A stretch of 64,000 nt of DNA. Origin: Lachnospiraceae bacterium. Lineage in GTDB: Bacteria; Bacillota; Clostridia; Lachnospirales; Lachnospiraceae. Made by a program: the position numbers and the translations under genes. The notes under the pieces are model-generated. The model was not told the origin of the DNA and made no database searches. It saw only the letters and a list, made by a program, of their open reading frames with translations. Location of the stretch: positions 62,001-126,000 of the forward strand of contig JAGPFR010000001.1 in NCBI GenBank assembly GCA_018056425.1, written 5' to 3'. Of the stretch, positions 1-64,000 are shown in pieces (position 1 is the stretch's first letter; each line of letters starts with the position of its first letter).

Positions 1-1895
1 AATCACAGTCCGAAGCAGGTATGATCGACGAGGATGCAAATGCTTTTGAGCAGTATGCATACTTTGTACAGATCAAAAATGAGCAGGTTTATACAACCAG
101 GATCATGGAATCGATGGATACTCTCACCGAACAGCTCGAAGCGCATGGCGTAGAGGGACAGAGAGTAGTCAGCACTTCTTCCGGACTTCTTACCGAGATC
201 TTTGTCGGAGTGGTTCTTCCCGTATTGGTACTTTGGCTTCTTGCTTCCTTCCTTATGATGAAGATGGGCGGAGGCGGCGGGCCATTAAATGTTGGAAAGA
301 GCAACGCCAAGGTTTATGTTCAGAAAGAGACCGGTGTTACATTCAAAGATGTTGCCGGTGAAGATGAAGCAAAGGAATCGCTTGTTGAAGTCGTAGACTT
401 CCTCCATAATCCCGGAAAGTATTCGGGAATCGGTGCAAGACTTCCCAAGGGCGCGCTTTTGGTAGGCCCTCCCGGAACAGGTAAGACCCTTCTTGCCAAG
501 GCGGTTGCGGGTGAGGCACATGTACCTTTCTTCTCACTGACCGGATCTGATTTCATTGAGCTTTACGTCGGTGTCGGTGCTTCCAGAGTAAGGGATCTTT
601 TCAAGGAAGCCAATAAGAATGCACCCTGTATTATTTTCATCGACGAGATAGATGCGATAGGAAGAAGCCGTGACTCCAAGTACGGCGGAGGAAACGAGGA
701 AAGAGAACAGACTCTGAATCAGCTCCTTTCCGAGATGGACGGATTCGATTCTTCAAAGGGTATTTTGATTCTCGGAGCAACCAACCGTCCCGAGATCCTG
801 GATAAAGCGCTCCTTCGTCCCGGACGTTTCGACAGAAGGATCATCGTAGACAAGCCTGACCTTAAGGGACGTGTCGAGATCCTCAAAGTTCACGCCAAGG
901 ACGTTAAGATGGATGAGAGCGTCGACCTTGATGCGATCGCACTCGCAACGAGCGGAGCGGTAGGTTCCGATCTTGCAAACATGATAAATGAGGCTGCGAT
1001 CAACGCGGTCAAGGAAGGCAGGGAATATGTCTGCCAGAAAGACCTCTTCAATGCCGTTGAGCAGGTACTCGTAGGTAAGGAAAAGAAAGACCGCATCATG
1101 AGTGCGGAGGAGAGAAAGATCGTCTCCTATCACGAAGTCGGACATGCACTCATCACCGCACTTCAGAAAAATTCCGAGCCGGTACAGAAGATCACCATCG
1201 TGCCCAGGACCATGGGTGCTCTGGGATATGTAATGCAGGTTCCCGAAGAGGAGAAGTACTTAAACTCCAAGGAAGAACTTGAGAATATGATCGTATCACT
1301 CCTCGGAGGAAGAGCCGCTGAGGAAGTTGTGTTCGGAGATGTAACGACCGGTGCTGCCAACGACATCGAAAAGGCTACATCGATCGCCAAGAATATGATC
1401 ACCCGTTTCGGCATGAGTGACAGATTCGGACTTGCAGGATTTGCAACCGTCGAGAGCCAGTATCTTGAAGGCCGTACCGCAATGAACTGCTCCGATCAGA
1501 CTGCCGCTGCAATTGACGAAGAGATCGTAAAGATGCTCAAGAAAGCATATGAGCAGGCTAAGGATCTCCTCTCCGATAACAGAGAACTCATGGACAAGCT
1601 CGCCGGATATCTCATCGAAAAAGAGACCATCACCGGTAAGGAGTTCATGAAGATCTTCAGGGCAGAAAAGGGAATTCCCGAACCCGAAGAGGAAGAAAAG
1701 GATGTGACCGGTTCCGAAGAAAAGTCTTCCGGTGAAGCATCCGTCAAGGAGACCGTGGAGGAGAAATCATCAGAGGATAAATCTTCGGATGATGTATCGC
1801 CCGAAACCTCTGAAGAAGAAACTGGAAAAGAGAACGAAAATCCGGATGTTCCCCGTGGTGATACAGGTATTTTTTCAAATCACACGATCATGTAA
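1..1895 (+). CDS. ftsH: ATP-dependent zinc metalloprotease FtsH (5' end outside window)
   Basis: Membrane-bound AAA+ protease that unfolds and degrades membrane and regulatory proteins. The reading frame is already open at base 3, and the first in-frame ATG (base 21) lies inside the extracytoplasmic segment. The first membrane helix and true start are therefore upstream of the window. Visible in order: end of the external loop, second membrane helix (about 190-260), glycine-rich linker, Walker A GPPGTGKT (about 465-488), Walker B IIFIDEID, the second region of homology ending RPGRFDR, and the zinc site HEVGH (about 1131). The last roughly 70 residues form an acidic Glu/Ser tail. The family match is certain; only the N-terminus is missing. 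Confidence 0.97.
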
Positions 1896-1896
1896 T

Positions 1897-3360
1897 ATGC
1901 GAAAGTTTTTAAGCGTAAAAAAGCACCGTGTTAACTACAAGGGCAGAGTCTTTACTCTGCCTCTTGTGATATTTATGGTGATGTCTTTTTCGCTTAAAAG
2001 TATTGCTTCCGAGCTTCCCGAAGACATGTCAGAAGCTACGGAAATACAGACAAATGAGATCATAAACTGGCCGAAAGGTCCGGAAACTTCAGGCAGATCG
2101 GTCATACTCATGGAAAATTCCACCGGGGCGATCCTGTATGCCAAGAACATCCATGAAAGATGTTATCCCGCGGCAATGACTGCGATAGTTACAAGTATGC
2201 TGGCTGCGGAAATGTGCGATCTTGACGATCAGGTTGAGTTTTCAACCCAGGCGGTAAGGGACGTTCCTTCCGGAGTCGTAAATATAGCGATCGATCCCGG
2301 AGAGTCACTGAGTGTGGGCGAGTGCCTTCAGGCCATTTTGATAAGGGGCGCCGCGGAGTGCGGATTTGCCATAGCGGAGCATTGCGGCGGCGGATCGAGG
2401 GATGCATTTGTAGCCTTGATGAATTCCAGGGCGGCATCACTCGGATGTACCGAGACCAATTTCACGAATCCCGTAGGACTTCATTCCGAAGACCATTACA
2501 CAACAGCTTATGATATGGCTCTGATCGGAAGGGACTTTTTCGATAATGAGTTGCTTTGCAAATATTCGCTTCAGAAAACCCTGCACCTTTATCCTTCGGA
2601 AGGTCAGAAGGATGAGATAATAGAGCATAACGCATCCAAGATGACTGTCGGCGGCTCTTATGAGTACGAGTATCTGATAGGAGCAAGAACGGGATATACG
2701 GATGAAGCCGGGTACTGTCTCATAGCCGGGGCAGAGAAGGACGGAGTAAGACTTATCGCAGTCATCATGGATGACGGGAGCGATGAGAGATACAAGGACG
2801 CGATCAATCTCTTTGAATACGGCTTTTCGAATTTTACTCTTGTGAGTGCTTCGGAAAACGAGAACTCATATGATGTCGGATCCAGTGTTGCCTCATACGG
2901 AACAACCGATATCATGGGAGATTCGAGCCCTATGTTTTCACTGGACAAAAACGACCGCGTTTTGCTGCCGCTTACCGTGGAATTTGCAGATCTCGAAAGT
3001 TCCATCACATATGACGGGGTTACTGCAAATGAGGCCGCGAGGATCGTTTATTCGTATCAGGGAGCCTATCTCGGGAAATGCTCCATACTCTTCGGTGAAC
3101 CGTCGGATGCATATGATTTCGGCATAAAACCTGAAGAAGAAATACCGGATGAAGAAGATACCGGCAAGACTTTTGTTTTCATAAACATCGCCATGGTTGC
3201 GGCAATAAGTGCCGTGATCGCAGCGGGAATACTCCTGCTTATGGCTTTATTTAAATGGTATAAAAGATACAGAAAGGTACATCCCAACTGGAGAAGACAG
3301 TATCGTAAAGAAAGACACAGGTCTGCTTTTTCCAGGTGGAAGAATAAGAAGATCAAATGA
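1897..3360 (+). CDS. D-Ala-D-Ala carboxypeptidase-like protein (S11 family) lacking catalytic motifs
   Basis: 487 residues with the fold signature of DacA/PBP5-type carboxypeptidases: an N-terminal hydrophobic export segment, an S11 domain, and a C-terminal membrane helix followed by a basic tail. I use ATG 1897, one base after the ftsH stop; an in-frame extension to 1732 would lie wholly inside ftsH. All three active-site motifs are changed. SxxK reads AAMTAI, with Ala93 and Ala96 in place of Ser and Lys. SxN reads Gly151-Ala-Ala. KTG reads Arg264-Thr-Gly. The surrounding residues are well kept (CYPAAMTAIVT, GARTGYTDEAGYCLIAG), so the alignment is not in doubt. It should not cleave or acylate peptidoglycan peptides. 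A binding, scaffold or regulatory role is my inference. The next gene, trmB, overlaps its stop by 4 bases. Confidence 0.9.
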   Translation: MRKFLSVKKHRVNYKGRVFTLPLVIFMVMSFSLKSIASELPEDMSEATEIQTNEIINWPKGPETSGRSVILMENSTGAILYAKNIHERCYPAAMTAIVTSMLAAEMCDLDDQVEFSTQAVRDVPSGVVNIAIDPGESLSVGECLQAILIRGAAECGFAIAEHCGGGSRDAFVALMNSRAASLGCTETNFTNPVGLHSEDHYTTAYDMALIGRDFFDNELLCKYSLQKTLHLYPSEGQKDEIIEHNASKMTVGGSYEYEYLIGARTGYTDEAGYCLIAGAEKDGVRLIAVIMDDGSDERYKDAINLFEYGFSNFTLVSASENENSYDVGSSVASYGTTDIMGDSSPMFSLDKNDRVLLPLTVEFADLESSITYDGVTANEAARIVYSYQGAYLGKCSILFGEPSDAYDFGIKPEEEIPDEEDTGKTFVFINIAMVAAISAVIAAGILLLMALFKWYKRYRKVHPNWRRQYRKERHRSAFSRWKNKKIK

Positions 3361-4004
3361 GATTGAAGAATGTTCCCGGATGCAGGGAGAGAATTGCAGA
3401 AAGCGAGTATGTTGTTTCCGAGGATAAACTCAAAGAGTGCAAGGGCCATTGGCGTGAAGTATTCGGCAATGACAATGAGATCCATATAGAGATCGGAATG
3501 GGAAAGGGCCGATTTATCTATGAGATGGCCGAGAGAAATCCCGAGATCAACTATATCGGAATAGAGAAGTACTCCGCCGTTCTTCTGAGGGCGGTTCAGA
3601 AGATGGAGGAAGAACCCAGGGAAAATCTGATCTTTATAAGGATGGACGCCGAGATGATAACCGAGGTTTTCGGCGAGGAAGAGGTCGGCAGAATATACCT
3701 GAATTTCTCGGATCCCTGGCCCAAAGACAGACATGCAAAAAGAAGACTTCCGTCTCGCGAATTTCTGGCAAGATATGATAAGATATTAAAGAAAGATGGA
3801 AGGATCGAGTTCAAGACGGATAACAGGGTTTTATTTGACTGGGCACTCGAAGAGCTTCCGGAATCAGCATGGAAAGCGGATCTTGTAACATTTGATCTTC
3901 ATTCACAGGCAGAACTGATGACGGATAATGTCATGACAGAGTACGAAGAGAGGTTTTCTCTTCAGGGAAATCCTATTTGCAAATATATATTAACCAGGAA
4001 ATGA
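3357..4004 (+). CDS. trmB: tRNA (guanine-N7-)-methyltransferase TrmB
   Basis: S-adenosylmethionine-dependent enzyme that makes m7G46 in tRNA. The 215 residues are normal for the family. The SAM-binding loop EIGMGKGRFIYEMA appears near residue 47, and the signature DPWPKDRHAKRRL near residue 120, followed by FKTDN. The ATG overlaps the stop of the preceding gene (ATGA), which indicates translational coupling. No changed key residues were seen. Confidence 0.95.
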   Translation: MRLKNVPGCRERIAESEYVVSEDKLKECKGHWREVFGNDNEIHIEIGMGKGRFIYEMAERNPEINYIGIEKYSAVLLRAVQKMEEEPRENLIFIRMDAEMITEVFGEEEVGRIYLNFSDPWPKDRHAKRRLPSREFLARYDKILKKDGRIEFKTDNRVLFDWALEELPESAWKADLVTFDLHSQAELMTDNVMTEYEERFSLQGNPICKYILTRK

Positions 4005-4016
4005 AAGGAGCTTATT

Positions 4017-4334
4017 ATGGCACAGCTTGTTACCACTAATGATTTTGAAAAAGAGGTCCTTGAATCATCAACTCCCGTACTTGTAGATTTTTTCGCAGAT
4101 TGGTGCGGTCCCTGTAAGATGATGTCTCCCGTTGTAGATCAGATTGGAGAAAAGCTTGCTTCAGAGATAAAAGTCGTTAAGTGCAACGTTGATGACAGCG
4201 GTGCAGTTGCCGAGAAGTACAACATAATGAGCATACCTAATTTCATTATTTTCAAGGACGGACAGCCTGTATCAAGTAAGCTTGGTGCAACATCACCGGC
4301 AGATTTTGAGCAGTGGATCAAGGAGAACATCTGA
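4017..4334 (+). CDS. trxA: thioredoxin
   Basis: Cytoplasmic disulfide reductase of 105 residues, standard length. The redox site WCGPC lies in the normal context VDFFADWCGPCKMM, and the cis-proline loop reads SIPNF. The start at 4017 has a good ribosome site (AAAGGAG). Its TGA stop overlaps the ATG of hprK (TGATG). The thioredoxin reductase gene is not in this window. Confidence 0.96.
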   Translation: MAQLVTTNDFEKEVLESSTPVLVDFFADWCGPCKMMSPVVDQIGEKLASEIKVVKCNVDDSGAVAEKYNIMSIPNFIIFKDGQPVSSKLGATSPADFEQWIKENI

Positions 4335-5290
4335 TGGCAAGTGTCAAACTGACAAAAGTTATCGAAAGAATGGATCTTATGAATCTCACCCCCGAGGTTC
4401 CCGTAGAAAAGATCCGTATCACCCAGCCTGATATAAACAGGCCTGCGCTCCAGATTGCGGGATATTTCGAATATTTCGATCCCTCACGTATACAGATCAT
4501 CGGATACGTTGAGTATTCCTACATGGAAAATGCATTGGATGATGAACAGAAATATGAAGCATATGACAAGTTCCTGGAGCATCCCATGCCTGCGATCATT
4601 TTCTGCAGAGGCCTCAAGCCCAATGAGATCTTCATGGAACTTGCCAAAAAGTACGGCATTCCGGTTCTTCTGACAAATGAAGCAACATCCGGATTCACCG
4701 CAGAACTGATCAGATGGCTTAACGAGCAGCTCGCTCCCATGATCTCCGTACACGGAGTTCTCGTAGACTGTTACGGTGAAGGAGTTCTGATCACCGGTGA
4801 GAGCGGTATCGGTAAATCCGAGGCGGCGCTTGAGCTGATCAAGAGAGGTCACAGACTTGTAACAGACGATGCGGTAGAACTGAGAAAACTGTCCGATACA
4901 TTGCTTGTCGGAACAGCACCCGACATAACCAAGCATTTCATCGAGCTTCGCGGTATCGGAATCGTAGATGTAAAGGCACTGTTTGGTGCTTCGAGCGTTA
5001 AGGATTCACAGCAGGTTGACCTGGTCATCCGACTTGAGGACTGGGATAAAGATAAAGATTACGACAGACTTGGAGTTGAAGAGAGTTATACCGAATATCT
5101 CGGTGTTCGCGTCGTATGTCACAACATCCCCGTAAGACCGGGACGAAACCTGGCTGTAATATGTGAGACCGCTGCGGTTAACTATCGTCAGAAACAGATG
5201 GGTTACAATGCGGTTCAGGAGCTCTATAAGAGAGTTCAGGCAAATCTTGCCAAGAAACATTCTGAAGAAGATGAAGAAGAGGAAGAATAA
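4334..5290 (+). CDS. hprK: HPr kinase/phosphorylase
   Basis: 318-residue bifunctional enzyme that phosphorylates and dephosphorylates HPr-type proteins on Ser46, the switch for CcpA-mediated carbon control. ATG 4334 overlaps the trxA stop. The P-loop GESGIGKSE is present, preceded by SVHGVLVDCYGEGVL, followed by RGHRLVTDDAVEL and the family signature ELRGIGIVDVKALFG, with the C-terminal GRNLAVICETAAVNYR segment. All hallmark residues look intact. Two HPr-like proteins in this window (9073 and 21729) retain the target serine but not His15, so they are its obvious candidate substrates. The glucokinase ATG overlaps its stop. Confidence 0.96.
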   Translation: MASVKLTKVIERMDLMNLTPEVPVEKIRITQPDINRPALQIAGYFEYFDPSRIQIIGYVEYSYMENALDDEQKYEAYDKFLEHPMPAIIFCRGLKPNEIFMELAKKYGIPVLLTNEATSGFTAELIRWLNEQLAPMISVHGVLVDCYGEGVLITGESGIGKSEAALELIKRGHRLVTDDAVELRKLSDTLLVGTAPDITKHFIELRGIGIVDVKALFGASSVKDSQQVDLVIRLEDWDKDKDYDRLGVEESYTEYLGVRVVCHNIPVRPGRNLAVICETAAVNYRQKQMGYNAVQELYKRVQANLAKKHSEEDEEEEE

Positions 5291-6237
5291 TGAAATACGT
5301 TTTTGGATCAGACATAGGCGGAACTACCGTTAAACTCGGACTTTTTGATGAAAACGGCGAACTCCTCGATAAGTGGGAGATTCCTACAGACAAAAGCAAT
5401 CACGGAGCAAATATCGTCGGAGATGTTTGCGAATCCATTCAGGCTAAAATGGATGAGAAGGGAATTGCCGCATCCGATGTTATCGGAGTGGGAGTCGGTG
5501 CTCCCGGCGCTGTTAACGAAGACGGCGTTATGACAGGCGGAGCCGTTAATTTAGGCTGGCCCGTATTTAACCTCAGGGAGTCCATGGAAGAAAAACTCGG
5601 CGGGATCAAAGTCGTTGCGGGAAATGATGCCAATGTTGCCGCTTTCGGTGAGATGGTTAAGGGCGGCGGAAAAGGATACAAAAACGTTGTAGCCGTTACT
5701 CTCGGAACAGGTGTAGGCGGCGGTGTTATCATCGGCGGAAAGCTTATTACCGGTTCTACCGGAGCAGCCGGAGAGATCGGACATATCAAGGTCGATGATG
5801 CAGAAACGGAAAAGTGTAACTGCGGTCACACCGGATGCCTCGAGCAGTTTGCATCCGCTACCGGTATCGCAAGGCTTGCAAGAAAGAGACTTGCTAAGGA
5901 CGATAAGCCCTCAGCTCTCAGAAGTGCCCAGCTTCTTGATGCAAAGGCAGTATTTGATGCTGTTAAGGCGGGCGATGAGGTTGCTGACGAGGTTGCCAAG
6001 GAATTCGGAAGATATCTCGGAAAAGGACTTGCGGTTATTGCCGATGTTGTTAATCCCGAGATATTTGTTATCGGAGGCGGCGTTTCAAAAGCCGGCGATA
6101 TCCTTCTTACTTATGTGGAACCCGAGTTTAAGAAAACAGCATTCCCTCCCTGCAGCGGATCGAAGTTTGCGCTTGCCACTCTCGGCAATGATGCGGGAAT
6201 TTACGGCTGTGCGGGAATGGTTTTATCGGAAAACTGA
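5290..6237 (+). CDS. glcK: ROK-family glucokinase
   Basis: 315 residues. Phosphorylates glucose with ATP; the ROK family also contains other hexose kinases. The N-terminal phosphate-binding motif is SDIGGTTVKLGLFDENG. The catalytic region has AGNDANVAAFGE, followed by the ROK signature ending GEIGHIKVDD. The zinc-type cysteine motif is CNCGHTGCLEQFAS. The start overlaps the hprK stop (TAATG), so both belong to one operon. Glucose as substrate is inferred from family and from the hprK neighbourhood. Confidence 0.9.
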   Translation: MKYVFGSDIGGTTVKLGLFDENGELLDKWEIPTDKSNHGANIVGDVCESIQAKMDEKGIAASDVIGVGVGAPGAVNEDGVMTGGAVNLGWPVFNLRESMEEKLGGIKVVAGNDANVAAFGEMVKGGGKGYKNVVAVTLGTGVGGGVIIGGKLITGSTGAAGEIGHIKVDDAETEKCNCGHTGCLEQFASATGIARLARKRLAKDDKPSALRSAQLLDAKAVFDAVKAGDEVADEVAKEFGRYLGKGLAVIADVVNPEIFVIGGGVSKAGDILLTYVEPEFKKTAFPPCSGSKFALATLGNDAGIYGCAGMVLSEN

Positions 6238-6300
6238 TTGTGATATTATTTTAGAAAAATAGCGAGGGTGCACCACAAAAGGTGCGGAGAGGAGAGTTGT

Positions 6301-7224
6301 ATGACAGGACAGGAGGTTGCGCGGCTGTTATCCGAGCACATTGATGAGAGATTTATTCATCCGGATCAGCCGATGGCTGAATATACTTCGTTTCGTACGG
6401 GAGGAAATGCACTTTGCGTTGTGGAAGTTCACGATCTTGAGGAACTCAGACGCGTTCTTACCTGTGTCAGAAAGAAGTTCCTTCCCTATTCAATTCTCGG
6501 AAACGGAACCAATACTCTTGTAGAGGATGAAGGATATTCCGGAGTTGCGGTAGTACTTGACGGCGAGTTCAAGAAGATAGATGTAACCGGATATGAGGTT
6601 ACATGCGGAGGCGGTGCATCACTTGCATCGGCAGGAAGAATGGCAGCCGATATGTGGCTCACCGGAATGGAATGGGCATGCGGAATTCCCGGAACCATCG
6701 GCGGTGCGATCAAGATGAATGCCGGAGCTTTCGGTTCCGATATGTCTAAGATTGTAAAAAGAGTAAGAGCTCTTACCACTGCAGGTGAGGAAATCGTACT
6801 TCGTCCCGCGGAGCTTCATTTTAAATATCGTTACAGTCTCTTCTGTGAGAAAAAGTTCGTTGTATTGGAAGCGGTATTCGAACTTCAGAAGGGCGACAAG
6901 AACGAGATCAATGCCAAGATCGAACAGTATGCGAAGGAGCGCAGAGACAAGCAGCCTCTCGACCTTCCCAGTGCAGGATGTATTTTTAAGAATCCGAGAG
7001 AAGGCTCTGCAGCCCAGATGATCGATGAAGCCGGACTCGGCGGATCGTATGTCGGCGGTGCAATGGTTTCCAAGAAGCACTGCAATTTCATAGTTAATAC
7101 CGGTAAAGCTACGGCTACCGATATTACCAGACTTATCGAAAACGTCAGAAGGGAAGTTTATAACTATAACGGAGTCCGCCTTGAGCCGGAACTTTGTGTT
7201 CTCGGCAGACCCGGAAGGTATTGA
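6301..7224 (+). CDS. murB: UDP-N-acetylenolpyruvoylglucosamine reductase MurB
   Basis: FAD enzyme that makes UDP-N-acetylmuramate, the second committed step of peptidoglycan synthesis. 307 residues from ATG 6301, chosen because GGAGAG lies just upstream; an in-frame ATG at 6268 would place that site inside the gene. Motifs seen: YTSFRTGGNA at the N-terminus, LGNGTNTLVEDEGY, the FAD-domain CGIPGTIGGAIKMNAGAFG, and SAGCIFKNP containing the catalytic serine region. It is the usual neighbour of rapZ in Clostridia, and rapZ starts 5 bases after its stop. Confidence 0.95.
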   Translation: MTGQEVARLLSEHIDERFIHPDQPMAEYTSFRTGGNALCVVEVHDLEELRRVLTCVRKKFLPYSILGNGTNTLVEDEGYSGVAVVLDGEFKKIDVTGYEVTCGGGASLASAGRMAADMWLTGMEWACGIPGTIGGAIKMNAGAFGSDMSKIVKRVRALTTAGEEIVLRPAELHFKYRYSLFCEKKFVVLEAVFELQKGDKNEINAKIEQYAKERRDKQPLDLPSAGCIFKNPREGSAAQMIDEAGLGGSYVGGAMVSKKHCNFIVNTGKATATDITRLIENVRREVYNYNGVRLEPELCVLGRPGRY

Positions 7225-7229
7225 TACAG

Positions 7230-8090
7230 ATGCGGATAGTTATCATAACCGGAATGAGCGGAAGCGGTAAGAGAACCGGCATGAAGATGCTGGAGGATAT
7301 CGGCTTCTATGCGATAGACAATCTCCCTGCATCTCTGGTAGATAAATTTGTCGAGCTTCTGGCTCAGCCCGGTAACGAATACGGCAAAGTTGCACTCGGA
7401 ATTGATGTCAGAACCGCGGGCTCGATGAAAAATCTTGCCCAGGTCATTAAGAATCTTAAATCCGTCGGTCATGAAACAGAGGTTCTTTTCCTCGAGGCGT
7501 CGGATAAGACTCTTATCAGAAGATATAAAGAAACCAGAAGAATTCATCCGCTTGCGGGTGACGGAACGCTGGAAGAGGGTATCAAAAAAGAACGTACGGA
7601 ACTTGCCCCGATAAAGAAGCAGGCTACATACGTTATCGATACCTCAAATCTTCTGACCAGGGAATTTAAGGCGGAACTGGATGCGATATTCCGCAAAAAC
7701 GAAAAATACAACAATCTGAACGTAAGTATAGTTTCATTCGGTTTCAAATACGGAATTCCCGCGGATGCGGATCTTGTATTTGACGTAAGATTCCTGCCCA
7801 ATCCTTTTTATATCGAGGAACTTAAAACAAAAACGGGTCTCGATAAAGAGGTAAGGGACTATGTTAACGGATTTGCCGAAACAGGTCAGTTCCTGGATAA
7901 ACTGGAAGATATGATATCCTTTTTGATCCCCAATTATGTCAAAGAGGGAAAATATAACCTTGTGATCGCTATCGGATGTACCGGAGGAAAGCACAGATCC
8001 GTTACACTGGCGTCCGGACTGTATGACAGGATGAAAGACCGCAAGGATATAGGCTTTAAATTGACTCACAGAGATGTAAATCTGACTTAA
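7230..8090 (+). CDS. rapZ: RapZ/YvcJ-family nucleotide-binding protein with altered Walker A motif
   Basis: 286 residues from ATG 7230; the upstream in-frame start at 7194 would overlap murB. RapZ proteins bind nucleotide and, in other bacteria, RNA or cell-wall precursors. The N-terminal P-loop reads GMSGSGKRT: the Ser/Thr that normally follows the Lys (GKS/T) is Arg15, although a Thr comes next. Family features FYAIDNLP, the RRxHPLA stretch (RRIHPLAGDGTLEEGI), FGFKYGIPADADLVFDVRFLPNPFY and the C-terminal GCTGGKHRSV are kept. The gene yvcK, often placed between rapZ and whiA, is absent; whiA follows after 26 bases. Confidence 0.93.
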   Translation: MRIVIITGMSGSGKRTGMKMLEDIGFYAIDNLPASLVDKFVELLAQPGNEYGKVALGIDVRTAGSMKNLAQVIKNLKSVGHETEVLFLEASDKTLIRRYKETRRIHPLAGDGTLEEGIKKERTELAPIKKQATYVIDTSNLLTREFKAELDAIFRKNEKYNNLNVSIVSFGFKYGIPADADLVFDVRFLPNPFYIEELKTKTGLDKEVRDYVNGFAETGQFLDKLEDMISFLIPNYVKEGKYNLVIAIGCTGGKHRSVTLASGLYDRMKDRKDIGFKLTHRDVNLT

Positions 8091-8116
8091 AATTGCCATA
8101 GGAATGCGAGGCTGAT

Positions 8117-8977
8117 ATGTCCTTTTCGTCAGATGTGAAGGAAGAGCTTGCCGGGGTGATACCTCAGGCGAGACATTGCAGGATAGCAGAGCTTTCCGCC
8201 ATAATGCATCTTGCCGGCCAAATAGGGATTTCGGAAGGCGAGGTAACCATAGGATTCAATGCCTTCGGAGAGGCTCTGATAAAAAAAGGCTTTACTTTAC
8301 TTGAAATAACATTTAATATAGGGAAGTCGCTGAGAGATTCCGATTCGGAGTTTGAATCCCTGATTCGGTGTCTTGGTGACTTGAATGATCCCGTAAATGA
8401 ACTGATCCTGAAGAATACCTGTTGTAAGCGGGCTTTCTTGAGGGGTGCATTTCTGGCATCGGGATCGGTGAGTGATCCCGATAAGGGATATCATCTGGAA
8501 TTTGTCTGCGAAGACGCTTCCAAAGCCGATCAGATAATAAGACTGTGCAGGGATTTTGAGGTAGGTGCGCGTAAGACTACCAGACGTTCTGAGACAGTCG
8601 TATATGTCAAAGAGGGCGAAATGATCGGTGAGCTTCTGAGTGTAATGGGTGCCCAGAATTCATATATGGATTTTGAGAACCGCCGCATCTACAAGGATGT
8701 CAGCAATACGGTAAATCGAAGGGTTAACTGCGAGACATCCAATATCAGAAAGACCGTGACTGCAGCATCAAGGCAGCTCGATGATATAAGATTCCTCGAG
8801 GAGCACGGATTTCTGGATGATCTTCCGGAGCCTTTAAGAGAGGCTGCATACGGAAGGCTCGAACATCCGGATGCGACACTTGCCGAACTCGGAGCACTTA
8901 TGGATCCGCCGGTAGGTAAATCCGGAATTAATCACAGGCTTTTAAGGCTCAGTGATATAGCACGGCAAAAGAGATAA
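8117..8977 (+). CDS. whiA: DNA-binding protein WhiA
   Basis: 286 residues. The N-terminal half is the degenerate LAGLIDADG-endonuclease-like fold (SFSSDVKEELAG, CCKRAFLRGAFLASGSVSDP). The C-terminal half holds the helix-turn-helix region ending ELGALMDPPVGKSGINHRLLRL, the WhiA signature. In Firmicutes WhiA affects division and chromosome segregation. The ribosome site GAGG lies before ATG 8117. It sits between rapZ and an HPr-like gene, as in the Bacillus yvcJ-yvcK-whiA-crh operon but without yvcK. Confidence 0.95.
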   Translation: MSFSSDVKEELAGVIPQARHCRIAELSAIMHLAGQIGISEGEVTIGFNAFGEALIKKGFTLLEITFNIGKSLRDSDSEFESLIRCLGDLNDPVNELILKNTCCKRAFLRGAFLASGSVSDPDKGYHLEFVCEDASKADQIIRLCRDFEVGARKTTRRSETVVYVKEGEMIGELLSVMGAQNSYMDFENRRIYKDVSNTVNRRVNCETSNIRKTVTAASRQLDDIRFLEEHGFLDDLPEPLREAAYGRLEHPDATLAELGALMDPPVGKSGINHRLLRLSDIARQKR

Positions 8978-9072
8978 TAAGGCGGCTGGGGAGCTGCCAT
9001 GTATTGGGGAAAATTAACTTTGCGTAACAGTTTTGCCGATTCTTGGGGAAGATGAGGCTGAGGAGTATTATT

Positions 9073-9333
9073 ATGATTACCAGAACCGTAAATGTTAAAT
9101 TTTCTAAGAATCTCTCCGCTAGTCCTGTAGCTCTTCTGGTTCAGAAGGCCAGCAAGTTCGACAGCATAATCTATATCGAGTCCGGCGAGAGAAAGGTAAA
9201 TGCAAAGTCCATCATGGGTATGATGAGCATTACTCTTGATGACGGAGACGAACTCCTTATCAAGTGTGACGGTGCGGACGAAGCAGGTGCGATCGATACT
9301 GTTGAGAAGTTTCTCACCGGTGTTGAAGCATAA
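9073..9333 (+). CDS. Crh-like HPr-family protein without the PTS histidine
   Basis: 86 residues from ATG 9073, chosen for the AGGAG site at 9061. The fold is HPr, but at position 15, where PTS HPr carries the phosphoryl-accepting His, there is Ser (NLSASPVALLVQ), and Arg17 is also Ser. The regulatory site is exact: Ser46 in NAKSIMGMMS, the HPr kinase target. Bacillus Crh likewise lacks His15 and lies just downstream of whiA, so this is a positional and structural counterpart. It cannot pass phosphate in the PTS. A Ser-P-dependent regulatory role with hprK (4334) is the best inference. A terminator follows at 9357. Confidence 0.92.
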   Translation: MITRTVNVKFSKNLSASPVALLVQKASKFDSIIYIESGERKVNAKSIMGMMSITLDDGDELLIKCDGADEAGAIDTVEKFLTGVEA

Positions 9334-9356
9334 GAAACTGTAGTATATCTTATCGG

Positions 9357-9387
9357 GATGCAGAGTTTTCTGACTCTGCATCTTTTT
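9357..9387 (+). terminator. rho-independent terminator after the HPr-like gene
   Basis: Perfect 10-bp stem GATGCAGAGT / ACTCTGCATC with a 6-base loop, followed by TTTTT. It ends the long hprK-to-HPr gene run. Confidence 0.9.
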
Positions 9388-9420
9388 ATTTTTCTTTTAC
9401 TTTCAATAAGTCGGTAAGTA

Positions 9421-9429
9421 TGATATTAT
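9421..9429 (+). promoter_or_regulatory. probable extended -10 promoter of the lipid kinase gene
   Basis: TGATATTAT fits an extended -10 (TGnTATTAT) about 25 bases before ATG 9453 and just after the terminator. I see no convincing -35 box. Confidence 0.45.
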
Positions 9430-9452
9430 CGAGAATGTAAGAGGTTTTTGTT

Positions 9453-10343
9453 ATGAAAAAAATGCTTTTTATTTATAATCCGAGAGCGGGAAGAGGACGC
9501 ATCAAGAACGAACTTGCCGACATACTGGATATATTTGCATCCGGCGGTTATGAGATCACCATAGCTCCCACGCGTAAAAACGGAGATGCCGAGAAGATTG
9601 TAGCCGAAAGAGAAGCGGACTATGATATTGTTGTCTGCAGCGGTGGCGACGGAACCCTTGATGAGACCGTGCGCGGAATGATGAAGAATGATTACCGTAC
9701 ACCGCTCGGATACATACCTGCGGGATCCACCAACGATTTCGGGGGTTCGCTTGCTCTGCCCAAAGATATGTTAAAATCTGCGAACATAATTGTCGACGGT
9801 GCAGATAAAGCCGTTGATGTAGGTATGTTTAATAACGAGGCATTTGTTTATGTTGCGGCATTCGGTGCATTTACGGAAGTAAGCTACAGCACGGATCAGG
9901 ATATGAAGAATGCGATAGGGCATTCCGCATATATACTTGAAGGAATGAAGAGCTTCGGTAAGATCAAGCCCCAGCATATGAAAATAGAATATGACGGTGA
10001 AGTTATTGAAGATAACTTTATATACGGAATGGTCACTAATTCGGTAAGTGTCGGAGGGATCAAGGGTATAACGGGAGAAAATGTAGATCTTGCGGATGGT
10101 GTTTTCGAAGTCAACCTGATCAGGGAACTGAAGAATCCTTTGGAATTTCAGCAGCTTCTGAGCGCACTTGCCATAGGCAAGTATGAGTTTTCGGAGAATA
10201 TCGTGTCATTCAGATCCGGACATATCAAGATCGAATCGGATAAGAAAGTGGCCTGGACGCTTGACGGAGAAAACGGCGGAAAGCACAACAGGGTTGAGAT
10301 AATCAATGTTCCGAAGGCCATAGATATAAGAGTCGCCAAATAA
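9453..10343 (+). CDS. YegS/DagK-family lipid kinase
   Basis: 296 residues. Diacylglycerol kinase catalytic domain: N-terminal IYNPRAGRGR, the nucleotide-binding CSGGDGTLDETVRGM, and YIPAGSTNDFGGSLALP, which matches the family GTxNDFA motif. The C-terminal domain has the family's VAWTLDGENGG segment. It likely phosphorylates diacylglycerol or a related lipid at the membrane; the exact substrate cannot be read from sequence. Transcribed alone, between a terminator and a palindrome. Confidence 0.88.
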   Translation: MKKMLFIYNPRAGRGRIKNELADILDIFASGGYEITIAPTRKNGDAEKIVAEREADYDIVVCSGGDGTLDETVRGMMKNDYRTPLGYIPAGSTNDFGGSLALPKDMLKSANIIVDGADKAVDVGMFNNEAFVYVAAFGAFTEVSYSTDQDMKNAIGHSAYILEGMKSFGKIKPQHMKIEYDGEVIEDNFIYGMVTNSVSVGGIKGITGENVDLADGVFEVNLIRELKNPLEFQQLLSALAIGKYEFSENIVSFRSGHIKIESDKKVAWTLDGENGGKHNRVEIINVPKAIDIRVAK

Positions 10344-10367
10344 AAAAAGCCCCTAAAAAGGGAGGAT

Positions 10368-10391
10368 GCCGGGTATCTGCAGATACCCGGC
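10368..10391. repeat. perfect 24-bp palindrome
   Basis: Self-complementary 24 bases with half-site GCCGGGTATCTG, lying 25 bases after the lipid kinase stop. No T-run follows, so it is not a standard terminator. It could be an operator for a dimeric regulator or a hairpin in the 3' untranslated region. The rest of 10392-10535 shows no gene. Confidence 0.6.
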
Positions 10392-10535
10392 AATATTATG
10401 AAAAAGATTAACTATCGAGTTAAGTCTTATGTGTGTTCTTATGAGTATACTATATTATGTAAAGTTGTATAAAACGTGAGTGCGGATTTAACAATCGGAA
10501 AATAATCTGTAAACAAATTGTGAACGCATAAACAA

Positions 10536-10573
10536 AGGCTTTTCCCATATTTCATGGGAAAAGCCTGTTTTTT
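10536..10573. terminator. terminator between convergent lipid kinase and cyclophilin genes
   Basis: 13-bp perfect stem AGGCTTTTCCCAT / ATGGGAAAAGCCT with a 5-base loop. It is followed by TTTTTT on the plus strand and by a weaker T-rich run on the minus strand. It could serve both directions. Confidence 0.85.
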
Positions 10574-10609
10574 ACATGTGATCCGATTGCCTGAAACCCG
10601 CATGGATAC

Positions 10610-11146
10610 TCATCTGTCGGGGAGTTTATCGGGTTCGGGATAATCGGTTCCAAAGGTATCAACGGTTACGGTCTTCATGACCTGGGGCTTTAAGGGCGCA
10701 TCGGTAAAGGGATTGGTGGGTGTTTCAGCAATATTATCGACTACATCCATTCCTTCGATAACCTTGCCGAATGCAGCATAATCACCGTCAAGATGAGGTG
10801 AATCCTTGTGCATGAGGAAGAATTGGCTTCCGGCTGAATCGGGGAACATTGAACGCGCCATGGAGAGAACACCTGCGGTGTGCTTGAGATTGTTCTCAAA
10901 TCCGTTACTGTTAAATTCACCCTTGATGCTGTATCCGGGACCGCCGGTTCCGTTTCCGTCAGGGTCTCCGCCCTGGATCATGAATCCGGAAATGATGCGG
11001 TGGAAGGTAAGTCCGTTATAGAAACCCTTTGATATAAGACTGATGAAATTGTAAACTGATTGAGGAGCGATTTCGGGATAAAGCTCTGCTTTGATGACCG
11101 AACCATCCTCCATCGTTATTGTTACAATGGGATTTTTATCTGCCAT
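10610..11146 (-). CDS. ppiB: cyclophilin-type peptidyl-prolyl cis-trans isomerase
   Basis: 178 residues, cytoplasmic (no signal peptide). Catalyses proline isomerisation. Cyclophilin motifs are intact: FHRIISGFMIQGGDPDGNGTGGPGY, the SMARSMFPDSAGSQFFL segment and HLDGDYAAFGKVIEGMDVV. An AAAGGA ribosome site precedes the ATG. It is divergent from the acetyltransferase gene at 11188, with 41 bases shared upstream. Confidence 0.95.
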   Translation of the reverse strand: MADKNPIVTITMEDGSVIKAELYPEIAPQSVYNFISLISKGFYNGLTFHRIISGFMIQGGDPDGNGTGGPGYSIKGEFNSNGFENNLKHTAGVLSMARSMFPDSAGSQFFLMHKDSPHLDGDYAAFGKVIEGMDVVDNIAETPTNPFTDAPLKPQVMKTVTVDTFGTDYPEPDKLPDR

Positions 11147-11187
11147 AAGTTTTCCTTTCTTATAAAAATATTTTCAATCATTATAAC

Positions 11188-11949
11188 ATGAAAACAGAAA
11201 ACTACCTGAAAAAAATACGCAGATACGTGCGCGGTGAGGATCACTCCGAAGAAGGCGTTTTATATATAGTAACCGATCCCGAAGACATTCCGTCCGCATC
11301 GGGAAGCGGAGCGGCATTTGTGTATTATATGACTGCATCAGGTGACAGGGAGTATGGCTCATATCTCGAAGGCGTAAAATATGTTCTTGAAGGCGAGGGT
11401 GAATTTGATCCCGAAGAATTTGATGATGATTATTTTGAAACGGTGTACCGGAGACTGAAGCACATACCTCTTGATATACTTGAGACAAAAAGGTGTTTTC
11501 TAAGGGAGACATGGATACAGGATCTGGATTCTTTCTACGAGATATATTCCGACGCTTCTGTCACTAAATACATGGAAGATCTAATGGAGAGAAGTGAGGA
11601 AGAAAAGTATACCGAAAATTACCGCGATCTTATATATGAGATATACGGACACGGGATATGGACTGTGATCCTTAAGGAAACCGGTGAGATAATCGGCCGT
11701 GCGGGACTTGATGAAAGAGCAGGGTTTGAAAGACCGGAACTGGGATTTTTGATAGGCCCGAAATGGCAAAGGCAGGGACTTGCGGAAGAAGTATGCAGAG
11801 GCATTCTGAAATGGGCTTCGGAAAATGATATAGATGAAGTGATGAGTATTACGGAGCCTGAGAATATTGCGTCTGTAAACTTGTTGAAGAAACTCGGGTT
11901 TATCAGGGCAGAAAGCTTTGATGATAAAAGAGATATATGGATAATGTGA
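11188..11949 (+). CDS. GNAT-family N-acetyltransferase with an extra N-terminal domain
   Basis: 253 residues. The C-terminal ~155 residues are a RimJ/RimL-like GNAT domain: RCFLRETWIQDLDSFYEIYSD, then GIWTVILKETGEIIGRAGL, LGFLIGPKWQRQGLAEEVCRGILKWA with the acetyl-CoA Q/R-x-x-G-x-A loop, and ENIASVNLLKKLGF. The first ~95 residues are acidic and I do not recognise them. The acceptor substrate is unknown. No clear ribosome site precedes ATG 11188. The stop codon lies inside the large inverted repeat at 11941. Confidence 0.85.
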   Translation: MKTENYLKKIRRYVRGEDHSEEGVLYIVTDPEDIPSASGSGAAFVYYMTASGDREYGSYLEGVKYVLEGEGEFDPEEFDDDYFETVYRRLKHIPLDILETKRCFLRETWIQDLDSFYEIYSDASVTKYMEDLMERSEEEKYTENYRDLIYEIYGHGIWTVILKETGEIIGRAGLDERAGFERPELGFLIGPKWQRQGLAEEVCRGILKWASENDIDEVMSITEPENIASVNLLKKLGFIRAESFDDKRDIWIM

Positions 11950-12016
11950 CATGGGGTCGGACCCACTGTCACACCTGAAGCGTGACAGGTTGGGTCCGAC
12001 CCCTGTGTCACATTAT
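11941..12016. repeat. 76-bp imperfect inverted repeat spanning the ends of two convergent genes
   Basis: Arms of 32 bases (11941-11972) and 35 bases (11982-12016) are complementary apart from small indels, around a 9-base centre. Each arm holds a nested palindrome GGGTCGGACCC / GGGTCCGACCC bracketed by GTGACA/TGTCAC. The left arm includes the acetyltransferase stop and the right arm reaches the first base of the esterase stop. There is no long T-run. It may act as a two-way transcription end or RNA stabiliser, or be a dispersed REP/MITE-like element. Confidence 0.85.
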
Positions 12017-13611
12017 TAAAGTGAAAACTGTGATACGAACTTCCATGCGTTTTCGCAGCTGTGCTGTCTGCACTCATGCTGCTGACCGCTTACACTTGCA
12101 AAGACCGTCCTGCAGACTCCGTCTTCGGAATTGTAATATCTTGCGGTAAGAACGCTTCCTCTTGACTCGTCGGGAATCTTCTCTACTTTTTCTGCGGGTA
12201 TTCCGTAGAATTTATCTTCCCAGGAATCCTTATTTTCAAAATCGACATCAAACTTTGTTGTAAGTTTGTTTACACCTGCAACGTATTGAACTCTGTCGAG
12301 ACAGGTCCGGGCCTGATTGGGAAGCTCGGGAAGGGGTGAATCTTCACCGCCGGAATAAAAGACCGGCTTTGCAACTGTCATGTTGAGTCTCTCATCACCG
12401 AGCGATAACCCCCAGGGATTATCCTTGATGGGGAAGAGAGCACTGCAGGGCATAAAACCTGCAAAGCTTTCGGGATATTCCTGATACAGATCCCAGGTCT
12501 TGCCGCTGCCCATCGAGAAGCCGGTTGCGTAGATCCTCTTTTCATCTATATTGTATTTGGTCTTAAGGTCTGCGATGACATCCATGACTTCGGTTGCCGT
12601 TACGGAGAGATGATCGTCAACGGATACGAAGAGGAATCCGTACTTGTGGCAGATCTCCCACCATCCTGCAACGAATGTCAGATACATGGATGTATCTCCG
12701 CCGCCGTGGAATCCCATGACGAGAGGAACGGGACCTTTATCCATGATTCCGTTGTTGTAATATGCGAAATATCCGACTTTGTGTGAAGGCTTATCCTTGT
12801 ACTTCCACTTGTTGTCGGGAGAAGTCTTTACTTCCGTGATGCCGGGCTCTTCCGTCATATTAAGCTCTTTAAAATCGGGCTCGATCTGGATCTCTCCGCA
12901 CCATCTCTTATACTTTCTTACGAATGCCCCAAAGTCCGCTTCGTAATCCGCACTGTCTTTGATAAGAACGTACTTGCAGTCATCAAATGCCGCATTGATC
13001 TCATCTCTGTTTCCTACGGAGATAACGGGAATATCTTTCCTTTCGACAGTGGGCACCAGACTGAGCCTTTCCATGGAACACATGGCGGGAGTGATATCGC
13101 CGGGGCCCCAGAGATATTCGCCGTCAATCTGCTTAAGAAGGGTTCTTGCCACATAGTCCGCTGATTTTCCGTAGCTGTAGATATCTGCTCTGAAGATAGC
13201 GCCTCTGATGAAATATCCTTTGAACTCCTGTGTAAAGAAGTCATGAATCTCTGCGATTCCGTCTTCGTACTCAGGATGCATTTTGACCTGTGAGATAAGT
13301 TCCTTGTAGAGTTCTGCGGTGGCGTTGTCCCAGCCGCCTTCACAAGTGGGATAGATGAAAAGAACAGATGCATCAACTGCGGATGCGATCTTTGCAAGTC
13401 CTGTACGCTCCGCAAAAGAAATCGCATCGCCTATGTCTGTTTTATTTTCTTCGAAAACCAGTAAGAGAGGTGCTCTGAAGGTATAGTTATTTACCTGACC
13501 TTCGATATTGTTATCGGGCACATACGCCTTGAGGTAAAAGTGCTCATAGGTATGCTCCCAGAATTTACCCCCCGGGATGGTCTTTACTTCAGGCCTTGTC
13601 ATTACGGACAT
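12016..13611 (-). CDS. putative esterase with two alpha/beta-hydrolase-like regions
   Basis: 531 residues, no signal peptide, so intracellular. The C-terminal half is a recognisable alpha/beta hydrolase: [16 protein letters not shown] supplies the oxyanion-hole region and [12 protein letters not shown] the nucleophile serine (GxSxG), resembling feruloyl-esterase and PHB-depolymerase-like enzymes. The N-terminal half looks like a second, degenerate domain with no nucleophile elbow that I can find. A strong AAGGAGGC site precedes the ATG. tadA lies 40 bases upstream on the same strand. A role in cleaving esters from imported plant-wall oligosaccharides would fit the xylanase at 19018 but is inference. 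Confidence 0.75.
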
Positions 13612-13651
13612 AAAAACGCCTCCTTAATACGATTATTGTTTTGGATTCCCC

Positions 13652-14137
13652 TTATTTGTAAGCCTGGTCGAGTGCTTTCTTTTCCGCTCTCATGCGGATG
13701 AAAAATTCCTTGAGAACGGCACTGCATTCATCCGCGAGTACCCCTGTTTCAATCTCGCAGGTGTGCATGAACGCTTCATTTCCAAGGATTGATGCTACGG
13801 TACCGCAGCTTCCCGATTTGGGAGAAAGACAGCCGATGACGACTCTCGGGATTCTTGCCTGGATGCATGCCCCCGCACACATCTGACAGGGTTCGAGAGT
13901 TACATACATGGTGCAATCTTCAAGGCGCCAGTCTTTAAGATGGGAACTTGCCTTCTTGATGGCATTCATTTCGGCATGGGAGAGCGTGGAACGGTCGGTA
14001 TTTCTCCTGTTGTATCCGCGTCCGATGATGCGGCCGTCTCTTACGATGACACAGCCTATCGGAACCTCGCCCGCAGCCGATGCTTTTTTAGCCAGTTTGA
14101 TGGCTTCCTTCATGTATTTTTCGTCTTCTGTAAGCAT
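13652..14137 (-). CDS. tadA: tRNA(adenine34) deaminase TadA
   Basis: 161 residues from ATG 14137; an in-frame extension to 14290 runs into the upstream region of thiN and lacks family similarity. Converts A34 to inosine in tRNA-Arg. The zinc and catalytic motifs are intact: SHAEMNAIKKA (His, catalytic Glu) and EPCQMCAGAC (PCxxC). VPIGCVIVRDG is also typical. Its ribosome site is weak. Likely cotranscribed with the esterase downstream. Confidence 0.93.
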   Translation of the reverse strand: MLTEDEKYMKEAIKLAKKASAAGEVPIGCVIVRDGRIIGRGYNRRNTDRSTLSHAEMNAIKKASSHLKDWRLEDCTMYVTLEPCQMCAGACIQARIPRVVIGCLSPKSGSCGTVASILGNEAFMHTCEIETGVLADECSAVLKEFFIRMRAEKKALDQAYK

Positions 14138-14249
14138 AATAATATCGTATTCGTGCGGGGGGGATTTGTAAAGACATTGGGTTAAACTCCGCAAAACATG
14201 ATACAATTTACGAAGCCTGTAATCACCTGATGTAAAGAAGGTTAACGAA

Positions 14250-14870
14250 ATGCAAAGATGTGTCATTATCGGCAATGCCGATATCACCAAATACGAACTT
14301 GTAAAAAATAGTCTGAGGCCGGATGATTTCTATGTTTTCTGCGACGGCGGACTTAAGCATATGGATAAGTTCGGCATAAAGCCCGATCTTATAATAGGGG
14401 ATTTTGATTCCGCATCCGATCCTCATATGAATGTCGAGACGATAACACTTCCCTGTGAGAAGGATGATACCGATACATTCTATGCGGTTAAGGAAGCTGT
14501 AAAGAGAGGATTTGAAGAATTTCTCTTTGCCGGAGTTGTGGGAAACAGATTCGATCATACGATGGGAAACATCTCAATTCTTCTTTATCTGGATTCACTT
14601 GGGAAAAAAGGATGTATCATCGATGATTATTCCGAGATGGAGATCGTATCCGATAAGCCCGTGTATGTGGAGGACAGCTATTCTTACTTTTCGCTCCTTA
14701 ACATGACGGGTTGTGCGAAGGGAATCAAGATAGAAGGAGCTAAATATCCGTTAGACGGCGGAGAGATAACCTGTGATTACCAGTACGGTATCAGTAACGA
14801 GGTCCTTCCGGGCAAAAGAGCTTGTATATGCGTAGGTGAAGGCAGGCTTCTTCTTGTAAAGGTGTTTTAA
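14250..14870 (+). CDS. thiN: thiamine pyrophosphokinase
   Basis: 206 residues. Transfers pyrophosphate from ATP to thiamine. Motifs: CDGGLKHMDKFGIKPDLIIGDFDS, KDDTDTFYAVKEA, and GVVGNRFDHTMGNI, all hallmark TPK catalytic segments. The C-terminal domain is the usual substrate-binding beta barrel. AAGG before ATG 14250 serves as ribosome site. No thi biosynthesis genes are near, which suggests salvage. Confidence 0.93.
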   Translation: MQRCVIIGNADITKYELVKNSLRPDDFYVFCDGGLKHMDKFGIKPDLIIGDFDSASDPHMNVETITLPCEKDDTDTFYAVKEAVKRGFEEFLFAGVVGNRFDHTMGNISILLYLDSLGKKGCIIDDYSEMEIVSDKPVYVEDSYSYFSLLNMTGCAKGIKIEGAKYPLDGGEITCDYQYGISNEVLPGKRACICVGEGRLLLVKVF

Positions 14871-14933
14871 AGTGGCAAATGCGGGGGATTTGGGATATTA
14901 TAATATAGTTCCCTATACACAGGAGATCATATT

Positions 14934-15842
14934 ATGGCAAACGATAATAAGAATCTTGAACTTGAGAAAATAGTATCCACCATTTTGGCGGATTACAAAG
15001 AAGACAGGATCATCAATAAGACCGATGTATCCGATCAGCCCGATAAGGATGCGGTCAATGATATCTTGTCGAAAATATTTAAGATGATCTTTCCCGGGTA
15101 TATCCGCGAGAAGAATTACAAATTCTATAATCTGAACAGCAGACTTACGGTTCTGACAGAGGATATTATTTATAATCTCAAAAAGCAGATCACCATATCC
15201 CTTAATCAGAAACCTGAGTATGCCGGAACCTCTTATGAAGAAAGAGCAAAGATTGCAGAGGAACTGACAGAGAAGTTCATGCTCAGGATCCCTCATATCA
15301 GAGAGTACGTCGACACCGATGTGCAGGCATTTTTTGAAGGAGATCCCGCAGCTTACAATCATAGTGAGATCATTCTGTGCTATCCCGGACTCCGTGCGAT
15401 AGTAACAGCCCGTATCGCACATGAGCTTTTTGTTCTCGGAATCCCTCTTATTCCCAGAATGATGACAGAGCATGCGCACTCACGCACCGGAATCGATATT
15501 CACCCCGGTGCTACTATCGGAAAGTATTTCTTTATCGATCACGGAACAGGCATCGTAATCGGTGAGACCACCATAATCGGTGACTATGTAAAGATCTATC
15601 AGGGTGTTACCATCGGTGCACTTTCAACAAGGGGAGGACAGACTCTTCGCGGTGTAAAGCGTCACCCTACCATTGAAGACAGAGTTACCATCTACGCCGG
15701 AGCATCAATCCTTGGCGGAGAGACTGTTATCGGACATGATGCGATCATAGGATCCAATACTTTCATTACCGAATCCGTTGAAGCGGGAGCGAGAGTAAGC
15801 TTCAAGAGTAACTGCGGATGCAATGAGGATGAAAACAAATAA
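14934..15842 (+). CDS. cysE: serine O-acetyltransferase
   Basis: 302 residues. Makes O-acetylserine for cysteine synthesis. The N-terminal half is helical. The C-terminal half is a left-handed beta helix of hexapeptide repeats: TGIDIHPGATIGKYFFIDHGTGIVIGET, then KIYQGVTIGALSTRGG and DRVTIYAGASILGGETVIG. It belongs to the longer EpsC-like form seen in Clostridia. A CAGGAG site precedes the start, and TATAAT lies about 40 bases before it. The prmA start overlaps its stop (TAATG). Confidence 0.93.
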   Translation: MANDNKNLELEKIVSTILADYKEDRIINKTDVSDQPDKDAVNDILSKIFKMIFPGYIREKNYKFYNLNSRLTVLTEDIIYNLKKQITISLNQKPEYAGTSYEERAKIAEELTEKFMLRIPHIREYVDTDVQAFFEGDPAAYNHSEIILCYPGLRAIVTARIAHELFVLGIPLIPRMMTEHAHSRTGIDIHPGATIGKYFFIDHGTGIVIGETTIIGDYVKIYQGVTIGALSTRGGQTLRGVKRHPTIEDRVTIYAGASILGGETVIGHDAIIGSNTFITESVEAGARVSFKSNCGCNEDENK

Positions 15843-16879
15843 TGAAGTGGACAAGATTCAGGATCAAAACAAATACTGAAGCCGAAGATATCATCATAAG
15901 CGATCTTTATGATATCGGCCTTGAAGGAGCACAGATTGAGGACAATGTTCCTCTTTCACCTCTCGAGAAGGAGCAGATGTTTGTAGACATACTTCCCGAA
16001 ACGGGAATCGATGACGGAACGGCTTATCTTAACTTCTTTGTGGAGACGGGTGATGACGGACTCCTTCTGTTAGGCGGAGAGCCCGAGCCCGGAACCATGA
16101 CGATCGGTGCGGCTAATACCGCAGGCGATATCAGGAAAGTTACCAAAGAAGAAGTTCTTTCGCAGATTGAAGAGGTTCTTGAAGACATAAAGAGCTATAT
16201 GGAGATCGGTGAAGGAAGCGTAGAAGTAACCGAGACCGAGGATATCGACTGGCTCAATAACTGGAAGAACTATTTTCATTCTTTTGAAGTGGATGACATT
16301 CTCGTGATCCCTTCATGGGAGAAAGTACCCGAGGGAGATACTCACAAGTATGTACTCCATATAGATCCCGGAACCGCATTCGGAACCGGAATGCACGATA
16401 CGACACAGCTTTGTATACGCAACATCAGAAAGTATGTCAGCGACGGATGCAGAATCCTGGATATAGGAACCGGAAGCGGAATCCTTGCTATTCTTGGACT
16501 GATGTTCGGTGCCGGCAAGGCGTTCGGAACGGATCTTGACATCTGTGCGGAAGCTGCAGTTGAAGAGAATCTTAAAAACAATGACATTCCCTCCGATAAG
16601 TTCGAGCTTGTCATCGGAAATATCGTTAATAACGAAGATATTCAGAAGCAGGCAGGCATCGGAAGTTACGAAATTGTTGTGGCAAATATCCTTGCAGAGG
16701 TGCTGACTTCGATCACACCCGTTGTTCCCTTGATGCTTAAGGAAGGCGGAATCTACATCACCTCAGGTATCCTTAACGAAAAAGAAAACATCGTTATTGA
16801 AGCGATGGAAAAAGCAGGGCTTACCGTTCTTGATGTATCAAGACAGGGCGAGTGGAGCTCTGTGGTGGCCCGTAAATAA
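15842..16879 (+). CDS. prmA: ribosomal protein L11 methyltransferase
   Basis: 345 residues. Trimethylates ribosomal protein L11 with SAM. The N-terminal substrate domain starts MKWTRFRIKTNTEAED. The catalytic domain has the PrmA signature DPGTAFGTGMHDTTQLC, the SAM loop ILDIGTGSGILAI, and VVANILAEVL. A 4-base TAATG-type overlap couples it to cysE, and rsmE follows after 11 bases, the normal Firmicutes order. Confidence 0.95.
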   Translation: MKWTRFRIKTNTEAEDIIISDLYDIGLEGAQIEDNVPLSPLEKEQMFVDILPETGIDDGTAYLNFFVETGDDGLLLLGGEPEPGTMTIGAANTAGDIRKVTKEEVLSQIEEVLEDIKSYMEIGEGSVEVTETEDIDWLNNWKNYFHSFEVDDILVIPSWEKVPEGDTHKYVLHIDPGTAFGTGMHDTTQLCIRNIRKYVSDGCRILDIGTGSGILAILGLMFGAGKAFGTDLDICAEAAVEENLKNNDIPSDKFELVIGNIVNNEDIQKQAGIGSYEIVVANILAEVLTSITPVVPLMLKEGGIYITSGILNEKENIVIEAMEKAGLTVLDVSRQGEWSSVVARK

Positions 16880-16890
16880 TCCTATAGTAT

Positions 16891-17643
16891 ATGACACAGT
16901 TTTTTGCAGATGCTTCAAAAGTAAATACCGATGAGCACAGGATCGTAATTGACGGTGATGATTACAATCACATTAAAAACGTGCTCAGGATGAAGACCGG
17001 TGAAGAGTTCAGCGTAAGAGTCCAGGGTCAGCCAAGGGAATACCGCTGCTCGGTCAAAGAATACACCGAATCCGAAGTTATCTGTGATATAAGATTCATC
17101 AAAGAAGATGATACCGAGCTTCCCGTAAAGGTAACGATCTATCAGGCACTTCCCAAGGGAGATAAGCTTGAGACCGTTATCCAGAAATGCATTGAGCTCG
17201 GTGCGGTGAGGATCGTGCCCGTAAGGACGTCCAGATGCGTTGTTAAGCTTGATGACAAAAAGACCCAGAGCAAGTGCGCAAGATGGCAGCAGATCGCCGA
17301 GGCCGCGGCAAAGCAAAGCCAGAGAGGCATCATCCCGGCCGTCGGTCCCGTAATGGATTTTGAAGAAGCCATGAAAGATGCGGGCCTTCTCGATATTAGA
17401 CTTATGCCCTATGAACTTGCAGGGAACATGGCCGCTACCAGAGATATCTTCTCCAAGGTTGAAAGCGGTGCATCGATCGGTGTGTTCATAGGCCCCGAAG
17501 GCGGCTTTGATGAAAAAGAAGTCGCTAAGGCATCCGAAAGCGGATTTGTCCCCATCACACTGGGAAGAAGGATCTTAAGAACGGAAACCGCAGCAATGAC
17601 TGTGATGAGCTGGCTTGTTTTCCTTTTTGACGACAAGTCGTAA
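16891..17643 (+). CDS. rsmE: 16S rRNA m3U1498 methyltransferase RsmE
   Basis: 250 residues with a SPOUT-fold knot. Methylates U1498 of 16S rRNA. Features: N-terminal HIKNVLRMKTGEEF, central ALPKGDKLETVIQKCIELGAVRIVPV, and the C-terminal SAM-binding knot FIGPEGGFDEKEV plus LGRRILRTETAAM. There is no clear ribosome site before ATG 16891, so reinitiation after prmA is likely. Confidence 0.95.
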   Translation: MTQFFADASKVNTDEHRIVIDGDDYNHIKNVLRMKTGEEFSVRVQGQPREYRCSVKEYTESEVICDIRFIKEDDTELPVKVTIYQALPKGDKLETVIQKCIELGAVRIVPVRTSRCVVKLDDKKTQSKCARWQQIAEAAAKQSQRGIIPAVGPVMDFEEAMKDAGLLDIRLMPYELAGNMAATRDIFSKVESGASIGVFIGPEGGFDEKEVAKASESGFVPITLGRRILRTETAAMTVMSWLVFLFDDKS

Positions 17644-17665
17644 ATAAAAAAGAACGGTAAAGAAC

Positions 17666-18841
17666 ATGAAAGAAATATATCTCGACAACTCTGCCACTAC
17701 ACGGGTGTTTCCGGAAGTGGCTTTGCTTATGACCAAAATAATGACAGAAGATTACGGCAACCCTTCGAGTATGCATCATATGGGTGTTGTGGCGGAAGAA
17801 CATATCCGTAATGCTTCGAATATATTTGCCGGAATACTCGGATGTAATGAGAAGAATATTCTCTATACTTCCGGCGGAACAGAATCGGACAACACTGCTA
17901 TCATAGGTGCTGCAAGGGCACTCGAGAGAAGGGGAAAGCATGTCATCACAACGAAGATCGAGCATCCCGCTGTTTTGAATGCATTTAAATATCTGGAAGA
18001 CAATGGTTTTGAAGTAACATATCTCGGAACCGATAAGAGCGGAAGAATATCTCTTAATGAACTTGATGCCGCGCTTATCGAAGGAACCATACTTGTTTCT
18101 ATAATGCATACCAATAACGAGATCGGATCTGTCCAGCCGATCGAGGAAGCAGGAAAGCTTATCAAGGCTAAATGCCCCGAGTGCATTTTCCATGTGGATG
18201 CGGTTCAGGGCTTCGGAAAAGCCAGGATCAATCCTTCAAAGCTCGGGATAGATCTGATGAGCATTAGTTCTCACAAGATTCACGGTCCTAAGGGCGTCGG
18301 AGTTCTCTATATCGGTGACGGTGTGAGGATCGTTCCCATCACTTACGGAGGAGGCCAGCAGAAAGGGTTAAGGTCCGGCACTGAAAATGTTCCGGGTATC
18401 GCAGGAATGGCCATGGCCGCACAGATGCTTTATAAGGAATTCGATTCCGATATAGAAAGACTCTACGGGCTTAAGAAGCATTTTATAGATGAAGCCCTTA
18501 AGATAGATGGTGTAAGTATAAACGGATTGACCGAGGGTGGCGCAGAAAACATTCGTCAGACCGCACCCCATATTATCTCCGTTTCCGTAAACGGAGTAAG
18601 GGCGGAGGTTCTTCTCCATGCCCTGGAAGACTACGGAGTATATGTATCTGCCGGAAGCGCTTGTTCCACACATAAGAGAGCGCCTTCCGCAACGCTTACG
18701 TCTATTTCTCTGGATAAACCTTTGCTGGAGTCGACTGTAAGAATCTCCATGTCCTGTGAAACTACAGCAGAACAGATTGACGATGCATTAAATGCACTCT
18801 CTGAGATCATTCCGAGATTAAAGAGATTTACCAGAAAATAA
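17666..18841 (+). CDS. nifS: cysteine desulfurase (NifS/IscS family)
   Basis: 391 residues. PLP enzyme that releases sulfur from cysteine. Features: YLDNSATTRVFPEV at the N-terminus, TSGGTESDNTAI, HVDAVQGFGK, the PLP lysine in SISSHKIHGPKGVG, and the active-site cysteine in AGSACSTHKRAPS. thiI, the tRNA 4-thiouridine synthase that takes sulfur from such an enzyme, lies at 22016, so sulfur relay to tRNA is a likely job. Followed by a strong terminator. Confidence 0.93.
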   Translation: MKEIYLDNSATTRVFPEVALLMTKIMTEDYGNPSSMHHMGVVAEEHIRNASNIFAGILGCNEKNILYTSGGTESDNTAIIGAARALERRGKHVITTKIEHPAVLNAFKYLEDNGFEVTYLGTDKSGRISLNELDAALIEGTILVSIMHTNNEIGSVQPIEEAGKLIKAKCPECIFHVDAVQGFGKARINPSKLGIDLMSISSHKIHGPKGVGVLYIGDGVRIVPITYGGGQQKGLRSGTENVPGIAGMAMAAQMLYKEFDSDIERLYGLKKHFIDEALKIDGVSINGLTEGGAENIRQTAPHIISVSVNGVRAEVLLHALEDYGVYVSAGSACSTHKRAPSATLTSISLDKPLLESTVRISMSCETTAEQIDDALNALSEIIPRLKRFTRK

Positions 18842-18870
18842 ATAGGATCAATAAACGTGAAGAAGATGAA

Positions 18871-18902
18871 AGGACGGGCGTTAAATGCCCGTCCTTTTTT
18901 AC
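18871..18902 (+). terminator. rho-independent terminator after nifS
   Basis: 9-bp stem AGGACGGGC / GCCCGTCCT with a 7-base loop and a TTTTTT tail. Confidence 0.93.
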
Positions 18903-18956
18903 AACAAAAATGAGGAAAAAGTGAGCAATTAATCGGTAAGTTTGTAAAAACGGCTA

Positions 18957-18965
18957 TGATATAAT
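18957..18965 (+). promoter_or_regulatory. extended -10 promoter of the xylanase gene
   Basis: TGATATAAT is a consensus extended -10, about 50 bases before ATG 19018. The -35 region is poor. It lies just after the nifS terminator, giving the xylanase its own transcription unit. Confidence 0.6.
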
Positions 18966-19017
18966 TTCTGCATAAACAAACCGGAAACGGGGTAAACAAA
19001 CGGTTTTGGAGGTATAT

Positions 19018-20223
19018 ATGTCTGACAGATACGCACACAGAAAAGCAACGGCAAGGATCAAATTCACGGATAATGCTGGAGCACCTCTCGCAAATGCGGA
19101 TGTTAAGGTTAAGCTTAAGAATCACAAATTCTTATTTGGTGTGGGAGCTTATGATTTTCTTCCCCCCGATGAGATATTAAACGGAGAGAAAGTGCCGGAT
19201 GCAGAGGGCGCTGTTTACCTGAAGAAGATTAATGAGTGGCTTGATCTTGTCAATTACGGAACCATGCATTTTTACTGGGGCGGATACGAGCACGAAGAAG
19301 GCAAGACCAATTTTGAGCCGATGATGAGAAGCGCAAAGTACTATGCAGGTAAAGGCGTTAAGCTCAAAGGTCATCCTCTTTGCTGGCACACCGTCTGCGC
19401 GGACTGGCTTATGAAATATGACAATGCAACGATCCTGAGCAAGCAGCTCGATCGTATAAACCGCGACGTCAGTGCGTTCAAGGGCGTTATAGATGTGTGG
19501 GATGTGATCAACGAAGTTGTTATCATGCAGGTATATGACAGATATGACAATGCTGTCACAAGAATCTGCAAAGACCTTGGAAGAGTAAAGCTTGTTAAGG
19601 AAGTGTTCGAAGCCGCAAAGGCAGCCAATCCCGATGCTACACTTCTTATCAATGACTTCAATCTCTCCGAAAGTTACAGGATCCTGATCGACGGACTCCT
19701 CAATGCCGGAGTCCCCATTTCCGCTATCGGAATTCAGACACACCAGCATCAGGGATATATGGGAAGGGAAAAGCTTGAAGATATTCTCGACAGATTCTCA
19801 TTCTTCGGACTTCCTCTTCACTTTACCGAAAATACACTTATCTCGGGAGATCTTATGCCTCCCGAGATTGTGGATCTTAATGATTACCAGCCCGAAGAAT
19901 GGCCCACAACTCCCGAAGGTGAGGAAAGACAGCGTAAGGAGTGGAAGGAGATGATGGAAATTCTCTTTGCACATCCGCTGGTAGAAGCGGTTACGGGCTG
20001 GGATTTTGCGGATGGCGCCTGGCTCGGAGCACCCAGCGGACTTGTAAGGAAAGACGGAAGTATCAAGCCTGCATATACAGAGCTGAAGAAGATGATCAAA
20101 GAGGACTGGAGTACAGAGTACACGGTTCACACAGACAGCGAAGGATTCGCCGAAGTCACGGGATTTAAAGGTGAGTACGAAGGGACTTACGGAAGCAATA
20201 CACAGAAATTCACACTTGAATAA
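19018..20223 (+). CDS. intracellular GH10 endo-1,4-beta-xylanase
   Basis: 401 residues from ATG 19018, which has a TTTTGGAGG site at 19005; an ATG at 19006 lies within that site. GH10 motifs: GHPLCWHTVCADWL, acid/base Glu166 in WDVINEV, and nucleophile Glu271 in LHFTENTL. The catalytic barrel is preceded by a short beta-rich domain (RIKFTDNAGAPLANADVKVKL) and followed by a beta-rich tail. There is no signal peptide or anchor, so it probably acts on short xylo-oligosaccharides after uptake, as known for cytosolic GH10 enzymes of Butyrivibrio. It stands alone between nifS and mtaB, genes usually found together in housekeeping order. Confidence 0.92.
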   Translation: MSDRYAHRKATARIKFTDNAGAPLANADVKVKLKNHKFLFGVGAYDFLPPDEILNGEKVPDAEGAVYLKKINEWLDLVNYGTMHFYWGGYEHEEGKTNFEPMMRSAKYYAGKGVKLKGHPLCWHTVCADWLMKYDNATILSKQLDRINRDVSAFKGVIDVWDVINEVVIMQVYDRYDNAVTRICKDLGRVKLVKEVFEAAKAANPDATLLINDFNLSESYRILIDGLLNAGVPISAIGIQTHQHQGYMGREKLEDILDRFSFFGLPLHFTENTLISGDLMPPEIVDLNDYQPEEWPTTPEGEERQRKEWKEMMEILFAHPLVEAVTGWDFADGAWLGAPSGLVRKDGSIKPAYTELKKMIKEDWSTEYTVHTDSEGFAEVTGFKGEYEGTYGSNTQKFTLE

Positions 20224-20225
20224 AG

Positions 20226-20263
20226 AAAAGGTGACACGGAATCTGGCCTGTGTCACCTTTTTA
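20226..20263. terminator. two-way terminator between xylanase and mtaB
   Basis: 12-bp stem AAAAGGTGACAC / GTGTCACCTTTT. It is flanked by T-runs on the plus strand and an A-rich side that gives U on the minus strand, and it lies between convergent genes. Confidence 0.88.
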
Positions 20264-20274
20264 TATGTGTCAAA

Positions 20275-21606
20275 CTATTTCATTATCTCATCGGTGAGCA
20301 TTCCCGAGAGCGTTACGTTTACTATATCACCCGGGGGCTGTCCTTCTGAAGGAACCGCAACCGGAATGTAATCGGGAGTGTGTCCGATCATATATTTCTT
20401 ACCGAGGATTGTTTTCTCTTCTTCGAGAAGGACTTCCTCGGTTCTGCCTATGTGGCTCTTCATGTATCTGCCCGCACCTTCAAGAGCAAGATCGAGAAGT
20501 ACATCGCTTCGTTTATTCTTAATATCTTCGGACAATTGTCCGTCCATTACCGCTGCCTTTGTGTTCTTCCTCGGAGAGAATTTGAATATGTGCATGTCGG
20601 AGAAGGCAACCTTCTTTACAAAAGCAACCGTGGTATCAAATTCTTCATCCGTTTCACCGGGAAAGCCTGCGATGACATCGGTTGTAATTGCGGGATCGTC
20701 GAAATATTTTCTGAGAGCGAGAACGCTTTCGTAATAATCATCTGTGGAGTAGTGCCTGTTCATTCTCTTAAGAGTCGCATCACATCCGCTCTGAAGCGAG
20801 AGATGGAAGTGGGGACAGAGATTGGGAAGTGCGGCAAGGCGCTTTGCGTTTTCGTCAGTGATTATTCTGGGTTCTACGGAACTTAATCTTATCCTTCCGA
20901 GTCCTTCGATCCCGGAGATCTCTTCGACCAGATCTATCAGCTTGCTGTATCCGCCGTAGTCACCGGACTGATTGCCGTTCTCATCCATGTCGATCCCGTA
21001 TGAACCTACGTGGATTCCTGTCAGGACTATTTCCTTACATCCCTTTTCAACAAGAGTTTTGATCTCGGTTACGATCTCTTCTTTATCGCGGCTTCTTACC
21101 CTGCCTCTTGCGAGAGGTATCGCACAGTATGTACAGAACTGATTGCAGCCGTCCTGGATCTTAACAAAGGTTCTGACCCTGTCGGTTACGGTATCGAGGG
21201 TCATCTTCTCATAATCCGAAGGAATTCCGAGGTCGTCGATGATGGCGGTTTTCTTACGCTGATTCACAAAGAAATCATCAAGGATCTTAACAAGTTCACC
21301 CTTGTGGTTGTTTCCGATACAGATGTCTACAAGAGGGTCTTTTAAAAGGGCATCCTTTCCTGTCTGGACATAACAGCCGACGGCCACGACGACGGCATCG
21401 GGGTTTAGTTTTCTGACTTTGTGAAGCATTTGCCTGCTTTTTCTGTCAGCTATATTTGTTACGGTACAAGTGTTGATCACATAAATGTCGGAAAACTGTG
21501 AAAACTGCACAATTTCATAGCCTGCATCTTGTGCGTTTTGCATCATTATTTCCGTCTCGTATGCGTTGACCTTACACCCTAAGTTGTGGAAAGCTATAGT
21601 TTTCAA
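20275..21606 (-). CDS. mtaB: tRNA (N6-threonylcarbamoyladenosine(37)-C2)-methylthiotransferase MtaB
   Basis: 443 residues. Radical-SAM enzyme that adds a methylthio group to t6A37. I choose the TTG at 21606 because GAGG lies 9 bases before it; a TTG at 21621 overlaps that ribosome site. Motifs: N-terminal FHNLGCKVNAYE and NTCTVTNIADRKSRQ (UPF0004 cysteines), VAVGCYVQ, then the radical-SAM CNQFCTYCAIPLARG. A TRAM-like C-terminus ends the protein. NLGCKVN distinguishes MtaB from MiaB. Confidence 0.93.
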   Translation of the reverse strand: MKTIAFHNLGCKVNAYETEIMMQNAQDAGYEIVQFSQFSDIYVINTCTVTNIADRKSRQMLHKVRKLNPDAVVVAVGCYVQTGKDALLKDPLVDICIGNNHKGELVKILDDFFVNQRKKTAIIDDLGIPSDYEKMTLDTVTDRVRTFVKIQDGCNQFCTYCAIPLARGRVRSRDKEEIVTEIKTLVEKGCKEIVLTGIHVGSYGIDMDENGNQSGDYGGYSKLIDLVEEISGIEGLGRIRLSSVEPRIITDENAKRLAALPNLCPHFHLSLQSGCDATLKRMNRHYSTDDYYESVLALRKYFDDPAITTDVIAGFPGETDEEFDTTVAFVKKVAFSDMHIFKFSPRKNTKAAVMDGQLSEDIKNKRSDVLLDLALEGAGRYMKSHIGRTEEVLLEEEKTILGKKYMIGHTPDYIPVAVPSEGQPPGDIVNVTLSGMLTDEIMK

Positions 21607-21641
21607 GTTAAATTGCCTCAAGATTTAGCTTTTTTACTGCC

Positions 21642-21670
21642 TTGACATTCTATTTTCAACTCGATATGAT
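21642..21670 (+). promoter_or_regulatory. SigA promoter of the second HPr-like gene
   Basis: TTGACA (21642) and TATGAT (21665) separated by 17 bases, an almost consensus promoter. It gives a leader of roughly 50 bases before ATG 21729. This is the best SigA promoter that I see in the window, so the gene is probably highly transcribed. Confidence 0.85.
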
Positions 21671-21728
21671 GACAACGTAGCACCTATGGAAAACGCTATT
21701 TTCAGAGAAATAAGGAGGTACTTTCATA

Positions 21729-21959
21729 ATGAAAACAGTAAAGATTTCTCTTAATTCAATCGACAAGGTAAAGAGCTTCGTTAACGACATTACCAAGTTC
21801 GAATATGATTTCGACCTTGTATCAGGAAGATACGTAATCGATGCTAAGTCCATCATGGGTATCTTCAGCCTTGATCTTTCCAAGCCTATCGACCTCAACA
21901 TCCACACCGAAGGCGGCGCTGATGATGTTCTCGAGGTTCTTAAGCAGTATCAGGTATAA
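21729..21959 (+). CDS. short HPr-like protein lacking the His15 loop
   Basis: 76 residues, about ten shorter than HPr. The region that should hold His15 reads LNSIDKVKSFVNDI and has no His; relative to HPr the active-site loop is shortened by about five residues. The regulatory serine is kept: Ser41 in DAKSIMGIFSLDL. It has a full AAGGAGGT ribosome site, a near-consensus promoter and a strong terminator. It cannot act as a PTS carrier. It could be an HPr-kinase substrate or co-regulator; a function is not established. Confidence 0.88.
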   Translation: MKTVKISLNSIDKVKSFVNDITKFEYDFDLVSGRYVIDAKSIMGIFSLDLSKPIDLNIHTEGGADDVLEVLKQYQV

Positions 21960-21978
21960 TCCTTACGAATTAAGACAT

Positions 21979-22010
21979 AAGACCGAAGGCATATGCTTTC
22001 GGTCTTTTTT
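21979..22010. terminator. terminator after the short HPr-like gene, also facing thiI
   Basis: Stem AAGACCGAAGGC / GCTTTCGGTCTT with one mismatch and a TTTTTTT tail on the plus strand. thiI ends on the opposite strand at 22016. Confidence 0.88.
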
Positions 22011-22015
22011 TACGC

Positions 22016-23227
22016 TTATTTACCTATTTCTATGATTTCGTCGGTTTCGTATGCCTTGGCCAGAAGATCTTCTATAACGTCGTCTAATTTGTGTTCGTGC
22101 TTCTGGATAACGGGTCTGCTGGGATTTGTTACGGGGTGTTTTGCAACGAAGATCGTGCAGCAGTCCTCATAGGGAAGGATCGAAGTCTCGTAGGTTCCGA
22201 TCTTCTCGGAGATTTCTACGATATCCTGCTTATCAAATGCGATAAGGGGCCTTAATACCGGAAGGGTACAGACCTCGTTGGTACATACAAGCGAAGCGAA
22301 GGTCTGGGATGCGACCTGTCCGACACTTTCACCTGTGATAAGTCCGTGGCATCCGTTTTCGTAAGCAAGGTGCTCGGCAATCCTCATCATATATCTGCGC
22401 ATGATGATGGTCAGCTCGTCATGCGGGCACTTTTCGTAGATTGCAAGCTGAATGTCGGTGAAATTAATGATGTGAAGGTTGATCGGACCGGTGTAGGCGG
22501 AGATGATCTTCGCAAGGTCGATAACCTTCTGCTTTGCTCTCTCCGAAGTGTATGGAGGAGCGTTAAAATATACCGCATCCAGGGATACGCCTCTTTTTGA
22601 GATCATGTAACCCGCTACGGGGGAATCGATTCCGCCGGAGAGAAGGAGCATTCCTTTTCCGTTGGTTCCGACAGGCATTCCGCCGGGGCCTTCTATGGTC
22701 TCGCTGTAGATATAGATCTTGTCCCTGATCTCGACATTGAGGAATTTATCGGGCTTTCTGACATCCACCTTGATATTGGGGAATGCATCGATCATTGCTT
22801 CGCCGATATCTGCTGCAACTTCCATGGAATTTAAGGGGTAATTCTTCCTTCCCCTTCTGCAGAAAACCTTGAAAGTTCCGGCGGCGTCATCGCCGTACAT
22901 GCTTCTCCAGTAGTCAACGCACTTTTCCCTGAGTCTTTCCTCTCCGTCGTCATCGGTTACGATAACGGGACAGATGTGCACGATCCCGAAGATATGAGTG
23001 AGCTTTTCGACTGCCTTATCGAAGTCGAAATCGCCCTTTTTCTCATCGTTATAGCACTCCAGGAAGATTCTTCCGGGAGTCTTGCGGGTGATATATCTTC
23101 CGGGAATGGTCTTCATAGCGGCACCGATATGTGCGCAGAGCGCATCCTCAAAAAGATACCTGTTATTGCCTTTGATGCCAATCTCGGCATATTTGATCAA
23201 AAATGTATTGAATATCTCTTTATTCAT
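22016..23227 (-). CDS. thiI: tRNA 4-thiouridine synthase ThiI
   Basis: 403 residues from ATG 23227, with GAGG upstream; the in-frame ATG at 23263 lacks such a site. Uses ATP and persulfide sulfur to make s4U8 in tRNA, and may feed thiazole synthesis. Order: N-terminal ferredoxin-like and THUMP region (FLIKYAEIGIKGNNR), then the PP-loop MLLLSGGIDSPVAGYM and the C-terminal EDCCTIFVAKHPVTNP. There is no rhodanese extension, as in Bacillus-type ThiI. nifS at 17666 is the likely sulfur donor. Confidence 0.94.
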   Translation of the reverse strand: MNKEIFNTFLIKYAEIGIKGNNRYLFEDALCAHIGAAMKTIPGRYITRKTPGRIFLECYNDEKKGDFDFDKAVEKLTHIFGIVHICPVIVTDDDGEERLREKCVDYWRSMYGDDAAGTFKVFCRRGRKNYPLNSMEVAADIGEAMIDAFPNIKVDVRKPDKFLNVEIRDKIYIYSETIEGPGGMPVGTNGKGMLLLSGGIDSPVAGYMISKRGVSLDAVYFNAPPYTSERAKQKVIDLAKIISAYTGPINLHIINFTDIQLAIYEKCPHDELTIIMRRYMMRIAEHLAYENGCHGLITGESVGQVASQTFASLVCTNEVCTLPVLRPLIAFDKQDIVEISEKIGTYETSILPYEDCCTIFVAKHPVTNPSRPVIQKHEHKLDDVIEDLLAKAYETDEIIEIGK

Positions 23228-23342
23228 GATTTGAAGCCTCATTAATTCATGTGCGTGACACATTTTATCAGTTTAGACCCTTGACCGCAACCAAAAGACG
23301 CATTAATTTGAAGGTTTTCCGCATGCCGGGGAGTCCCTAAAC

Positions 23343-23371
23343 TTGAAATTACGAGGTTATTGGGGTAAAAT
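23343..23371 (+). promoter_or_regulatory. SigA promoter of the ireB operon
   Basis: TTGAAA (23343) and TAAAAT (23366) separated by 17 bases, about 40 bases before the ireB ATG. Confidence 0.75.
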
Positions 23372-23411
23372 CACTTATGTATGAACAAATGAGGGAACGG
23401 GAGGTGATCTG

Positions 23412-23675
23412 ATGCCCGGGGACAATTCACATACTCAGTATTTCGAGGTGCCCACCGATGATTCGGGTGCGGCATCGGTTCTTGAGGAGGTATACGAAGC
23501 CCTTCAGGAAAAAGGGTATAATCCCGTCAATCAGATCGTCGGATATATCATGAGCGGAGACCCCACCTATATAACCAGCCATAAGGGTGCAAGATCTCTC
23601 ATCATGAAGGTTGAGAGAGATGAACTGGTTGAAGAGCTTCTCTTGGAATATATTGCAAGCAAGGGCTGGAACTGA
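23412..23675 (+). CDS. ireB: IreB-family regulatory phosphoprotein
   Basis: 87 residues, DUF965/YrzL family. Core motif [27 protein letters not shown], then [13 protein letters not shown]. In Enterococcus IreB is a substrate of the PASTA kinase IreK and affects cephalosporin tolerance; the kinase gene is not in this window. It has a strong GGGAGGTGAT ribosome site. It heads the conserved Firmicutes order ireB-ruvX-yrzB. Confidence 0.94.
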
Positions 23676-23690
23676 TTTCGGTATCGCCTG

Positions 23691-24137
23691 ATGGAAGCAA
23701 ACGGAAAAAGATTAATGGGTTTGGATTTCGGGTCGAAGACAGTGGGTGTTGCGGTCAGCGACCCGCTTTTTCTTGCAGCTTCACCTGTTGAGATAATAAG
23801 GCGCGATCATCCGTCCAAACTACGCAAGACCCTCGCACGTATCGAGGCCCTTATCCTCGAATATGACGTTGGGAAAATAATTCTCGGAAATCCCCTGATG
23901 CTCTCGGGAGATGAAGGAGAAAGAGTCCGCCTTACAAATGAGTTTGCGGACAGCTTAAGACGCAGAACGGGACTCGAAGTCATTATGGAAGATGAGAGAC
24001 TTACGACCGTGGAAGCCGATGAGATCATGGACGAAGCCGGCGTTCCGAAAAACGAGCACAAAAAATATGTTGATATGATAGCCGCGCAGCTTATCCTGCA
24101 GAGCTACATGAACAGGGAAACCTATAAACATGATTGA
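23691..24137 (+). CDS. ruvX: RuvX/YqgF-family putative Holliday junction resolvase
   Basis: 148 residues with an RNase H-like fold. Acidic site residues lie in LMGLDFGSKTVGVAVSD, in MEDERLTTVEADEIM and in KYVDMIAAQLIL. Proposed roles are Holliday junction resolution and 16S rRNA 5'-end processing. Start 23691 has a weak ribosome site; ATG 23715 is an alternative. The stop overlaps the next gene by 8 bases. Confidence 0.93.
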   Translation: MEANGKRLMGLDFGSKTVGVAVSDPLFLAASPVEIIRRDHPSKLRKTLARIEALILEYDVGKIILGNPLMLSGDEGERVRLTNEFADSLRRRTGLEVIMEDERLTTVEADEIMDEAGVPKNEHKKYVDMIAAQLILQSYMNRETYKHD

Positions 24138-24420
24138 AGAAAACGAAAAGAAACTGGAAAAGATAATCTTTAAACCCGAGGGAGCAGACCCCGTTGAATT
24201 CTTCGTATTGGAGCAGACCAGGCTTGGTGGGCATAACTATATCCTGGTTACCGACTTTGAAGAAGGCGACGGAGAGGCTCTTATCCTCAAGGACATGTCG
24301 GAAGAAGGCGAAGAGGAGAGCAGATACGTGATCGTATCTGACGATGACGAGCTCGATGCCCTGGCACCTGTTTTTGAGGACCTTCTTGATGATATCTCTC
24401 TTGAAAGAGACGAAGAGTAA
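24130..24420 (+). CDS. DUF1292 (YrzB-like) small acidic protein
   Basis: 96 residues, strongly acidic. The DUF1292 pattern is seen in ILVTDFEEGDGEALILKDM and RYVIVSDDDELDALAPVFEDLL. Function unknown. It overlaps ruvX by 8 bases, as in the yrzL-yrrK-yrzB order of Bacillus. Confidence 0.88.
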   Translation: MIEENEKKLEKIIFKPEGADPVEFFVLEQTRLGGHNYILVTDFEEGDGEALILKDMSEEGEEESRYVIVSDDDELDALAPVFEDLLDDISLERDEE

Positions 24421-24464
24421 CGGAATGAAGATTTCTTTTTCCACAGGAGAAAGGAAAATTTATA

Positions 24465-26162
24465 TTGGCTAACAATAAAACAGAGATTCCGACGTCCAAG
24501 CTTAAGATCATCCCTTTGGGAGGACTTGAACAGATCGGAATGAACATCACTGCCTTCGAATATGAAGACAGTATTATCGTTGTGGACTGCGGACTCGCAT
24601 TTCCACAGGATGACATGCTGGGAATAGACCTCGTTATTCCCGATGTGTCGTATATCGAGGAAAATTATGACAAGCTCAAGGGCTTCGTCATCACCCACGG
24701 ACATGAGGATCATATCGGCGCGATCGCCTATATCCTCGCAAGGGTAGGTGCTCCCGTATATGCTACGAGACTTACGATGGGACTCATCGAGCATAAGCTT
24801 TCGGAGTATGACAAGGAGCATTCCGCACAGGGAGTCAACCTTACCGAGAGCATCAGACGTAAAGTCGTAACTTTCGGACAGTCGATAAACCTCGGAGCGT
24901 TCAGGGTTGAATTTATCCGTACAAATCACAGTATCGTTGATGCTGCGGCACTTGCGATATATTCTCCCGTCGGATGCGTTGTTCATACCGGAGATTTCAA
25001 GGTTGACTATACTCCAGTATACGGAGATTCCATCGACCTCCAGAGATTTGCCGAGATCGGAAAAAAAGGAGTACTGGCACTTATGTGCGACTCCACAAAC
25101 GCAGAGCGTCCGGGCTTTACTCCTTCCGAGAAAACCCTTGCGCCGATCTTTGACAATCTGTTTGAGCAGAACAAGAACTCGAGGATATTTGTTGCGACCT
25201 TTGCATCGAACGTTGACAGAGTTCGTCAGATCATCAACACGGCCTACAAATTCGGCAGAAAAGTTGCCGTCGAGGGCCGAAGCATGGTCAATATCATTGA
25301 TACCGCACAGCGCCTTGAGCGCATTGAAATTCCCGAAAATACTCTCGTAACTCTCGATGAGATGAAGGAGATACCCGCCGATAAGCAGGTCATCATCACA
25401 ACCGGAAGCCAGGGAGAGAGTATGGCCGCACTTTCGAGAATGGCCGACGGAACTCACAGGAAGATCACCATCGGTGCGGGAGATACGGTTATTTTCTCAT
25501 CCCATCCCATTCCGGGTAATGAGAAGCCCGTTACCAAGATCATTAACCAGCTCCTTCAAAAAGGAGTACGCGTGGCATACCAGGATGTTCATGTATCCGG
25601 ACATGCCTGCCAGGAAGAGATAAAGCTTATCTACAGTCTGGTTCAGCCTAAGTTTTCCGTGCCTGTTCACGGGGAATACAAGCATCTTATGGCACAGGCT
25701 GCGATCGCACAGGATCTCGGTTTTTCCAAGGACCGTATCAAGATCCTTTCAAGCGGAGATATTCTTGAACTCACTCCCGACAGTGCCGAGATAAACGGTA
25801 AGGTACCTGTTGGAGATATCCTCGTAGACGGATCCGGAGTCGGTGATGTAGGAAATGTGGTTCTCAGAGACAGACAGAGGCTTGCCGCGGACGGAATCAT
25901 AATCGTCTGCATGAGCATTACCTCCGAAGGCCAGCTTATTGCAGGTCCCGATATCGTCTCGAGAGGCTTTGTATATATCAAGGAATCCGAAGACCTGTTA
26001 TCCCAGGCATCGGAAGTGGCTCTTATGACCGTTGAGAAATGCATCGATTCGGGTGCCGACTGGAATACGATCAAAACCTCGGTCAAGGATTCCATAGGCG
26101 ATTTCGTATGGAAGAATCTCAAGCGTAAGCCCATGATCCTTCCCATTATCGAGGAAGTATAG
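24465..26162 (+). CDS. rnjA: ribonuclease J
   Basis: 565 residues. Metallo-beta-lactamase/beta-CASP exo- and endoribonuclease used in Firmicutes mRNA decay and rRNA maturation. Begins at TTG 24465, after AGGAGAAAGG; no ATG gives a full domain. Motifs: IIPLGGLEQIGMN, zinc site THGHEDHIG, VHTGDFKVDYTP, CDSTNAERPGFT, ASNVDRVRQI, and beta-CASP VHVSGHACQEE and PVHGEYKHL. It lies within the ireB-to-U32 gene run. Confidence 0.95.
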   Translation: MANNKTEIPTSKLKIIPLGGLEQIGMNITAFEYEDSIIVVDCGLAFPQDDMLGIDLVIPDVSYIEENYDKLKGFVITHGHEDHIGAIAYILARVGAPVYATRLTMGLIEHKLSEYDKEHSAQGVNLTESIRRKVVTFGQSINLGAFRVEFIRTNHSIVDAAALAIYSPVGCVVHTGDFKVDYTPVYGDSIDLQRFAEIGKKGVLALMCDSTNAERPGFTPSEKTLAPIFDNLFEQNKNSRIFVATFASNVDRVRQIINTAYKFGRKVAVEGRSMVNIIDTAQRLERIEIPENTLVTLDEMKEIPADKQVIITTGSQGESMAALSRMADGTHRKITIGAGDTVIFSSHPIPGNEKPVTKIINQLLQKGVRVAYQDVHVSGHACQEEIKLIYSLVQPKFSVPVHGEYKHLMAQAAIAQDLGFSKDRIKILSSGDILELTPDSAEINGKVPVGDILVDGSGVGDVGNVVLRDRQRLAADGIIIVCMSITSEGQLIAGPDIVSRGFVYIKESEDLLSQASEVALMTVEKCIDSGADWNTIKTSVKDSIGDFVWKNLKRKPMILPIIEEV

Positions 26163-26171
26163 GAGATAGTT

Positions 26172-26495
26172 TTGGAATACATCGAAGCCGCACTGCAGAC
26201 CTATATAGCCGCGCTTAAAGGATCTGAGGTTTATCAGGATTACAGACATGCTCTTGATGAACTTAAGAAAGATCCCGAATTAAAGCGCAGGGTTGATGAT
26301 TTCAGGACAAGGAATTATAATTTTCAACAGTCCGACGACATTGACCTGGGTGAATATGATTCCTTCAGGACGGAAATGCTCGGATTCAGAGCGCAGAATC
26401 CGGCGGCGGATCAGTTTTTTGATGCAGAGCTTGCACTCTGTAAGATGATGCAGGATACCACGTACCGCATCACGGAAGCGCTCGATTTTGAATGA
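26172..26495 (+). CDS. YlbF/YmcA-family protein
   Basis: 107 residues, helical, with the family core LKGSEVYQDYRHALDELKKDPELKRRVDDFR. In Bacillus, YlbF and YmcA with YaaT form a complex that steers RNase Y and affects competence, sporulation and biofilm. The start is TTG 26172, with AGGAGAT at 26161. Its place directly after RNase J links it to RNA decay by context. Confidence 0.85.
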   Translation: MEYIEAALQTYIAALKGSEVYQDYRHALDELKKDPELKRRVDDFRTRNYNFQQSDDIDLGEYDSFRTEMLGFRAQNPAADQFFDAELALCKMMQDTTYRITEALDFE

Positions 26496-26521
26496 AGCGG
26501 TAAAGACCGCACAGTAAGGAC

Positions 26522-27031
26522 ATGAATAAAAAGAAAGCAATGTTTTTATCCCTCTCGGTTCTGGATATGGTTTTCAGAGTCGTGATGTGGGTGATAATAG
26601 TATATTTCGTGGTCAAAGGTGCCACCAGATGCTACGACCTCGGCTACAGAGTTTTTACCGAGGAGCCCGTTGCGCCCGTAGGTTACGGACGTGAGGTGAC
26701 CGTAGAGGTACCCGTCGATTTTAATGCCAAGGAGCTCGGCGAACTCTTTGAAGAAAAAGGTCTTTCAAGGGATGCGATCCTTTTTGCAATCCAGTATTAC
26801 GCTTCCGAATATCGTGAAGGCGTAAAGGGCGGTACATACACTTTCAGTACCGACCAGACCGCTGAAGAGATGTTTGCTCAGATGGCTGAGTTAAATGCAG
26901 TGGAAGAGGAGGCGGATGAAGCGATCCTCGCACCGCCGGTATCGGCATCCACGGAAAATATTACAGATGAATCTGCATTGACGGAAGAAGGCGAATCCGA
27001 AGAGCAGACAGAAAACACAGGGGAAAATTGA
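26522..27031 (+). CDS. short MltG/YceG-like membrane protein without the catalytic domain
   Basis: 169 residues: one membrane helix near residues 14-33, then a LysM-like domain typical of the MltG N-terminus (VEVPVDFNAKELGELFEEKGLSRDAI, then GVKGGTYTFSTDQTAEEMFAQM), then an acidic tail. Full MltG has over 300 residues and carries a catalytic Glu in a later domain that is absent here. Its place before yrrM and a U32 gene matches Bacillus yrrL (mltG), so it is a reduced MltG and not an unrelated protein. No transglycosylase activity is expected. A terminator follows. Confidence 0.82.
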   Translation: MNKKKAMFLSLSVLDMVFRVVMWVIIVYFVVKGATRCYDLGYRVFTEEPVAPVGYGREVTVEVPVDFNAKELGELFEEKGLSRDAILFAIQYYASEYREGVKGGTYTFSTDQTAEEMFAQMAELNAVEEEADEAILAPPVSASTENITDESALTEEGESEEQTENTGEN

Positions 27032-27042
27032 TCAAAATGTGG

Positions 27043-27067
27043 GGGCGTCCTTAGGGACGCCCTTTTT
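27043..27067 (+). terminator. terminator between the MltG-like gene and yrrM
   Basis: 8-bp stem GGGCGTCC / GGACGCCC with a 4-base loop and TTTTT, just before the yrrM start. Read-through or a promoter inside the upstream gene must supply yrrM. Confidence 0.85.
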
Positions 27068-27086
27068 AGGAAAAAAACACCGGATT

Positions 27087-27749
27087 ATGCATATAGATCG
27101 TACGGAAAAATTCATAGAGCTTACATCGCTTCCTCTTACGGACAGCCTTGAAGCGGTAAAAAGTGAAGCACTTGAAGGCGGAATTCCGATAATAAGACCT
27201 TCCGTCTGCGGACTTCTCAGATTCCTGATGGGATACGTAAAGCCCGTAAATATCCTGGAAGTGGGTACCGCTGTCGGCTTCTCCGCACTGCTTATGCACG
27301 AGTACGCACCGGATGCTGCGATAACCACTATAGAAAACTACGAACCCAGGATCGTCAAGGCAAAAGAAAACTTTGAGAGATATGCCGCAGGCAGCAAGCA
27401 CGGGATCAGGCTTCTCGAGGGAGATGCAGAGAAGATCCTTACGACGCTGGAAAGCGGATCGTATGATTTTATCTTCCTGGATTCTGCCAAGGCTCAGTAC
27501 ATCACATTCCTTCCCGAACTGATAAGGCTTCTTTCTCCGGGAGGAATGCTCGTTTCCGATAATTGTCTTCAGGACGGCGATGTTATCGAATCAAGATACG
27601 CCGTAAGGAGAAGGGACAGGACCATTCACGACAGGATGAGAATGTACCTGAGTGAAGTGGCATCGAATCCGCTTCTTACATCGGCAATACTACCTATGGC
27701 TGACGGCGTGACCGTCAGTTACAAGGCAGGAGGAAATAATGAACAATAA
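27087..27749 (+). CDS. SAM-dependent O-methyltransferase family protein (YrrM-like)
   Basis: 220 residues from ATG 27087; an in-frame ATG at 27039 would place the terminator hairpin in the coding region. Family features: LEVGTAVGFSALLMHEYAP (SAM loop), TTIENYEPRIVKAKENF, YDFIFLDSAKAQYI (metal/acid motif) and GGMLVSDNCLQDG. YrrM (TrmR) of Bacillus methylates 5-hydroxyuridine in tRNA; the adjacent U32 protein belongs to the family that makes that hydroxyuridine, so the two may act in sequence on U34. Confidence 0.88.
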   Translation: MHIDRTEKFIELTSLPLTDSLEAVKSEALEGGIPIIRPSVCGLLRFLMGYVKPVNILEVGTAVGFSALLMHEYAPDAAITTIENYEPRIVKAKENFERYAAGSKHGIRLLEGDAEKILTTLESGSYDFIFLDSAKAQYITFLPELIRLLSPGGMLVSDNCLQDGDVIESRYAVRRRDRTIHDRMRMYLSEVASNPLLTSAILPMADGVTVSYKAGGNNEQ

Positions 27750-28998
27750 GAAAAAGCCCGAACTCCTGCTTCCCGCGGGAGGACCGGATACATTTGAAAC
27801 AGCACTCAGATACGGAGCAGATGCCGTATACATGGGCGGCGAATTCTTTTCACTTCGTGCAAAGGCTCAGAATTTCGGCCTTGATGAGATGGCGGAGTGC
27901 ATTATAAAGGCACATGCTCAGGGGGTAAAGGTCTATATCACGGCCAATATCCTCGCGCATAACCATGATCTTAAGGATGCCGCAAAGTATTTTAAAGAGC
28001 TGTCGCAGATGCCCGAAACGCCCGATGCGATCCTTATAGCGGATCCCGGAATGTTCGATCTGTGTAAGGAAAACTGGCCTGAAAGCGTGATCCATATCTC
28101 GACCCAGGCCAACAATACAAATTATGCTACATGTAATTTCTGGTACAGACAGGGTGCAAGGAGAATAGTTGTCGGAAGAGAACTGTCCCTTAAGGAGATC
28201 TCAGAACTCAGGGCAAATATCCCTGCGGATATGGAGATAGAAGCATTTGTCCACGGCGCGATGTGCATATCATATTCGGGAAGATGCCTGCTTTCGTCTT
28301 ATATGACGGGGAGGGATTCGAACCGCGGAGCGTGCACACATCCCTGCAGATGGAAATATTATGTCTGTGAAGAGAGCAGACCCGGCGAATACATGCCCGT
28401 TGAGGAGAGCGAGAGAGGAACGTTCATATTCAGTTCAAGAGATCTGTGTATGATCGATCACCTTCCCGACATGATAAATGCCGGAATAGATTCCCTCAAA
28501 GTGGAAGGAAGGATGAAGAATCCCCTTTATGTTGCGTCGGTTGCAAGAACATACAGATGCGCGATAGATGATTATTTTGATTCGCCCGAACTGTATGAAT
28601 CGAGAAAAGAAGTCTACGCCGATCAGATATCCATGACTACGTTCAGGCCATACGGGACCGGTTTCTTCTACGGGAACCCCGGAAGTGACGGCCAGATATA
28701 TGACGGCACGACATATAAGAGCAAGGCAGTCTATCTGGGAAGCATAGAAACTGCCGAGTCTCAAGGTAGTGACACTGTTGTCACATTTATGCAAAAGAAT
28801 AAATTCTCTGTCGGAGATGAGATCCAGGTCATGAAACCGGACGGAAGCAATTTGAGAGCTAAGGCCGTTAAGATGTTCGGACCTGACGGAAACGAGATGG
28901 AGAATTGTCCACATGCCAGCGAAATGATCAAAGCTGTTTTGGAATGCGGAAAGGAGGCACGCCCCGAAGCGGGGGATGTGATGAGGCTCGTACTGTAA
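27739..28998 (+). CDS. U32 peptidase-family protein, probable tRNA hydroxylation protein
   Basis: 419 residues. Features: ELLLPAGGPDTFETALRYGADAVYMGG, AFVHGAMCISYSGRCLLSSYMTGRDSNRG in two segments, then GACTHPCRWKYYV: the conserved cysteines of the U32 signature, thought to bind an iron-sulfur cluster. Homologues TrhP/YrrN-YrrO form 5-hydroxyuridine in tRNA. An AGGAGG site precedes ATG 27739, which overlaps yrrM by 11 bases. Annotation as a peptidase is historical. Confidence 0.9.
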   Translation: MNNKKKPELLLPAGGPDTFETALRYGADAVYMGGEFFSLRAKAQNFGLDEMAECIIKAHAQGVKVYITANILAHNHDLKDAAKYFKELSQMPETPDAILIADPGMFDLCKENWPESVIHISTQANNTNYATCNFWYRQGARRIVVGRELSLKEISELRANIPADMEIEAFVHGAMCISYSGRCLLSSYMTGRDSNRGACTHPCRWKYYVCEESRPGEYMPVEESERGTFIFSSRDLCMIDHLPDMINAGIDSLKVEGRMKNPLYVASVARTYRCAIDDYFDSPELYESRKEVYADQISMTTFRPYGTGFFYGNPGSDGQIYDGTTYKSKAVYLGSIETAESQGSDTVVTFMQKNKFSVGDEIQVMKPDGSNLRAKAVKMFGPDGNEMENCPHASEMIKAVLECGKEARPEAGDVMRLVL

Positions 28999-29019
28999 AG
29001 AGCCCGAGAGGTATTTGTT

Positions 29020-30384
29020 ATGAGTAATGATAGAAAAACACGTTCCGGAAATGACCGTATGCCGGAAAGACCCATATATTACAACGAAAATGATTATGAC
29101 GGATATGTAGATTACGATGCAAGAAGGCCCGGACCATCAAGGCAGGGTGGCAGCAGGCGCCCCGCAGGCAGAACCGACGGCCGTATGTACAGGGAAGACG
29201 TAAACGGATATGAGAGAAACAGGCCGCAGTATGAGCCCGTAGATAACAGGGTTCGACGTAAGGCACCCTCCCGTCCCGAAGATGTAAGACGTCGTACGGA
29301 AGATGTTAGACGCCGCCCTGAGCCGAGATACCGCGAAGATGCATATGATGACAGGCGCAGAAGAGGCAGAAAGGAAAAGCCTCGCAGGAAAAAGAGAAAT
29401 CCTTTCAAGAGCTTTTTGGTCACCATATTTGTCTGTGCTCTGATCATCCTTGCGATCGGACTCGGAGTTTCCTATGCCATGACCAGGAAGGCGTACGGAA
29501 TGATGAAATATGAATCTGCAGGTGACCTTGATAAGGAAGCGCTCAGTGCGGACGGAGTAACCAATATACTTCTTATCGGGAATGACTCGAGGCTTAACGG
29601 AGAGGACGGAAGAAGTGATGCGATGATCCTTGTTTCGATCTCCAAGACGAGCGGAAAGATCCTGATGACCTCGATCCTCAGGGATGTATATGTGGAGATA
29701 CCCGGATTCGGTTCCAACAGACTAAATGCAGCATATGCTTTCGGCGGTCCCGAACTTCTCATGGAGACCATCGAGAAGAATTTCGATATTCCGGTTAACA
29801 GATATGTTCTGGTCAATTTCGAGGCGTTTGCAGGAGTTGTAGATGCCGTAGGCGGTGTTGATATCGAACTTACTGCCGAGGAGATCGGATGGGTCAACGC
29901 TTATCTGAACGAGTATAACGAACTTACGGGTCACGAATTCGGATATAATTATCTGACGGAAACGGAGCCCGGAGTCATTCATCTGAACGGCCCCCAGGCG
30001 CTTGCATATTCAAGAAACAGATATGTGGGAACCGATTTCGGCCGTACCGAGCGTCAGAGAAAGGTAATGGAGGAGATAATCAAGAAGCTGCCCGCTGCTC
30101 TTCTGACCAATATGGACGGGCTGATGGAAGGTCTTTGTCCGAACCTTACCACGAATCTTACCCTGAATGAGTGCTACGGACTGGTACTCAGACTTCCCTT
30201 CATCATCAAATATGAAAGAATGAGCGGAAGCATCCCTCTTGAGGGCACCTGGTGGGATCAGAACATCGACGGCATGGCTGTTCTCGGAATAGATTTCGAA
30301 GCTAATAAGTCATATCTTCACGATAATCTTTACGTTAAACCCGAAAAGGAAGCACCGGAAGAGGAAGCAGAGTCCGACGGTTGA
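29020..30384 (+). CDS. LytR-CpsA-Psr family cell-wall polymer ligase
   Basis: 454 residues. A long Arg-rich cytoplasmic segment (about 1-130, with RPEDVRRRTEDVRRRPE repeats) precedes one membrane helix (about 131-155) and the extracellular LCP domain: NILLIGNDSR, RSDAMILVSI, SILRDVYVEIPGFGSNRLNAAYAFGG, VGGVDIELT, and AYSRNRYVGTDFGRTERQR. LCP enzymes attach teichoic acid or capsule polymers to peptidoglycan. Followed by a hairpin. Confidence 0.92.
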   Translation: MSNDRKTRSGNDRMPERPIYYNENDYDGYVDYDARRPGPSRQGGSRRPAGRTDGRMYREDVNGYERNRPQYEPVDNRVRRKAPSRPEDVRRRTEDVRRRPEPRYREDAYDDRRRRGRKEKPRRKKRNPFKSFLVTIFVCALIILAIGLGVSYAMTRKAYGMMKYESAGDLDKEALSADGVTNILLIGNDSRLNGEDGRSDAMILVSISKTSGKILMTSILRDVYVEIPGFGSNRLNAAYAFGGPELLMETIEKNFDIPVNRYVLVNFEAFAGVVDAVGGVDIELTAEEIGWVNAYLNEYNELTGHEFGYNYLTETEPGVIHLNGPQALAYSRNRYVGTDFGRTERQRKVMEEIIKKLPAALLTNMDGLMEGLCPNLTTNLTLNECYGLVLRLPFIIKYERMSGSIPLEGTWWDQNIDGMAVLGIDFEANKSYLHDNLYVKPEKEAPEEEAESDG

Positions 30385-30390
30385 TGACAG

Positions 30391-30421
30391 GCGGCGTATT
30401 TTTCATTGAAAAATACGCCGC
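30391..30421 (+). terminator. hairpin after the LCP gene, possible terminator
   Basis: About 14-bp stem GCGGCGTATTTTTC / GAAAAATACGCCGC. The U stretch lies inside the stem and no T-run follows, so it is atypical and termination is uncertain. Confidence 0.55.
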
Positions 30422-30492
30422 TTATGTATAAAATCAGTTATGTGTATGCCCTAAAAAGAGGGTCTTTCCGACCCGGATGAAGGAGTGCTTTT

Positions 30493-32604
30493 ATGTACGA
30501 AAATGTAAATGTAGAAGAGATATTCGGTTCCAAGGTCTTTACTCTCGGTAAGATGAGAGAAAGACTTCCTGAAGCCGTATTTAAGGAGGTCAGATCCGTG
30601 ATGCAGCACGGCGGCGAACTTTCCAGAAAGTCCGCTGATGTTGTTGCAGGTGCCATGAAAGACTGGGCCATCGAAAACGGTGCGACCCATTATACCCACT
30701 GGTTCCAGCCTCTTACCGGAATTACCGCAGAGAAGCATGATGCTTTCATTTCCCATCCCGATTCAAACGGAAGAATGATCATGGATTTCTCCGGAAAAGA
30801 GCTCATCAAGGGTGAACCCGATGCATCATCATTTCCTTCGGGCGGACTCAGAGCAACCTTCGAAGCAAGAGGATATACGGTATGGGATATCACTTCCCCC
30901 GCATTCCTTAAGGAAGATGCAACCGGTGTGATCCTCTGTATTCCCACAGCATTCTGTTCGTATACCGGAGAAGCACTCGATAAGAAAACTCCTCTCCTTC
31001 GTTCAATGGAGGCAGTTTCCGAGCAGGCTCTCAGGATCGTTAAATTATTCGGAGATACTGCGTCCAAGAAAGTTACTCCTTCCGTAGGACCCGAGCAGGA
31101 GTACTTCCTTGTGGACAGAGATAAGTATTTGAGACGTCCCGATATGGTCTTTGCGGGAAGAACTCTCTTCGGAGCACCCGCTCCCAAGGGCCAGGAGATG
31201 GACGATCATTATTTCGGTGCCATCAGAGAAAGAATCGGAGCATTCATGAGAGATCTGAACCTCGAGCTCTGGAAACTCGGTGTTACCGCCAAGACCCAGC
31301 ATAACGAAGCAGCTCCCGCCCAGCACGAGCTTGCTCCCATATATGAGACCGCAAATATTGCTGTTGACCACAACCAGATAATCATGGAAACCATGAAGAA
31401 GGTTGCGGAGAGAAGAGGACTTCACTGCCTGTTAAATGAGAAGCCTTATGAAGGTGTAAACGGATCCGGTAAGCACAATAACTGGTCACTTACCACCGAC
31501 ACGGGTGTCAATCTTCTTGATCCTGGAGAGGCTCCCGAGGCAAACGTAAGATTCCTTCTCGTATTATCCTGCATTCTCAAAGCAGTTGACGATCATGCGG
31601 ATCTTCTCAGACAGAGTGCCGCTAATGTAGGCAACGAGCACAGACTCGGTGCGGATGAGGCACCTCCCGCTATCATCTCCGTATTCCTCGGTGAGCAGCT
31701 TGAGGATGTCGTAAGACAGCTTGTTGAAACCGGCGCTGCAGATCACTCCATTCACGGCGGCAAACTTATGACAGGCGTGTCAACTCTTTCGGATATCGAG
31801 AAGGATGCGACCGACAGAAACCGTACCTCACCTTTTGCTTTTACCGGAAATAAATTCGAATTCCGTATGGTCGGAAGTTCCGACTCCATTGCGGATGCAA
31901 ATACCGCTATCAACACCATCGTGGCAGAGGCTTTCTGTGATGCGGCGGATGAGCTTGAGAAGGCAGATAATTTCGAACTTGCCGTTCACGACCTTATCAA
32001 GAAGAATCTGACCGATCATGTAAGGATCATATTCTCCGGAGACGGATATTCGGATGCATGGGTTGAAGAAGCTGCAAAGCGCGGACTTCCCAATATCCGT
32101 ACCATGGTCGATGCAGCATCCGCACTTACAACCGACAGAAGCGTAAAACTGTTCGAGAGATTCGGAATCTATACCAAGGTAGAGCTTGAATCCCGCGAAG
32201 AGATCGTTTACGAGACCTATTCCAAGAGCATCAATATCGAGTCAAATGTCATGATAGGAATGGCAAGAAAGCTATATATTCCTGCAGTTGTTAAGTATGA
32301 GAAGGTTCTTGCAGATACGATCAACCAGCTAAAAAATGCCGGACTTGATCCTGTTGCTGAAAGCGAGATCCTTGCAGAGATCTCATCACAGCTTAATCTC
32401 GTTCTTAAGGCAGTGGAAAAACTCGAGAAGGTAACTTCGGAGGCAAAGGCTATGAAGTACGGCAAGGAGCAGGCTGCTTCCTACAGAGACAATGTCGTAC
32501 CCGCAATGGCCCGGCTCAGAGCTCCCGTTGATAAGCTTGAGACTCTTGTGGATAAGAGAATGTGGCCCGTACCTACCTACGAGGATCTGATGTTTGAGGT
32601 ATAA
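30493..32604 (+). CDS. glnN: type III glutamine synthetase
   Basis: 703 residues, the length of GSIII. Makes glutamine from glutamate and ammonia with ATP. Family segments: FGSKVFTLGKMRERLP, HWFQPLTG, SFPSGGLRATFEARGYT, GPEQEYFLVD, KTQHNEAAPAQHELAPIYE and NGSGKHNNWSL. A strong GAAGGAG site precedes ATG 30493. The 5' leader holds a small GGGTC/GACCC hairpin (30460-30474) just before the ribosome site; I do not recognise it as a known riboswitch. Confidence 0.96.
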   Translation: MYENVNVEEIFGSKVFTLGKMRERLPEAVFKEVRSVMQHGGELSRKSADVVAGAMKDWAIENGATHYTHWFQPLTGITAEKHDAFISHPDSNGRMIMDFSGKELIKGEPDASSFPSGGLRATFEARGYTVWDITSPAFLKEDATGVILCIPTAFCSYTGEALDKKTPLLRSMEAVSEQALRIVKLFGDTASKKVTPSVGPEQEYFLVDRDKYLRRPDMVFAGRTLFGAPAPKGQEMDDHYFGAIRERIGAFMRDLNLELWKLGVTAKTQHNEAAPAQHELAPIYETANIAVDHNQIIMETMKKVAERRGLHCLLNEKPYEGVNGSGKHNNWSLTTDTGVNLLDPGEAPEANVRFLLVLSCILKAVDDHADLLRQSAANVGNEHRLGADEAPPAIISVFLGEQLEDVVRQLVETGAADHSIHGGKLMTGVSTLSDIEKDATDRNRTSPFAFTGNKFEFRMVGSSDSIADANTAINTIVAEAFCDAADELEKADNFELAVHDLIKKNLTDHVRIIFSGDGYSDAWVEEAAKRGLPNIRTMVDAASALTTDRSVKLFERFGIYTKVELESREEIVYETYSKSINIESNVMIGMARKLYIPAVVKYEKVLADTINQLKNAGLDPVAESEILAEISSQLNLVLKAVEKLEKVTSEAKAMKYGKEQAASYRDNVVPAMARLRAPVDKLETLVDKRMWPVPTYEDLMFEV

Positions 32605-32623
32605 GTCACTGAAGAGGTAATTC

Positions 32624-33934
32624 ATGGATCACATTACATCAAGATTATTGATATACGGCTCGCTTCCCGAAGATTCTATACTTATGCAGCTGTCGCAGGT
32701 ATGCAGAAAAGTAAGGAGCGGAAGATATGATCTCGGAACCGAGACCGGGATCGTTTATGCCCAGATCAAGAGAATACTTGAAATATCCACGGATTATGCG
32801 TTTGACCATAATCTCTGGCAGAATTACCTGACTTATTTGCTTGTTACCGCAGAAAATCCCTTTACGCTCACTGCCGAGAAGACCGGCGGAAGCGAGGGCA
32901 GCGTAAATCATTTTGCCAAGAATGATTTTGCGGCGTTCATCGAACTCTTTCACTATGACTTTACCTGGCTTGAGGATATCCTCGAGACGGATGTATTCAG
33001 TACCATAACCAATTACAGGGCCATCGAAAAGCCGGCTCTTATGTATAATGGAAATGTCAGCGAGAAAGTAAGGGCACTTTCCGATAAGCTTGCGGGGGCG
33101 CAAAGTCCCGATGAATTCTTTTCCGTAATAACCGGATTCTACAGGGATTACGGTGTCGGAATGTTCGGATTGAACAAGGCATTCAGGATAGCCGAAGCAC
33201 CTGACGGAACGGTTATTTTTAAACCCGTTGCGAACATGGAGCATGTTGTGCTATCGGATCTTCACGGATACGAGCTTCAGAAAGAGAAACTCATCCGCAA
33301 TACCGAAGCATTTGTCGAGGGAAGAAAGGCAAATAACGTCCTTCTGTTCGGTGACAGCGGAACCGGTAAGTCCACAAGCATCAAGGCAATCGTGAACGAA
33401 TACTATGACCGCGGTCTTAGAATGATCGAGATATATAAGTATCAGTTCAGGAATTTAAGCCAGCTTATCAGCCAGATCAAGAACCGCAATTACAAATTCA
33501 TCATATATATGGACGATCTTTCTTTTGAAGAGGACGAATCCGATTATAAATTCCTGAAGGCTGTCATCGAGGGCGGTCTTGAGACCAAGCCTTCGAATAT
33601 CCTGATATATGCAACTTCCAACAGACGTCACCTGATCCGCGAAATGTGGGCCGACAGGGACGATATGGAGCAGAACGCCGATATCCACAGATCGGATACC
33701 ATGGAAGAAAAGCTTTCACTTGCAAACCGCTTCGGAGTTACCATCGGATATTACAAGCCGGACCGCAATCTTTACCATTCGATCGTCAGGGCTCTTGCCG
33801 ACCGGAACGGTATTCATATGGAGGATGACAAGCTGTTCCTTCTCAGTGATCAATGGGAGATGAGCCATGGCGGAGTATCGGGCAGAACTGCGGGACAGTT
33901 CATAAGTCATCTGTTGTCCGAGCCCGAAAAATAA
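32624..33934 (+). CDS. DUF815 AAA-type ATPase
   Basis: 436 residues. The N-terminal ~200 residues are unassigned. The C-terminal half is the DUF815 P-loop ATPase: NNVLLFGDSGTGKSTSIKAIV (Walker A), KFIIYMDDLSFEEDESDYKFLK (Walker B), and ILIYATSNRRHLIRE (sensor 1). Substrate and role are unknown. It starts 19 bases after glnN with its own GAAGAGG site, so it is cotranscribed with glutamine synthetase. Confidence 0.88.
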   Translation: MDHITSRLLIYGSLPEDSILMQLSQVCRKVRSGRYDLGTETGIVYAQIKRILEISTDYAFDHNLWQNYLTYLLVTAENPFTLTAEKTGGSEGSVNHFAKNDFAAFIELFHYDFTWLEDILETDVFSTITNYRAIEKPALMYNGNVSEKVRALSDKLAGAQSPDEFFSVITGFYRDYGVGMFGLNKAFRIAEAPDGTVIFKPVANMEHVVLSDLHGYELQKEKLIRNTEAFVEGRKANNVLLFGDSGTGKSTSIKAIVNEYYDRGLRMIEIYKYQFRNLSQLISQIKNRNYKFIIYMDDLSFEEDESDYKFLKAVIEGGLETKPSNILIYATSNRRHLIREMWADRDDMEQNADIHRSDTMEEKLSLANRFGVTIGYYKPDRNLYHSIVRALADRNGIHMEDDKLFLLSDQWEMSHGGVSGRTAGQFISHLLSEPEK

Positions 33935-33947
33935 TTCAAAAAAGTTC

Positions 33948-33976
33948 TTGCATATTTCGGAGCTTTTATATATAAT
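33948..33976 (+). promoter_or_regulatory. SigA promoter of tRNA-Gln
   Basis: TTGCAT (33948) and TATAAT (33971) separated by 17 bases, 20 bases before the mature tRNA 5' end. Confidence 0.85.
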
Positions 33977-33995
33977 GTATTTTCGTAATGCAAAT

Positions 33996-34068
33996 AGGGC
34001 TATAGCCAAATGGTAAGGCAGCGGATTCTGATTCCGTCATTTTCAAGGTTCGAGTCCTTGTAGCCCTG
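33996..34068 (+). tRNA. tRNA-Gln (anticodon CUG)
   Basis: Cloverleaf fits: acceptor AGGGCTA/TAGCCCT, D stem GCC/GGC, anticodon loop TTCTGAT giving CUG, T arm CAAGG-TTCGAGT-CCTTG, discriminator G. CCA is not encoded. Promoter upstream, terminator downstream. Confidence 0.95.
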
Positions 34069-34074
34069 CTCAAA

Positions 34075-34104
34075 GCCGAGGAAACCGTCCTCGGCATTTT
34101 TTTA
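34075..34104 (+). terminator. terminator after tRNA-Gln
   Basis: 8-bp stem GCCGAGGA / TCCTCGGC with a 5-base loop and a seven-T tail. Confidence 0.92.
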
Positions 34105-34126
34105 ACCATTTATAGGAGTTACGTTA

Positions 34127-35200
34127 TTGGACGGAAATAATTACCAATTCGAACCGCAGTGGTATCCGCAGAACGGTTTCGGAATGCCTCGGTTTCCTTT
34201 TTTTGATGAGCGTGCCACGAGAAAGCATTTCAGCAATATCGGAATGAGCTATTTTACATTCTGGATCATTTCGATAATTGTAGGTAACGCAATTGCATTG
34301 TTTCTATACTTCTTTTTCCCCGAAGCTACGGAAATTTATCTGGTCAAGATACTTGTGGGAATATTGCCGATGTATGTTGTGGGGACCCCGTTATGCAGGC
34401 TTATGCTGGAAAGGGTTCCGGCGGAAGCACCGCAGAAAACATCGTGGGACTTCTGGCAGATCATCGGCGGATTTGCGGTTGCTTACAGTATGATACGCAT
34501 CGGCGATATCATAGGTACATATATAGGAACTGTAATCGAGGAATTTTTCCCGAGTGCCACTGCCGCTACCAATAATGTTCAGGAACTGGTAATGACGGGT
34601 GAGATGTGGGTCAACGTTCTTGCAATGGTCATTGTGGGCCCGATTGTCGAGGAACTCCTTTTCAGAAAATTCCTTTGCGACAGACTTAAACCCTACGGCG
34701 ACTGGGTCACCATTCTCGTCACCGGTCTTATGTTCGGCGTGTTCCACGGAAACGTAACACAGGGTGTATATGCTTTTTTGCTGGGTGCATTTCTTGCGTA
34801 TGTATATCTGAGAACCGGAAACATCTTCCTTACTATCGGTTATCATATAGCCGTTAACTTCATGGGAAGTGTAATACCCATGCTGCTCATTAATTTTACG
34901 GATACAGATGCATTGGATGCAGCCCTCACATCCGGAGACACTTTGGAACTCATGGAGTTTATCAGTGAAAATCCTGTCTCATTTTTCGGATATATGGGAT
35001 TTATCCTTCTCGTCTATATATTGATAGTTGCCGGTCTGGCTGTTTTTATAGCTACACTTGCCAGAGGACGGATCATTATCAGACCGGGCAGACTCAGCAT
35101 TCCTTCCGGCAAGAGATTTTCCTGCATCATCTTAAACACCGGTATGATACTGTTTCTTCTGGGAGGATTGGCCGAGATATTGTATTCCACATTTGCATAA
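34127..35200 (+). CDS. CPBP-family intramembrane metalloprotease
   Basis: 357 residues with several membrane helices. The catalytic CPBP (Rce1-like) motifs are all present: GPIVEELLFRKF (EExxxR), GLMFGVFHGNV (FxxxH) and IGYHIAVNF (HxxxN/B). Such proteases process or modify membrane substrates, often linked to bacteriocin immunity or prenylated peptides; the target here is unknown. The start is TTG 34127 with TAGGAG upstream. A thioesterase gene follows after 11 bases. Confidence 0.88.
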   Translation: MDGNNYQFEPQWYPQNGFGMPRFPFFDERATRKHFSNIGMSYFTFWIISIIVGNAIALFLYFFFPEATEIYLVKILVGILPMYVVGTPLCRLMLERVPAEAPQKTSWDFWQIIGGFAVAYSMIRIGDIIGTYIGTVIEEFFPSATAATNNVQELVMTGEMWVNVLAMVIVGPIVEELLFRKFLCDRLKPYGDWVTILVTGLMFGVFHGNVTQGVYAFLLGAFLAYVYLRTGNIFLTIGYHIAVNFMGSVIPMLLINFTDTDALDAALTSGDTLELMEFISENPVSFFGYMGFILLVYILIVAGLAVFIATLARGRIIIRPGRLSIPSGKRFSCIILNTGMILFLLGGLAEILYSTFA

Positions 35201-35211
35201 GGAGAAGTTAT

Positions 35212-35910
35212 ATGTACGAATATGACATTCGTGTCGGTTATCACCAGACGGATGAAAATAAAATACTGACCATTCCCGCACTTATAGATCTGTTCCAGGA
35301 CTGTTCGACTTTCCAGTCGGAAGATCTTGGAATTGGGGTTGATTATTGCAGGGAGAACGGATTTTTCTGGGTCATCAACAACTGGCAGGTGGAGATAACC
35401 TCTCTTCCTCAGCTTTGCGACAGAATCACAGTATTTACTTTTCCGTATGAATTCAAAGGATTTGTCGGGAAAAGATGCTTCGGTATTAAACTGAACGGTG
35501 AAACGATAGTAAAAGCTGCTTCAGTGTGGTCTCTTCTGAGTACCGAGACTTATCTTCCCGTCAGGACCAATGAACTGATGCATGAAAAATACGTTCTGGA
35601 AGAACCCCTTGAGATGGGACCCTTTAAGAGAAAGATTCCCGTTCCCGAAGGCGGTGAGAAAATGCTGCCCATAACCATTCAGAACGTTCATCTGGATGCA
35701 AACCATCATGTAAATAACGGAAAATATGTCGCAATGGGTGCGTCATTTCTTCCGGAAGATGTTAAGATAAAAGAGATAAGGGTCGGATATCTCTCTCAGG
35801 CTTTTCTGGGAGATGTGATCTATCCCAGGCTTGTGAAGACAGAAGACGGATATATCGTCTCACTCGAAGATAAGGACGGCAAACCATATGCCGTAATGGA
35901 ATTCAAATGA
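35212..35910 (+). CDS. acyl-ACP thioesterase
   Basis: 232 residues, double hotdog fold of the FatA/FatB-like family. Releases fatty acids from acyl carrier protein. N-terminal YHQTDENKILTIPALIDLFQDCS and FFWVINNWQVEI; the second half has NVHLDANHHVNNGKYV, the family's Asp/Asn-His active-site region. A strong AAGGAG site is present. The stop overlaps the next start (ATGA). Confidence 0.9.
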   Translation: MYEYDIRVGYHQTDENKILTIPALIDLFQDCSTFQSEDLGIGVDYCRENGFFWVINNWQVEITSLPQLCDRITVFTFPYEFKGFVGKRCFGIKLNGETIVKAASVWSLLSTETYLPVRTNELMHEKYVLEEPLEMGPFKRKIPVPEGGEKMLPITIQNVHLDANHHVNNGKYVAMGASFLPEDVKIKEIRVGYLSQAFLGDVIYPRLVKTEDGYIVSLEDKDGKPYAVMEFK

Positions 35911-36761
35911 TAAAAACCGGATATAAACAAAAACTGACTGTCGTAAAAAAGGTGGACTTTGGAGTATACCTCGCTGAAGAAGGATCTTCCGAATCCGAAA
36001 AAGAAAGAGTGCTCCTTCCGGCATCACGCGTTCCCGAGGGCACACAGGTAGGCGACAAGCTTGATGCTTTCATCTATCGAGATTCCGAGGACAGACAGAT
36101 CGCAACTCTTCAGGAGCCCAGGCTTATGATCGGAGGACTTGCAAGACTTAAGGTTTTGCAGGTGACCAAGATCGGAGCCTTTCTTGACTGGGGACTTGAG
36201 AAGGACCTTTTCCTTCCCTATGCCCAGCAGACATATAAGGTGGAGCAGGGTGATGAGATCCTTGTAACCATGTATGCGGACAAGTCGGACAGACTCTGCG
36301 CCAGGATGGATGTATACAGAAGCCTCGAGGACAGATCGGATTATAAAAAAGATGATACTGTTACCGGAACACTCTATCTTATAAGTAATAATTTCGGTGC
36401 GTTTGTTGCGGTGGACGATAAGTATTCCGCACTTATTCCCAAGAAGGAAATGTTCGGTGCGGCGGAAAAGCTTGTTCCCGGCATGAAGGTTACGGCAAGA
36501 GTAGCCAGAGTCATGGACGACGGAAGGCTGGAACTTGCGGTCCGTGATAAGGGATATATGCAGAGAAATGAGGATGCCGACAAGATCCTGGAAATGCTTA
36601 AGGCAGCCGGCGGAAAGCTTGATTTTTATGATAAGAGCGATCCGGAACTCATCAGGGAAAAGACCGGAATGAGTAAGAATGAATTCAAACGTGCGGTCGG
36701 CAAACTTCTTAAAGAGGACAAGATCGATATCGGTGAAGGCACCATCTTACTGAGAAATTAA
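35907..36761 (+). CDS. cvfB: CvfB/YitL-family S1-domain RNA-binding protein
   Basis: 284 residues. Several S1-like segments (VKKVDFGVYLAEEG, LQVTKIGAFLDWGLEKDLFLPYAQQ, LISNNFGAFVAVDDKYSALIPKKE) and a C-terminal winged helix (MSKNEFKRAVGKLLKEDKI). CvfB affects virulence gene expression in Staphylococcus; its molecular role is unsettled. Coupled to the thioesterase by a 4-base overlap. Confidence 0.9.
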   Translation: MIKTGYKQKLTVVKKVDFGVYLAEEGSSESEKERVLLPASRVPEGTQVGDKLDAFIYRDSEDRQIATLQEPRLMIGGLARLKVLQVTKIGAFLDWGLEKDLFLPYAQQTYKVEQGDEILVTMYADKSDRLCARMDVYRSLEDRSDYKKDDTVTGTLYLISNNFGAFVAVDDKYSALIPKKEMFGAAEKLVPGMKVTARVARVMDDGRLELAVRDKGYMQRNEDADKILEMLKAAGGKLDFYDKSDPELIREKTGMSKNEFKRAVGKLLKEDKIDIGEGTILLRN

Positions 36762-36845
36762 GAATTCTTTTATTGTAATGATGCCTGTGACATGATATCA
36801 TCAGTTTACATAAAAAGGGAATGAGTATCTCCCGGAGGAGCGCAT

Positions 36846-37043
36846 ATGGATATGGGACTCGTATCAATGGCGGTCAATTTTAAAAACTCTATGAACATGG
36901 CTGATGTAAGCACCGCTGTTTTGGCCAAAGCACTCGACACTAACAGGGATTACGGTCAGGGTCTTGTTGAAATGCTTGACTCTGCTGCTCTTGAGAGAAG
37001 CGTTAATCCCGCGGTAGGTGGAAATATTGACATATCTGTATAA
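36846..37043 (+). CDS. YjfB-like putative motility protein
   Basis: 65 residues, matching the small YjfB family (VSTAVLAKALDTNRDYGQGLVEML), a group associated with motility regulons in Firmicutes. A CCGGAGGAG ribosome site lies before ATG 36846. It stands alone, with a strong terminator after it. I could not find a clear SigD box upstream, so its regulation is open. The 84 bases before it hold no other gene. Confidence 0.75.
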   Translation: MDMGLVSMAVNFKNSMNMADVSTAVLAKALDTNRDYGQGLVEMLDSAALERSVNPAVGGNIDISV

Positions 37044-37061
37044 TGGTTTTTGAACAGTTTG

Positions 37062-37094
37062 TAACACCCCGATTATGTCGGGGTGTTATTTTTT
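37062..37094 (+). terminator. terminator after the YjfB-like gene
   Basis: 11-bp perfect stem TAACACCCCGA / TCGGGGTGTTA with a 5-base loop and TTTTTT. Confidence 0.93.
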
Positions 37095-37182
37095 GCCAAT
37101 TTTTAACATATATTTCTTGTTTTCTTGTGCATTTTTGTGTATATTATGAGTTGGGGTTTAATATAAATGTAACAATTGGCAA
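37093..37182. repeat. 9-bp inverted repeat flanking the upstream region of the CdaR-like gene
   Basis: TTGCCAATT (37093-37101) and AATTGGCAA (37174-37182) bracket the region 26-115 bases before ATG 37208. It could be a looping operator, but the length is near chance. Confidence 0.35.
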
Positions 37183-37207
37183 CTAATATTATTATCAGGG
37201 GCGCTTT

Positions 37208-38308
37208 ATGATATCCAATCAGATACTTCAGGCAACTTTAGACGGATTGAAAGCTATAGCAAGAGTAGATCTTGCCGTCACGGATCCGGAGGGAAGAACA
37301 GTAGTTTCTACCGGAGAAATCCCGGGACTTCTCAGGGATGCCGGCGAGTTTGCTTCATCCGGTGCTGATTCACAGGAAATCAAGGGAAATCAGTATTTCA
37401 AGATTTATGACGATCAGTCTCTTGAATACGTTCTTGCTGTTGCAGGAGCGGGAGAGGATGTTTATACCCTCGGCAAGATGGCAGCATTCCAGGTGCAGAG
37501 CCTGTCCGTTGCTTACAGGGAGAGATTTGACAAGGATAACTTCTTCAAGAATCTCCTTCTCGACAACCTGCTTTTGGTCGATATATACAGCAGGGCTAAG
37601 AAACTTCATATCGCCAATGATACCCCCAGAGTGGTTATTCTCACCGAGGCAGCTAACACCAAGGATATCAATATCCTTGAAACAGTAAGAAATTACTGTC
37701 AGGCAAGACCCAGGGATTTTGTTACCGCTGTTGACGAGACCGATGTTGTCGTCGTAATGGAACTCGAGCAGCCCATGTCCAGACTCGACATGCAGGAAGC
37801 AGAGATCGAAGAGATGACCGCAGGACTCAGGGACGCTCTTGCAGATGCCGGAGCAGTGGGGATCAAGATCGCTTACGGAAGCATTGCATCCGAGATAAAG
37901 GAGGTCAGCCGTTCATACAAGGAAGCAAGAATGGCAGCGGATGTAGGAAGAATCTTCTTTGAGGAAAGAGAGGTTGTTTCATACAGCGGACTCGGAATCG
38001 GAAGACTTATCTATCAGCTTCCCATCCCTCTTTGCAGACTTTTCATCAAAGAGATTTTCGACGGCAAGGATATAGATGATTTCGATGACGAGATCCTTCC
38101 TACCATCGATAAGTTCTTCGAGAATTCACTGAATGTTTCGGAGACTTCAAGACAGCTTTTCATACACAGGAATACCCTTGTCTACAGACTCGATAAGATT
38201 CAGAAGACAACGGGACTTGACCTGCGCGTATTTGATGATGCGATCACTTTCAAGATCGCACTCATGGTCGTCAAGTACATGAAATATATGAAAAAGAACG
38301 AATTTTAA
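37208..38308 (+). CDS. CdaR/PucR-family transcriptional regulator
   Basis: 366 residues. The N-terminal segment (ILQATLDGLKAIARVDLAVTDPEGRTVVST) resembles the sugar-diacid sensing domain of CdaR. The middle resembles the GGDEF-like domain of this family. The C-terminus is the PucR-type helix-turn-helix (NVSETSRQLFIHRNTLVYRLDKIQ). The effector is unknown. ftsE starts 12 bases downstream, so it may be cotranscribed with ftsEX. Confidence 0.87.
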   Translation: MISNQILQATLDGLKAIARVDLAVTDPEGRTVVSTGEIPGLLRDAGEFASSGADSQEIKGNQYFKIYDDQSLEYVLAVAGAGEDVYTLGKMAAFQVQSLSVAYRERFDKDNFFKNLLLDNLLLVDIYSRAKKLHIANDTPRVVILTEAANTKDINILETVRNYCQARPRDFVTAVDETDVVVVMELEQPMSRLDMQEAEIEEMTAGLRDALADAGAVGIKIAYGSIASEIKEVSRSYKEARMAADVGRIFFEEREVVSYSGLGIGRLIYQLPIPLCRLFIKEIFDGKDIDDFDDEILPTIDKFFENSLNVSETSRQLFIHRNTLVYRLDKIQKTTGLDLRVFDDAITFKIALMVVKYMKYMKKNEF

Positions 38309-38319
38309 GGTAAGGACAA

Positions 38320-39066
38320 ATGACCAGAAAAGAAAGAAAAAGAGCCGAGAGAGATCAGTTCATTGAAGAAAACGGGATCATTTATCTGGACGATGTCAGC
38401 ATGAATTACCCTGAGAAGGGAAATCCCGCTGTAAAGAATGTCACTCTCAGAATAGATAAAGGTGAGTTCGTATTCATCGTAGGTGACAGCGGATCGGGTA
38501 AATCCACTCTGATCAAGCTTCTCTTAAGAGAGATACTTCCCACCGGCGGCGATGTTTTCGTAATGGGACAGAATACCAGAAAACTTCGTCATTCCCAGAT
38601 TCCCAAGTTTAGAAGAAATCTCGGAGTAGTATTCCAGGATTTCAGACTTCTCAAAGACAGAAATGTATATGAAAACGTTGCATTTGCGCAGCGTATCATT
38701 GAAGTCCCTTCAAGAGAAATGAGACGCAATGTTCCGAGCATCCTTTCGATGGTCGGTCTTGCGGGAAAATATAAAGCCAACGTCAGAAAATTATCGGGAG
38801 GCGAGCAGCAGAGAGTTGCTCTTGCGAGAGCTCTTGTAAACAAGCCTTCCATTCTTCTTGCCGATGAGCCTACCGGAAACCTCGATCCCAACAATTCATG
38901 GGATATCATGGATCTTCTTGCGGAGATCAATGAGCAGGGAACTACGGTCATTGTTGTAACACACAGCCCCACCATAGTTAACTCTATGAAAAAGAGAGTT
39001 GTTGCCATGAAACTCGGTGAGATAATCAGCGACGAGCAGGAAGGGGAATATGTAAATGAAGATTAG
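38320..39066 (+). CDS. ftsE: cell-division ATP-binding protein FtsE
   Basis: 248 residues, ABC ATPase. Walker A GDSGSGKST, Q-loop VFQDFRLL, signature LSGGEQQRVALARAL, Walker B ILLADEPTGNLDP, H-loop VVTHS. About 15 extra basic residues precede the usual start. With FtsX it controls a cell-wall hydrolase from inside the cell. The stop overlaps ftsX by 11 bases. Confidence 0.95.
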   Translation: MTRKERKRAERDQFIEENGIIYLDDVSMNYPEKGNPAVKNVTLRIDKGEFVFIVGDSGSGKSTLIKLLLREILPTGGDVFVMGQNTRKLRHSQIPKFRRNLGVVFQDFRLLKDRNVYENVAFAQRIIEVPSREMRRNVPSILSMVGLAGKYKANVRKLSGGEQQRVALARALVNKPSILLADEPTGNLDPNNSWDIMDLLAEINEQGTTVIVVTHSPTIVNSMKKRVVAMKLGEIISDEQEGEYVNED

Positions 39067-39955
39067 AACCTTTCTGTACACCCTCTGGCAGGGCATCCGC
39101 AATATGTTCAAGAACGGATGGTACACACTTGCATCCGTAGCTACCATCGGAGCGTGTCTTTTCCTCCTTGGTATGTTTTATTCGATAGTATCGAATGCAC
39201 AGCACATTCTTTATACGGTTGAAGAGGGCGTTTCGGTCACCGTATTTTTCAATGAAGATGTTACCGACGCACAGATCGATGCATTCGGACAGGAACTTCT
39301 CCAGCGTCCTGAAGTAAGGGATGTTGTATTCCATTCCGATGAAGAGATCTGGGCAACATTCGGACCCGTCTATTTAGGACCCGATTATCAGGAGGGCTTC
39401 ACGGAGAATCCTCTCAAGGGTGAGCATAACTACGAAGTATTCCTCCGTGCGGTAAGCCTTCAGGACCAGCTGGTAGGGTGGCTTCAGACCAAACCCGAGG
39501 TAAGACTTGTCAGATATTCGGAAGTAGCCGCATCAACTCTCTCCGGATTCAATCTCATGCTTGTATATGTCTCAGGTGCGATCATCCTGATACTTCTTGC
39601 GGTAAGTATATTCCTGATCAGTAATACGGTCAGAGTCGGTATATCCGTAAGAGCCGAGGAAATCGGGATCATGAAATACATCGGTGCAACGGACTTTTTC
39701 GTAAGAGCACCTTTCGTACTCGAAGGAATCATGATAGGAGTTATCGGTGCAGTGGTACCGCTCGCGCTTATCTATTATCTGTATGATTATGTTCTGAATA
39801 TGCTCACTACCAGATTTGAGATGCTCAGTTCAATGCTAAGCTTTTTGACTGTTGCTGAAATATTTAACGTTCTGGTACCTCTTTCCATCGGTATCGCAGT
39901 AGGAATGGGATTCCTCGGAAGTTTCGTCACGGTACGTAAATATCTGAAGGTGTGA
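39056..39955 (+). CDS. ftsX: cell-division membrane protein FtsX
   Basis: 299 residues: N-terminal helix (SVATIGACLFLLGMFYSIV), extracellular domain of about 130 residues, then three helices with the FtsX permease pattern (FLISNTVRVGISVRAEEIGIMKYIGAT). Partner of FtsE. The M23 hydrolase with a coiled coil encoded next is its likely extracellular effector, as for PcsB/CwlO/EnvC systems. Confidence 0.95.
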   Translation: MKIRTFLYTLWQGIRNMFKNGWYTLASVATIGACLFLLGMFYSIVSNAQHILYTVEEGVSVTVFFNEDVTDAQIDAFGQELLQRPEVRDVVFHSDEEIWATFGPVYLGPDYQEGFTENPLKGEHNYEVFLRAVSLQDQLVGWLQTKPEVRLVRYSEVAASTLSGFNLMLVYVSGAIILILLAVSIFLISNTVRVGISVRAEEIGIMKYIGATDFFVRAPFVLEGIMIGVIGAVVPLALIYYLYDYVLNMLTTRFEMLSSMLSFLTVAEIFNVLVPLSIGIAVGMGFLGSFVTVRKYLKV

Positions 39956-39974
39956 TTTAATCAGGGATCATTTT

Positions 39975-41210
39975 ATGATCAAAAAGAAAATATTCAAAAA
40001 AATAGTATGCTTTGTTTCGGCTTTTACGCTGGCGTTTTCCTGGTATGTTCATACTGAGGAACAGGTTCCCGTACAGGGTGCGACATATACCAACGCTCTG
40101 ATCCAGGAGAAGCAGCGCGAGATTGAAGAAGCAAATGCGGAGAGAGCGGAGCTTGCAGGAAGAGTAACCGACCTTAATGCCAGCCAGAACAGACTTGCAT
40201 CACTAAGAAGCGATCTGAATGCATATGTAACTGAACTCGATGCCGAGCTTGTTCTGATGCAGAACAACATCGCAGCGCTTAATGAGCAGATCATTGCCAA
40301 AGAGAACGAGATCTCACAGACTGAAGCAGAGCTTGCACTTGCCGAAGAGACCGAGCAGATACAGCATGATGCCATGATCGTAAGAATGCGTCTCATGTAT
40401 GAGCAGGGCGATAAGAGCATGATCGATATGCTGTTCTCCGCCAGAAGTTTAAGAGATCTTCTTAACAGCGCAGATTATATAGAAAAAGTAGTTCAGTACG
40501 ACAAAAGCCTCTTGGAAGAGTACAAAGCCAATGTCGAATACATATCTCTTTGCAAAGAGCAGCTTGATCTTCAGAAAGCGATCCTTGATGAAGCAAAGGC
40601 GGCAGCAGAACTCGAAGAGCAGAATCAGGAGACTCTGATCAACGAGAAGAATGCGGAGATCAACAGTTATAATGTACAGATCAACGCAACCCAGGCAGAG
40701 ATCGATGCCTATCAGGCAGAGATTGCTGCACGTGATGCGGAGATAGAAGCACTTACCAAAGCAATCGAGGAAGAAAGAAAAAGACTTGCCAGTGCAAACG
40801 GACTCAGATATGACGGAGGTCAGTTCCTCTTCCCTCTTGCTTCATACAAATATGTGTCATCCGATTACGGTCCCAGAAATGCACCTACCGCGGGTGCAAG
40901 TACATTCCATAAGGGAATCGACTTTGCCGCAGCATACGGAACCGATATCTATGCCGCATATGACGGAGAAGTTGCCGCTGCCTCTTATTCCGGTGCAATG
41001 GGCAACTATATCATGATAGATCACGGTGACGGATTATATACCGTATATGAGCATTGTTCCGCACTGTACGTGCAGAAGGGTGAGAAGGTTGTAATGGGAC
41101 AGACCATTGCTGCCGTCGGATCAACGGGAATATCAACCGGAAATCATCTGCACTTCGGTGTCAGAAGAAACGGAGAATACACTTCACCCTGGCCGTATCT
41201 GGGCAAGTGA
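39975..41210 (+). CDS. secreted coiled-coil M23 peptidase (PcsB/EnvC-like)
   Basis: 411 residues. Signal peptide at the N-terminus (basic start, then VCFVSAFTLAFSWY). A long coiled coil follows (about residues 30-270, rich in AEL/EIxA heptads), then a LytM domain. The LytM zinc residues are intact: FHKGIDFA (HxxxD), YEHCSAL and NHLHFGV (HxH), so it should be an active endopeptidase, unlike degenerate EnvC. Gene order ftsE-ftsX-this gene supports activation by FtsEX through the coiled coil. Confidence 0.92.
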   Translation: MIKKKIFKKIVCFVSAFTLAFSWYVHTEEQVPVQGATYTNALIQEKQREIEEANAERAELAGRVTDLNASQNRLASLRSDLNAYVTELDAELVLMQNNIAALNEQIIAKENEISQTEAELALAEETEQIQHDAMIVRMRLMYEQGDKSMIDMLFSARSLRDLLNSADYIEKVVQYDKSLLEEYKANVEYISLCKEQLDLQKAILDEAKAAAELEEQNQETLINEKNAEINSYNVQINATQAEIDAYQAEIAARDAEIEALTKAIEEERKRLASANGLRYDGGQFLFPLASYKYVSSDYGPRNAPTAGASTFHKGIDFAAAYGTDIYAAYDGEVAAASYSGAMGNYIMIDHGDGLYTVYEHCSALYVQKGEKVVMGQTIAAVGSTGISTGNHLHFGVRRNGEYTSPWPYLGK

Positions 41211-41223
41211 TCGGTAGTTTATT

Positions 41224-42480
41224 ATGAGCGAGCAGGAATTAAATGAAAATGTACAGGAAACTCCGGCTGTGGAGGCTCCTGTAGAAAAAGAGCAGGAAAA
41301 GAAGCATCCCTTCCGTCTTGGTTTTTTGATTGGAATGCTGGTGATGCTTCTTTTGTGCGTGAGCGTATTTTTCACACTTCTCCTTACGAGGCGTTTGTAC
41401 TTATCCGGAGGAGAGGGCATTATCGACTCTCAGACCCTGACCAAGGCAGAGGAAATATATGGATTTCTGGATAAGTATTCCATATATGAATTCGGAGAAG
41501 ATGATCTCGGAGCCGGAGTATATGAAGGCATTCTGGATGCAACGGGAGATAAATACACCGAGTATTACACACCTGAAGAGATAAGGGATCTTTTTGCCGA
41601 TTACAATGGAGATTTCTGCGGCATAGGAGTTCTGATCAAAGTAAGCAGGGACGGAGATTACTACATATCCGGTGTATATGATGATTCCCCCGCCAAGGAT
41701 GCGGGATTTGAAGAAGGAGATATCATAAAGCTGGTTGACGGAGTGGGCGTTGACGATGTCGATAAAGCCACACTGACCGATATGATCAGAGGACCCGAAG
41801 ATACGGAAGTGGTCGTAACCGTATACAGATCGAGTACGGATGAAACTCTTGACCTGAAAGCCATCCGAAAGCAGCTTAAGAAAATTGATGTATCCTATGA
41901 AATGCTGACGGATACGATCGGATATATCTGGATCAAGGATTTTGATGATGTTACCACGGACCAGTTTTCGGAGGCTGTCAGAGATCTTACCGAACAGGGA
42001 ATGACGGACATGGTCCTAGACCTGAGAATGAACACGGGCGGTCTTTTCAGGGTAGCTCTTGAGATAGCCGATCAGCTTATGTTGGAAGGCGTTATCGTCT
42101 CCATAGAGGGAGCAGACGGAGCCATGAAGGAGTATTCCTGCGACGATGAGGATGAGTTTGCCGGTAATATCGTTATCCTGACAGACGGATATACCGCAAG
42201 TTCTTCCGAAATACTGGCAGGTGCACTCATAGACAACGGCAAGGCAATATCCGTCGGAACAACGTCATTCGGTAAAGGACTCGTACAGGACTTCTTCTAT
42301 TTAAACGACGGATCCTGTATCAAATTCACCACCAATCAGTATTACACCCCCGGCGGAACGGCAATAAACGGGGTCGGTATTGTTCCTGAGATTGAAGTTG
42401 AACTGGATATCGATCTTTATTATGACGAGGGAAGAGATACCCAGGTCGAAGCTGCAGTGGAATATCTTGAAAACCTTTGA
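41224..42480 (+). CDS. S41-family carboxy-terminal processing protease with PDZ domain
   Basis: 418 residues. N-terminal membrane anchor (LGFLIGMLVMLLLCVSVFF), PDZ domain (about 125-215: GIGVLIKV, AKDAGFEEGDIIKLVDG), then the S41 core LDLRMNTGGL, catalytic Ser in TASSSEILAGAL and Lys in SFGKGLVQ. It acts outside the membrane. Its position after ftsEX and the M23 gene suggests it may process cell-wall hydrolases, which is inference. Confidence 0.93.
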   Translation: MSEQELNENVQETPAVEAPVEKEQEKKHPFRLGFLIGMLVMLLLCVSVFFTLLLTRRLYLSGGEGIIDSQTLTKAEEIYGFLDKYSIYEFGEDDLGAGVYEGILDATGDKYTEYYTPEEIRDLFADYNGDFCGIGVLIKVSRDGDYYISGVYDDSPAKDAGFEEGDIIKLVDGVGVDDVDKATLTDMIRGPEDTEVVVTVYRSSTDETLDLKAIRKQLKKIDVSYEMLTDTIGYIWIKDFDDVTTDQFSEAVRDLTEQGMTDMVLDLRMNTGGLFRVALEIADQLMLEGVIVSIEGADGAMKEYSCDDEDEFAGNIVILTDGYTASSSEILAGALIDNGKAISVGTTSFGKGLVQDFFYLNDGSCIKFTTNQYYTPGGTAINGVGIVPEIEVELDIDLYYDEGRDTQVEAAVEYLENL

Positions 42481-42501
42481 TCGTTCATATAAGAAAAAAA
42501 C

Positions 42502-42533
42502 AACCCGGAGGGAATCATCCTTCCGGGTTTTAT
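42502..42533. terminator. two-way terminator between the S41 protease and capA genes
   Basis: Stem AACCCGGAGGGA / TCCTTCCGGGTT with one G-T-type mismatch, T-rich on both outer sides, between convergent genes. Confidence 0.87.
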
Positions 42534-42535
42534 TA

Positions 42536-44002
42536 TTATGTAGTTCCGAGAATGTCTTCTTTTGTAAGGGAATAGTTTCCGAAAAGGTTGCTGTCCCACT
42601 GATGAAGCAGATCGAGACTCATGCCGTTGTCACGGAAGTTTGCTGCATGTGTTGAAGCCATCTCTGCCGTGAAATCTTCAAGGGGATATACACCCTGGAT
42701 GTAAAGAGGCCCCCATGTCTGATATTCGACGAGAGGAAGAGCTCCGCTGCTTTCGAGGTCAACCTTTGCTCCGTCCGCATCAACGTGGATGGTCACCCAT
42801 GCCATGCCTTCAAAGCTTGTATAGTTCGGAACCTGGCAGTGAATGAAGTTTCCGAGTGAGTAATAGCAGAGGCCGGAATTTCCGTTTTCCGTGGTGATGT
42901 ATTCAACAGGCTCGACTATGTGGGGGTGAGCTCCGATTATTACATCGGCACCTGCATCGATCATCTGTCTTGCAAAATCTTTCTGATAATCACAGGGGTC
43001 GAATGAATACTCATATCCCCAGTGGGGACACACGATCACGATGTCACATACCTGCCTTGCAAGCTTAATGTCTTCGAGAACTTCGGGATTGATCGTGTTG
43101 AAATCAAGCTCTCTTGTGGCGGGATCGTATGCACAGAGTCTGTTGAGATAACCGTCGAGGCCGTTTGCCCAGGTTGCCCAGTTATGGGAGTAGGTGTAGT
43201 TCAGGATTGCGATCTTTACCCCGTTTACCTCCCGTATTACGAAGGCTGAGGTATTTACCATATCCTCGGGCTCAAGCTCCAGATCGTCAAATCTTGGTCT
43301 GTCGTTGGGGCTTACACCGTATTTATCGAGCCAGTAGGTTGCTCTGTGAGATGACTTTGAATCCTCGTTAAGGTCGCTGTGAGTTCCCACAACGCTTATC
43401 TGAGGGTATTTATAGAAGTAATCGTGAAAATAAGTCAGACCGGAAAGTCCCTGATCGAAGGAGTGGTTGGTCGCGGTAAGAACCACGTCGAAACCGGCCT
43501 TTGCGATCGCATCCGCAGCCTCGGTGGGGGAGTTGAATGCGGGATATCCGGAAAATCCTCTGTCATTTCCGCCGATGGGGGATTCCTGGTTGATTATCGC
43601 AATATCGGCTGCATCTATGAAATCAAGTATATCCTTGAAAAGGAAATCGTAATTTCTGGTTCCGTCTGCCTGTATTCCCTGATTGACCAGTCCCATGTGG
43701 AGCAAATCGTCACCGACCATCATTACATGGATATCAAACTCCTCAAATGGTTCCTCTTCGGGTTCGGGATTGAGGATTTCGACAGGTATATCGGTTCCGG
43801 CCATGGCGTCCGGAGAAGGCTCTGTTTCCCCCGAGACAACCGGAGTATCCGGTGCATCCGTACCTTCGTGGAAGATGGGCTTGATCAGGAAGACATACCC
43901 TGCAGCGAATAAAAGCACGAATATCGCAAGGAAGACACTTACAAGCATCAGCCTTTTGCGGCGTTTTTTCTTTAAATAAGCATTTATATCTGAAGATCTC
44001 AT
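42536..44002 (-). CDS. CapA-family (PgsA-like) metallophosphatase-fold protein
   Basis: 488 residues from ATG 44002, which has GGAG 6 bases upstream; an in-frame start at 44077 lacks a site. One N-terminal membrane helix (LMLVSVFLAIFVLLFAAGYVFLI), a Thr/Pro/Glu-rich linker, then the CapA domain: HVMMVGDDLLHMGL, INQESPIGG, LTATNHSFDQG, CPHWGYEYS, GAHPHIVEPVEYI. The family takes part in poly-gamma-glutamate or other surface-polymer synthesis; no other pgs gene is near. A GC-rich hairpin lies in its 5' leader. Confidence 0.88.
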   Translation of the reverse strand: MRSSDINAYLKKKRRKRLMLVSVFLAIFVLLFAAGYVFLIKPIFHEGTDAPDTPVVSGETEPSPDAMAGTDIPVEILNPEPEEEPFEEFDIHVMMVGDDLLHMGLVNQGIQADGTRNYDFLFKDILDFIDAADIAIINQESPIGGNDRGFSGYPAFNSPTEAADAIAKAGFDVVLTATNHSFDQGLSGLTYFHDYFYKYPQISVVGTHSDLNEDSKSSHRATYWLDKYGVSPNDRPRFDDLELEPEDMVNTSAFVIREVNGVKIAILNYTYSHNWATWANGLDGYLNRLCAYDPATRELDFNTINPEVLEDIKLARQVCDIVIVCPHWGYEYSFDPCDYQKDFARQMIDAGADVIIGAHPHIVEPVEYITTENGNSGLCYYSLGNFIHCQVPNYTSFEGMAWVTIHVDADGAKVDLESSGALPLVEYQTWGPLYIQGVYPLEDFTAEMASTHAANFRDNGMSLDLLHQWDSNLFGNYSLTKEDILGTT

Positions 44003-44018
44003 TTTTTTCTCCGATTCA

Positions 44019-44032
44019 GGCCCGCCCGGGCC
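44019..44032 (-). promoter_or_regulatory. GC-rich hairpin just upstream of the capA ribosome site
   Basis: GGCCCG-CC-CGGGCC, palindromic, ends 6 bases before the ribosome-binding GGAG of capA. The tight loop and position suggest it could limit translation or stabilise the mRNA. There is no T-run for termination. Confidence 0.4.
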
Positions 44033-44078
44033 CCCTAACAACCTCAAAAATATAACATTTACAAGGGTTAAACGCAAC

Positions 44079-44134
44079 TTGTTACAAAAATAGGAGTCAA
44101 TTTTTAAGGGATATTTCGAAATTGTTACAAAAAT
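44079..44134 (+). repeat. direct repeat TTGTTACAAAAAT upstream of the NlpC/P60 gene
   Basis: The 13-base sequence occurs at 44079-44091 and again at 44122-44134. The second copy continues to TGTTGC, making TGTTAC-N5-TGTTGC, close to the WalR box TGTWAH-N5-TGTWAH, and it overlaps the -35 box of the NlpC/P60 promoter. Confidence 0.45.
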
Positions 44135-44135
44135 G

Positions 44136-44163
44136 TTGCATTTTTAAATAATGCAGGTATAAT
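44136..44163 (+). promoter_or_regulatory. SigA promoter of the NlpC/P60 gene
   Basis: TTGCAT (44136) and TATAAT (44158) separated by 16 bases. Predicted RNA start is about 17 bases before ATG 44187, and no ribosome site is visible in that leader. Confidence 0.7.
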
Positions 44164-44186
44164 GGACTTGTTCGACGTTTTAAGAT

Positions 44187-45464
44187 ATGGCTATGAATTT
44201 AAAGAAACTTCTTATAACTACATCAGCATTTGTCGCAGGCACAGCCATTGCTGTGCTTTTTCCCGTTAGTGCTCAGGCAGTGGTTATGGTATCGGGCGGA
44301 GCGTCCAGAGAACTCAATACCACTTCCCATACTCTGAGTGAGACCGGTGTAACAACCACCACCGTAGCTCAGATTACAGATCCTGCCGAGGTTATTGAGG
44401 AAGAGTATCTTTCACTTTCTATCGCACTTTTCAAAACAGATCCAAAGTATTGCAATGTCCGTTCCGGACCCGGAACCGAGTATTCCATCGTAGGCCGTAT
44501 GTATGACGGAAGCGTAGGATCTGTTATCGATGAAACCGATGAGGAAATAGCCGGTGACCCCGATCCCGATGAAGACAACGATCAGTGGGTACATGTAAGA
44601 AGCGGACAGACCGAAGGCTATGTTTTATCCGATTTCGTAGTTACCGGAGTTGCCGCTTATAACAGACTTGAGGAGCACACCCAGTATTATGCTGAGATCC
44701 TTGTAAGCCAGCTCAACGTCAGAAAAGAAGCTTCAATAGATTCCGAGTGTCTCACCTATGTAACAAGAGGAGAGAGATATCAGGTAGTTGTTGAAGACGG
44801 AATGGATCCCAGAGTTTATCTGGCATCAAGAGAATCAGACGATCCCGATGATGACGGAATGAACTGGATCAGGATCATTTATTCCGGAGATAAAGAAGGA
44901 TATGTATCCACTGATTACATCACTATCAGCGAGGAATATAAGACAGCAAGAACCATCGAAGAGATCAGGGAAGAGGAAGCTGCCGAAAGAGAGAGAAATC
45001 TCAGGGCAACAACTTCCGGAAACGGCGGCGGAACCCAGACCTATACCGCACCTGCAGAAAACCTTACTCTTCCGGATCTTTCCACCGATTATGCATCAAC
45101 TTCCGAACTCAGAATGGCCATAGTAAATTATGCGCTTCAGTTTGTCGGAAATCCTTATATCCTTGGCGGACAGAGCCTTGCAGGAACCGATTGCTCCGGA
45201 TTTACCTGCTACGTTCTCAGGGATTTCGGATACAGTGTTGCGAGAACTCCTTCCGGACAGTATTCATCCGCAGGACGAAGCGTATCACTTGCCGAGGCAC
45301 AGCCCGGGGACATCATATGTTACGGTTACGGCGGATGCTCACATGTAGCCCTCTACATCGGAAACGGACAGATTGTTCAGGAGTCCAACCCCAGAAGAGG
45401 CCTCGAAGTTAACTCCGTATACTTCATGAGTAACATCATAGGTGTTAAAAACGTAATAGATTAA
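44187..45464 (+). CDS. secreted SH3-domain NlpC/P60 cell-wall hydrolase
   Basis: 425 residues (423 if ATG 44193 is used). Signal peptide with the cleavage region PVSAQA near residue 30. Two bacterial SH3 domains follow (CNVRSGPGTEYSIVGRMYDGS near 85; LNVRKEASIDSECLTYVTRG near 175), then a linker and an NlpC/P60 domain with catalytic Cys in GTDCSGFTCYVL, and His in GCSHVALYIGNG. It should cleave peptidoglycan stem peptides outside the cell. It has no clear ribosome site. Strong terminator after it. Confidence 0.92.
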   Translation: MAMNLKKLLITTSAFVAGTAIAVLFPVSAQAVVMVSGGASRELNTTSHTLSETGVTTTTVAQITDPAEVIEEEYLSLSIALFKTDPKYCNVRSGPGTEYSIVGRMYDGSVGSVIDETDEEIAGDPDPDEDNDQWVHVRSGQTEGYVLSDFVVTGVAAYNRLEEHTQYYAEILVSQLNVRKEASIDSECLTYVTRGERYQVVVEDGMDPRVYLASRESDDPDDDGMNWIRIIYSGDKEGYVSTDYITISEEYKTARTIEEIREEEAAERERNLRATTSGNGGGTQTYTAPAENLTLPDLSTDYASTSELRMAIVNYALQFVGNPYILGGQSLAGTDCSGFTCYVLRDFGYSVARTPSGQYSSAGRSVSLAEAQPGDIICYGYGGCSHVALYIGNGQIVQESNPRRGLEVNSVYFMSNIIGVKNVID

Positions 45465-45474
45465 AGAGATTTTC

Positions 45475-45502
45475 ATCCCGCCCGTGCAGGGCGGGATTTT
45501 TT
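45475..45502 (+). terminator. terminator after the NlpC/P60 gene
   Basis: 9-bp perfect stem ATCCCGCCC / GGGCGGGAT with a 5-base loop and TTTTTT. Confidence 0.93.
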
Positions 45503-45569
45503 ACTTCGTAAAACAGAAAATTTGTGGTAACATATTTGGCGTAGTGCATTTACCGATATGGAGGAAGAT

Positions 45570-46223
45570 ATGGATATAGAGAAGATTCTTTCCAAATGCG
45601 ATCATACTCTTTTGCATCAGGATGCGACCTTTGACGATATCAGGGCGCTTTGCGATGATGCGATTAAATACCATACTGCATCGGTATGCATTCCTCCCTG
45701 CTATGTCAAGGATGCCAAAGCTTATGTCGGCGACAGGATGAAGATCTGTACCGTCATCGGTTTTCCCAATGGCAACATGACTACCACTGTCAAGGTTCTC
45801 GAGACATTTGACGCCATCGATAAGGGCGCCGATGAGATCGACATGGTCATCAACATCGGAAGACTTAAGAGCAAAGACTATGACTATGTAAAACAGGAGA
45901 TAGGTCTTATCAAGCAGGCATGCGGTGACCATATCCTTAAGGTCATCATCGAAACATGCATGCTTACCGATGATGAGAAGATCAAGATGTGTGAGATCGT
46001 AACCGAGGCAGGGGCGGACTTCATCAAGACCTCCACCGGATTCTCCACCGCAGGTGCAACCTTCGAGGATGTCGAGCTCTTTGCAAAGCACGTCGGAAAG
46101 GGTGTCAAGATCAAGGCTGCGGGCGGTATAAGCACAATTGCGGATGCCGAAAAGTTCATTGAGCTTGGTGCATCCAGACTCGGAACAAGCCGCATAGTAA
46201 AGATAGTAAAAGAACAGAGTTAA
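45570..46223 (+). CDS. deoC: deoxyribose-phosphate aldolase
   Basis: 217 residues from ATG 45570; the GGAGGA just before it serves as ribosome site, and an ATG at 45558 overlaps that site. Cleaves 2-deoxyribose-5-phosphate to acetaldehyde and glyceraldehyde-3-phosphate. Motifs: [41 protein letters not shown], and Schiff-base Lys in FIKTSTGFS. It stands alone with a terminator, away from other nucleoside genes. Confidence 0.95.
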
Positions 46224-46227
46224 CATG

Positions 46228-46263
46228 AAAACCGGGTGTCCGTAACGGAACACCCGGTTTTTT
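46228..46263 (+). terminator. terminator after deoC
   Basis: 12-bp stem AAAACCGGGTGT / ACACCCGGTTTT followed by TTTTTT. Confidence 0.92.
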
Positions 46264-46299
46264 ATATAAGGAGATCTCGGCTAAAAGATCTATCCCGTA

Positions 46300-47136
46300 T
46301 TATTTTCCGAGCAGTTTGAGAAGATAAGGAATCTCGAGCTCGAAATTAACGGCGTAATTTACCTTTTCAGGATCGTTATATGTGTTTTTGATGCAGGCTG
46401 TTGTGTAGTTTGCAGCGATCACAAGCGAATCATAAATGCTCTTTCCGTTTACAAGAGCACCGGTAAATGCACTGGCATATACATCGCCCGTACCGTGGGA
46501 TTTGTAGGGAACTTTCTCGATTCCGTAGCTTATGAATTCGTCTTTCGCGGAATCATATCCGATAAATCCGAATGTGCCGTTTGAAAGGGTTACTCCGGTT
46601 ACGACGGGGAACTTGATACCTATACCCGCAAGTTTTCTCAGAAGGTCTTTGACGGTTTCTTCCGAAGCATCCTCTCCCGGATATTCTTCTCCGAGCATAA
46701 GAACTGCTTCGGATATATTGGGAAGAGCTATGTCGGATTCTGCACAAAGAGTACCCATCTCCCTGGCAAATGCCTCGTCAAACCCGTAATAAAGCTTGCC
46801 GTTATCTGCCATGGCGGGATCGACTATCTTGACGGTTCCTTCACCGCCGAACTCTTTGAAATAGCTCTTAACAATGTCGATCTGACGAAGGCTTCCGAGG
46901 TATCCGGTATAAAGAGCATCGAACCTGAATCCTTCTTTTTTCCAGTGATCCCTTATGGGTTCCATGTCATCCGTCAGATCTCTGAAAGTAAAACCACTGA
47001 ACTGTGTATGCGTGGACAGGACCGCGGTAGGGACTATTGCCGTCTCGATTCCTGTGGCGGAGATTATGGGAAGGGCTACGGTAAGAGAGCACTTTCCGAT
47101 ACATGAGATGTCCTGTATTGTTGCGATTCGTTTCAT
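46300..47136 (-). CDS. pyridoxal/pyridoxamine kinase (PdxY/PdxK-like)
   Basis: 278 residues of the ribokinase superfamily. Phosphorylates B6 vitamers to PLP precursors. N-terminal RIATIQDISCIGKCSLTVALPI, then TGYLGS, VDPAMADNGKLY, and the anion-hole SHGTGDVYASAFTGAL with catalytic Asp. A GGAG site precedes the ATG. It is divergent from a MocR-type regulator, a gene pairing typical of vitamin B6 salvage control. Confidence 0.92.
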   Translation of the reverse strand: MKRIATIQDISCIGKCSLTVALPIISATGIETAIVPTAVLSTHTQFSGFTFRDLTDDMEPIRDHWKKEGFRFDALYTGYLGSLRQIDIVKSYFKEFGGEGTVKIVDPAMADNGKLYYGFDEAFAREMGTLCAESDIALPNISEAVLMLGEEYPGEDASEETVKDLLRKLAGIGIKFPVVTGVTLSNGTFGFIGYDSAKDEFISYGIEKVPYKSHGTGDVYASAFTGALVNGKSIYDSLVIAANYTTACIKNTYNDPEKVNYAVNFELEIPYLLKLLGK

Positions 47137-47155
47137 TTTTGTAAGACTCCTTTAA

Positions 47156-47234
47156 TACTTTGTTTATTGTATTTTAGATTTTTACAAAGTATAATCTGAA
47201 ACTGGCACTATTAGTATAACCATTTTAGATTTTT
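47156..47234. promoter_or_regulatory. candidate MocR operator region with paired repeats
   Basis: Direct repeat ATTTTAGATTTTT at 47171-47183 and 47222-47234, copies offset by 51 bases (about five helical turns). The first copy is flanked by the inverted repeat TACTTTGT (47156) / ACAAAGTA (47184). MocR proteins bind paired direct repeats in such divergent regions, so this is a likely binding site. Confidence 0.6.
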
Positions 47235-47236
47235 TT

Positions 47237-47242
47237 TATAAT
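47237..47242 (+). promoter_or_regulatory. -10 box of the MocR gene, possibly leaderless mRNA
   Basis: TATAAT ends 10 bases before ATG 47253. RNA would start within about 4 bases of the start codon and no ribosome site is visible, which suggests a leaderless message. The -35 region is poor and repeat copy 2 abuts it, so activation or repression by MocR itself is plausible. Confidence 0.5.
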
Positions 47243-47252
47243 ACCAGATTTC

Positions 47253-48686
47253 ATGATATTCAATTTACAGAAAAAAGGCGATAAACCCATATACGAATAT
47301 CTCTATGAAAGCATCAGGGACGAGATAATCTCCGGAAAGTTAAAGAGCGGAGACAAGCTCCCATCCAGAAGGCAGATGGCACTTGATAACGGGATAGCCG
47401 AGATCACGGTAGCCAATGCCTATGCACAGCTTGTGACCGAAGGATATATAGAGAGCAGGGAAAAGAGCGGATATTTCGTATCCCGGGATATTGAACTGAT
47501 TCCCGAAACCGGAATAAAGCCCCGCAAGCAGCAAAACTGTCCCATGAAAAGATTCCTGTGTAAAAAGAAAGAACAGGCATCTTCGAATAAAGAGATCAAT
47601 CTTTCAAACAGCGGCCTGCCCGAGGAGACATTTCCGTTTGATACCTGGTCGAAGCTTGCGAGAAGAATTCTTTCGGAAGACCGTGGCGAATGCATAAAAG
47701 CTCCCGAGGTAAGAGGGCTTCAGACGCTTCGCGAATCCATTGCGGGATACCTCGAAAGATCCAGAGGCTTCAGACCCGATCCGGAACGCATAATAGTGGG
47801 GCCCGGAACGGAATATCTGTGTAACGTGCTCCTGAGCCTGTTGGATAAGGACGCCGCGGTTGCACTTGAAGATCCGGGTTACAGAAACATCGGAAGACTG
47901 TTTGAAGGAAGCGGTCATGAATGTCATCACCTTCCCGTTGATGAGAACGGACTTCTGACTTCCGGACTTAAAGGTAAGGGTATCAAGCTGATACATGTAT
48001 CCCCGTCCCACCACTTCCCTCTCGGCTGCGTTATGAGCGCTCCCAGAAGAGCATCGCTGGTTGCATGGGCTGCTGAAGAGAAGGCCTGGATCGCCGAAGA
48101 TGATTACGATTCGGAATTCAGATTTGAAGGAAGACCCGTTCCGCCCATCGTGGCTTATGATCCCGACAGGGTTATATATATGAATACCTTTTCGAGAACA
48201 CTTTCTCCCTCGATAAGGATCGCTTATATGGTTTTGCCTGCTCAGCTGTATGAGATCTTCATGGAGAAATGCATGTACCACTCGGGAAGCGTATCGACTC
48301 TTGAGCAGCTGACTCTTGCAGCTTTTATTTCCGAAGGGTATTACGAACGGCATTTAAACAGGGTCAGGAATTATTACAAGAAGCGAAAGAAAGCCATTTT
48401 TGATATTGCCGCTGATAAGAATATTGCGGAGTACTTCGAAATTGAAGGCGACGGCAGCGGTATGACATTTATCCTGAAAAGTAAAACGGACACGGACGAT
48501 CAGTACGTGAATGTGCTGAAAAAGCACGGCGTAATGCTTAATCCGTTAAAAGAGTACTATTATAACTTCTCCGATTATTCGGATAACAGATTTGTAGTAA
48601 ATTTCGGTTACGTAAACGAGGAACAGTTTAAAAATGCGTCACATATCATGTGCAAGGCGCTGAGGGTGAAAAAATGTCGAAATTAA
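47253..48686 (+). CDS. MocR-family regulator with the PLP lysine replaced by arginine
   Basis: 477 residues. N-terminal GntR-type winged helix (YEYLYESIRDEIISGKLKSG, LPSRRQMALDNGIAEITVANAYAQL), a linker, then a class I aminotransferase-like domain (GPGTEYLCNVLLSLL, EDDYDSEFRFEGRPVP). At the position of the Schiff-base Lys (Lys312 in GabR, FSKxLxPSLR) it has Arg315: TFSRTLSPSIRIAYMVLP. It can therefore not form the usual internal aldimine with PLP. It faces a pyridoxal kinase gene, so it probably regulates B6 salvage. The RND transporter start overlaps its end by 13 bases. Confidence 0.9.
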   Translation: MIFNLQKKGDKPIYEYLYESIRDEIISGKLKSGDKLPSRRQMALDNGIAEITVANAYAQLVTEGYIESREKSGYFVSRDIELIPETGIKPRKQQNCPMKRFLCKKKEQASSNKEINLSNSGLPEETFPFDTWSKLARRILSEDRGECIKAPEVRGLQTLRESIAGYLERSRGFRPDPERIIVGPGTEYLCNVLLSLLDKDAAVALEDPGYRNIGRLFEGSGHECHHLPVDENGLLTSGLKGKGIKLIHVSPSHHFPLGCVMSAPRRASLVAWAAEEKAWIAEDDYDSEFRFEGRPVPPIVAYDPDRVIYMNTFSRTLSPSIRIAYMVLPAQLYEIFMEKCMYHSGSVSTLEQLTLAAFISEGYYERHLNRVRNYYKKRKKAIFDIAADKNIAEYFEIEGDGSGMTFILKSKTDTDDQYVNVLKKHGVMLNPLKEYYYNFSDYSDNRFVVNFGYVNEEQFKNASHIMCKALRVKKCRN

Positions 48687-51600
48687 GTGTAAAAAAACCG
48701 TTTACAGTACTGGTCATGGTTGTCATCATGATCGTACTCGGGGTAGTAAGTATTCTGAGGATGCAGATGGATCTGCTCCCCCATATCTCACTGCCTTATG
48801 TTCTTGTCATCACCACATATCCGGGCGAATCTCCGGAGTCGGTGGAAGAGACTATATCCAAGCCTTTGGAGCAGTCTCTCGGAACCATATCCGGCGTTAA
48901 GAATATCTATTCCATGAGCTTTGAGAATTACGGAATCGTGGAATTGGAGTTTGCAGCCGGGACAGATCTTGATTCTGTTATGGTCAAGATCTATACGCAG
49001 ATCGATACGGTAAGAGCCACATGGCCCGATGATGTGGGAATACCTTCTATACTGGAACTTTCCACCGATATGCTGGCTAACCAGTATCTTGCGGTATCCT
49101 ATGAGGGAATGAGTATCGAGGAATTGTCCAGATTTACGGAAGATGTTGTGGTTCCCGCATTCGAAAGACAGGACGGTGTTGCAAGAGTAACGCCCAGCGG
49201 TCTTATAGAAAAGACTGTTCAGATACAGCTTAATCAGGAAAAAGTCGACATACTTAATGAGAAGATCTATGCGTACGCGGAAGGAGAACTTGAAGATGCG
49301 TATGATGAGATCATGGAGAATCAGGATGATCTCGATGATACGAGAGACCAGCTTATTGATTCACAGAATGAATTAAACCAGTCACAGCTTGATCTGAACC
49401 AGAGCCTTCAGGATCTCACCGATTCATATGCGGATCTTATTGAGTCCCAGTACGACCTTGTGGATTCCATAGAAGAGATCGATGATGCCAGAAGAGAGCT
49501 GGATGAAAAGAAGGCGGATCTTGAGAAAACAAAAAATGAGGTTTATAACGGACTGGCTCAGGCAGAAGAAGCTCTGAGAAAACGTGATGAGCTCGAAGCA
49601 CAGCTTCAGGCCGCAGAGGCCGGATTAGCCTTACTGACTCCGGGAACTCCCGAATATATCGGAGCGGAAACTGTGATCGAACAGCTTCAGGCGGGTATCG
49701 GTGCGATCAATTCCGGTCTTGCTCAGGGCGGCATTAATTCATGGGCAGACCTCGAAAGAGCCAAGATGGAGGCCGCATCACAGTTCGGTGCCGCATCCGC
49801 TCAGATCTCCATCGCTCAACAGCAGCTTGAAGCGGCAAGAGAACAGGCAGAGAACGGACAGGATCAGATCAATGACGCATACGATCAGATCATGGACGGT
49901 TACGATCAGATTGCTGACGGTCAGGAACAGATCAACGACGGCCAGCAGCAGATCAACGATGGATGGGAGTCTTACTATGATGCCGTTGAGCAGTTCAATG
50001 ACGGACTTGCCCAGTTCGAGATTCAGAGACAGGAAACTCTCAAGAAGGCCAATTCGGATGAGCTGATCACCCTTCAGACTCTGTCCCAGCTTATATATGC
50101 CCAGAATTTCGATATGCCTGTCGGATATATCGATGATAAGGATGACAATTCCTGGCTTCTTAAGATAGGCAACGAATTCAACAGTATAGAGGAGATGGAA
50201 CTGACTCCCCTTGTTGTATTGGACGGGGTGGGGCCTGTACTGCTCGGAGATGTTGCCGATATCACGATAATAGATAACTCTGATGTTACCTACACCAAGC
50301 TTGGCGTAAACGACGGCGTTATCCTGAGCATTTTCAAGAGCAGCGAAGCCGGAGCCAATGATGTAGCAAATGTATGTATCGACGAGTTAAAAGTACTCGA
50401 GGATAAATATCCCGGACTTGATATCACGGTTATTATGGACCAGGGTGCCTATATCGAAATGATCCTTTCGGTTGTTGTTCAGAACATGCTGATAGGTGCC
50501 GGACTTGCGATACTCATACTCGCAATATTCCTTAAGGATGTACTTCCTACCATTGTTGTAGCAATAAGCATTCCCCTTAGTGTGCTCACCGCTCTCATCG
50601 CCATGTATTTCAGCGGTGTATCACTTAACATGATGAGCCTCTTCGGAATGAGCCTTGGTATAGGTATGCTTGTTGATAACTCTATAGTTGTAATGGAGAA
50701 TATTTACAGGTTGAGAGGCCGTGGTATAGAAGCACCGAGAGCTTCGGTTCAGGGTGCAAGGCAGGTGTTCGGAGCGGTTGTCGCTTCGACACTTACCACC
50801 ATCTGTGTATTCTTCCCGATGGTATATACAGAGGGTCTTATCAGAGAACTGATGATGCCCCTTGCCCTTACTATCATTTATACCCTTCTGTCATCACTTT
50901 TGATCTCAATGACGGTTGTTCCCGCTGCATGTTCAACTCTTTTGAAGAGAACCAGGCCCAAAGAGCATTGGCTTTTTGATAAGATCCTGGATGCATACGG
51001 AAATGCACTTTCTTTCTGTCTGAAAGTGAAGATATTGCCCCTTGCTCTTGCAATAGCCCTTCTTGCGTTCAGTGTTATTATCGCACTTCGTTCCGGAATC
51101 GTTATGATACCCAATGCATCATCCAGCCAGATCGAGGGTAATGTCACATTCGGTGAGGAGACCACAAGAGAAGAAAATTATGAGAAGATGACACAGCTCA
51201 TCGAATCAATGTCTTCAATTGAAGGAATCGATACGGTCTGCGTGATGAGCGGAAATGCGGATGAAACACTGATGGCGGGATCAACTGCCGATGATTTCAG
51301 AAGTTTCTCGATCATGGTATTGTGCGAAAATGATGAAGCCGGTGAGGCGGAAGTAGCCCGGATCACTGAAGCAATGAATGCGGCCGCATCGGCTATGAAC
51401 ATTGAACTGTCCGTAACATCCGGAATGGATGCCATGGATCAGCTTCTCGGAAGCGGACTTTCTCTCCAGATCTTCGGTGATGATGTTGAGGAACTGAAGC
51501 GAATAAGCAATGATATCATGGATATTATTGCAACTGTTCCCGGCTATGAGAATATCTCTAACGGAAATGAGGACGCCAAGCAGATCCTCCATATGTATAT

Positions 51601-52696
51601 TGACAGAGATGCCGCAATTGATGACGGACTTACCGTTGCCCAGATCTATCAGGCTATATACGGAAAGCTGACAACATCTTCGGTAGTATCCAGCATTAAA
51701 CTTGCGGGAGAAAATCTTGATGTCGAGATCACCACGGACCTTGATCCGCTTGATGCCGGAAATATCCTGGATTATACATTTACAATTGACGATGAGGATG
51801 AGGACGGTAATGCGATAACAAGGGATGAGCCTTTGAGCAGATATGCCAATCTTGTCACAGAGGATGGCATGAACCAGATCAACAGACTCAATATGAGCTA
51901 TTATTTGGATGTCACTGCAGATGTAGCAGAAGGATATAACAATGCACTTCTGTTCAGAGAGCTTGAACCCCTTCTTGAGAATTATCAGTTGCCTTCCGGA
52001 TATATACTTGATGTAGGCGGAGAATCCGAGACCACCAATCAGATGATCGAACAGATGGCACTCGTTCTTGCCCTGGGTCTTGTCCTTGTATATCTGATAA
52101 TGGTTGCACAGTTCCAGAGCCTTCTCAGTCCCTTCATCATTCTTTTCACCGTGCCTCTTGCATTTACCGGAGGTTTCCTGGGACTTAAGTTTATGGGTGA
52201 GCCTATTTCGATGATGGCTCTAATGGGCTTCCTGGTGCTTATGGGTACCGTCGTTAATAACGGTATCGTATACGTAGACTACACAAATCAGCTCAGAATA
52301 GGCGGTCTTTCCAGACAGGATGCGCTTATCGCAGCCGGCAAGACCAGAATGCGTCCCATCCTGATGACTGCTCTTACTACGATTTTGGCAGAGAGCTCTC
52401 TTTGCATAGGCGATTCGCTTTCATCACAGCTCGGTAAAGGCATGGGAATCGTAATCATAGGCGGTCTTGCTTATGCGACCCTTATGACGCTGTTTATAGT
52501 TCCCGTGATTTATGATATCTTATTTAAGAAACAGCCCGTAAACATCGATACCGGATCTGAGAGCCTTGATGATATTCCGGATGATGCTGCGGAGTATCTT
52601 AAGGAGAAAGAACTTGAGCAGAATCGTAATATTGAACGGATTTCTGACGGATCCGAAGAGCAGCCTTCAGGCGAAAGCGGACCTCAGGATCAGTGA
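48674..52696 (+). CDS. RND-family transporter with a large coiled-coil insertion
   Basis: 1340 residues from ATG 48674, preceded by GAGGG. RND fold: helix 1 (FTVLVMVVIMIVLGVVSILRM), external porter domain, then helices 2-6 from about residue 595 including GIGMLVDNSIVVMENIYRL, second external domain, and helices 8-12 (AFTGGFLGLKF, GTVVNNGIVYVDYTNQLR). Between about residues 190 and 460 the porter domain carries a Gln/Asp-rich coiled coil with repeats such as DQINDAYDQI and QEQINDGQQQI. No membrane-fusion protein gene is adjacent. Substrate unknown. The last 83 bases overlap pyrC. Confidence 0.9.
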   Translation: MSKLSVKKPFTVLVMVVIMIVLGVVSILRMQMDLLPHISLPYVLVITTYPGESPESVEETISKPLEQSLGTISGVKNIYSMSFENYGIVELEFAAGTDLDSVMVKIYTQIDTVRATWPDDVGIPSILELSTDMLANQYLAVSYEGMSIEELSRFTEDVVVPAFERQDGVARVTPSGLIEKTVQIQLNQEKVDILNEKIYAYAEGELEDAYDEIMENQDDLDDTRDQLIDSQNELNQSQLDLNQSLQDLTDSYADLIESQYDLVDSIEEIDDARRELDEKKADLEKTKNEVYNGLAQAEEALRKRDELEAQLQAAEAGLALLTPGTPEYIGAETVIEQLQAGIGAINSGLAQGGINSWADLERAKMEAASQFGAASAQISIAQQQLEAAREQAENGQDQINDAYDQIMDGYDQIADGQEQINDGQQQINDGWESYYDAVEQFNDGLAQFEIQRQETLKKANSDELITLQTLSQLIYAQNFDMPVGYIDDKDDNSWLLKIGNEFNSIEEMELTPLVVLDGVGPVLLGDVADITIIDNSDVTYTKLGVNDGVILSIFKSSEAGANDVANVCIDELKVLEDKYPGLDITVIMDQGAYIEMILSVVVQNMLIGAGLAILILAIFLKDVLPTIVVAISIPLSVLTALIAMYFSGVSLNMMSLFGMSLGIGMLVDNSIVVMENIYRLRGRGIEAPRASVQGARQVFGAVVASTLTTICVFFPMVYTEGLIRELMMPLALTIIYTLLSSLLISMTVVPAACSTLLKRTRPKEHWLFDKILDAYGNALSFCLKVKILPLALAIALLAFSVIIALRSGIVMIPNASSSQIEGNVTFGEETTREENYEKMTQLIESMSSIEGIDTVCVMSGNADETLMAGSTADDFRSFSIMVLCENDEAGEAEVARITEAMNAAASAMNIELSVTSGMDAMDQLLGSGLSLQIFGDDVEELKRISNDIMDIIATVPGYENISNGNEDAKQILHMYIDRDAAIDDGLTVAQIYQAIYGKLTTSSVVSSIKLAGENLDVEITTDLDPLDAGNILDYTFTIDDEDEDGNAITRDEPLSRYANLVTEDGMNQINRLNMSYYLDVTADVAEGYNNALLFRELEPLLENYQLPSGYILDVGGESETTNQMIEQMALVLALGLVLVYLIMVAQFQSLLSPFIILFTVPLAFTGGFLGLKFMGEPISMMALMGFLVLMGTVVNNGIVYVDYTNQLRIGGLSRQDALIAAGKTRMRPILMTALTTILAESSLCIGDSLSSQLGKGMGIVIIGGLAYATLMTLFIVPVIYDILFKKQPVNIDTGSESLDDIPDDAAEYLKEKELEQNRNIERISDGSEEQPSGESGPQDQ

Positions 52697-53900
52697 CGGC
52701 CGCATTGCTAAAATAGTACTTAAATCTGACGGTGGGATCACCCCTGAAGACGGAGAGGAAGTCATAGATGCGGAGGGGCTTATCGTTGCCCCCGGTCTTG
52801 TGGATGTCCACGTACACTTCAGAGATCCCGGTTTCACCGCCAAAGAAGATATTGAGACCGGATCCGCATCTGCAATAAAGGGAGGATACACATCCGTTGT
52901 CATGATGGGTAATACCGATCCCAGATGCGATAATCCCGAAACACTTAAATACATGCAGGATAAGGCAGAGAAGATGCCGCTGCATATATACGTGACCTGT
53001 AATGCAACGGTCGGAATGAAGGGGAGAGAACTTGCGGATATTGAAACCCTTCACGGGATCGGAGCAGTGGGAATTACTGATGACGGACTTCCCATCATGG
53101 ACCACGGAATTCTTAAACAGGTTTTCCTCAAAGCGGCTTCACTGGGCATTCCGGTAAGTCTCCACGAAGAAGATCCTTCTCTTATAACAAATAACGGCGT
53201 AAACAGAGGAAAGGCATCCGACTATTTCGAAATAGCCGGATCCCCCTCCGAAGCCGAATATTCTCTTATCAGACGCGACCTCAGGATTGCATCGGGCACA
53301 GGGGTATGCGTTGATATCCAGCATATATCGACCGCGGAAGGTGTGGATGCGGTAAGGCAGGCTAAGGCAAACGGAGTTAATGTCCATGCCGAAGCAACCC
53401 CGCATCATTTCACACTGACCGATGAAGCTGTCATCACACACGGAACCCTTGCCAAGATGAATCCTCCGCTCAGAACCGAGAAGGACAGGCTGGCGATAAT
53501 AGAGGGACTTAAGGACGGCACGATCGATATGATCGCAACAGATCATGCGCCTCATACAAATGAAGAAAAAGCACTTCCGATAACCAAGGCTCCGAGCGGG
53601 ATCATAGGACTCGAAACCGCACTCGGACTCGGTATCACCGAACTGGTTGAAAAGGGACATCTGACAATGATGGAATTGTTAAAACTTATGACCATCGGCC
53701 CCTCGGAGGTTTATAATCTTGATGCCGGTTATATAGCGGAGGGCGGCCCTGCGGATATCGTGCTCATCGATCCGAATAAAGAATGGACCGTAACTGATGA
53801 TTTCGCTTCCAAGGCGCACAATACTCCTTTCATAGGATGGAAATTAAAAGGTAGCGCAGTTATGACAATTGTGTCAGGAAATATAGTGTACAGGGGTTAG
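52614..53900 (+). CDS. pyrC: dihydroorotase
   Basis: 428 residues from TTG 52614, preceded by AAGGAGA (52601). The protein's first 28 codons are needed for the usual N-terminal beta domain (LSRIVILNGFLTDP), so the overlap with the transporter gene is real. Closes carbamoyl-aspartate to dihydroorotate. Zinc ligands in GLVDVHVHFRDPG; further HEEDPSLI, DIQHIST, and TDHAPHTNEEK. pyrK and pyrD follow immediately. Confidence 0.95.
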   Translation: MSRIVILNGFLTDPKSSLQAKADLRISDGRIAKIVLKSDGGITPEDGEEVIDAEGLIVAPGLVDVHVHFRDPGFTAKEDIETGSASAIKGGYTSVVMMGNTDPRCDNPETLKYMQDKAEKMPLHIYVTCNATVGMKGRELADIETLHGIGAVGITDDGLPIMDHGILKQVFLKAASLGIPVSLHEEDPSLITNNGVNRGKASDYFEIAGSPSEAEYSLIRRDLRIASGTGVCVDIQHISTAEGVDAVRQAKANGVNVHAEATPHHFTLTDEAVITHGTLAKMNPPLRTEKDRLAIIEGLKDGTIDMIATDHAPHTNEEKALPITKAPSGIIGLETALGLGITELVEKGHLTMMELLKLMTIGPSEVYNLDAGYIAEGGPADIVLIDPNKEWTVTDDFASKAHNTPFIGWKLKGSAVMTIVSGNIVYRG

Positions 53901-53901
53901 T

Positions 53902-54693
53902 ATGAAAAGTAAGACATTAGGAAAAGTGTTATCCCAGAAGCAGCTGGCTCCCGGGATATTCGACCTTGTGATCGAGACAAAGATCGCCGAAGAAGCCGGA
54001 GCGGGGCAGTTTGTCGGTGTCTATACCAGGGATGCATCGGCTCTTCTTCCCAGACCGATAAGTATCTGCGGAGTATCGGATGACAAGAAGGCATTGAGAC
54101 TTGTTTACAGGGTTGCGGGAAAAGGAACCTCGGAATTTGCCGGACTTAAGGAAAACGATGATGTTACGCTCCTCGGAGTTCTCGGAAACGGGTATGATAT
54201 CGGGAACCTTAAGAAGATTGCCGAAGAGGGCGGAAACGGAGTGCTCCTGCTCGGAGGCGGCATAGGAATTCCTCCCATGCTTGAGCTTGCAAAGGAGCTT
54301 AAGGCAGCAGGCGTAAAAGTTACATCCGTAATGGGATACAGGGACGATAAGACGTTCCTGCTCGATGAATTCAAAGCATTTTCCGACACGTATGTCGCAA
54401 GCGAAGACGGGAGCGTAGGAACTAAAGGTAACGTGCTGGATGCCGTTAGGGAAAACGGAATCGGATTTGACTGCATCTGTTCATGCGGTCCCCTTCCCAT
54501 GCTTCGTGCAATCAAGGAATTTGCCGCCGGCAAGCCTGCGTTCATATCTCTTGAAGAGAGAATGGCATGCGGCGTAGGCGCATGTCTGGGATGCGTGGTT
54601 AAAACCAAAGAAGTAGATCATCATTCACATGTTAACAATGCAAGGATCTGTACCGACGGTCCTGTTTTTGCAGCATCGGAGGTGGAGATATGA
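53902..54693 (+). CDS. pyrK: dihydroorotate dehydrogenase B, electron-transfer subunit
   Basis: 263 residues. FAD domain (LLPRPISICGVSD, YRVAGKGTSEF), NAD-binding domain (VLLLGGGIGIPPML), and [2Fe-2S] cysteines in RMACGVGACLGCVVK with a further Cys in ARICTDGP. It passes electrons from PyrD to NAD+. The stop overlaps the pyrD start by 4 bases. Confidence 0.95.
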   Translation: MKSKTLGKVLSQKQLAPGIFDLVIETKIAEEAGAGQFVGVYTRDASALLPRPISICGVSDDKKALRLVYRVAGKGTSEFAGLKENDDVTLLGVLGNGYDIGNLKKIAEEGGNGVLLLGGGIGIPPMLELAKELKAAGVKVTSVMGYRDDKTFLLDEFKAFSDTYVASEDGSVGTKGNVLDAVRENGIGFDCICSCGPLPMLRAIKEFAAGKPAFISLEERMACGVGACLGCVVKTKEVDHHSHVNNARICTDGPVFAASEVEI

Positions 54694-55595
54694 GAAAAAC
54701 CGAAGTCACCATAGCCGGTGTGACATTTAAAAATCCCATCATGGAAGGATCCGGAACATTCGGATCGGGAATGGAGTATTCAGAGTTTGTAGATCTTAAT
54801 AAGATCGGTGCGGTTGTGACCAAGGGCGTTGCGAACGTTCCCTGGCCCGGAAATCCCACTCCCAGAGTATGTGAAGTATACGGAGGAATGCTTAATGCGA
54901 TCGGTCTTCAGAATCCCGGGATCGAAGTATTCTGCAAAAGAGACCTTCCCTTCCTTGAAAAATATGACACGAAAGTCATAGTTAACGTATGCGGTAAATC
55001 CGTATCCGATTACGTAGAGGTTGTCGAAAGGCTTTCTGATGAAAAGAGAGTCGACATGCTCGAGATCAACGTATCGTGCCCCAATGTCAAAGAGGGTGCG
55101 ATCGCATTCGGAACTGATAAGGGAGCCCTCGAGAACATTACCAGAGAGATCAAGGCACACACCAAAAAGCCTGTGATCATGAAACTTACTCCCAATGTAA
55201 CCGATATCGCGGAGATGGCACGTGTTGCGGAAAGTGCCGGAGCGGATGCTCTGTCTCTTATCAATACCATTACCGGTATGAAGATCGATATAGAGAGAAG
55301 AAAATTTGCTCTTGCCAATAAGACCGGTGGAATGAGCGGACCTGCTATCAAGCCCATCGCCGTAAGGATGGTATATCAGGCATCCCATGCCGTTAAGATC
55401 CCTGTCATCGGAATGGGCGGAGTTGCAACCGGAGAGGATGCGATCGAATTTATGATGGCCGGAGCCACTGCGGTGGCCGTCGGAATGATGAATTTTGTAA
55501 ATCCCTATGCCACAACAGAGTGTGTTGAAGGAATCAACAGGTATATGGATAACCACAATATAGAGGATATTACTGAAATTATCGGCTGTGTTTAA
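54690..55595 (+). CDS. pyrD: dihydroorotate dehydrogenase B, catalytic subunit
   Basis: 301 residues, class 1B FMN barrel. Motifs: NPIMEGSGTFGSG, GLQNPGIEVF, the catalytic Cys in EINVSCPNVKEG, KLTPNVTDI, and GMGGVATGEDAIEFMMAGA. With pyrC and pyrK it forms a partial pyrimidine operon; pyrB, pyrE and pyrF are not in this window. Only a weak hairpin with T-rich tail follows. Confidence 0.95.
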   Translation: MRKTEVTIAGVTFKNPIMEGSGTFGSGMEYSEFVDLNKIGAVVTKGVANVPWPGNPTPRVCEVYGGMLNAIGLQNPGIEVFCKRDLPFLEKYDTKVIVNVCGKSVSDYVEVVERLSDEKRVDMLEINVSCPNVKEGAIAFGTDKGALENITREIKAHTKKPVIMKLTPNVTDIAEMARVAESAGADALSLINTITGMKIDIERRKFALANKTGGMSGPAIKPIAVRMVYQASHAVKIPVIGMGGVATGEDAIEFMMAGATAVAVGMMNFVNPYATTECVEGINRYMDNHNIEDITEIIGCV

Positions 55596-55650
55596 GAATT
55601 AACAATAATTGTTTTTGTTTTTTGCGGATGTTAAGATTTTCATAGGGCAC

Positions 55651-55678
55651 TAAACAATCGGAAGAAGAATTCCGATAT
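55651..55678 (+). promoter_or_regulatory. SigD (sigma-28) flagellar promoter of the 55759 gene
   Basis: TAAA (55651) and TCCGATAT (55671) separated by 16 bases, matching the SigD pattern and the flgM promoter at 60055 almost exactly. Confidence 0.8.
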
Positions 55679-55758
55679 AGTAAATGTAATCAAGGATGAT
55701 TATGCATAATGTGACCGCGCAGAAAATCACGTTATGCCACAGGCGAAAGGAGAGATTT

Positions 55759-56367
55759 ATGAATGTAAACGGAGTTACATCCTCTCAGGCAGCAAGTGCG
55801 TATTCGGCTTATACTTCCCAGACAAAGGCAAAAGAAGTCGCAAATACCACCGATGTTAAAGAAGAGGCTGCGGCAGTGTATGAACCTTCGGGTCAGGCTG
55901 CCGAGACAGATAAGGTTTACAAAACCAATACCGAGATGATCGATAAGCTCAAAGCAGAGGCTGATGCCAGAACAGAGAGCCTTCGTTCATTGGTAGAAAA
56001 GCTCCTGGGTCAGCAGGCCACCAAGTACGGTGAGGCTACCGATATATGGTCATTCTTAAAGAGTGGCGAATATGAGGTGGATCCCGAAACCAAGGCACAG
56101 GCTCAGGCAGATATCGCTGAAGACGGGTATTGGGGCGTAGAAAAGACCAGTGACCGTATTGTACAGTTTGCCATGGCTCTTACCGGCGGCGATCCCGATA
56201 AAGTTGACAGTATGATCGACGCATTCAAAAAGGGCTACGAACAGGCTCAGGAAACCTGGGGCGGCGAACTTCCCGAGATTTCTCAGAAGACCTATGACGC
56301 CGTATTGGATAAGTTTGAGAAAATAAAGAGCGGCGAAACAGATCCTTCAACCTATTTAAACAGTTGA
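55759..56367 (+). CDS. protein of unknown function under a SigD-type promoter
   Basis: 202 residues from ATG 55759, with AAAGGAGAG upstream. No signal peptide or membrane helix. The N-terminus is Ser/Ala/Thr-rich and probably disordered (NVNGVTSSQAASAYSAYTSQ); the rest is helical and acidic (IDKLKAEADARTESLRSLVEKLLGQQ, then KVDSMIDAFKKGYEQAQ). Similar proteins seem to occur in other Lachnospiraceae, but I know no function. The SigD-type promoter puts it in the motility regulon. A terminator follows, so it is a single-gene unit. Confidence 0.82.
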   Translation: MNVNGVTSSQAASAYSAYTSQTKAKEVANTTDVKEEAAAVYEPSGQAAETDKVYKTNTEMIDKLKAEADARTESLRSLVEKLLGQQATKYGEATDIWSFLKSGEYEVDPETKAQAQADIAEDGYWGVEKTSDRIVQFAMALTGGDPDKVDSMIDAFKKGYEQAQETWGGELPEISQKTYDAVLDKFEKIKSGETDPSTYLNS

Positions 56368-56388
56368 TATCGTCCATGATTACAGACA

Positions 56389-56416
56389 GCCCTCCCCATA
56401 TCGGGGAGGGCGTTTT
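56389..56416 (+). terminator. terminator after the SigD-type gene
   Basis: 9-bp stem GCCCTCCCC / GGGGAGGGC with a 5-base loop and a TTTTT tail. Confidence 0.92.
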
Positions 56417-56484
56417 TAATGTCTTCGGAATATGATAAAATCAAATCCGGCGGACACAGATAAAATAATCGCCCGGGAGATAAT

Positions 56485-57360
56485 ATGATTACAGAACGCG
56501 CATATGCCAAGATTAATTTAAGCCTTGATGTTACCGGAAAGCGTCCCGACGGATATCACGAAGTCCGGATGGTAATGCAGACAGTTGATATATATGATAC
56601 TTTGACATTCAAAAAAAATGACAGTGGTATCACAATTGATGTGGGCGGAAGTCCTCTTCCGGATGGCGGCGATAACCTGATATACAAAGCGGCAAAAGCC
56701 GTTATGGATAAATGCGGTATTACATCCGGAGTAAGCATTTCCCTTGATAAGCATATTCCCATAGCTGCGGGAATGGCCGGAGGAAGTTCCGATGCAGCAG
56801 CGGCTCTTCGGGGCGTTAACAGGCTTTATGAATGCGGACTGACATATGATGAACTTCGAGGTATCGGAGTTAAGATAGGAGCGGATGTTCCGTACTGTGT
56901 CGAGGGCGGTACTGTTTTGGCGGAAGGGATAGGAGAAAAACTGACAATGCTGTCACCACTTCCGGAATATATCATTGCCGTGGCCAAGCCACGGCGCGGG
57001 GTATCCACCGGAAATATCTATAAATCCCTCGATGAGATATTTGATACCATAACCCATCCCGATGTTGATGCCATGATTGGTGTTATAAATACATCACATA
57101 GCAGGGATCTTACCGCATACCTCGGAAATGTGCTTGAATATGTAACCATTCCTCTTTGCCCCGAGGTGGATGAGATCAAGAAGATATTTAAAGGATCGGG
57201 GTGTGAGGGAACTCTTATGACGGGAAGCGGACCGACCGTATTTGCCTTCTTTGAGGATGAAGGGAAAGCATCGGATGCGATCGAAAATGTCAGGAAATCC
57301 GGTCTTTGCCGTGATGAGGAACTCTTCGTAACCGCCTTAACATCTCCGAAAATGCCTTAA
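56485..57360 (+). CDS. ispE: 4-diphosphocytidyl-2-C-methyl-D-erythritol kinase
   Basis: 291 residues, GHMP kinase of the MEP isoprenoid pathway. N-terminal AYAKINLSLDVTGKRPDGYHEV, ATP loop PIAAGMAGGSSDAAAAL, and C-terminal TLMTGSGPTVFAFF. A GGGAG site precedes ATG 56485. It is followed by a GntR regulator, whose promoter begins right after the ispE stop. Confidence 0.95.
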   Translation: MITERAYAKINLSLDVTGKRPDGYHEVRMVMQTVDIYDTLTFKKNDSGITIDVGGSPLPDGGDNLIYKAAKAVMDKCGITSGVSISLDKHIPIAAGMAGGSSDAAAALRGVNRLYECGLTYDELRGIGVKIGADVPYCVEGGTVLAEGIGEKLTMLSPLPEYIIAVAKPRRGVSTGNIYKSLDEIFDTITHPDVDAMIGVINTSHSRDLTAYLGNVLEYVTIPLCPEVDEIKKIFKGSGCEGTLMTGSGPTVFAFFEDEGKASDAIENVRKSGLCRDEELFVTALTSPKMP

Positions 57361-57365
57361 TAAGA

Positions 57366-57407
57366 TTGACACCATTAAGCGGATTGTACTAAAATCAGTA
57401 CAATCCG
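57366..57407 (+). promoter_or_regulatory. promoter of the GntR gene with an overlapping inverted repeat
   Basis: TTGACA (57366) and TAAAAT (57390) separated by 18 bases. An 11-bp perfect inverted repeat CGGATTGTACT / AGTACAATCCG (57380-57407) covers the -10 box, the expected place for a repressor site. It could also fold in the RNA as an ispE hairpin. Confidence 0.6.
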
Positions 57408-57441
57408 TTCGTTTATGTATACAAAATCCAAGGAGATAAAT

Positions 57442-58152
57442 ATGCCAAAGGCCAAGGAAGAGGATTTCCTACCCTTAAGAGATTCCGTATATAACAAGCT
57501 CAGACAGGCCATCCTGACCGGGGAATACCCTCCCGGAGAAAGACTCATGGAGGTTCATCTCGGCGATAAGCTGGGCGTAAGCCGTACTCCCATACGTGAA
57601 GCGATAAGAATGCTTGAACTTGAGGGACTTGTTACCATGATCCCCAGAAAAGGAGCAATGGTATCCCAGATCACCGAGAAAAATATGTCTGATGTTCTGG
57701 AGGTAAGACGCGCTCTTGATATCCTGTGCGTGCAGCTTGCATGCGAGAGGATAACTTCCGATGGTATCTCAGATCTTAAGAGAGCAAGGGATAATTTTGA
57801 AAAGGCGGTTGCAACCAACGATAACCGCATCATTGCCCAGGCGGATGTTGAGTTTCACAATGTGATCATCAGGGCGACCGGTAACGACAGACTCATAAGC
57901 CTTGAGGATTCGCTGTCACTTCCCATGTACAGATACAGATATGAGTACATCAAGGATACTTCGGGACATGACAATCTGGTCAAGGAACATAGAAAGATCG
58001 TAAATGCCATAGAAAAAAGAAACCCCGAGGCCGCAGCTTCGGAGGCGGGCGAACATATAGACAATCAGCGCAGATCGATCATGAGACAGATAAGACTCGA
58101 GCGTGAAGAAGAAACGATGAACGCCCTTTACGGTAAAAGAACGATAAGATGA
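57442..58152 (+). CDS. GntR-family regulator, FCD (FadR-like) subfamily
   Basis: 236 residues from ATG 57442 (AAGGAGAT upstream). N-terminal winged helix (LRQAILTGEYPPGERLMEVHLGDKL, SRTPIREAIRMLELEGLV), then the helical FCD ligand domain (EVRRALDILCVQLACERI, ADVEFHNVIIRATGN, EHRKIVNAIEKRNPEAA) with Asp/His residues typical of metal-binding members. The effector is unknown. An inverted repeat over its promoter suggests autorepression. Confidence 0.9.
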   Translation: MPKAKEEDFLPLRDSVYNKLRQAILTGEYPPGERLMEVHLGDKLGVSRTPIREAIRMLELEGLVTMIPRKGAMVSQITEKNMSDVLEVRRALDILCVQLACERITSDGISDLKRARDNFEKAVATNDNRIIAQADVEFHNVIIRATGNDRLISLEDSLSLPMYRYRYEYIKDTSGHDNLVKEHRKIVNAIEKRNPEAAASEAGEHIDNQRRSIMRQIRLEREEETMNALYGKRTIR

Positions 58153-58190
58153 AAAAAAGATGACATGGGAAACATCCATGTCATCTTTTT
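58152..58190. terminator. two-way terminator between GntR and the membrane-protein gene
   Basis: Stem AAAGATGACATGG / CCATGTCATCTTT with A-run before and T-run after, between convergent genes. Confidence 0.92.
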
Positions 58191-58192
58191 CA

Positions 58193-58669
58193 TTATTTGA
58201 TAGGTTTTGCTCCCGCCTTTTCCTGGAGCTTGTCGACCCAGGCTTTGAAGCCTTTCTTTGGAGCAACTTCGGCTTCTTTTTTAGTACCGTGGAGGCCTTT
58301 GACCTCGAGTACGTAGATACCGCTGACAGCTGCTTTAACTTCCTTCTTAACGGGAACGTCGTCGAAAATCTTCTCTTCACAGATAAGGGACATGATCTGG
58401 GGTCCGATCTTAGCCTTGATTATAGGCATCTTGGAACCTCGAAGAGCCTTGGGAGTCTGGTCCAGAACTGCCTGCGGAAGACCCGCGTCCTTGATCTTCA
58501 TTCGTTTCTTGTCGATGATAAGCATTGATACATACTGCTTGTTAGCCTGTAACAGTGCATTGTTCTCATCCTGACGCTTCTGCATCTTCTTGCCGACGAA
58601 GTATAAGACGATGAGAAGTATTATAAAAATCGCTAAAACTATTATTGCTACTATTGCACCTTTACCCAT
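58193..58669 (-). CDS. conserved membrane-anchored protein of unknown function
   Basis: 158 residues. One N-terminal membrane helix (IVAIIVLAIFIILLIVLYFVG), a short coiled stretch, then a cytoplasmic domain with a repeated theme of basic and hydrophobic segments (MLIIDKKRMKIKDAGLP, KAKIGPQIMSLI, VSGIYVLEVKG). I do not recognise a named family. A GAGGTG ribosome site precedes the ATG. It is divergent from the FKBP lipoprotein gene. Confidence 0.75.
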   Translation of the reverse strand: MGKGAIVAIIVLAIFIILLIVLYFVGKKMQKRQDENNALLQANKQYVSMLIIDKKRMKIKDAGLPQAVLDQTPKALRGSKMPIIKAKIGPQIMSLICEEKIFDDVPVKKEVKAAVSGIYVLEVKGLHGTKKEAEVAPKKGFKAWVDKLQEKAGAKPIK

Positions 58670-58729
58670 AAAACACCTCTTTCAAATGCCCATTTTAGCA
58701 AATGGGGGCGCTATTATCAATAATTTTGT

Positions 58730-58759
58730 TTGTACAAAAAGGGCACTAAGTGGTACAAT
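58730..58759 (+). promoter_or_regulatory. probable SigA promoter of the FKBP lipoprotein gene
   Basis: TTGTAC (58730) and TACAAT (58754) with an 18-base spacer, about 48 bases before ATG 58808. Confidence 0.6.
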
Positions 58760-58807
58760 TCCGTGTGATACGCATTTAACGACATTATTTTAGAAAGAAG
58801 TTTTTAT

Positions 58808-59947
58808 ATGAAAAAGAATACATTAAGCATAATCGCACTCATGGCTGCGTCAGCTATGGCACTTAGCGCATGTTCGGGAGACGAGAATGTTTTCAGCGAT
58901 CCCGCAGTAACTTCAACCGCACAGCCTTCAGCCGGAGCAACCGATCCTGCAGCTACCGGATATGTCCTTTCCGTACTGGATTATGACATGACCCAGTACG
59001 TAACCATCGGTGATTACCTGAATATGGACCTCGGATATCAGGACATGGTTCTTTCAGATGAGGAGAAGTCATCCGAATACGTAGGATTCCTTGCAGAGTT
59101 TGCCAATGAGATCGAAGAGCCCGAGCAGGTTACTGACAGACCCGTTGAGTTCGGCGACGTCGTATGCCTTGATTATTGCGGTAAAAAGGACGGAGTGGCA
59201 TTTGACGGCGGTACCGCTACCGGATATCTCCTCGGAATCGGATCCAACACCTTTATCCCCGGATTTGAGGACGGACTTATCGGATGGATGCCCGGAGAAG
59301 AGCAGGATCTTCCCATTACATTCCCTGAAGAGTATCACAGTGCTGACCTTGCGGGACAGTCCGTAGTATTTACCTGCACCGTTCAGTATATTGCTTCCCA
59401 CGACGACCTTCTTGCCGAGGCAAATACGCATCTTGAGGAAGGTGAAGAACCTTTCGAAGACATGGAAAGCCTCGAAGCTTACTATTATGATGAGCTTCAG
59501 AGACAGGTCGACGATTACAACAAGAACAGTATCAAGAATTATTTCTATGACCAGCTTCCCGGAATCGTTACCGTAACCCAGGAGCTTCCTCAGGAACTTG
59601 TAGATGCATATAATACCCAGATCATGAGAGCGATCTCCTCGATAGCAACCAGCTACGGAGTCGATGCCGAGACCTATGCCGGATATTACGGACAGAGCCT
59701 TGATGCTTTCGTTGAGGATTATGCGCATAACCAGATGTTCTATGATGCGGCACTTTACCTTATCGCTTCGGAAAATAACCTTTTCCCCACCGATGAGGAG
59801 TTTAACGAGTGGTTAAACGGTCTTAAGGCAGATTCAGGATTAAGCGATGAGGAGTTCTTTGCCGGAGCTTCCGAGTCGGAGTACAGAGTTTACTATTTTG
59901 AGGAGCAGGTTGCCGACTTCCTCGTAGAGAAGTATTTTGCCAAATAA
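58808..59947 (+). CDS. FKBP-type (trigger-factor-like) peptidyl-prolyl isomerase lipoprotein
   Basis: 379 residues. Lipoprotein signal with lipobox LSAC near residue 21, so it is anchored outside the membrane. A Thr/Ala/Pro linker is followed by an FKBP domain (VEFGDVVCLDYCGKKDGVAFDGG, FIPGFEDGLIGWMPGEEQDLPITFPEEYH) and a helical C-terminus resembling the trigger-factor chaperone domain. It probably helps fold exported proteins, parallel to PrsA. A strong terminator follows. Confidence 0.9.
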   Translation: MKKNTLSIIALMAASAMALSACSGDENVFSDPAVTSTAQPSAGATDPAATGYVLSVLDYDMTQYVTIGDYLNMDLGYQDMVLSDEEKSSEYVGFLAEFANEIEEPEQVTDRPVEFGDVVCLDYCGKKDGVAFDGGTATGYLLGIGSNTFIPGFEDGLIGWMPGEEQDLPITFPEEYHSADLAGQSVVFTCTVQYIASHDDLLAEANTHLEEGEEPFEDMESLEAYYYDELQRQVDDYNKNSIKNYFYDQLPGIVTVTQELPQELVDAYNTQIMRAISSIATSYGVDAETYAGYYGQSLDAFVEDYAHNQMFYDAALYLIASENNLFPTDEEFNEWLNGLKADSGLSDEEFFAGASESEYRVYYFEEQVADFLVEKYFAK

Positions 59948-60001
59948 CCTGTGATTTCCTTTACGGATTCGTGAAAAACAGCAAAATATAATAAACGTTA
60001 T

Positions 60002-60042
60002 AGCCCATTTTTGAGTTTTTCCCGCAAAAATGGGCTTTTTTT
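60002..60042 (+). terminator. terminator after the FKBP lipoprotein gene
   Basis: 12-bp perfect stem AGCCCATTTTTG / CAAAAATGGGCT with an 11-base loop and a TTTTTTT tail. Confidence 0.92.
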
Positions 60043-60054
60043 ACGAAAAAAGTG

Positions 60055-60082
60055 TAAAGTTTTCAATGCCTCACTCCGATAA
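60055..60082 (+). promoter_or_regulatory. SigD (sigma-28) promoter of flgM
   Basis: TAAA (60055) and TCCGATAA (60075) separated by 16 bases. This fits SigD-dependent expression of its own anti-sigma factor operon. Confidence 0.85.
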
Positions 60083-60140
60083 AGTAGATGTAAGGCATGG
60101 AATATGCTTTGCAATACGTTAAAAAGGAGGCAAAAACCGA

Positions 60141-60419
60141 ATGCGTATAGAGAGTTATTCTCAGATCCAGAGCCTGTATCAGACACAGAGGGTCTCGAAT
60201 ACACAGAAGGTTAAGGGCACGGCCGCAACTACCGATAAGGTATCCATCAGCAGTATCGGCAAAGACATGAAGACTGCGAAGGATGCTCTTGCAGCTACTC
60301 CCGACGTAAGACCCGAAGTTGTTGATTCGATGAAGACCAAACTTGCGTCAGGTACTTACAACGTCAGCGCAGAAAGCTTTGCTGACAAACTTCTTCAGAA
60401 ATTCCAGGAATTGGGGTAA
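60141..60419 (+). CDS. flgM: anti-sigma-28 factor FlgM
   Basis: 92 residues. Holds SigD inactive until the flagellar hook is complete. A disordered N-terminus (IQSLYQTQRVSNTQKVKG) is followed by the FlgM core DKVSISSIGKDMKTAKDAL and the C-terminal VDSMKTKLASGTYNVSAESFADKLL. A strong AAGGAGG site is present. First gene of flgM-flgN-flgK. Confidence 0.93.
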   Translation: MRIESYSQIQSLYQTQRVSNTQKVKGTAATTDKVSISSIGKDMKTAKDALAATPDVRPEVVDSMKTKLASGTYNVSAESFADKLLQKFQELG

Positions 60420-60422
60420 AGC

Positions 60423-60938
60423 GTGGCTAGTCTTGTAGAGAATCTTATAACCGTACTTTCGGAAGAATGCGATGAATATGAGATCGTTCTCGGACTGGCT
60501 CGCTCAAAAACCCCGGTCATTGTGGCCGGAGACCTCGATGCTTTGGGCAAGATCACGGAAGATGAACAATCGCATGCCGACAGGCTGCAGAACCTCGACT
60601 CTGCGAGGTCCAAGGTTACTGCCGACATAGCGAATGTAATTAACAGGGATGTTAATGAACTGAAGCTGCGGACTCTTATCGGCTTACTCGATAAATCCCC
60701 CGCAGAGCAAAAAAAGCTTGCTGAAGTTTACGACAGGCTTACTGCGGTAGTGCACGAACTTGCCAGGGTAAACGATCAGAACAGCGAACTCCTTAAGAGC
60801 TCACTTGAAATGGTGGATTTTGAACTTAATCTTCTTAATTCACTTAAAGCCGCTCCTGAAACGGCAAATTATTCGAGAGCAAATTACACCGGAGGAACTT
60901 TGGGGGTAACCAGAGGTACCTTTGACACTAAACAATAG
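60423..60938 (+). CDS. flgN: FlgN-family flagellar export chaperone
   Basis: 171 residues, long helical hairpin (LVENLITVLSEECDEYEIVLGLARSK; RLTAVVHELARVNDQNSELLKSSLEMVDFELNLL). It escorts hook-associated proteins FlgK/FlgL to the export gate. The start is GTG 60423, three bases after flgM, and no ATG fits. The C-terminal tail ends in YTGGTLGVTRGTFD. Confidence 0.88.
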   Translation: MASLVENLITVLSEECDEYEIVLGLARSKTPVIVAGDLDALGKITEDEQSHADRLQNLDSARSKVTADIANVINRDVNELKLRTLIGLLDKSPAEQKKLAEVYDRLTAVVHELARVNDQNSELLKSSLEMVDFELNLLNSLKAAPETANYSRANYTGGTLGVTRGTFDTKQ

Positions 60939-60949
60939 GAGAAAAGTTT

Positions 60950-62842
60950 ATGTCCCTGTGGAGTGACCTTTCCCTGGGTGTCACGGGACTTCAGGCCAGC
61001 ACCAACGCGTTAAACACCGTTGCGCACAACATCACCAACGCTGATACTGAAGGATATACCAGACAGCAGGTAGAATTAGACGACAGAAGATATATAACAC
61101 TCTCCAAGACAGGCAGTGCGATTTCCTATCAGCAGGCCGGACTTGGAGTTTATTATTCTAATGCAAAACAGGTCAGGGATTATTTCCTTGATAAAACATA
61201 CCGCACCGAGCTCGGAAGACAGGATTTCTATGAGGTTTCCAAGAATACCTTAAATGAAGTCGAGGATCTTCTCGGTGAGCTTAATGGTGCTTCTTTTCAG
61301 AAATCCATGTCGGATCTGTGGACTGCGGTTCAGGAGCTGACAAAGGATCCCTGCAATTCCGTAACTCAGGGCGCGCTTGTAAGTGAAGCCGCTGAGTTTC
61401 TTGAGAGAGCCCGCTCCGTATACAACGATCTTGCGGGATACCAGGACAATATCAATTTCCAGGTACTTCAGGATGTTAAGACCATTAATGATTATGGTAA
61501 GAAGATCCTGGAGCTTAACTCTACCATTCAGAAAATAGAACTTGGCGAGGAGAAAGCAAACGACTTCCGAGATCAGAGAAACCTGATCCTCGATAAGCTT
61601 TCTGCTCTTTGTAATATAAATTATACCGAAGACCAGTACGGCTCCGTATCCGTTCAGATCGAAGGCGAGGACTTCGTAAAAGGCTCCCTTTGCTATGAAA
61701 TCTGGATCGATATCGACTCACAGACCGGATTCTACACACCCTACTGGCCTCAGAACTCCAATTATTCGGTAGTTCCCGGCGGAGACCCCAAAGCGGTTGA
61801 CAACACGATCTTCACAACTGACGGAAAAAAGGGTGACCGCATCTATAATATTGAGGCAGCTCATGTATTTGATACCGACAGACCCATTTCATCGGAAGCA
61901 AATACCGATGTAGGAAAGCTCAGAAGCCTTCTTTATGCAAGAGGCGACAGAAGAGCGGATTACACCGATATCAGATTTTATGACGATGTTAAGGATTCCG
62001 TCCTTATGAACATCGAGGCTGAATTTGACCAACTTATCCACAATGTCATCACTGCCGTAAACGGTGTCCTTGAAAATGCAGCAGGCGTAAAAACCGTATC
62101 CGCAACTTCAACCGATGCAACCGATCTTGCGATCTATAACGCGATCAAGGCTCAGGATGCCAAATGGTATGACGGCAAAGAATACAAGATCCACGAAGAT
62201 GCAGATGACGGATTCAACTATATGGAGGATGCGAACGGTGCTCCCCTCCAGCTTTTCCAGAAATCCACAACGGACGGCTATACCCGGTATGATCTCGGCG
62301 CTGCACTTGGTAACTTCTGGGTATTCAACGAGGAAGAACTGCCCAAGTTCAACAGCAGAGGTCAGGTTGTAGACAATGACGGCAATGTTATCGACCAGAA
62401 TAAGCTTGCCGATCTTAAGTACAGCCTTTATTCGGTAGCAAATACCTGCATAAACCAGACACTTCAGCAGACTCCTTCACTTATGGGATTCAGACTTGAG
62501 GACGGTTCCGAGGACATTGCGACCATGGAGGCTTTGAAGAGAGTATTCACCGATGAGATCTATACCCTGAACCCTACGGTCATCAAGAAGGTTAGTCTCA
62601 ACGAATACTACAGCGACCTTGTTTCCCAGGTATCCAATTCCGGATATATGTATAACAGCATATACGAGAATCAGGCCAAGACCGTTGCTGCGGCAGAAAG
62701 CGCCAAAGATCAGGTTGAAGCCGTTTCTTCGGACGAAGAGCTCAGCAATATGATCAAGTTCCAGAGTGCCTACAATGCATCGTCCAGATTCATAAATGTA
62801 GTCGACGAAATGATGGAACATTTGATAACCAGTTTGTTCTGA
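60950..62842 (+). CDS. flgK: flagellar hook-associated protein FlgK (first copy)
   Basis: 630 residues. Forms the hook-filament junction. N-terminal D0 motif LSLGVTGLQASTNALNTVAHNITNADTEGYTRQ and C-terminal SDEELSNMIKFQSAYNASSRFINVVDEMMEHLI are the FlgK/rod-hook signature ends. The middle is variable and includes a large insert (about 380-520) relative to short FlgK. An ATAGGAG site precedes the ATG. Followed by a palindrome and a second flgK. Confidence 0.93.
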   Translation: MSLWSDLSLGVTGLQASTNALNTVAHNITNADTEGYTRQQVELDDRRYITLSKTGSAISYQQAGLGVYYSNAKQVRDYFLDKTYRTELGRQDFYEVSKNTLNEVEDLLGELNGASFQKSMSDLWTAVQELTKDPCNSVTQGALVSEAAEFLERARSVYNDLAGYQDNINFQVLQDVKTINDYGKKILELNSTIQKIELGEEKANDFRDQRNLILDKLSALCNINYTEDQYGSVSVQIEGEDFVKGSLCYEIWIDIDSQTGFYTPYWPQNSNYSVVPGGDPKAVDNTIFTTDGKKGDRIYNIEAAHVFDTDRPISSEANTDVGKLRSLLYARGDRRADYTDIRFYDDVKDSVLMNIEAEFDQLIHNVITAVNGVLENAAGVKTVSATSTDATDLAIYNAIKAQDAKWYDGKEYKIHEDADDGFNYMEDANGAPLQLFQKSTTDGYTRYDLGAALGNFWVFNEEELPKFNSRGQVVDNDGNVIDQNKLADLKYSLYSVANTCINQTLQQTPSLMGFRLEDGSEDIATMEALKRVFTDEIYTLNPTVIKKVSLNEYYSDLVSQVSNSGYMYNSIYENQAKTVAAAESAKDQVEAVSSDEELSNMIKFQSAYNASSRFINVVDEMMEHLITSLF

Positions 62843-62870
62843 AAATATTGAAATATGTAGTGATTTTGCA

Positions 62871-62892
62871 GGGGGAGACTTAAGTCTCCCCC
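62871..62892. repeat. perfect 22-bp palindrome between the two flgK genes
   Basis: Half-site GGGGGAGACTT, fully self-complementary. It sits 28 bases after the first flgK stop and covers the -35 position of the SigD-like promoter of the second flgK. No T-run follows, so it may act both as RNA 3' hairpin and as a DNA site. Confidence 0.65.
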
Positions 62893-62907
62893 TAAATTTA
62901 CCGATAT
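62880..62907 (+). promoter_or_regulatory. SigD-like promoter of the second flgK
   Basis: ACCGATAT at 62900 matches the SigD -10; TTAA (62880) or TAAG (62881) lies at the right distance for -35 but is a weaker match than TAAA. Confidence 0.55.
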
Positions 62908-62965
62908 AATATGCGGAGGCATGACGAGAATATTCGTTGCCGCGACTATTTAAGAGGAATTACAC

Positions 62966-64000
62966 ATGAGTTCACAATTTTTCGGATTAAATATCGCATA
63001 TTCGGGCTTGCTGGCGTCTAACGCAAACCTCAATACAACCGCAAATAACATTTCCAACGTCCAGACCGAAGGATATTCAAGACAGCAGGTTGATACCCAG
63101 GCTGCTTATCCCATCCGTACCTTCCAGAGATACGGCTGTGCCGGTGCGGGCGTTGATACCCTTTCCGTTGAGCGCATCAGAGACGGATTCTACGATCAGA
63201 AGTACTGGAACAACAATTCCAAGCTCGGCGAATATAACATGAAGAGCTACTACATGAGAGAGCTCGAAGATTACTTCTATGACAGCGGAACCAACGGCGG
63301 TTTCTCATCCATTTACGATAAGCTCATGATCACAGCTCTTGAAGAGATCATGAAAGATCCCGGATCTTCAAGCGCCAAGAGCCAGTTCGTAGGATATGCC
63401 GGACAGCTTACCGACTACTTCAACCAGATCGTCGGAAACCTTCAGAATGTTCAGAAGGATGTTAACTCCGAGATCAAGATCAAGATAGACGATATCAACT
63501 CCATCTCTGCAGAGATCGCTACTCTTAACGAGCAGATCACCACCATCGAGATGGGCGGACAGAAAGCAAACGAGCTCAGGGACAGAAGAGACCTTCTTAT
63601 CGACAGATTATCCGAGATAGTCGATGTCGAAACCGAGGAACTTCCCGTTTACGACAAAAACGATCCCACAAGAGAGACCGGAGCTTACAGATACATAGTT
63701 AAGATCGCAGGCGGCCAGGCACTCGTAGATGCCAAGGAGCATAACGAACTTACATGTGTGGCACGTGCGGATTATGAGAAAGTAAACCAGACCGATATCA
63801 ACGGATTGTACGATGTATATTGGGAAAACGGTGAGAAATTCAAGCTCTCCAATGCAAGACTCGGCGGAGAATTAAGAGGCCTTGTCGAGCTGAGAGACGG
63901 AAATAACAGCGAATTCTTTAACGGAACCGTAACTGATGCCACCGTAAACGGATATACTGATCCGGAAGGCAATCCTCATGATACCGTAACGGTAGAGGTG
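62966..64000 (+). CDS. flgK: second FlgK-like hook-associated protein (3' end outside window)
   Basis: 345 codons visible, open to the window end. Starts at ATG 62966 with AAGAGGAAT upstream. The N-terminal D0 segment GLNIAYSGLLASNANLNTTANNISNVQTEGYSRQ is the FlgK signature; a D1-like region follows with EIKIKIDDINSISAEIATLNEQI and the KANELRDRRDLLIDRLSEIV motif shared with the first copy. It is a paralogue, not a repeat, since the sequences differ widely. Expressed from its own promoter. Confidence 0.9.
   Translation, partial: MSSQFFGLNIAYSGLLASNANLNTTANNISNVQTEGYSRQQVDTQAAYPIRTFQRYGCAGAGVDTLSVERIRDGFYDQKYWNNNSKLGEYNMKSYYMRELEDYFYDSGTNGGFSSIYDKLMITALEEIMKDPGSSSAKSQFVGYAGQLTDYFNQIVGNLQNVQKDVNSEIKIKIDDINSISAEIATLNEQITTIEMGGQKANELRDRRDLLIDRLSEIVDVETEELPVYDKNDPTRETGAYRYIVKIAGGQALVDAKEHNELTCVARADYEKVNQTDINGLYDVYWENGEKFKLSNARLGGELRGLVELRDGNNSEFFNGTVTDATVNGYTDPEGNPHDTVTVEV

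Follow-up and report, generated by a model that had tools for sequence, protein, structure and literature searches.

Directly downstream of ftsH, in a 64,000-nucleotide stretch of a Lachnospiraceae genome (contig JAGPFR010000001.1, here called the window), lies a gene whose product aligns with the DD-carboxypeptidases of peptidase family S11 but has lost all three catalytic motifs. The question raised by this locus is whether the gene is decaying or whether its protein has been kept for something other than catalysis. We found it to be a real, old and conserved pseudoenzyme rather than a decaying gene.

Organisation of the gene and its product

The gene starts one base after the end of ftsH, and its stop codon overlaps the start of trmB (ATGA). 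The frame of 487 codons is open, as the initial annotation of the window had described it. The features referred to in the text are the following:

1..1895, + strand: ftsH, co-directional neighbour whose start lies upstream of the window
1897..3360, + strand: pseudo-DD-carboxypeptidase gene (S11 homologue of 487 aa, motifs lost), open frame
1897..2010, + strand: N-terminal export segment of residues 1-38 with a hydrophobic core at about 19-34 (its extent and cleavage assessed by eye)
2077..2775, + strand: Peptidase_S11 (penicillin-binding) domain, residues 61-293 (Pfam match, pLDDT and fold)
2173..2184, + strand: former SxxK motif, now A93-M-T-A96 (alignments)
2263..2280, + strand: loop of residues 123-128, T-P-R-x-S-N in live proteins and here V-P-S-G-V-V (alignment)
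2347..2355, + strand: former SxN motif, now G151-A152-A153 (alignments)
2473..2487, + strand: former NGLPD loop, residues 193-197, now V-G-L-H-S (alignment)
2686..2694, + strand: former KTG motif, now R264-T265-G266, KGG in two of the 16 related genomes that share the loss (alignments)
2914..3096, + strand: small C-terminal beta domain, residues about 340-400 (model and alignment)
3187..3279, + strand: C-terminal membrane helix, residues 431-461 (model and alignment)
3280..3357, + strand: basic tail with HPNWR motif, presumably cytoplasmic (sequence and alignment)
3357..4004, + strand: trmB, whose start overlaps the S11 stop

The match to PF00768 (Peptidase_S11) is significant (E 2.1e-48) and runs across most of the domain model (residues 61-293; model positions 7-237 of 239). 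The closest solved relative by sequence is DacB of B. subtilis (3mfd, E 9.2e-36). The active-site motifs of the family, SxxK, SxN and KTG, were placed with the 3mfd alignment, and the motif columns were read from it and from an alignment of 112 loci, two of which are the window's own gene. Both alignments give the residues that had been named from the window itself, namely Ala93/Ala96, Gly151-Ala-Ala153 and Arg264-Thr-Gly. The export segment and the membrane anchor, which had been described as kept, are present as a hydrophobic N-terminal segment (a helix at residues 20-30 in the AlphaFold2 model), the C-terminal helix 431-461 and the basic tail. The homologue is presumably exported, with a membrane topology that leaves this tail in the cytoplasm. 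To judge from the family, the loop of residues 123-128 would lie beside the old active site. In the former NGLPD loop V193, H196 and S197 are the same in all 16 genomes that share the motif loss (alignment).

Distribution of the motif loss

A protein search gave a homologue in all 31 genomes of the genus that were searched, and the best 80 named loci among the matches listed were added to these. In the 16 genomes nearest to the window (L003-L018), here called the dead clade, SxxK has become A-x-x-A without exception, SxN is G-A-A in 14 and G-A-C in two, and KTG is RTG in 14 and KGG in two (L017, L018); not one of the three motifs is that of an S11 enzyme. The clade comprises Lachnospiraceae species from the rumen and gut, and two of its genomes match records of strains P6A3 and AC2028 that carry no MAG label. 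Sequencing error was rejected because SxxK and SxN are lost concordantly in 16 of 16 genomes. The changed motifs lead us to expect that the protein has neither DD-carboxypeptidase activity nor penicillin binding.

The remaining 15 genomes of the genus all keep S-x-x-K, SAN and KTG (14 of them in the 112-locus alignment, with G005, locus L118, added later). Eleven of the 80 named loci (L033-L043) score like dead-clade genomes already counted and were not counted again, and all three motifs are intact in each of the further 69; within the S11 domain one of these, L044, has the same sequence as the sister genome G024. The motifs are also intact in the best 20 matches from other genera (of 151 other-genus genomes with a match) and in all 20 S11 paralogues that were read (14 from the dead clade and six from sisters). 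In a sample of 297 genomes drawn from other genera of this family (about one per genus), none of the matches listed belongs to the dead clade, and the best of them has 46% identity. An alignment of orthologues had been proposed as a check on the motif losses, and it places them in the whole clade.

Descent and gene order

A quick tree of the S11 domain was built from 74 rows with the motif columns left out and with every third (23) of the 69 intact named loci. The 16 dead proteins form one side of a branch with SH-aLRT 100, their stem measuring 0.46 changes per column, so the motif loss is shared by descent. A second quick tree was built from the neighbouring genes (FtsH, HprK, ROK and TrmB) of 30 of the 31 genomes, G008 being without flanks, and it too separates the same 16 genomes from the rest by a branch with support 100; seven of its intact rows are filled to less than half. 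Which intact sister is nearest differs between the two trees. The loss had a single origin, in one ancestor. As the SxxK and SxN losses are common to both dead subgroups and KTG differs between them, we infer that the simplest order is SxxK and SxN first, with KTG changing later and twice.

The order ftsH-S11-trmB on one strand is found in 15 of the 16 dead-clade genomes, and the one other genome, G022 (L166), has a contig that stops at the S11 gene; named loci were paired with genomes by identical scores. Further downstream in the clade are trx, hprK, a ROK kinase gene and murB (named by homology or by eye), with no Trx match at L033. Of the 15 intact sisters, 12 have a fetched flank long enough to cover ftsH, and in each of these it is found upstream in the same orientation as the S11 gene, directly adjacent in three and 0.6-1.05 kb away in nine. 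The dead-clade gene is therefore most likely the positional orthologue of the ftsH-linked S11 gene of the sisters. Horizontal replacement at the locus is not favoured, since both trees keep the clade together and the adjacency to ftsH is shared.

The position of trmB differs between the two groups. In the dead clade it runs in the same direction as ftsH and the S11 gene, whereas in the nine of 15 intact sisters in which it was seen it is on the opposite strand; the arrangement has changed alongside the catalytic state. In G004, G012 and G020, all intact sisters, a gene other than trmB follows S11.

Selection on the gene

A gene on its way to loss could have all three motifs changed, and a KTG altered in two ways is what would be expected once catalysis is gone. 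Against this, no stop was found within the matched frame in any of the 16 genomes (the G022 copy being cut by the contig end), and the rates of change point the same way. We calculated dN/dS by the Nei-Gojobori method using pairs with dS < 1.6, which left out 98 of the 120 dead pairs as saturated. The 22 unsaturated pairs gave values for the S11 domain of 0.017-0.10, far below 1, although dS exceeds 1 in 15 of them and single values are rough. The intact group gave 0.009-0.19 (eight usable pairs of 105). The initial annotation had asked whether dN/dS is low here, and it is.

Relative amino-acid distances were also used, as they avoid the problem of saturation. When the dead S11 domain is compared with an intact 331-aa S11 paralogue in the same genomes, the median distance ratio is 1.03 for the catalytic part of the paralogue and 0.85 for the whole of it (91 pairs from 14 genomes, the two dead-clade genomes without a paralogue locus being left out). 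Within the dead clade the S11 domain has a median distance ratio of 1.00 to TrmB (120 pairs), and the ratios to the other neighbours are 0.71 for thioredoxin, 0.79 for MurB, 1.14 for ROK, 1.35 for FtsH, 3.18 for HprK and 3.36 for the gene before ftsH. The corresponding medians in the intact genomes are 1.92 for TrmB (36 pairs), 1.0 for ROK, 1.46 for FtsH and 2.43 for HprK. The dead domain is under roughly the same constraint as a working one, and both its dN/dS and its paralogue-like distances reveal purifying selection after the loss. Decay is rejected on these low dN/dS values and on the distances relative to TrmB and the intact paralogue, and we consider it extremely improbable. Relatives with intact motifs, together with relaxed selection here, had been named as the signs of a decaying gene; an intact sister group does exist, and selection on this gene is not relaxed.

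Constraint is not evenly spread along the protein. Where it could be computed in the dead clade, dN/dS was 0.02-0.14 for the C-terminal part and 0.04-0.25 for the anchor and tail. The S11 domain has a lower value than the C-terminal part in 16 of the 18 dead pairs with both computable, and the anchor and tail have a higher one than the C-terminal part in 14 of 16. With the S11 domain lowest and the anchor and tail highest in most pairs, the ex-catalytic domain seems to be where the function resides.

Membrane anchor and FtsH

This order of constraint, with the tail the least constrained part, speaks against a reading in which the S11 fold does no more than provide a stable outer domain, and the C-terminal domain, the helix or the tail carries out the function, for example at FtsH. 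The gene is co-directional with ftsH in the clade, and its helix and HPNWR tail are conserved, as that reading would have it. However, a C-terminal hydrophobic segment is present in 68 of the 69 intact named relatives, most of them with a basic tail (the exception, L104, ends at a contig end), and the sisters share both the adjacency to ftsH and the tail motif. The latter, H-P/R-N-W-R, is found in all 30 sequences of the genus that reach that point (16 dead and 14 intact), and HxNW in one of the 69 further named loci, L044, itself a sister sequence of the genus. Being common to dead and intact proteins, the anchor and tail were in place before catalysis was lost and are not specifically informative about FtsH. 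We therefore regard a spacer or anchor role as unlikely.

Of the interpretation first given to this gene, selection for a non-catalytic role stands, on the clade-wide loss and the low dN/dS. For its suggested bridge to FtsH, or for an FtsH adaptor, we found no specific evidence; the adjacency to ftsH, the helix and the basic tail are common to catalytically intact relatives.

Predicted fold and former active site

The AlphaFold2 model was made from 63 sequences and has a mean pLDDT of 79.7, with 84-97 per block of ten residues in the S11 domain. Its best Foldseek match is 3mfd_B (E 4.9e-27), and 5tr7_B superposes with an rmsd of 2.4 over 261 columns. The predicted structure has the penicillin-binding fold, and the S11 fold is predicted to be intact.

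Within residues 61-320, 15 positions are near-invariant in each group and different between dead and live proteins, including S93A, K96A, S151G, N193V, P196H, D197S, T123V and N128V. Judged from the alignment, most of the changes in the pocket are to small non-polar residues, and the remodelled pocket has fixed residues of its own. The pocket segments were defined from the motif positions after part of the alignment had been seen, and the p-values are modest and only a guide: invariant columns make up 40 of 63 in the pocket versus 96 of 192 in the rest in the dead clade (p 0.04), and 35 of 63 versus 64 of 192 in the intact group (p 0.0015), while columns without a residue common to dead and live proteins number 14 of 63 versus 16 of 192 (p 0.004), an enrichment that becomes weak when the four motif positions are removed (10 of 59 versus 16 of 192, p 0.054). 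Since the intact group shows the conservation of the pocket more strongly, the dead pocket is not specially conserved. The exchange of polar active-site residues for Ala, Gly and Val may do no more than stabilise the fold.

These changes bear on the idea that the remodelled pocket binds stem peptides or another small ligand, sensing or shielding it without cutting. The pocket segments remain conserved after the catalytic loss, Arg264 retains the positive charge of KTG in 14 of 16 genomes, and R150, E154, H200, Y201 and G266-Y267-T268 are kept in all 16. However, the Lys of SxxK, the Ser and Asn of SxN and N193 have given way to small non-polar residues (position 153 is Cys in two of 16), two genomes have KGG, and several of the kept residues, which are equally invariant among the intact proteins, may have a structural role. 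With the polar groups of SxN (Ser and Asn) and SxxK (Lys) gone from the active site, and in two genomes the Thr of KTG as well, the old mode of stem-peptide binding is unlikely to survive unchanged; stem-peptide binding as such is possible. We hold ligand binding to be a doubtful but serious candidate, and as it overlaps the explanation that we prefer, the probabilities given to the two do not sum to one.

A changed enzyme, working with a different set of residues, might be read into the residues near the old site that are new and fixed in the clade (H196, S197, S100). Yet the old positions hold neither a nucleophile nor a base, no shifted SxxK was seen on reading the alignment, and C155, beside the old SxN, also occurs in 13 of the 15 intact sisters. 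Catalysis of this kind is very unlikely.

Other cell-wall genes in the same genomes

One other S11 gene is present in 14 of the 16 dead-clade genomes and none in two (G011 and G030, of completeness 76 and 68), and this single other gene is motif-intact in all 14 that were read. The intact sisters have in total two S11 genes in three genomes, three in two and four in ten of the 15. Compensation by extra S11 genes was thus not seen, the dead clade having fewer than most sisters. In the tree of neighbouring genes the sisters with two (G012, G013, G020) fall together with the clade, so the reduction in S11 number may predate the motif loss. The intact 331-aa paralogue (G000:C56 53234-53938, L142) is by eye a lipoprotein, with L-T-G-C near its N-terminus. 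Its neighbours resemble, again by eye, rodA, mgsA and yggS, and are similar in one intact sister (L156).

An S13 enzyme was rejected, as all 28 matches are fragments confined to the first 69 of the 444 model positions, each on an S11 gene. Replacement of S11 by M15 was also rejected, PF01427 being found in only six of the 16 clade genomes. VanY (PF02557) has no match in G023, G027, G028 and G029 and one in each of the other 12 dead-clade genomes. Peptidase_M15 (PF01427) is present in all four genomes without VanY, and G022 and G030 have both.

Matches to YkuD (L,D-transpeptidase) number two in 15 of the dead-clade genomes and one in the other, and in the 15 intact sisters none in five, one in seven, two in two and three in one. 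The second YkuD gene (G000:C77 4960-5352, L202, with equivalents in L203-L206) adjoins what looks by eye like a MurD-like ligase gene in four of the five dead-clade loci read, L204 being the exception. L,D-transpeptidases use tetrapeptides made by DD-carboxypeptidases, and a link between them and the dead S11 protein is thinkable.

Proposed role

The explanation that we prefer, with moderate confidence, is an old conserved pseudoenzyme that is selected through its ex-catalytic domain and probably binds or regulates a cell-wall partner outside the membrane. Its ancestor would have been an ftsH-linked, membrane-anchored DD-carboxypeptidase of the DacA type, still present in the intact sister species. 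In one ancestor SxxK and SxN would have been lost, with KTG then changing in two ways, and purifying selection would thereafter have maintained the ex-catalytic domain, whose new pocket is mostly non-polar. The resulting non-catalytic module outside the membrane would most likely act by binding and regulating a cell-wall partner, much as dead LytM regulators such as DipM do; candidates include the intact S11 enzyme that remains, an L,D-transpeptidase or a different hydrolase. The homology, motif loss, single origin, conservation and predicted fold were all obtained by computation; the regulatory role is a best guess, made by analogy with the dead LytM proteins.

A more specific version is offered only tentatively, namely that a DacA-type enzyme might have become the founder of a pseudo-PBP lineage devoted to regulating peptidoglycan trimming or 3-3 cross-linking without catalysis. 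The lineage would have arisen in a clade in which 15 of 16 genomes have two YkuD genes as well. If true, the pseudo-PBP regulator would be the penicillin-binding-fold counterpart of the dead LytM regulators.

Comparison with known systems

The protein is like other members of peptidase family S11/PF00768 (DacA, PBP5, DacB 3mfd) in sequence family, fold, export segment and C-terminal anchor, and shares its ftsH-linked place with the intact sister genes; unlike them, it has all three catalytic motifs broken. The anchor of PBP5 is an amphipathic helix, whereas here it is a membrane helix with a basic tail, as in the intact Lachnospiraceae relatives. Among the matches listed in a search of the open literature, no conserved catalytically dead S11 penicillin-binding protein appears in the titles or the beginnings of the abstracts.

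Dead hydrolases of the LytM and amidase types are already known as regulators. CwlM is inactive and, unlike the S11 protein, cytoplasmic and of a different family. This mycobacterial peptidoglycan amidase homologue is reported to control cell-wall synthesis (PMC4946905). In the inactive LytM-domain proteins DipM, EnvC and NlpD a dead hydrolase domain is reported to regulate other hydrolases (PMC10336132, PMC8416486, PMC12440217). The likeness is that a dead peptidoglycan-hydrolase domain has been retained, there as a regulator; the LytM metallopeptidase fold is unrelated, and the LytM regulators have known partners.

The dead clade and its intact sisters form a clean pair for asking about non-catalytic roles of a low-molecular-weight PBP. 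They also carry a warning for annotation, as a match to PF00768 is no proof of a DD-carboxypeptidase. In MEROPS, peptidase homologues without catalytic residues are termed non-peptidase homologues; that term is a label for sequences, whereas here a whole clade was examined for conservation.
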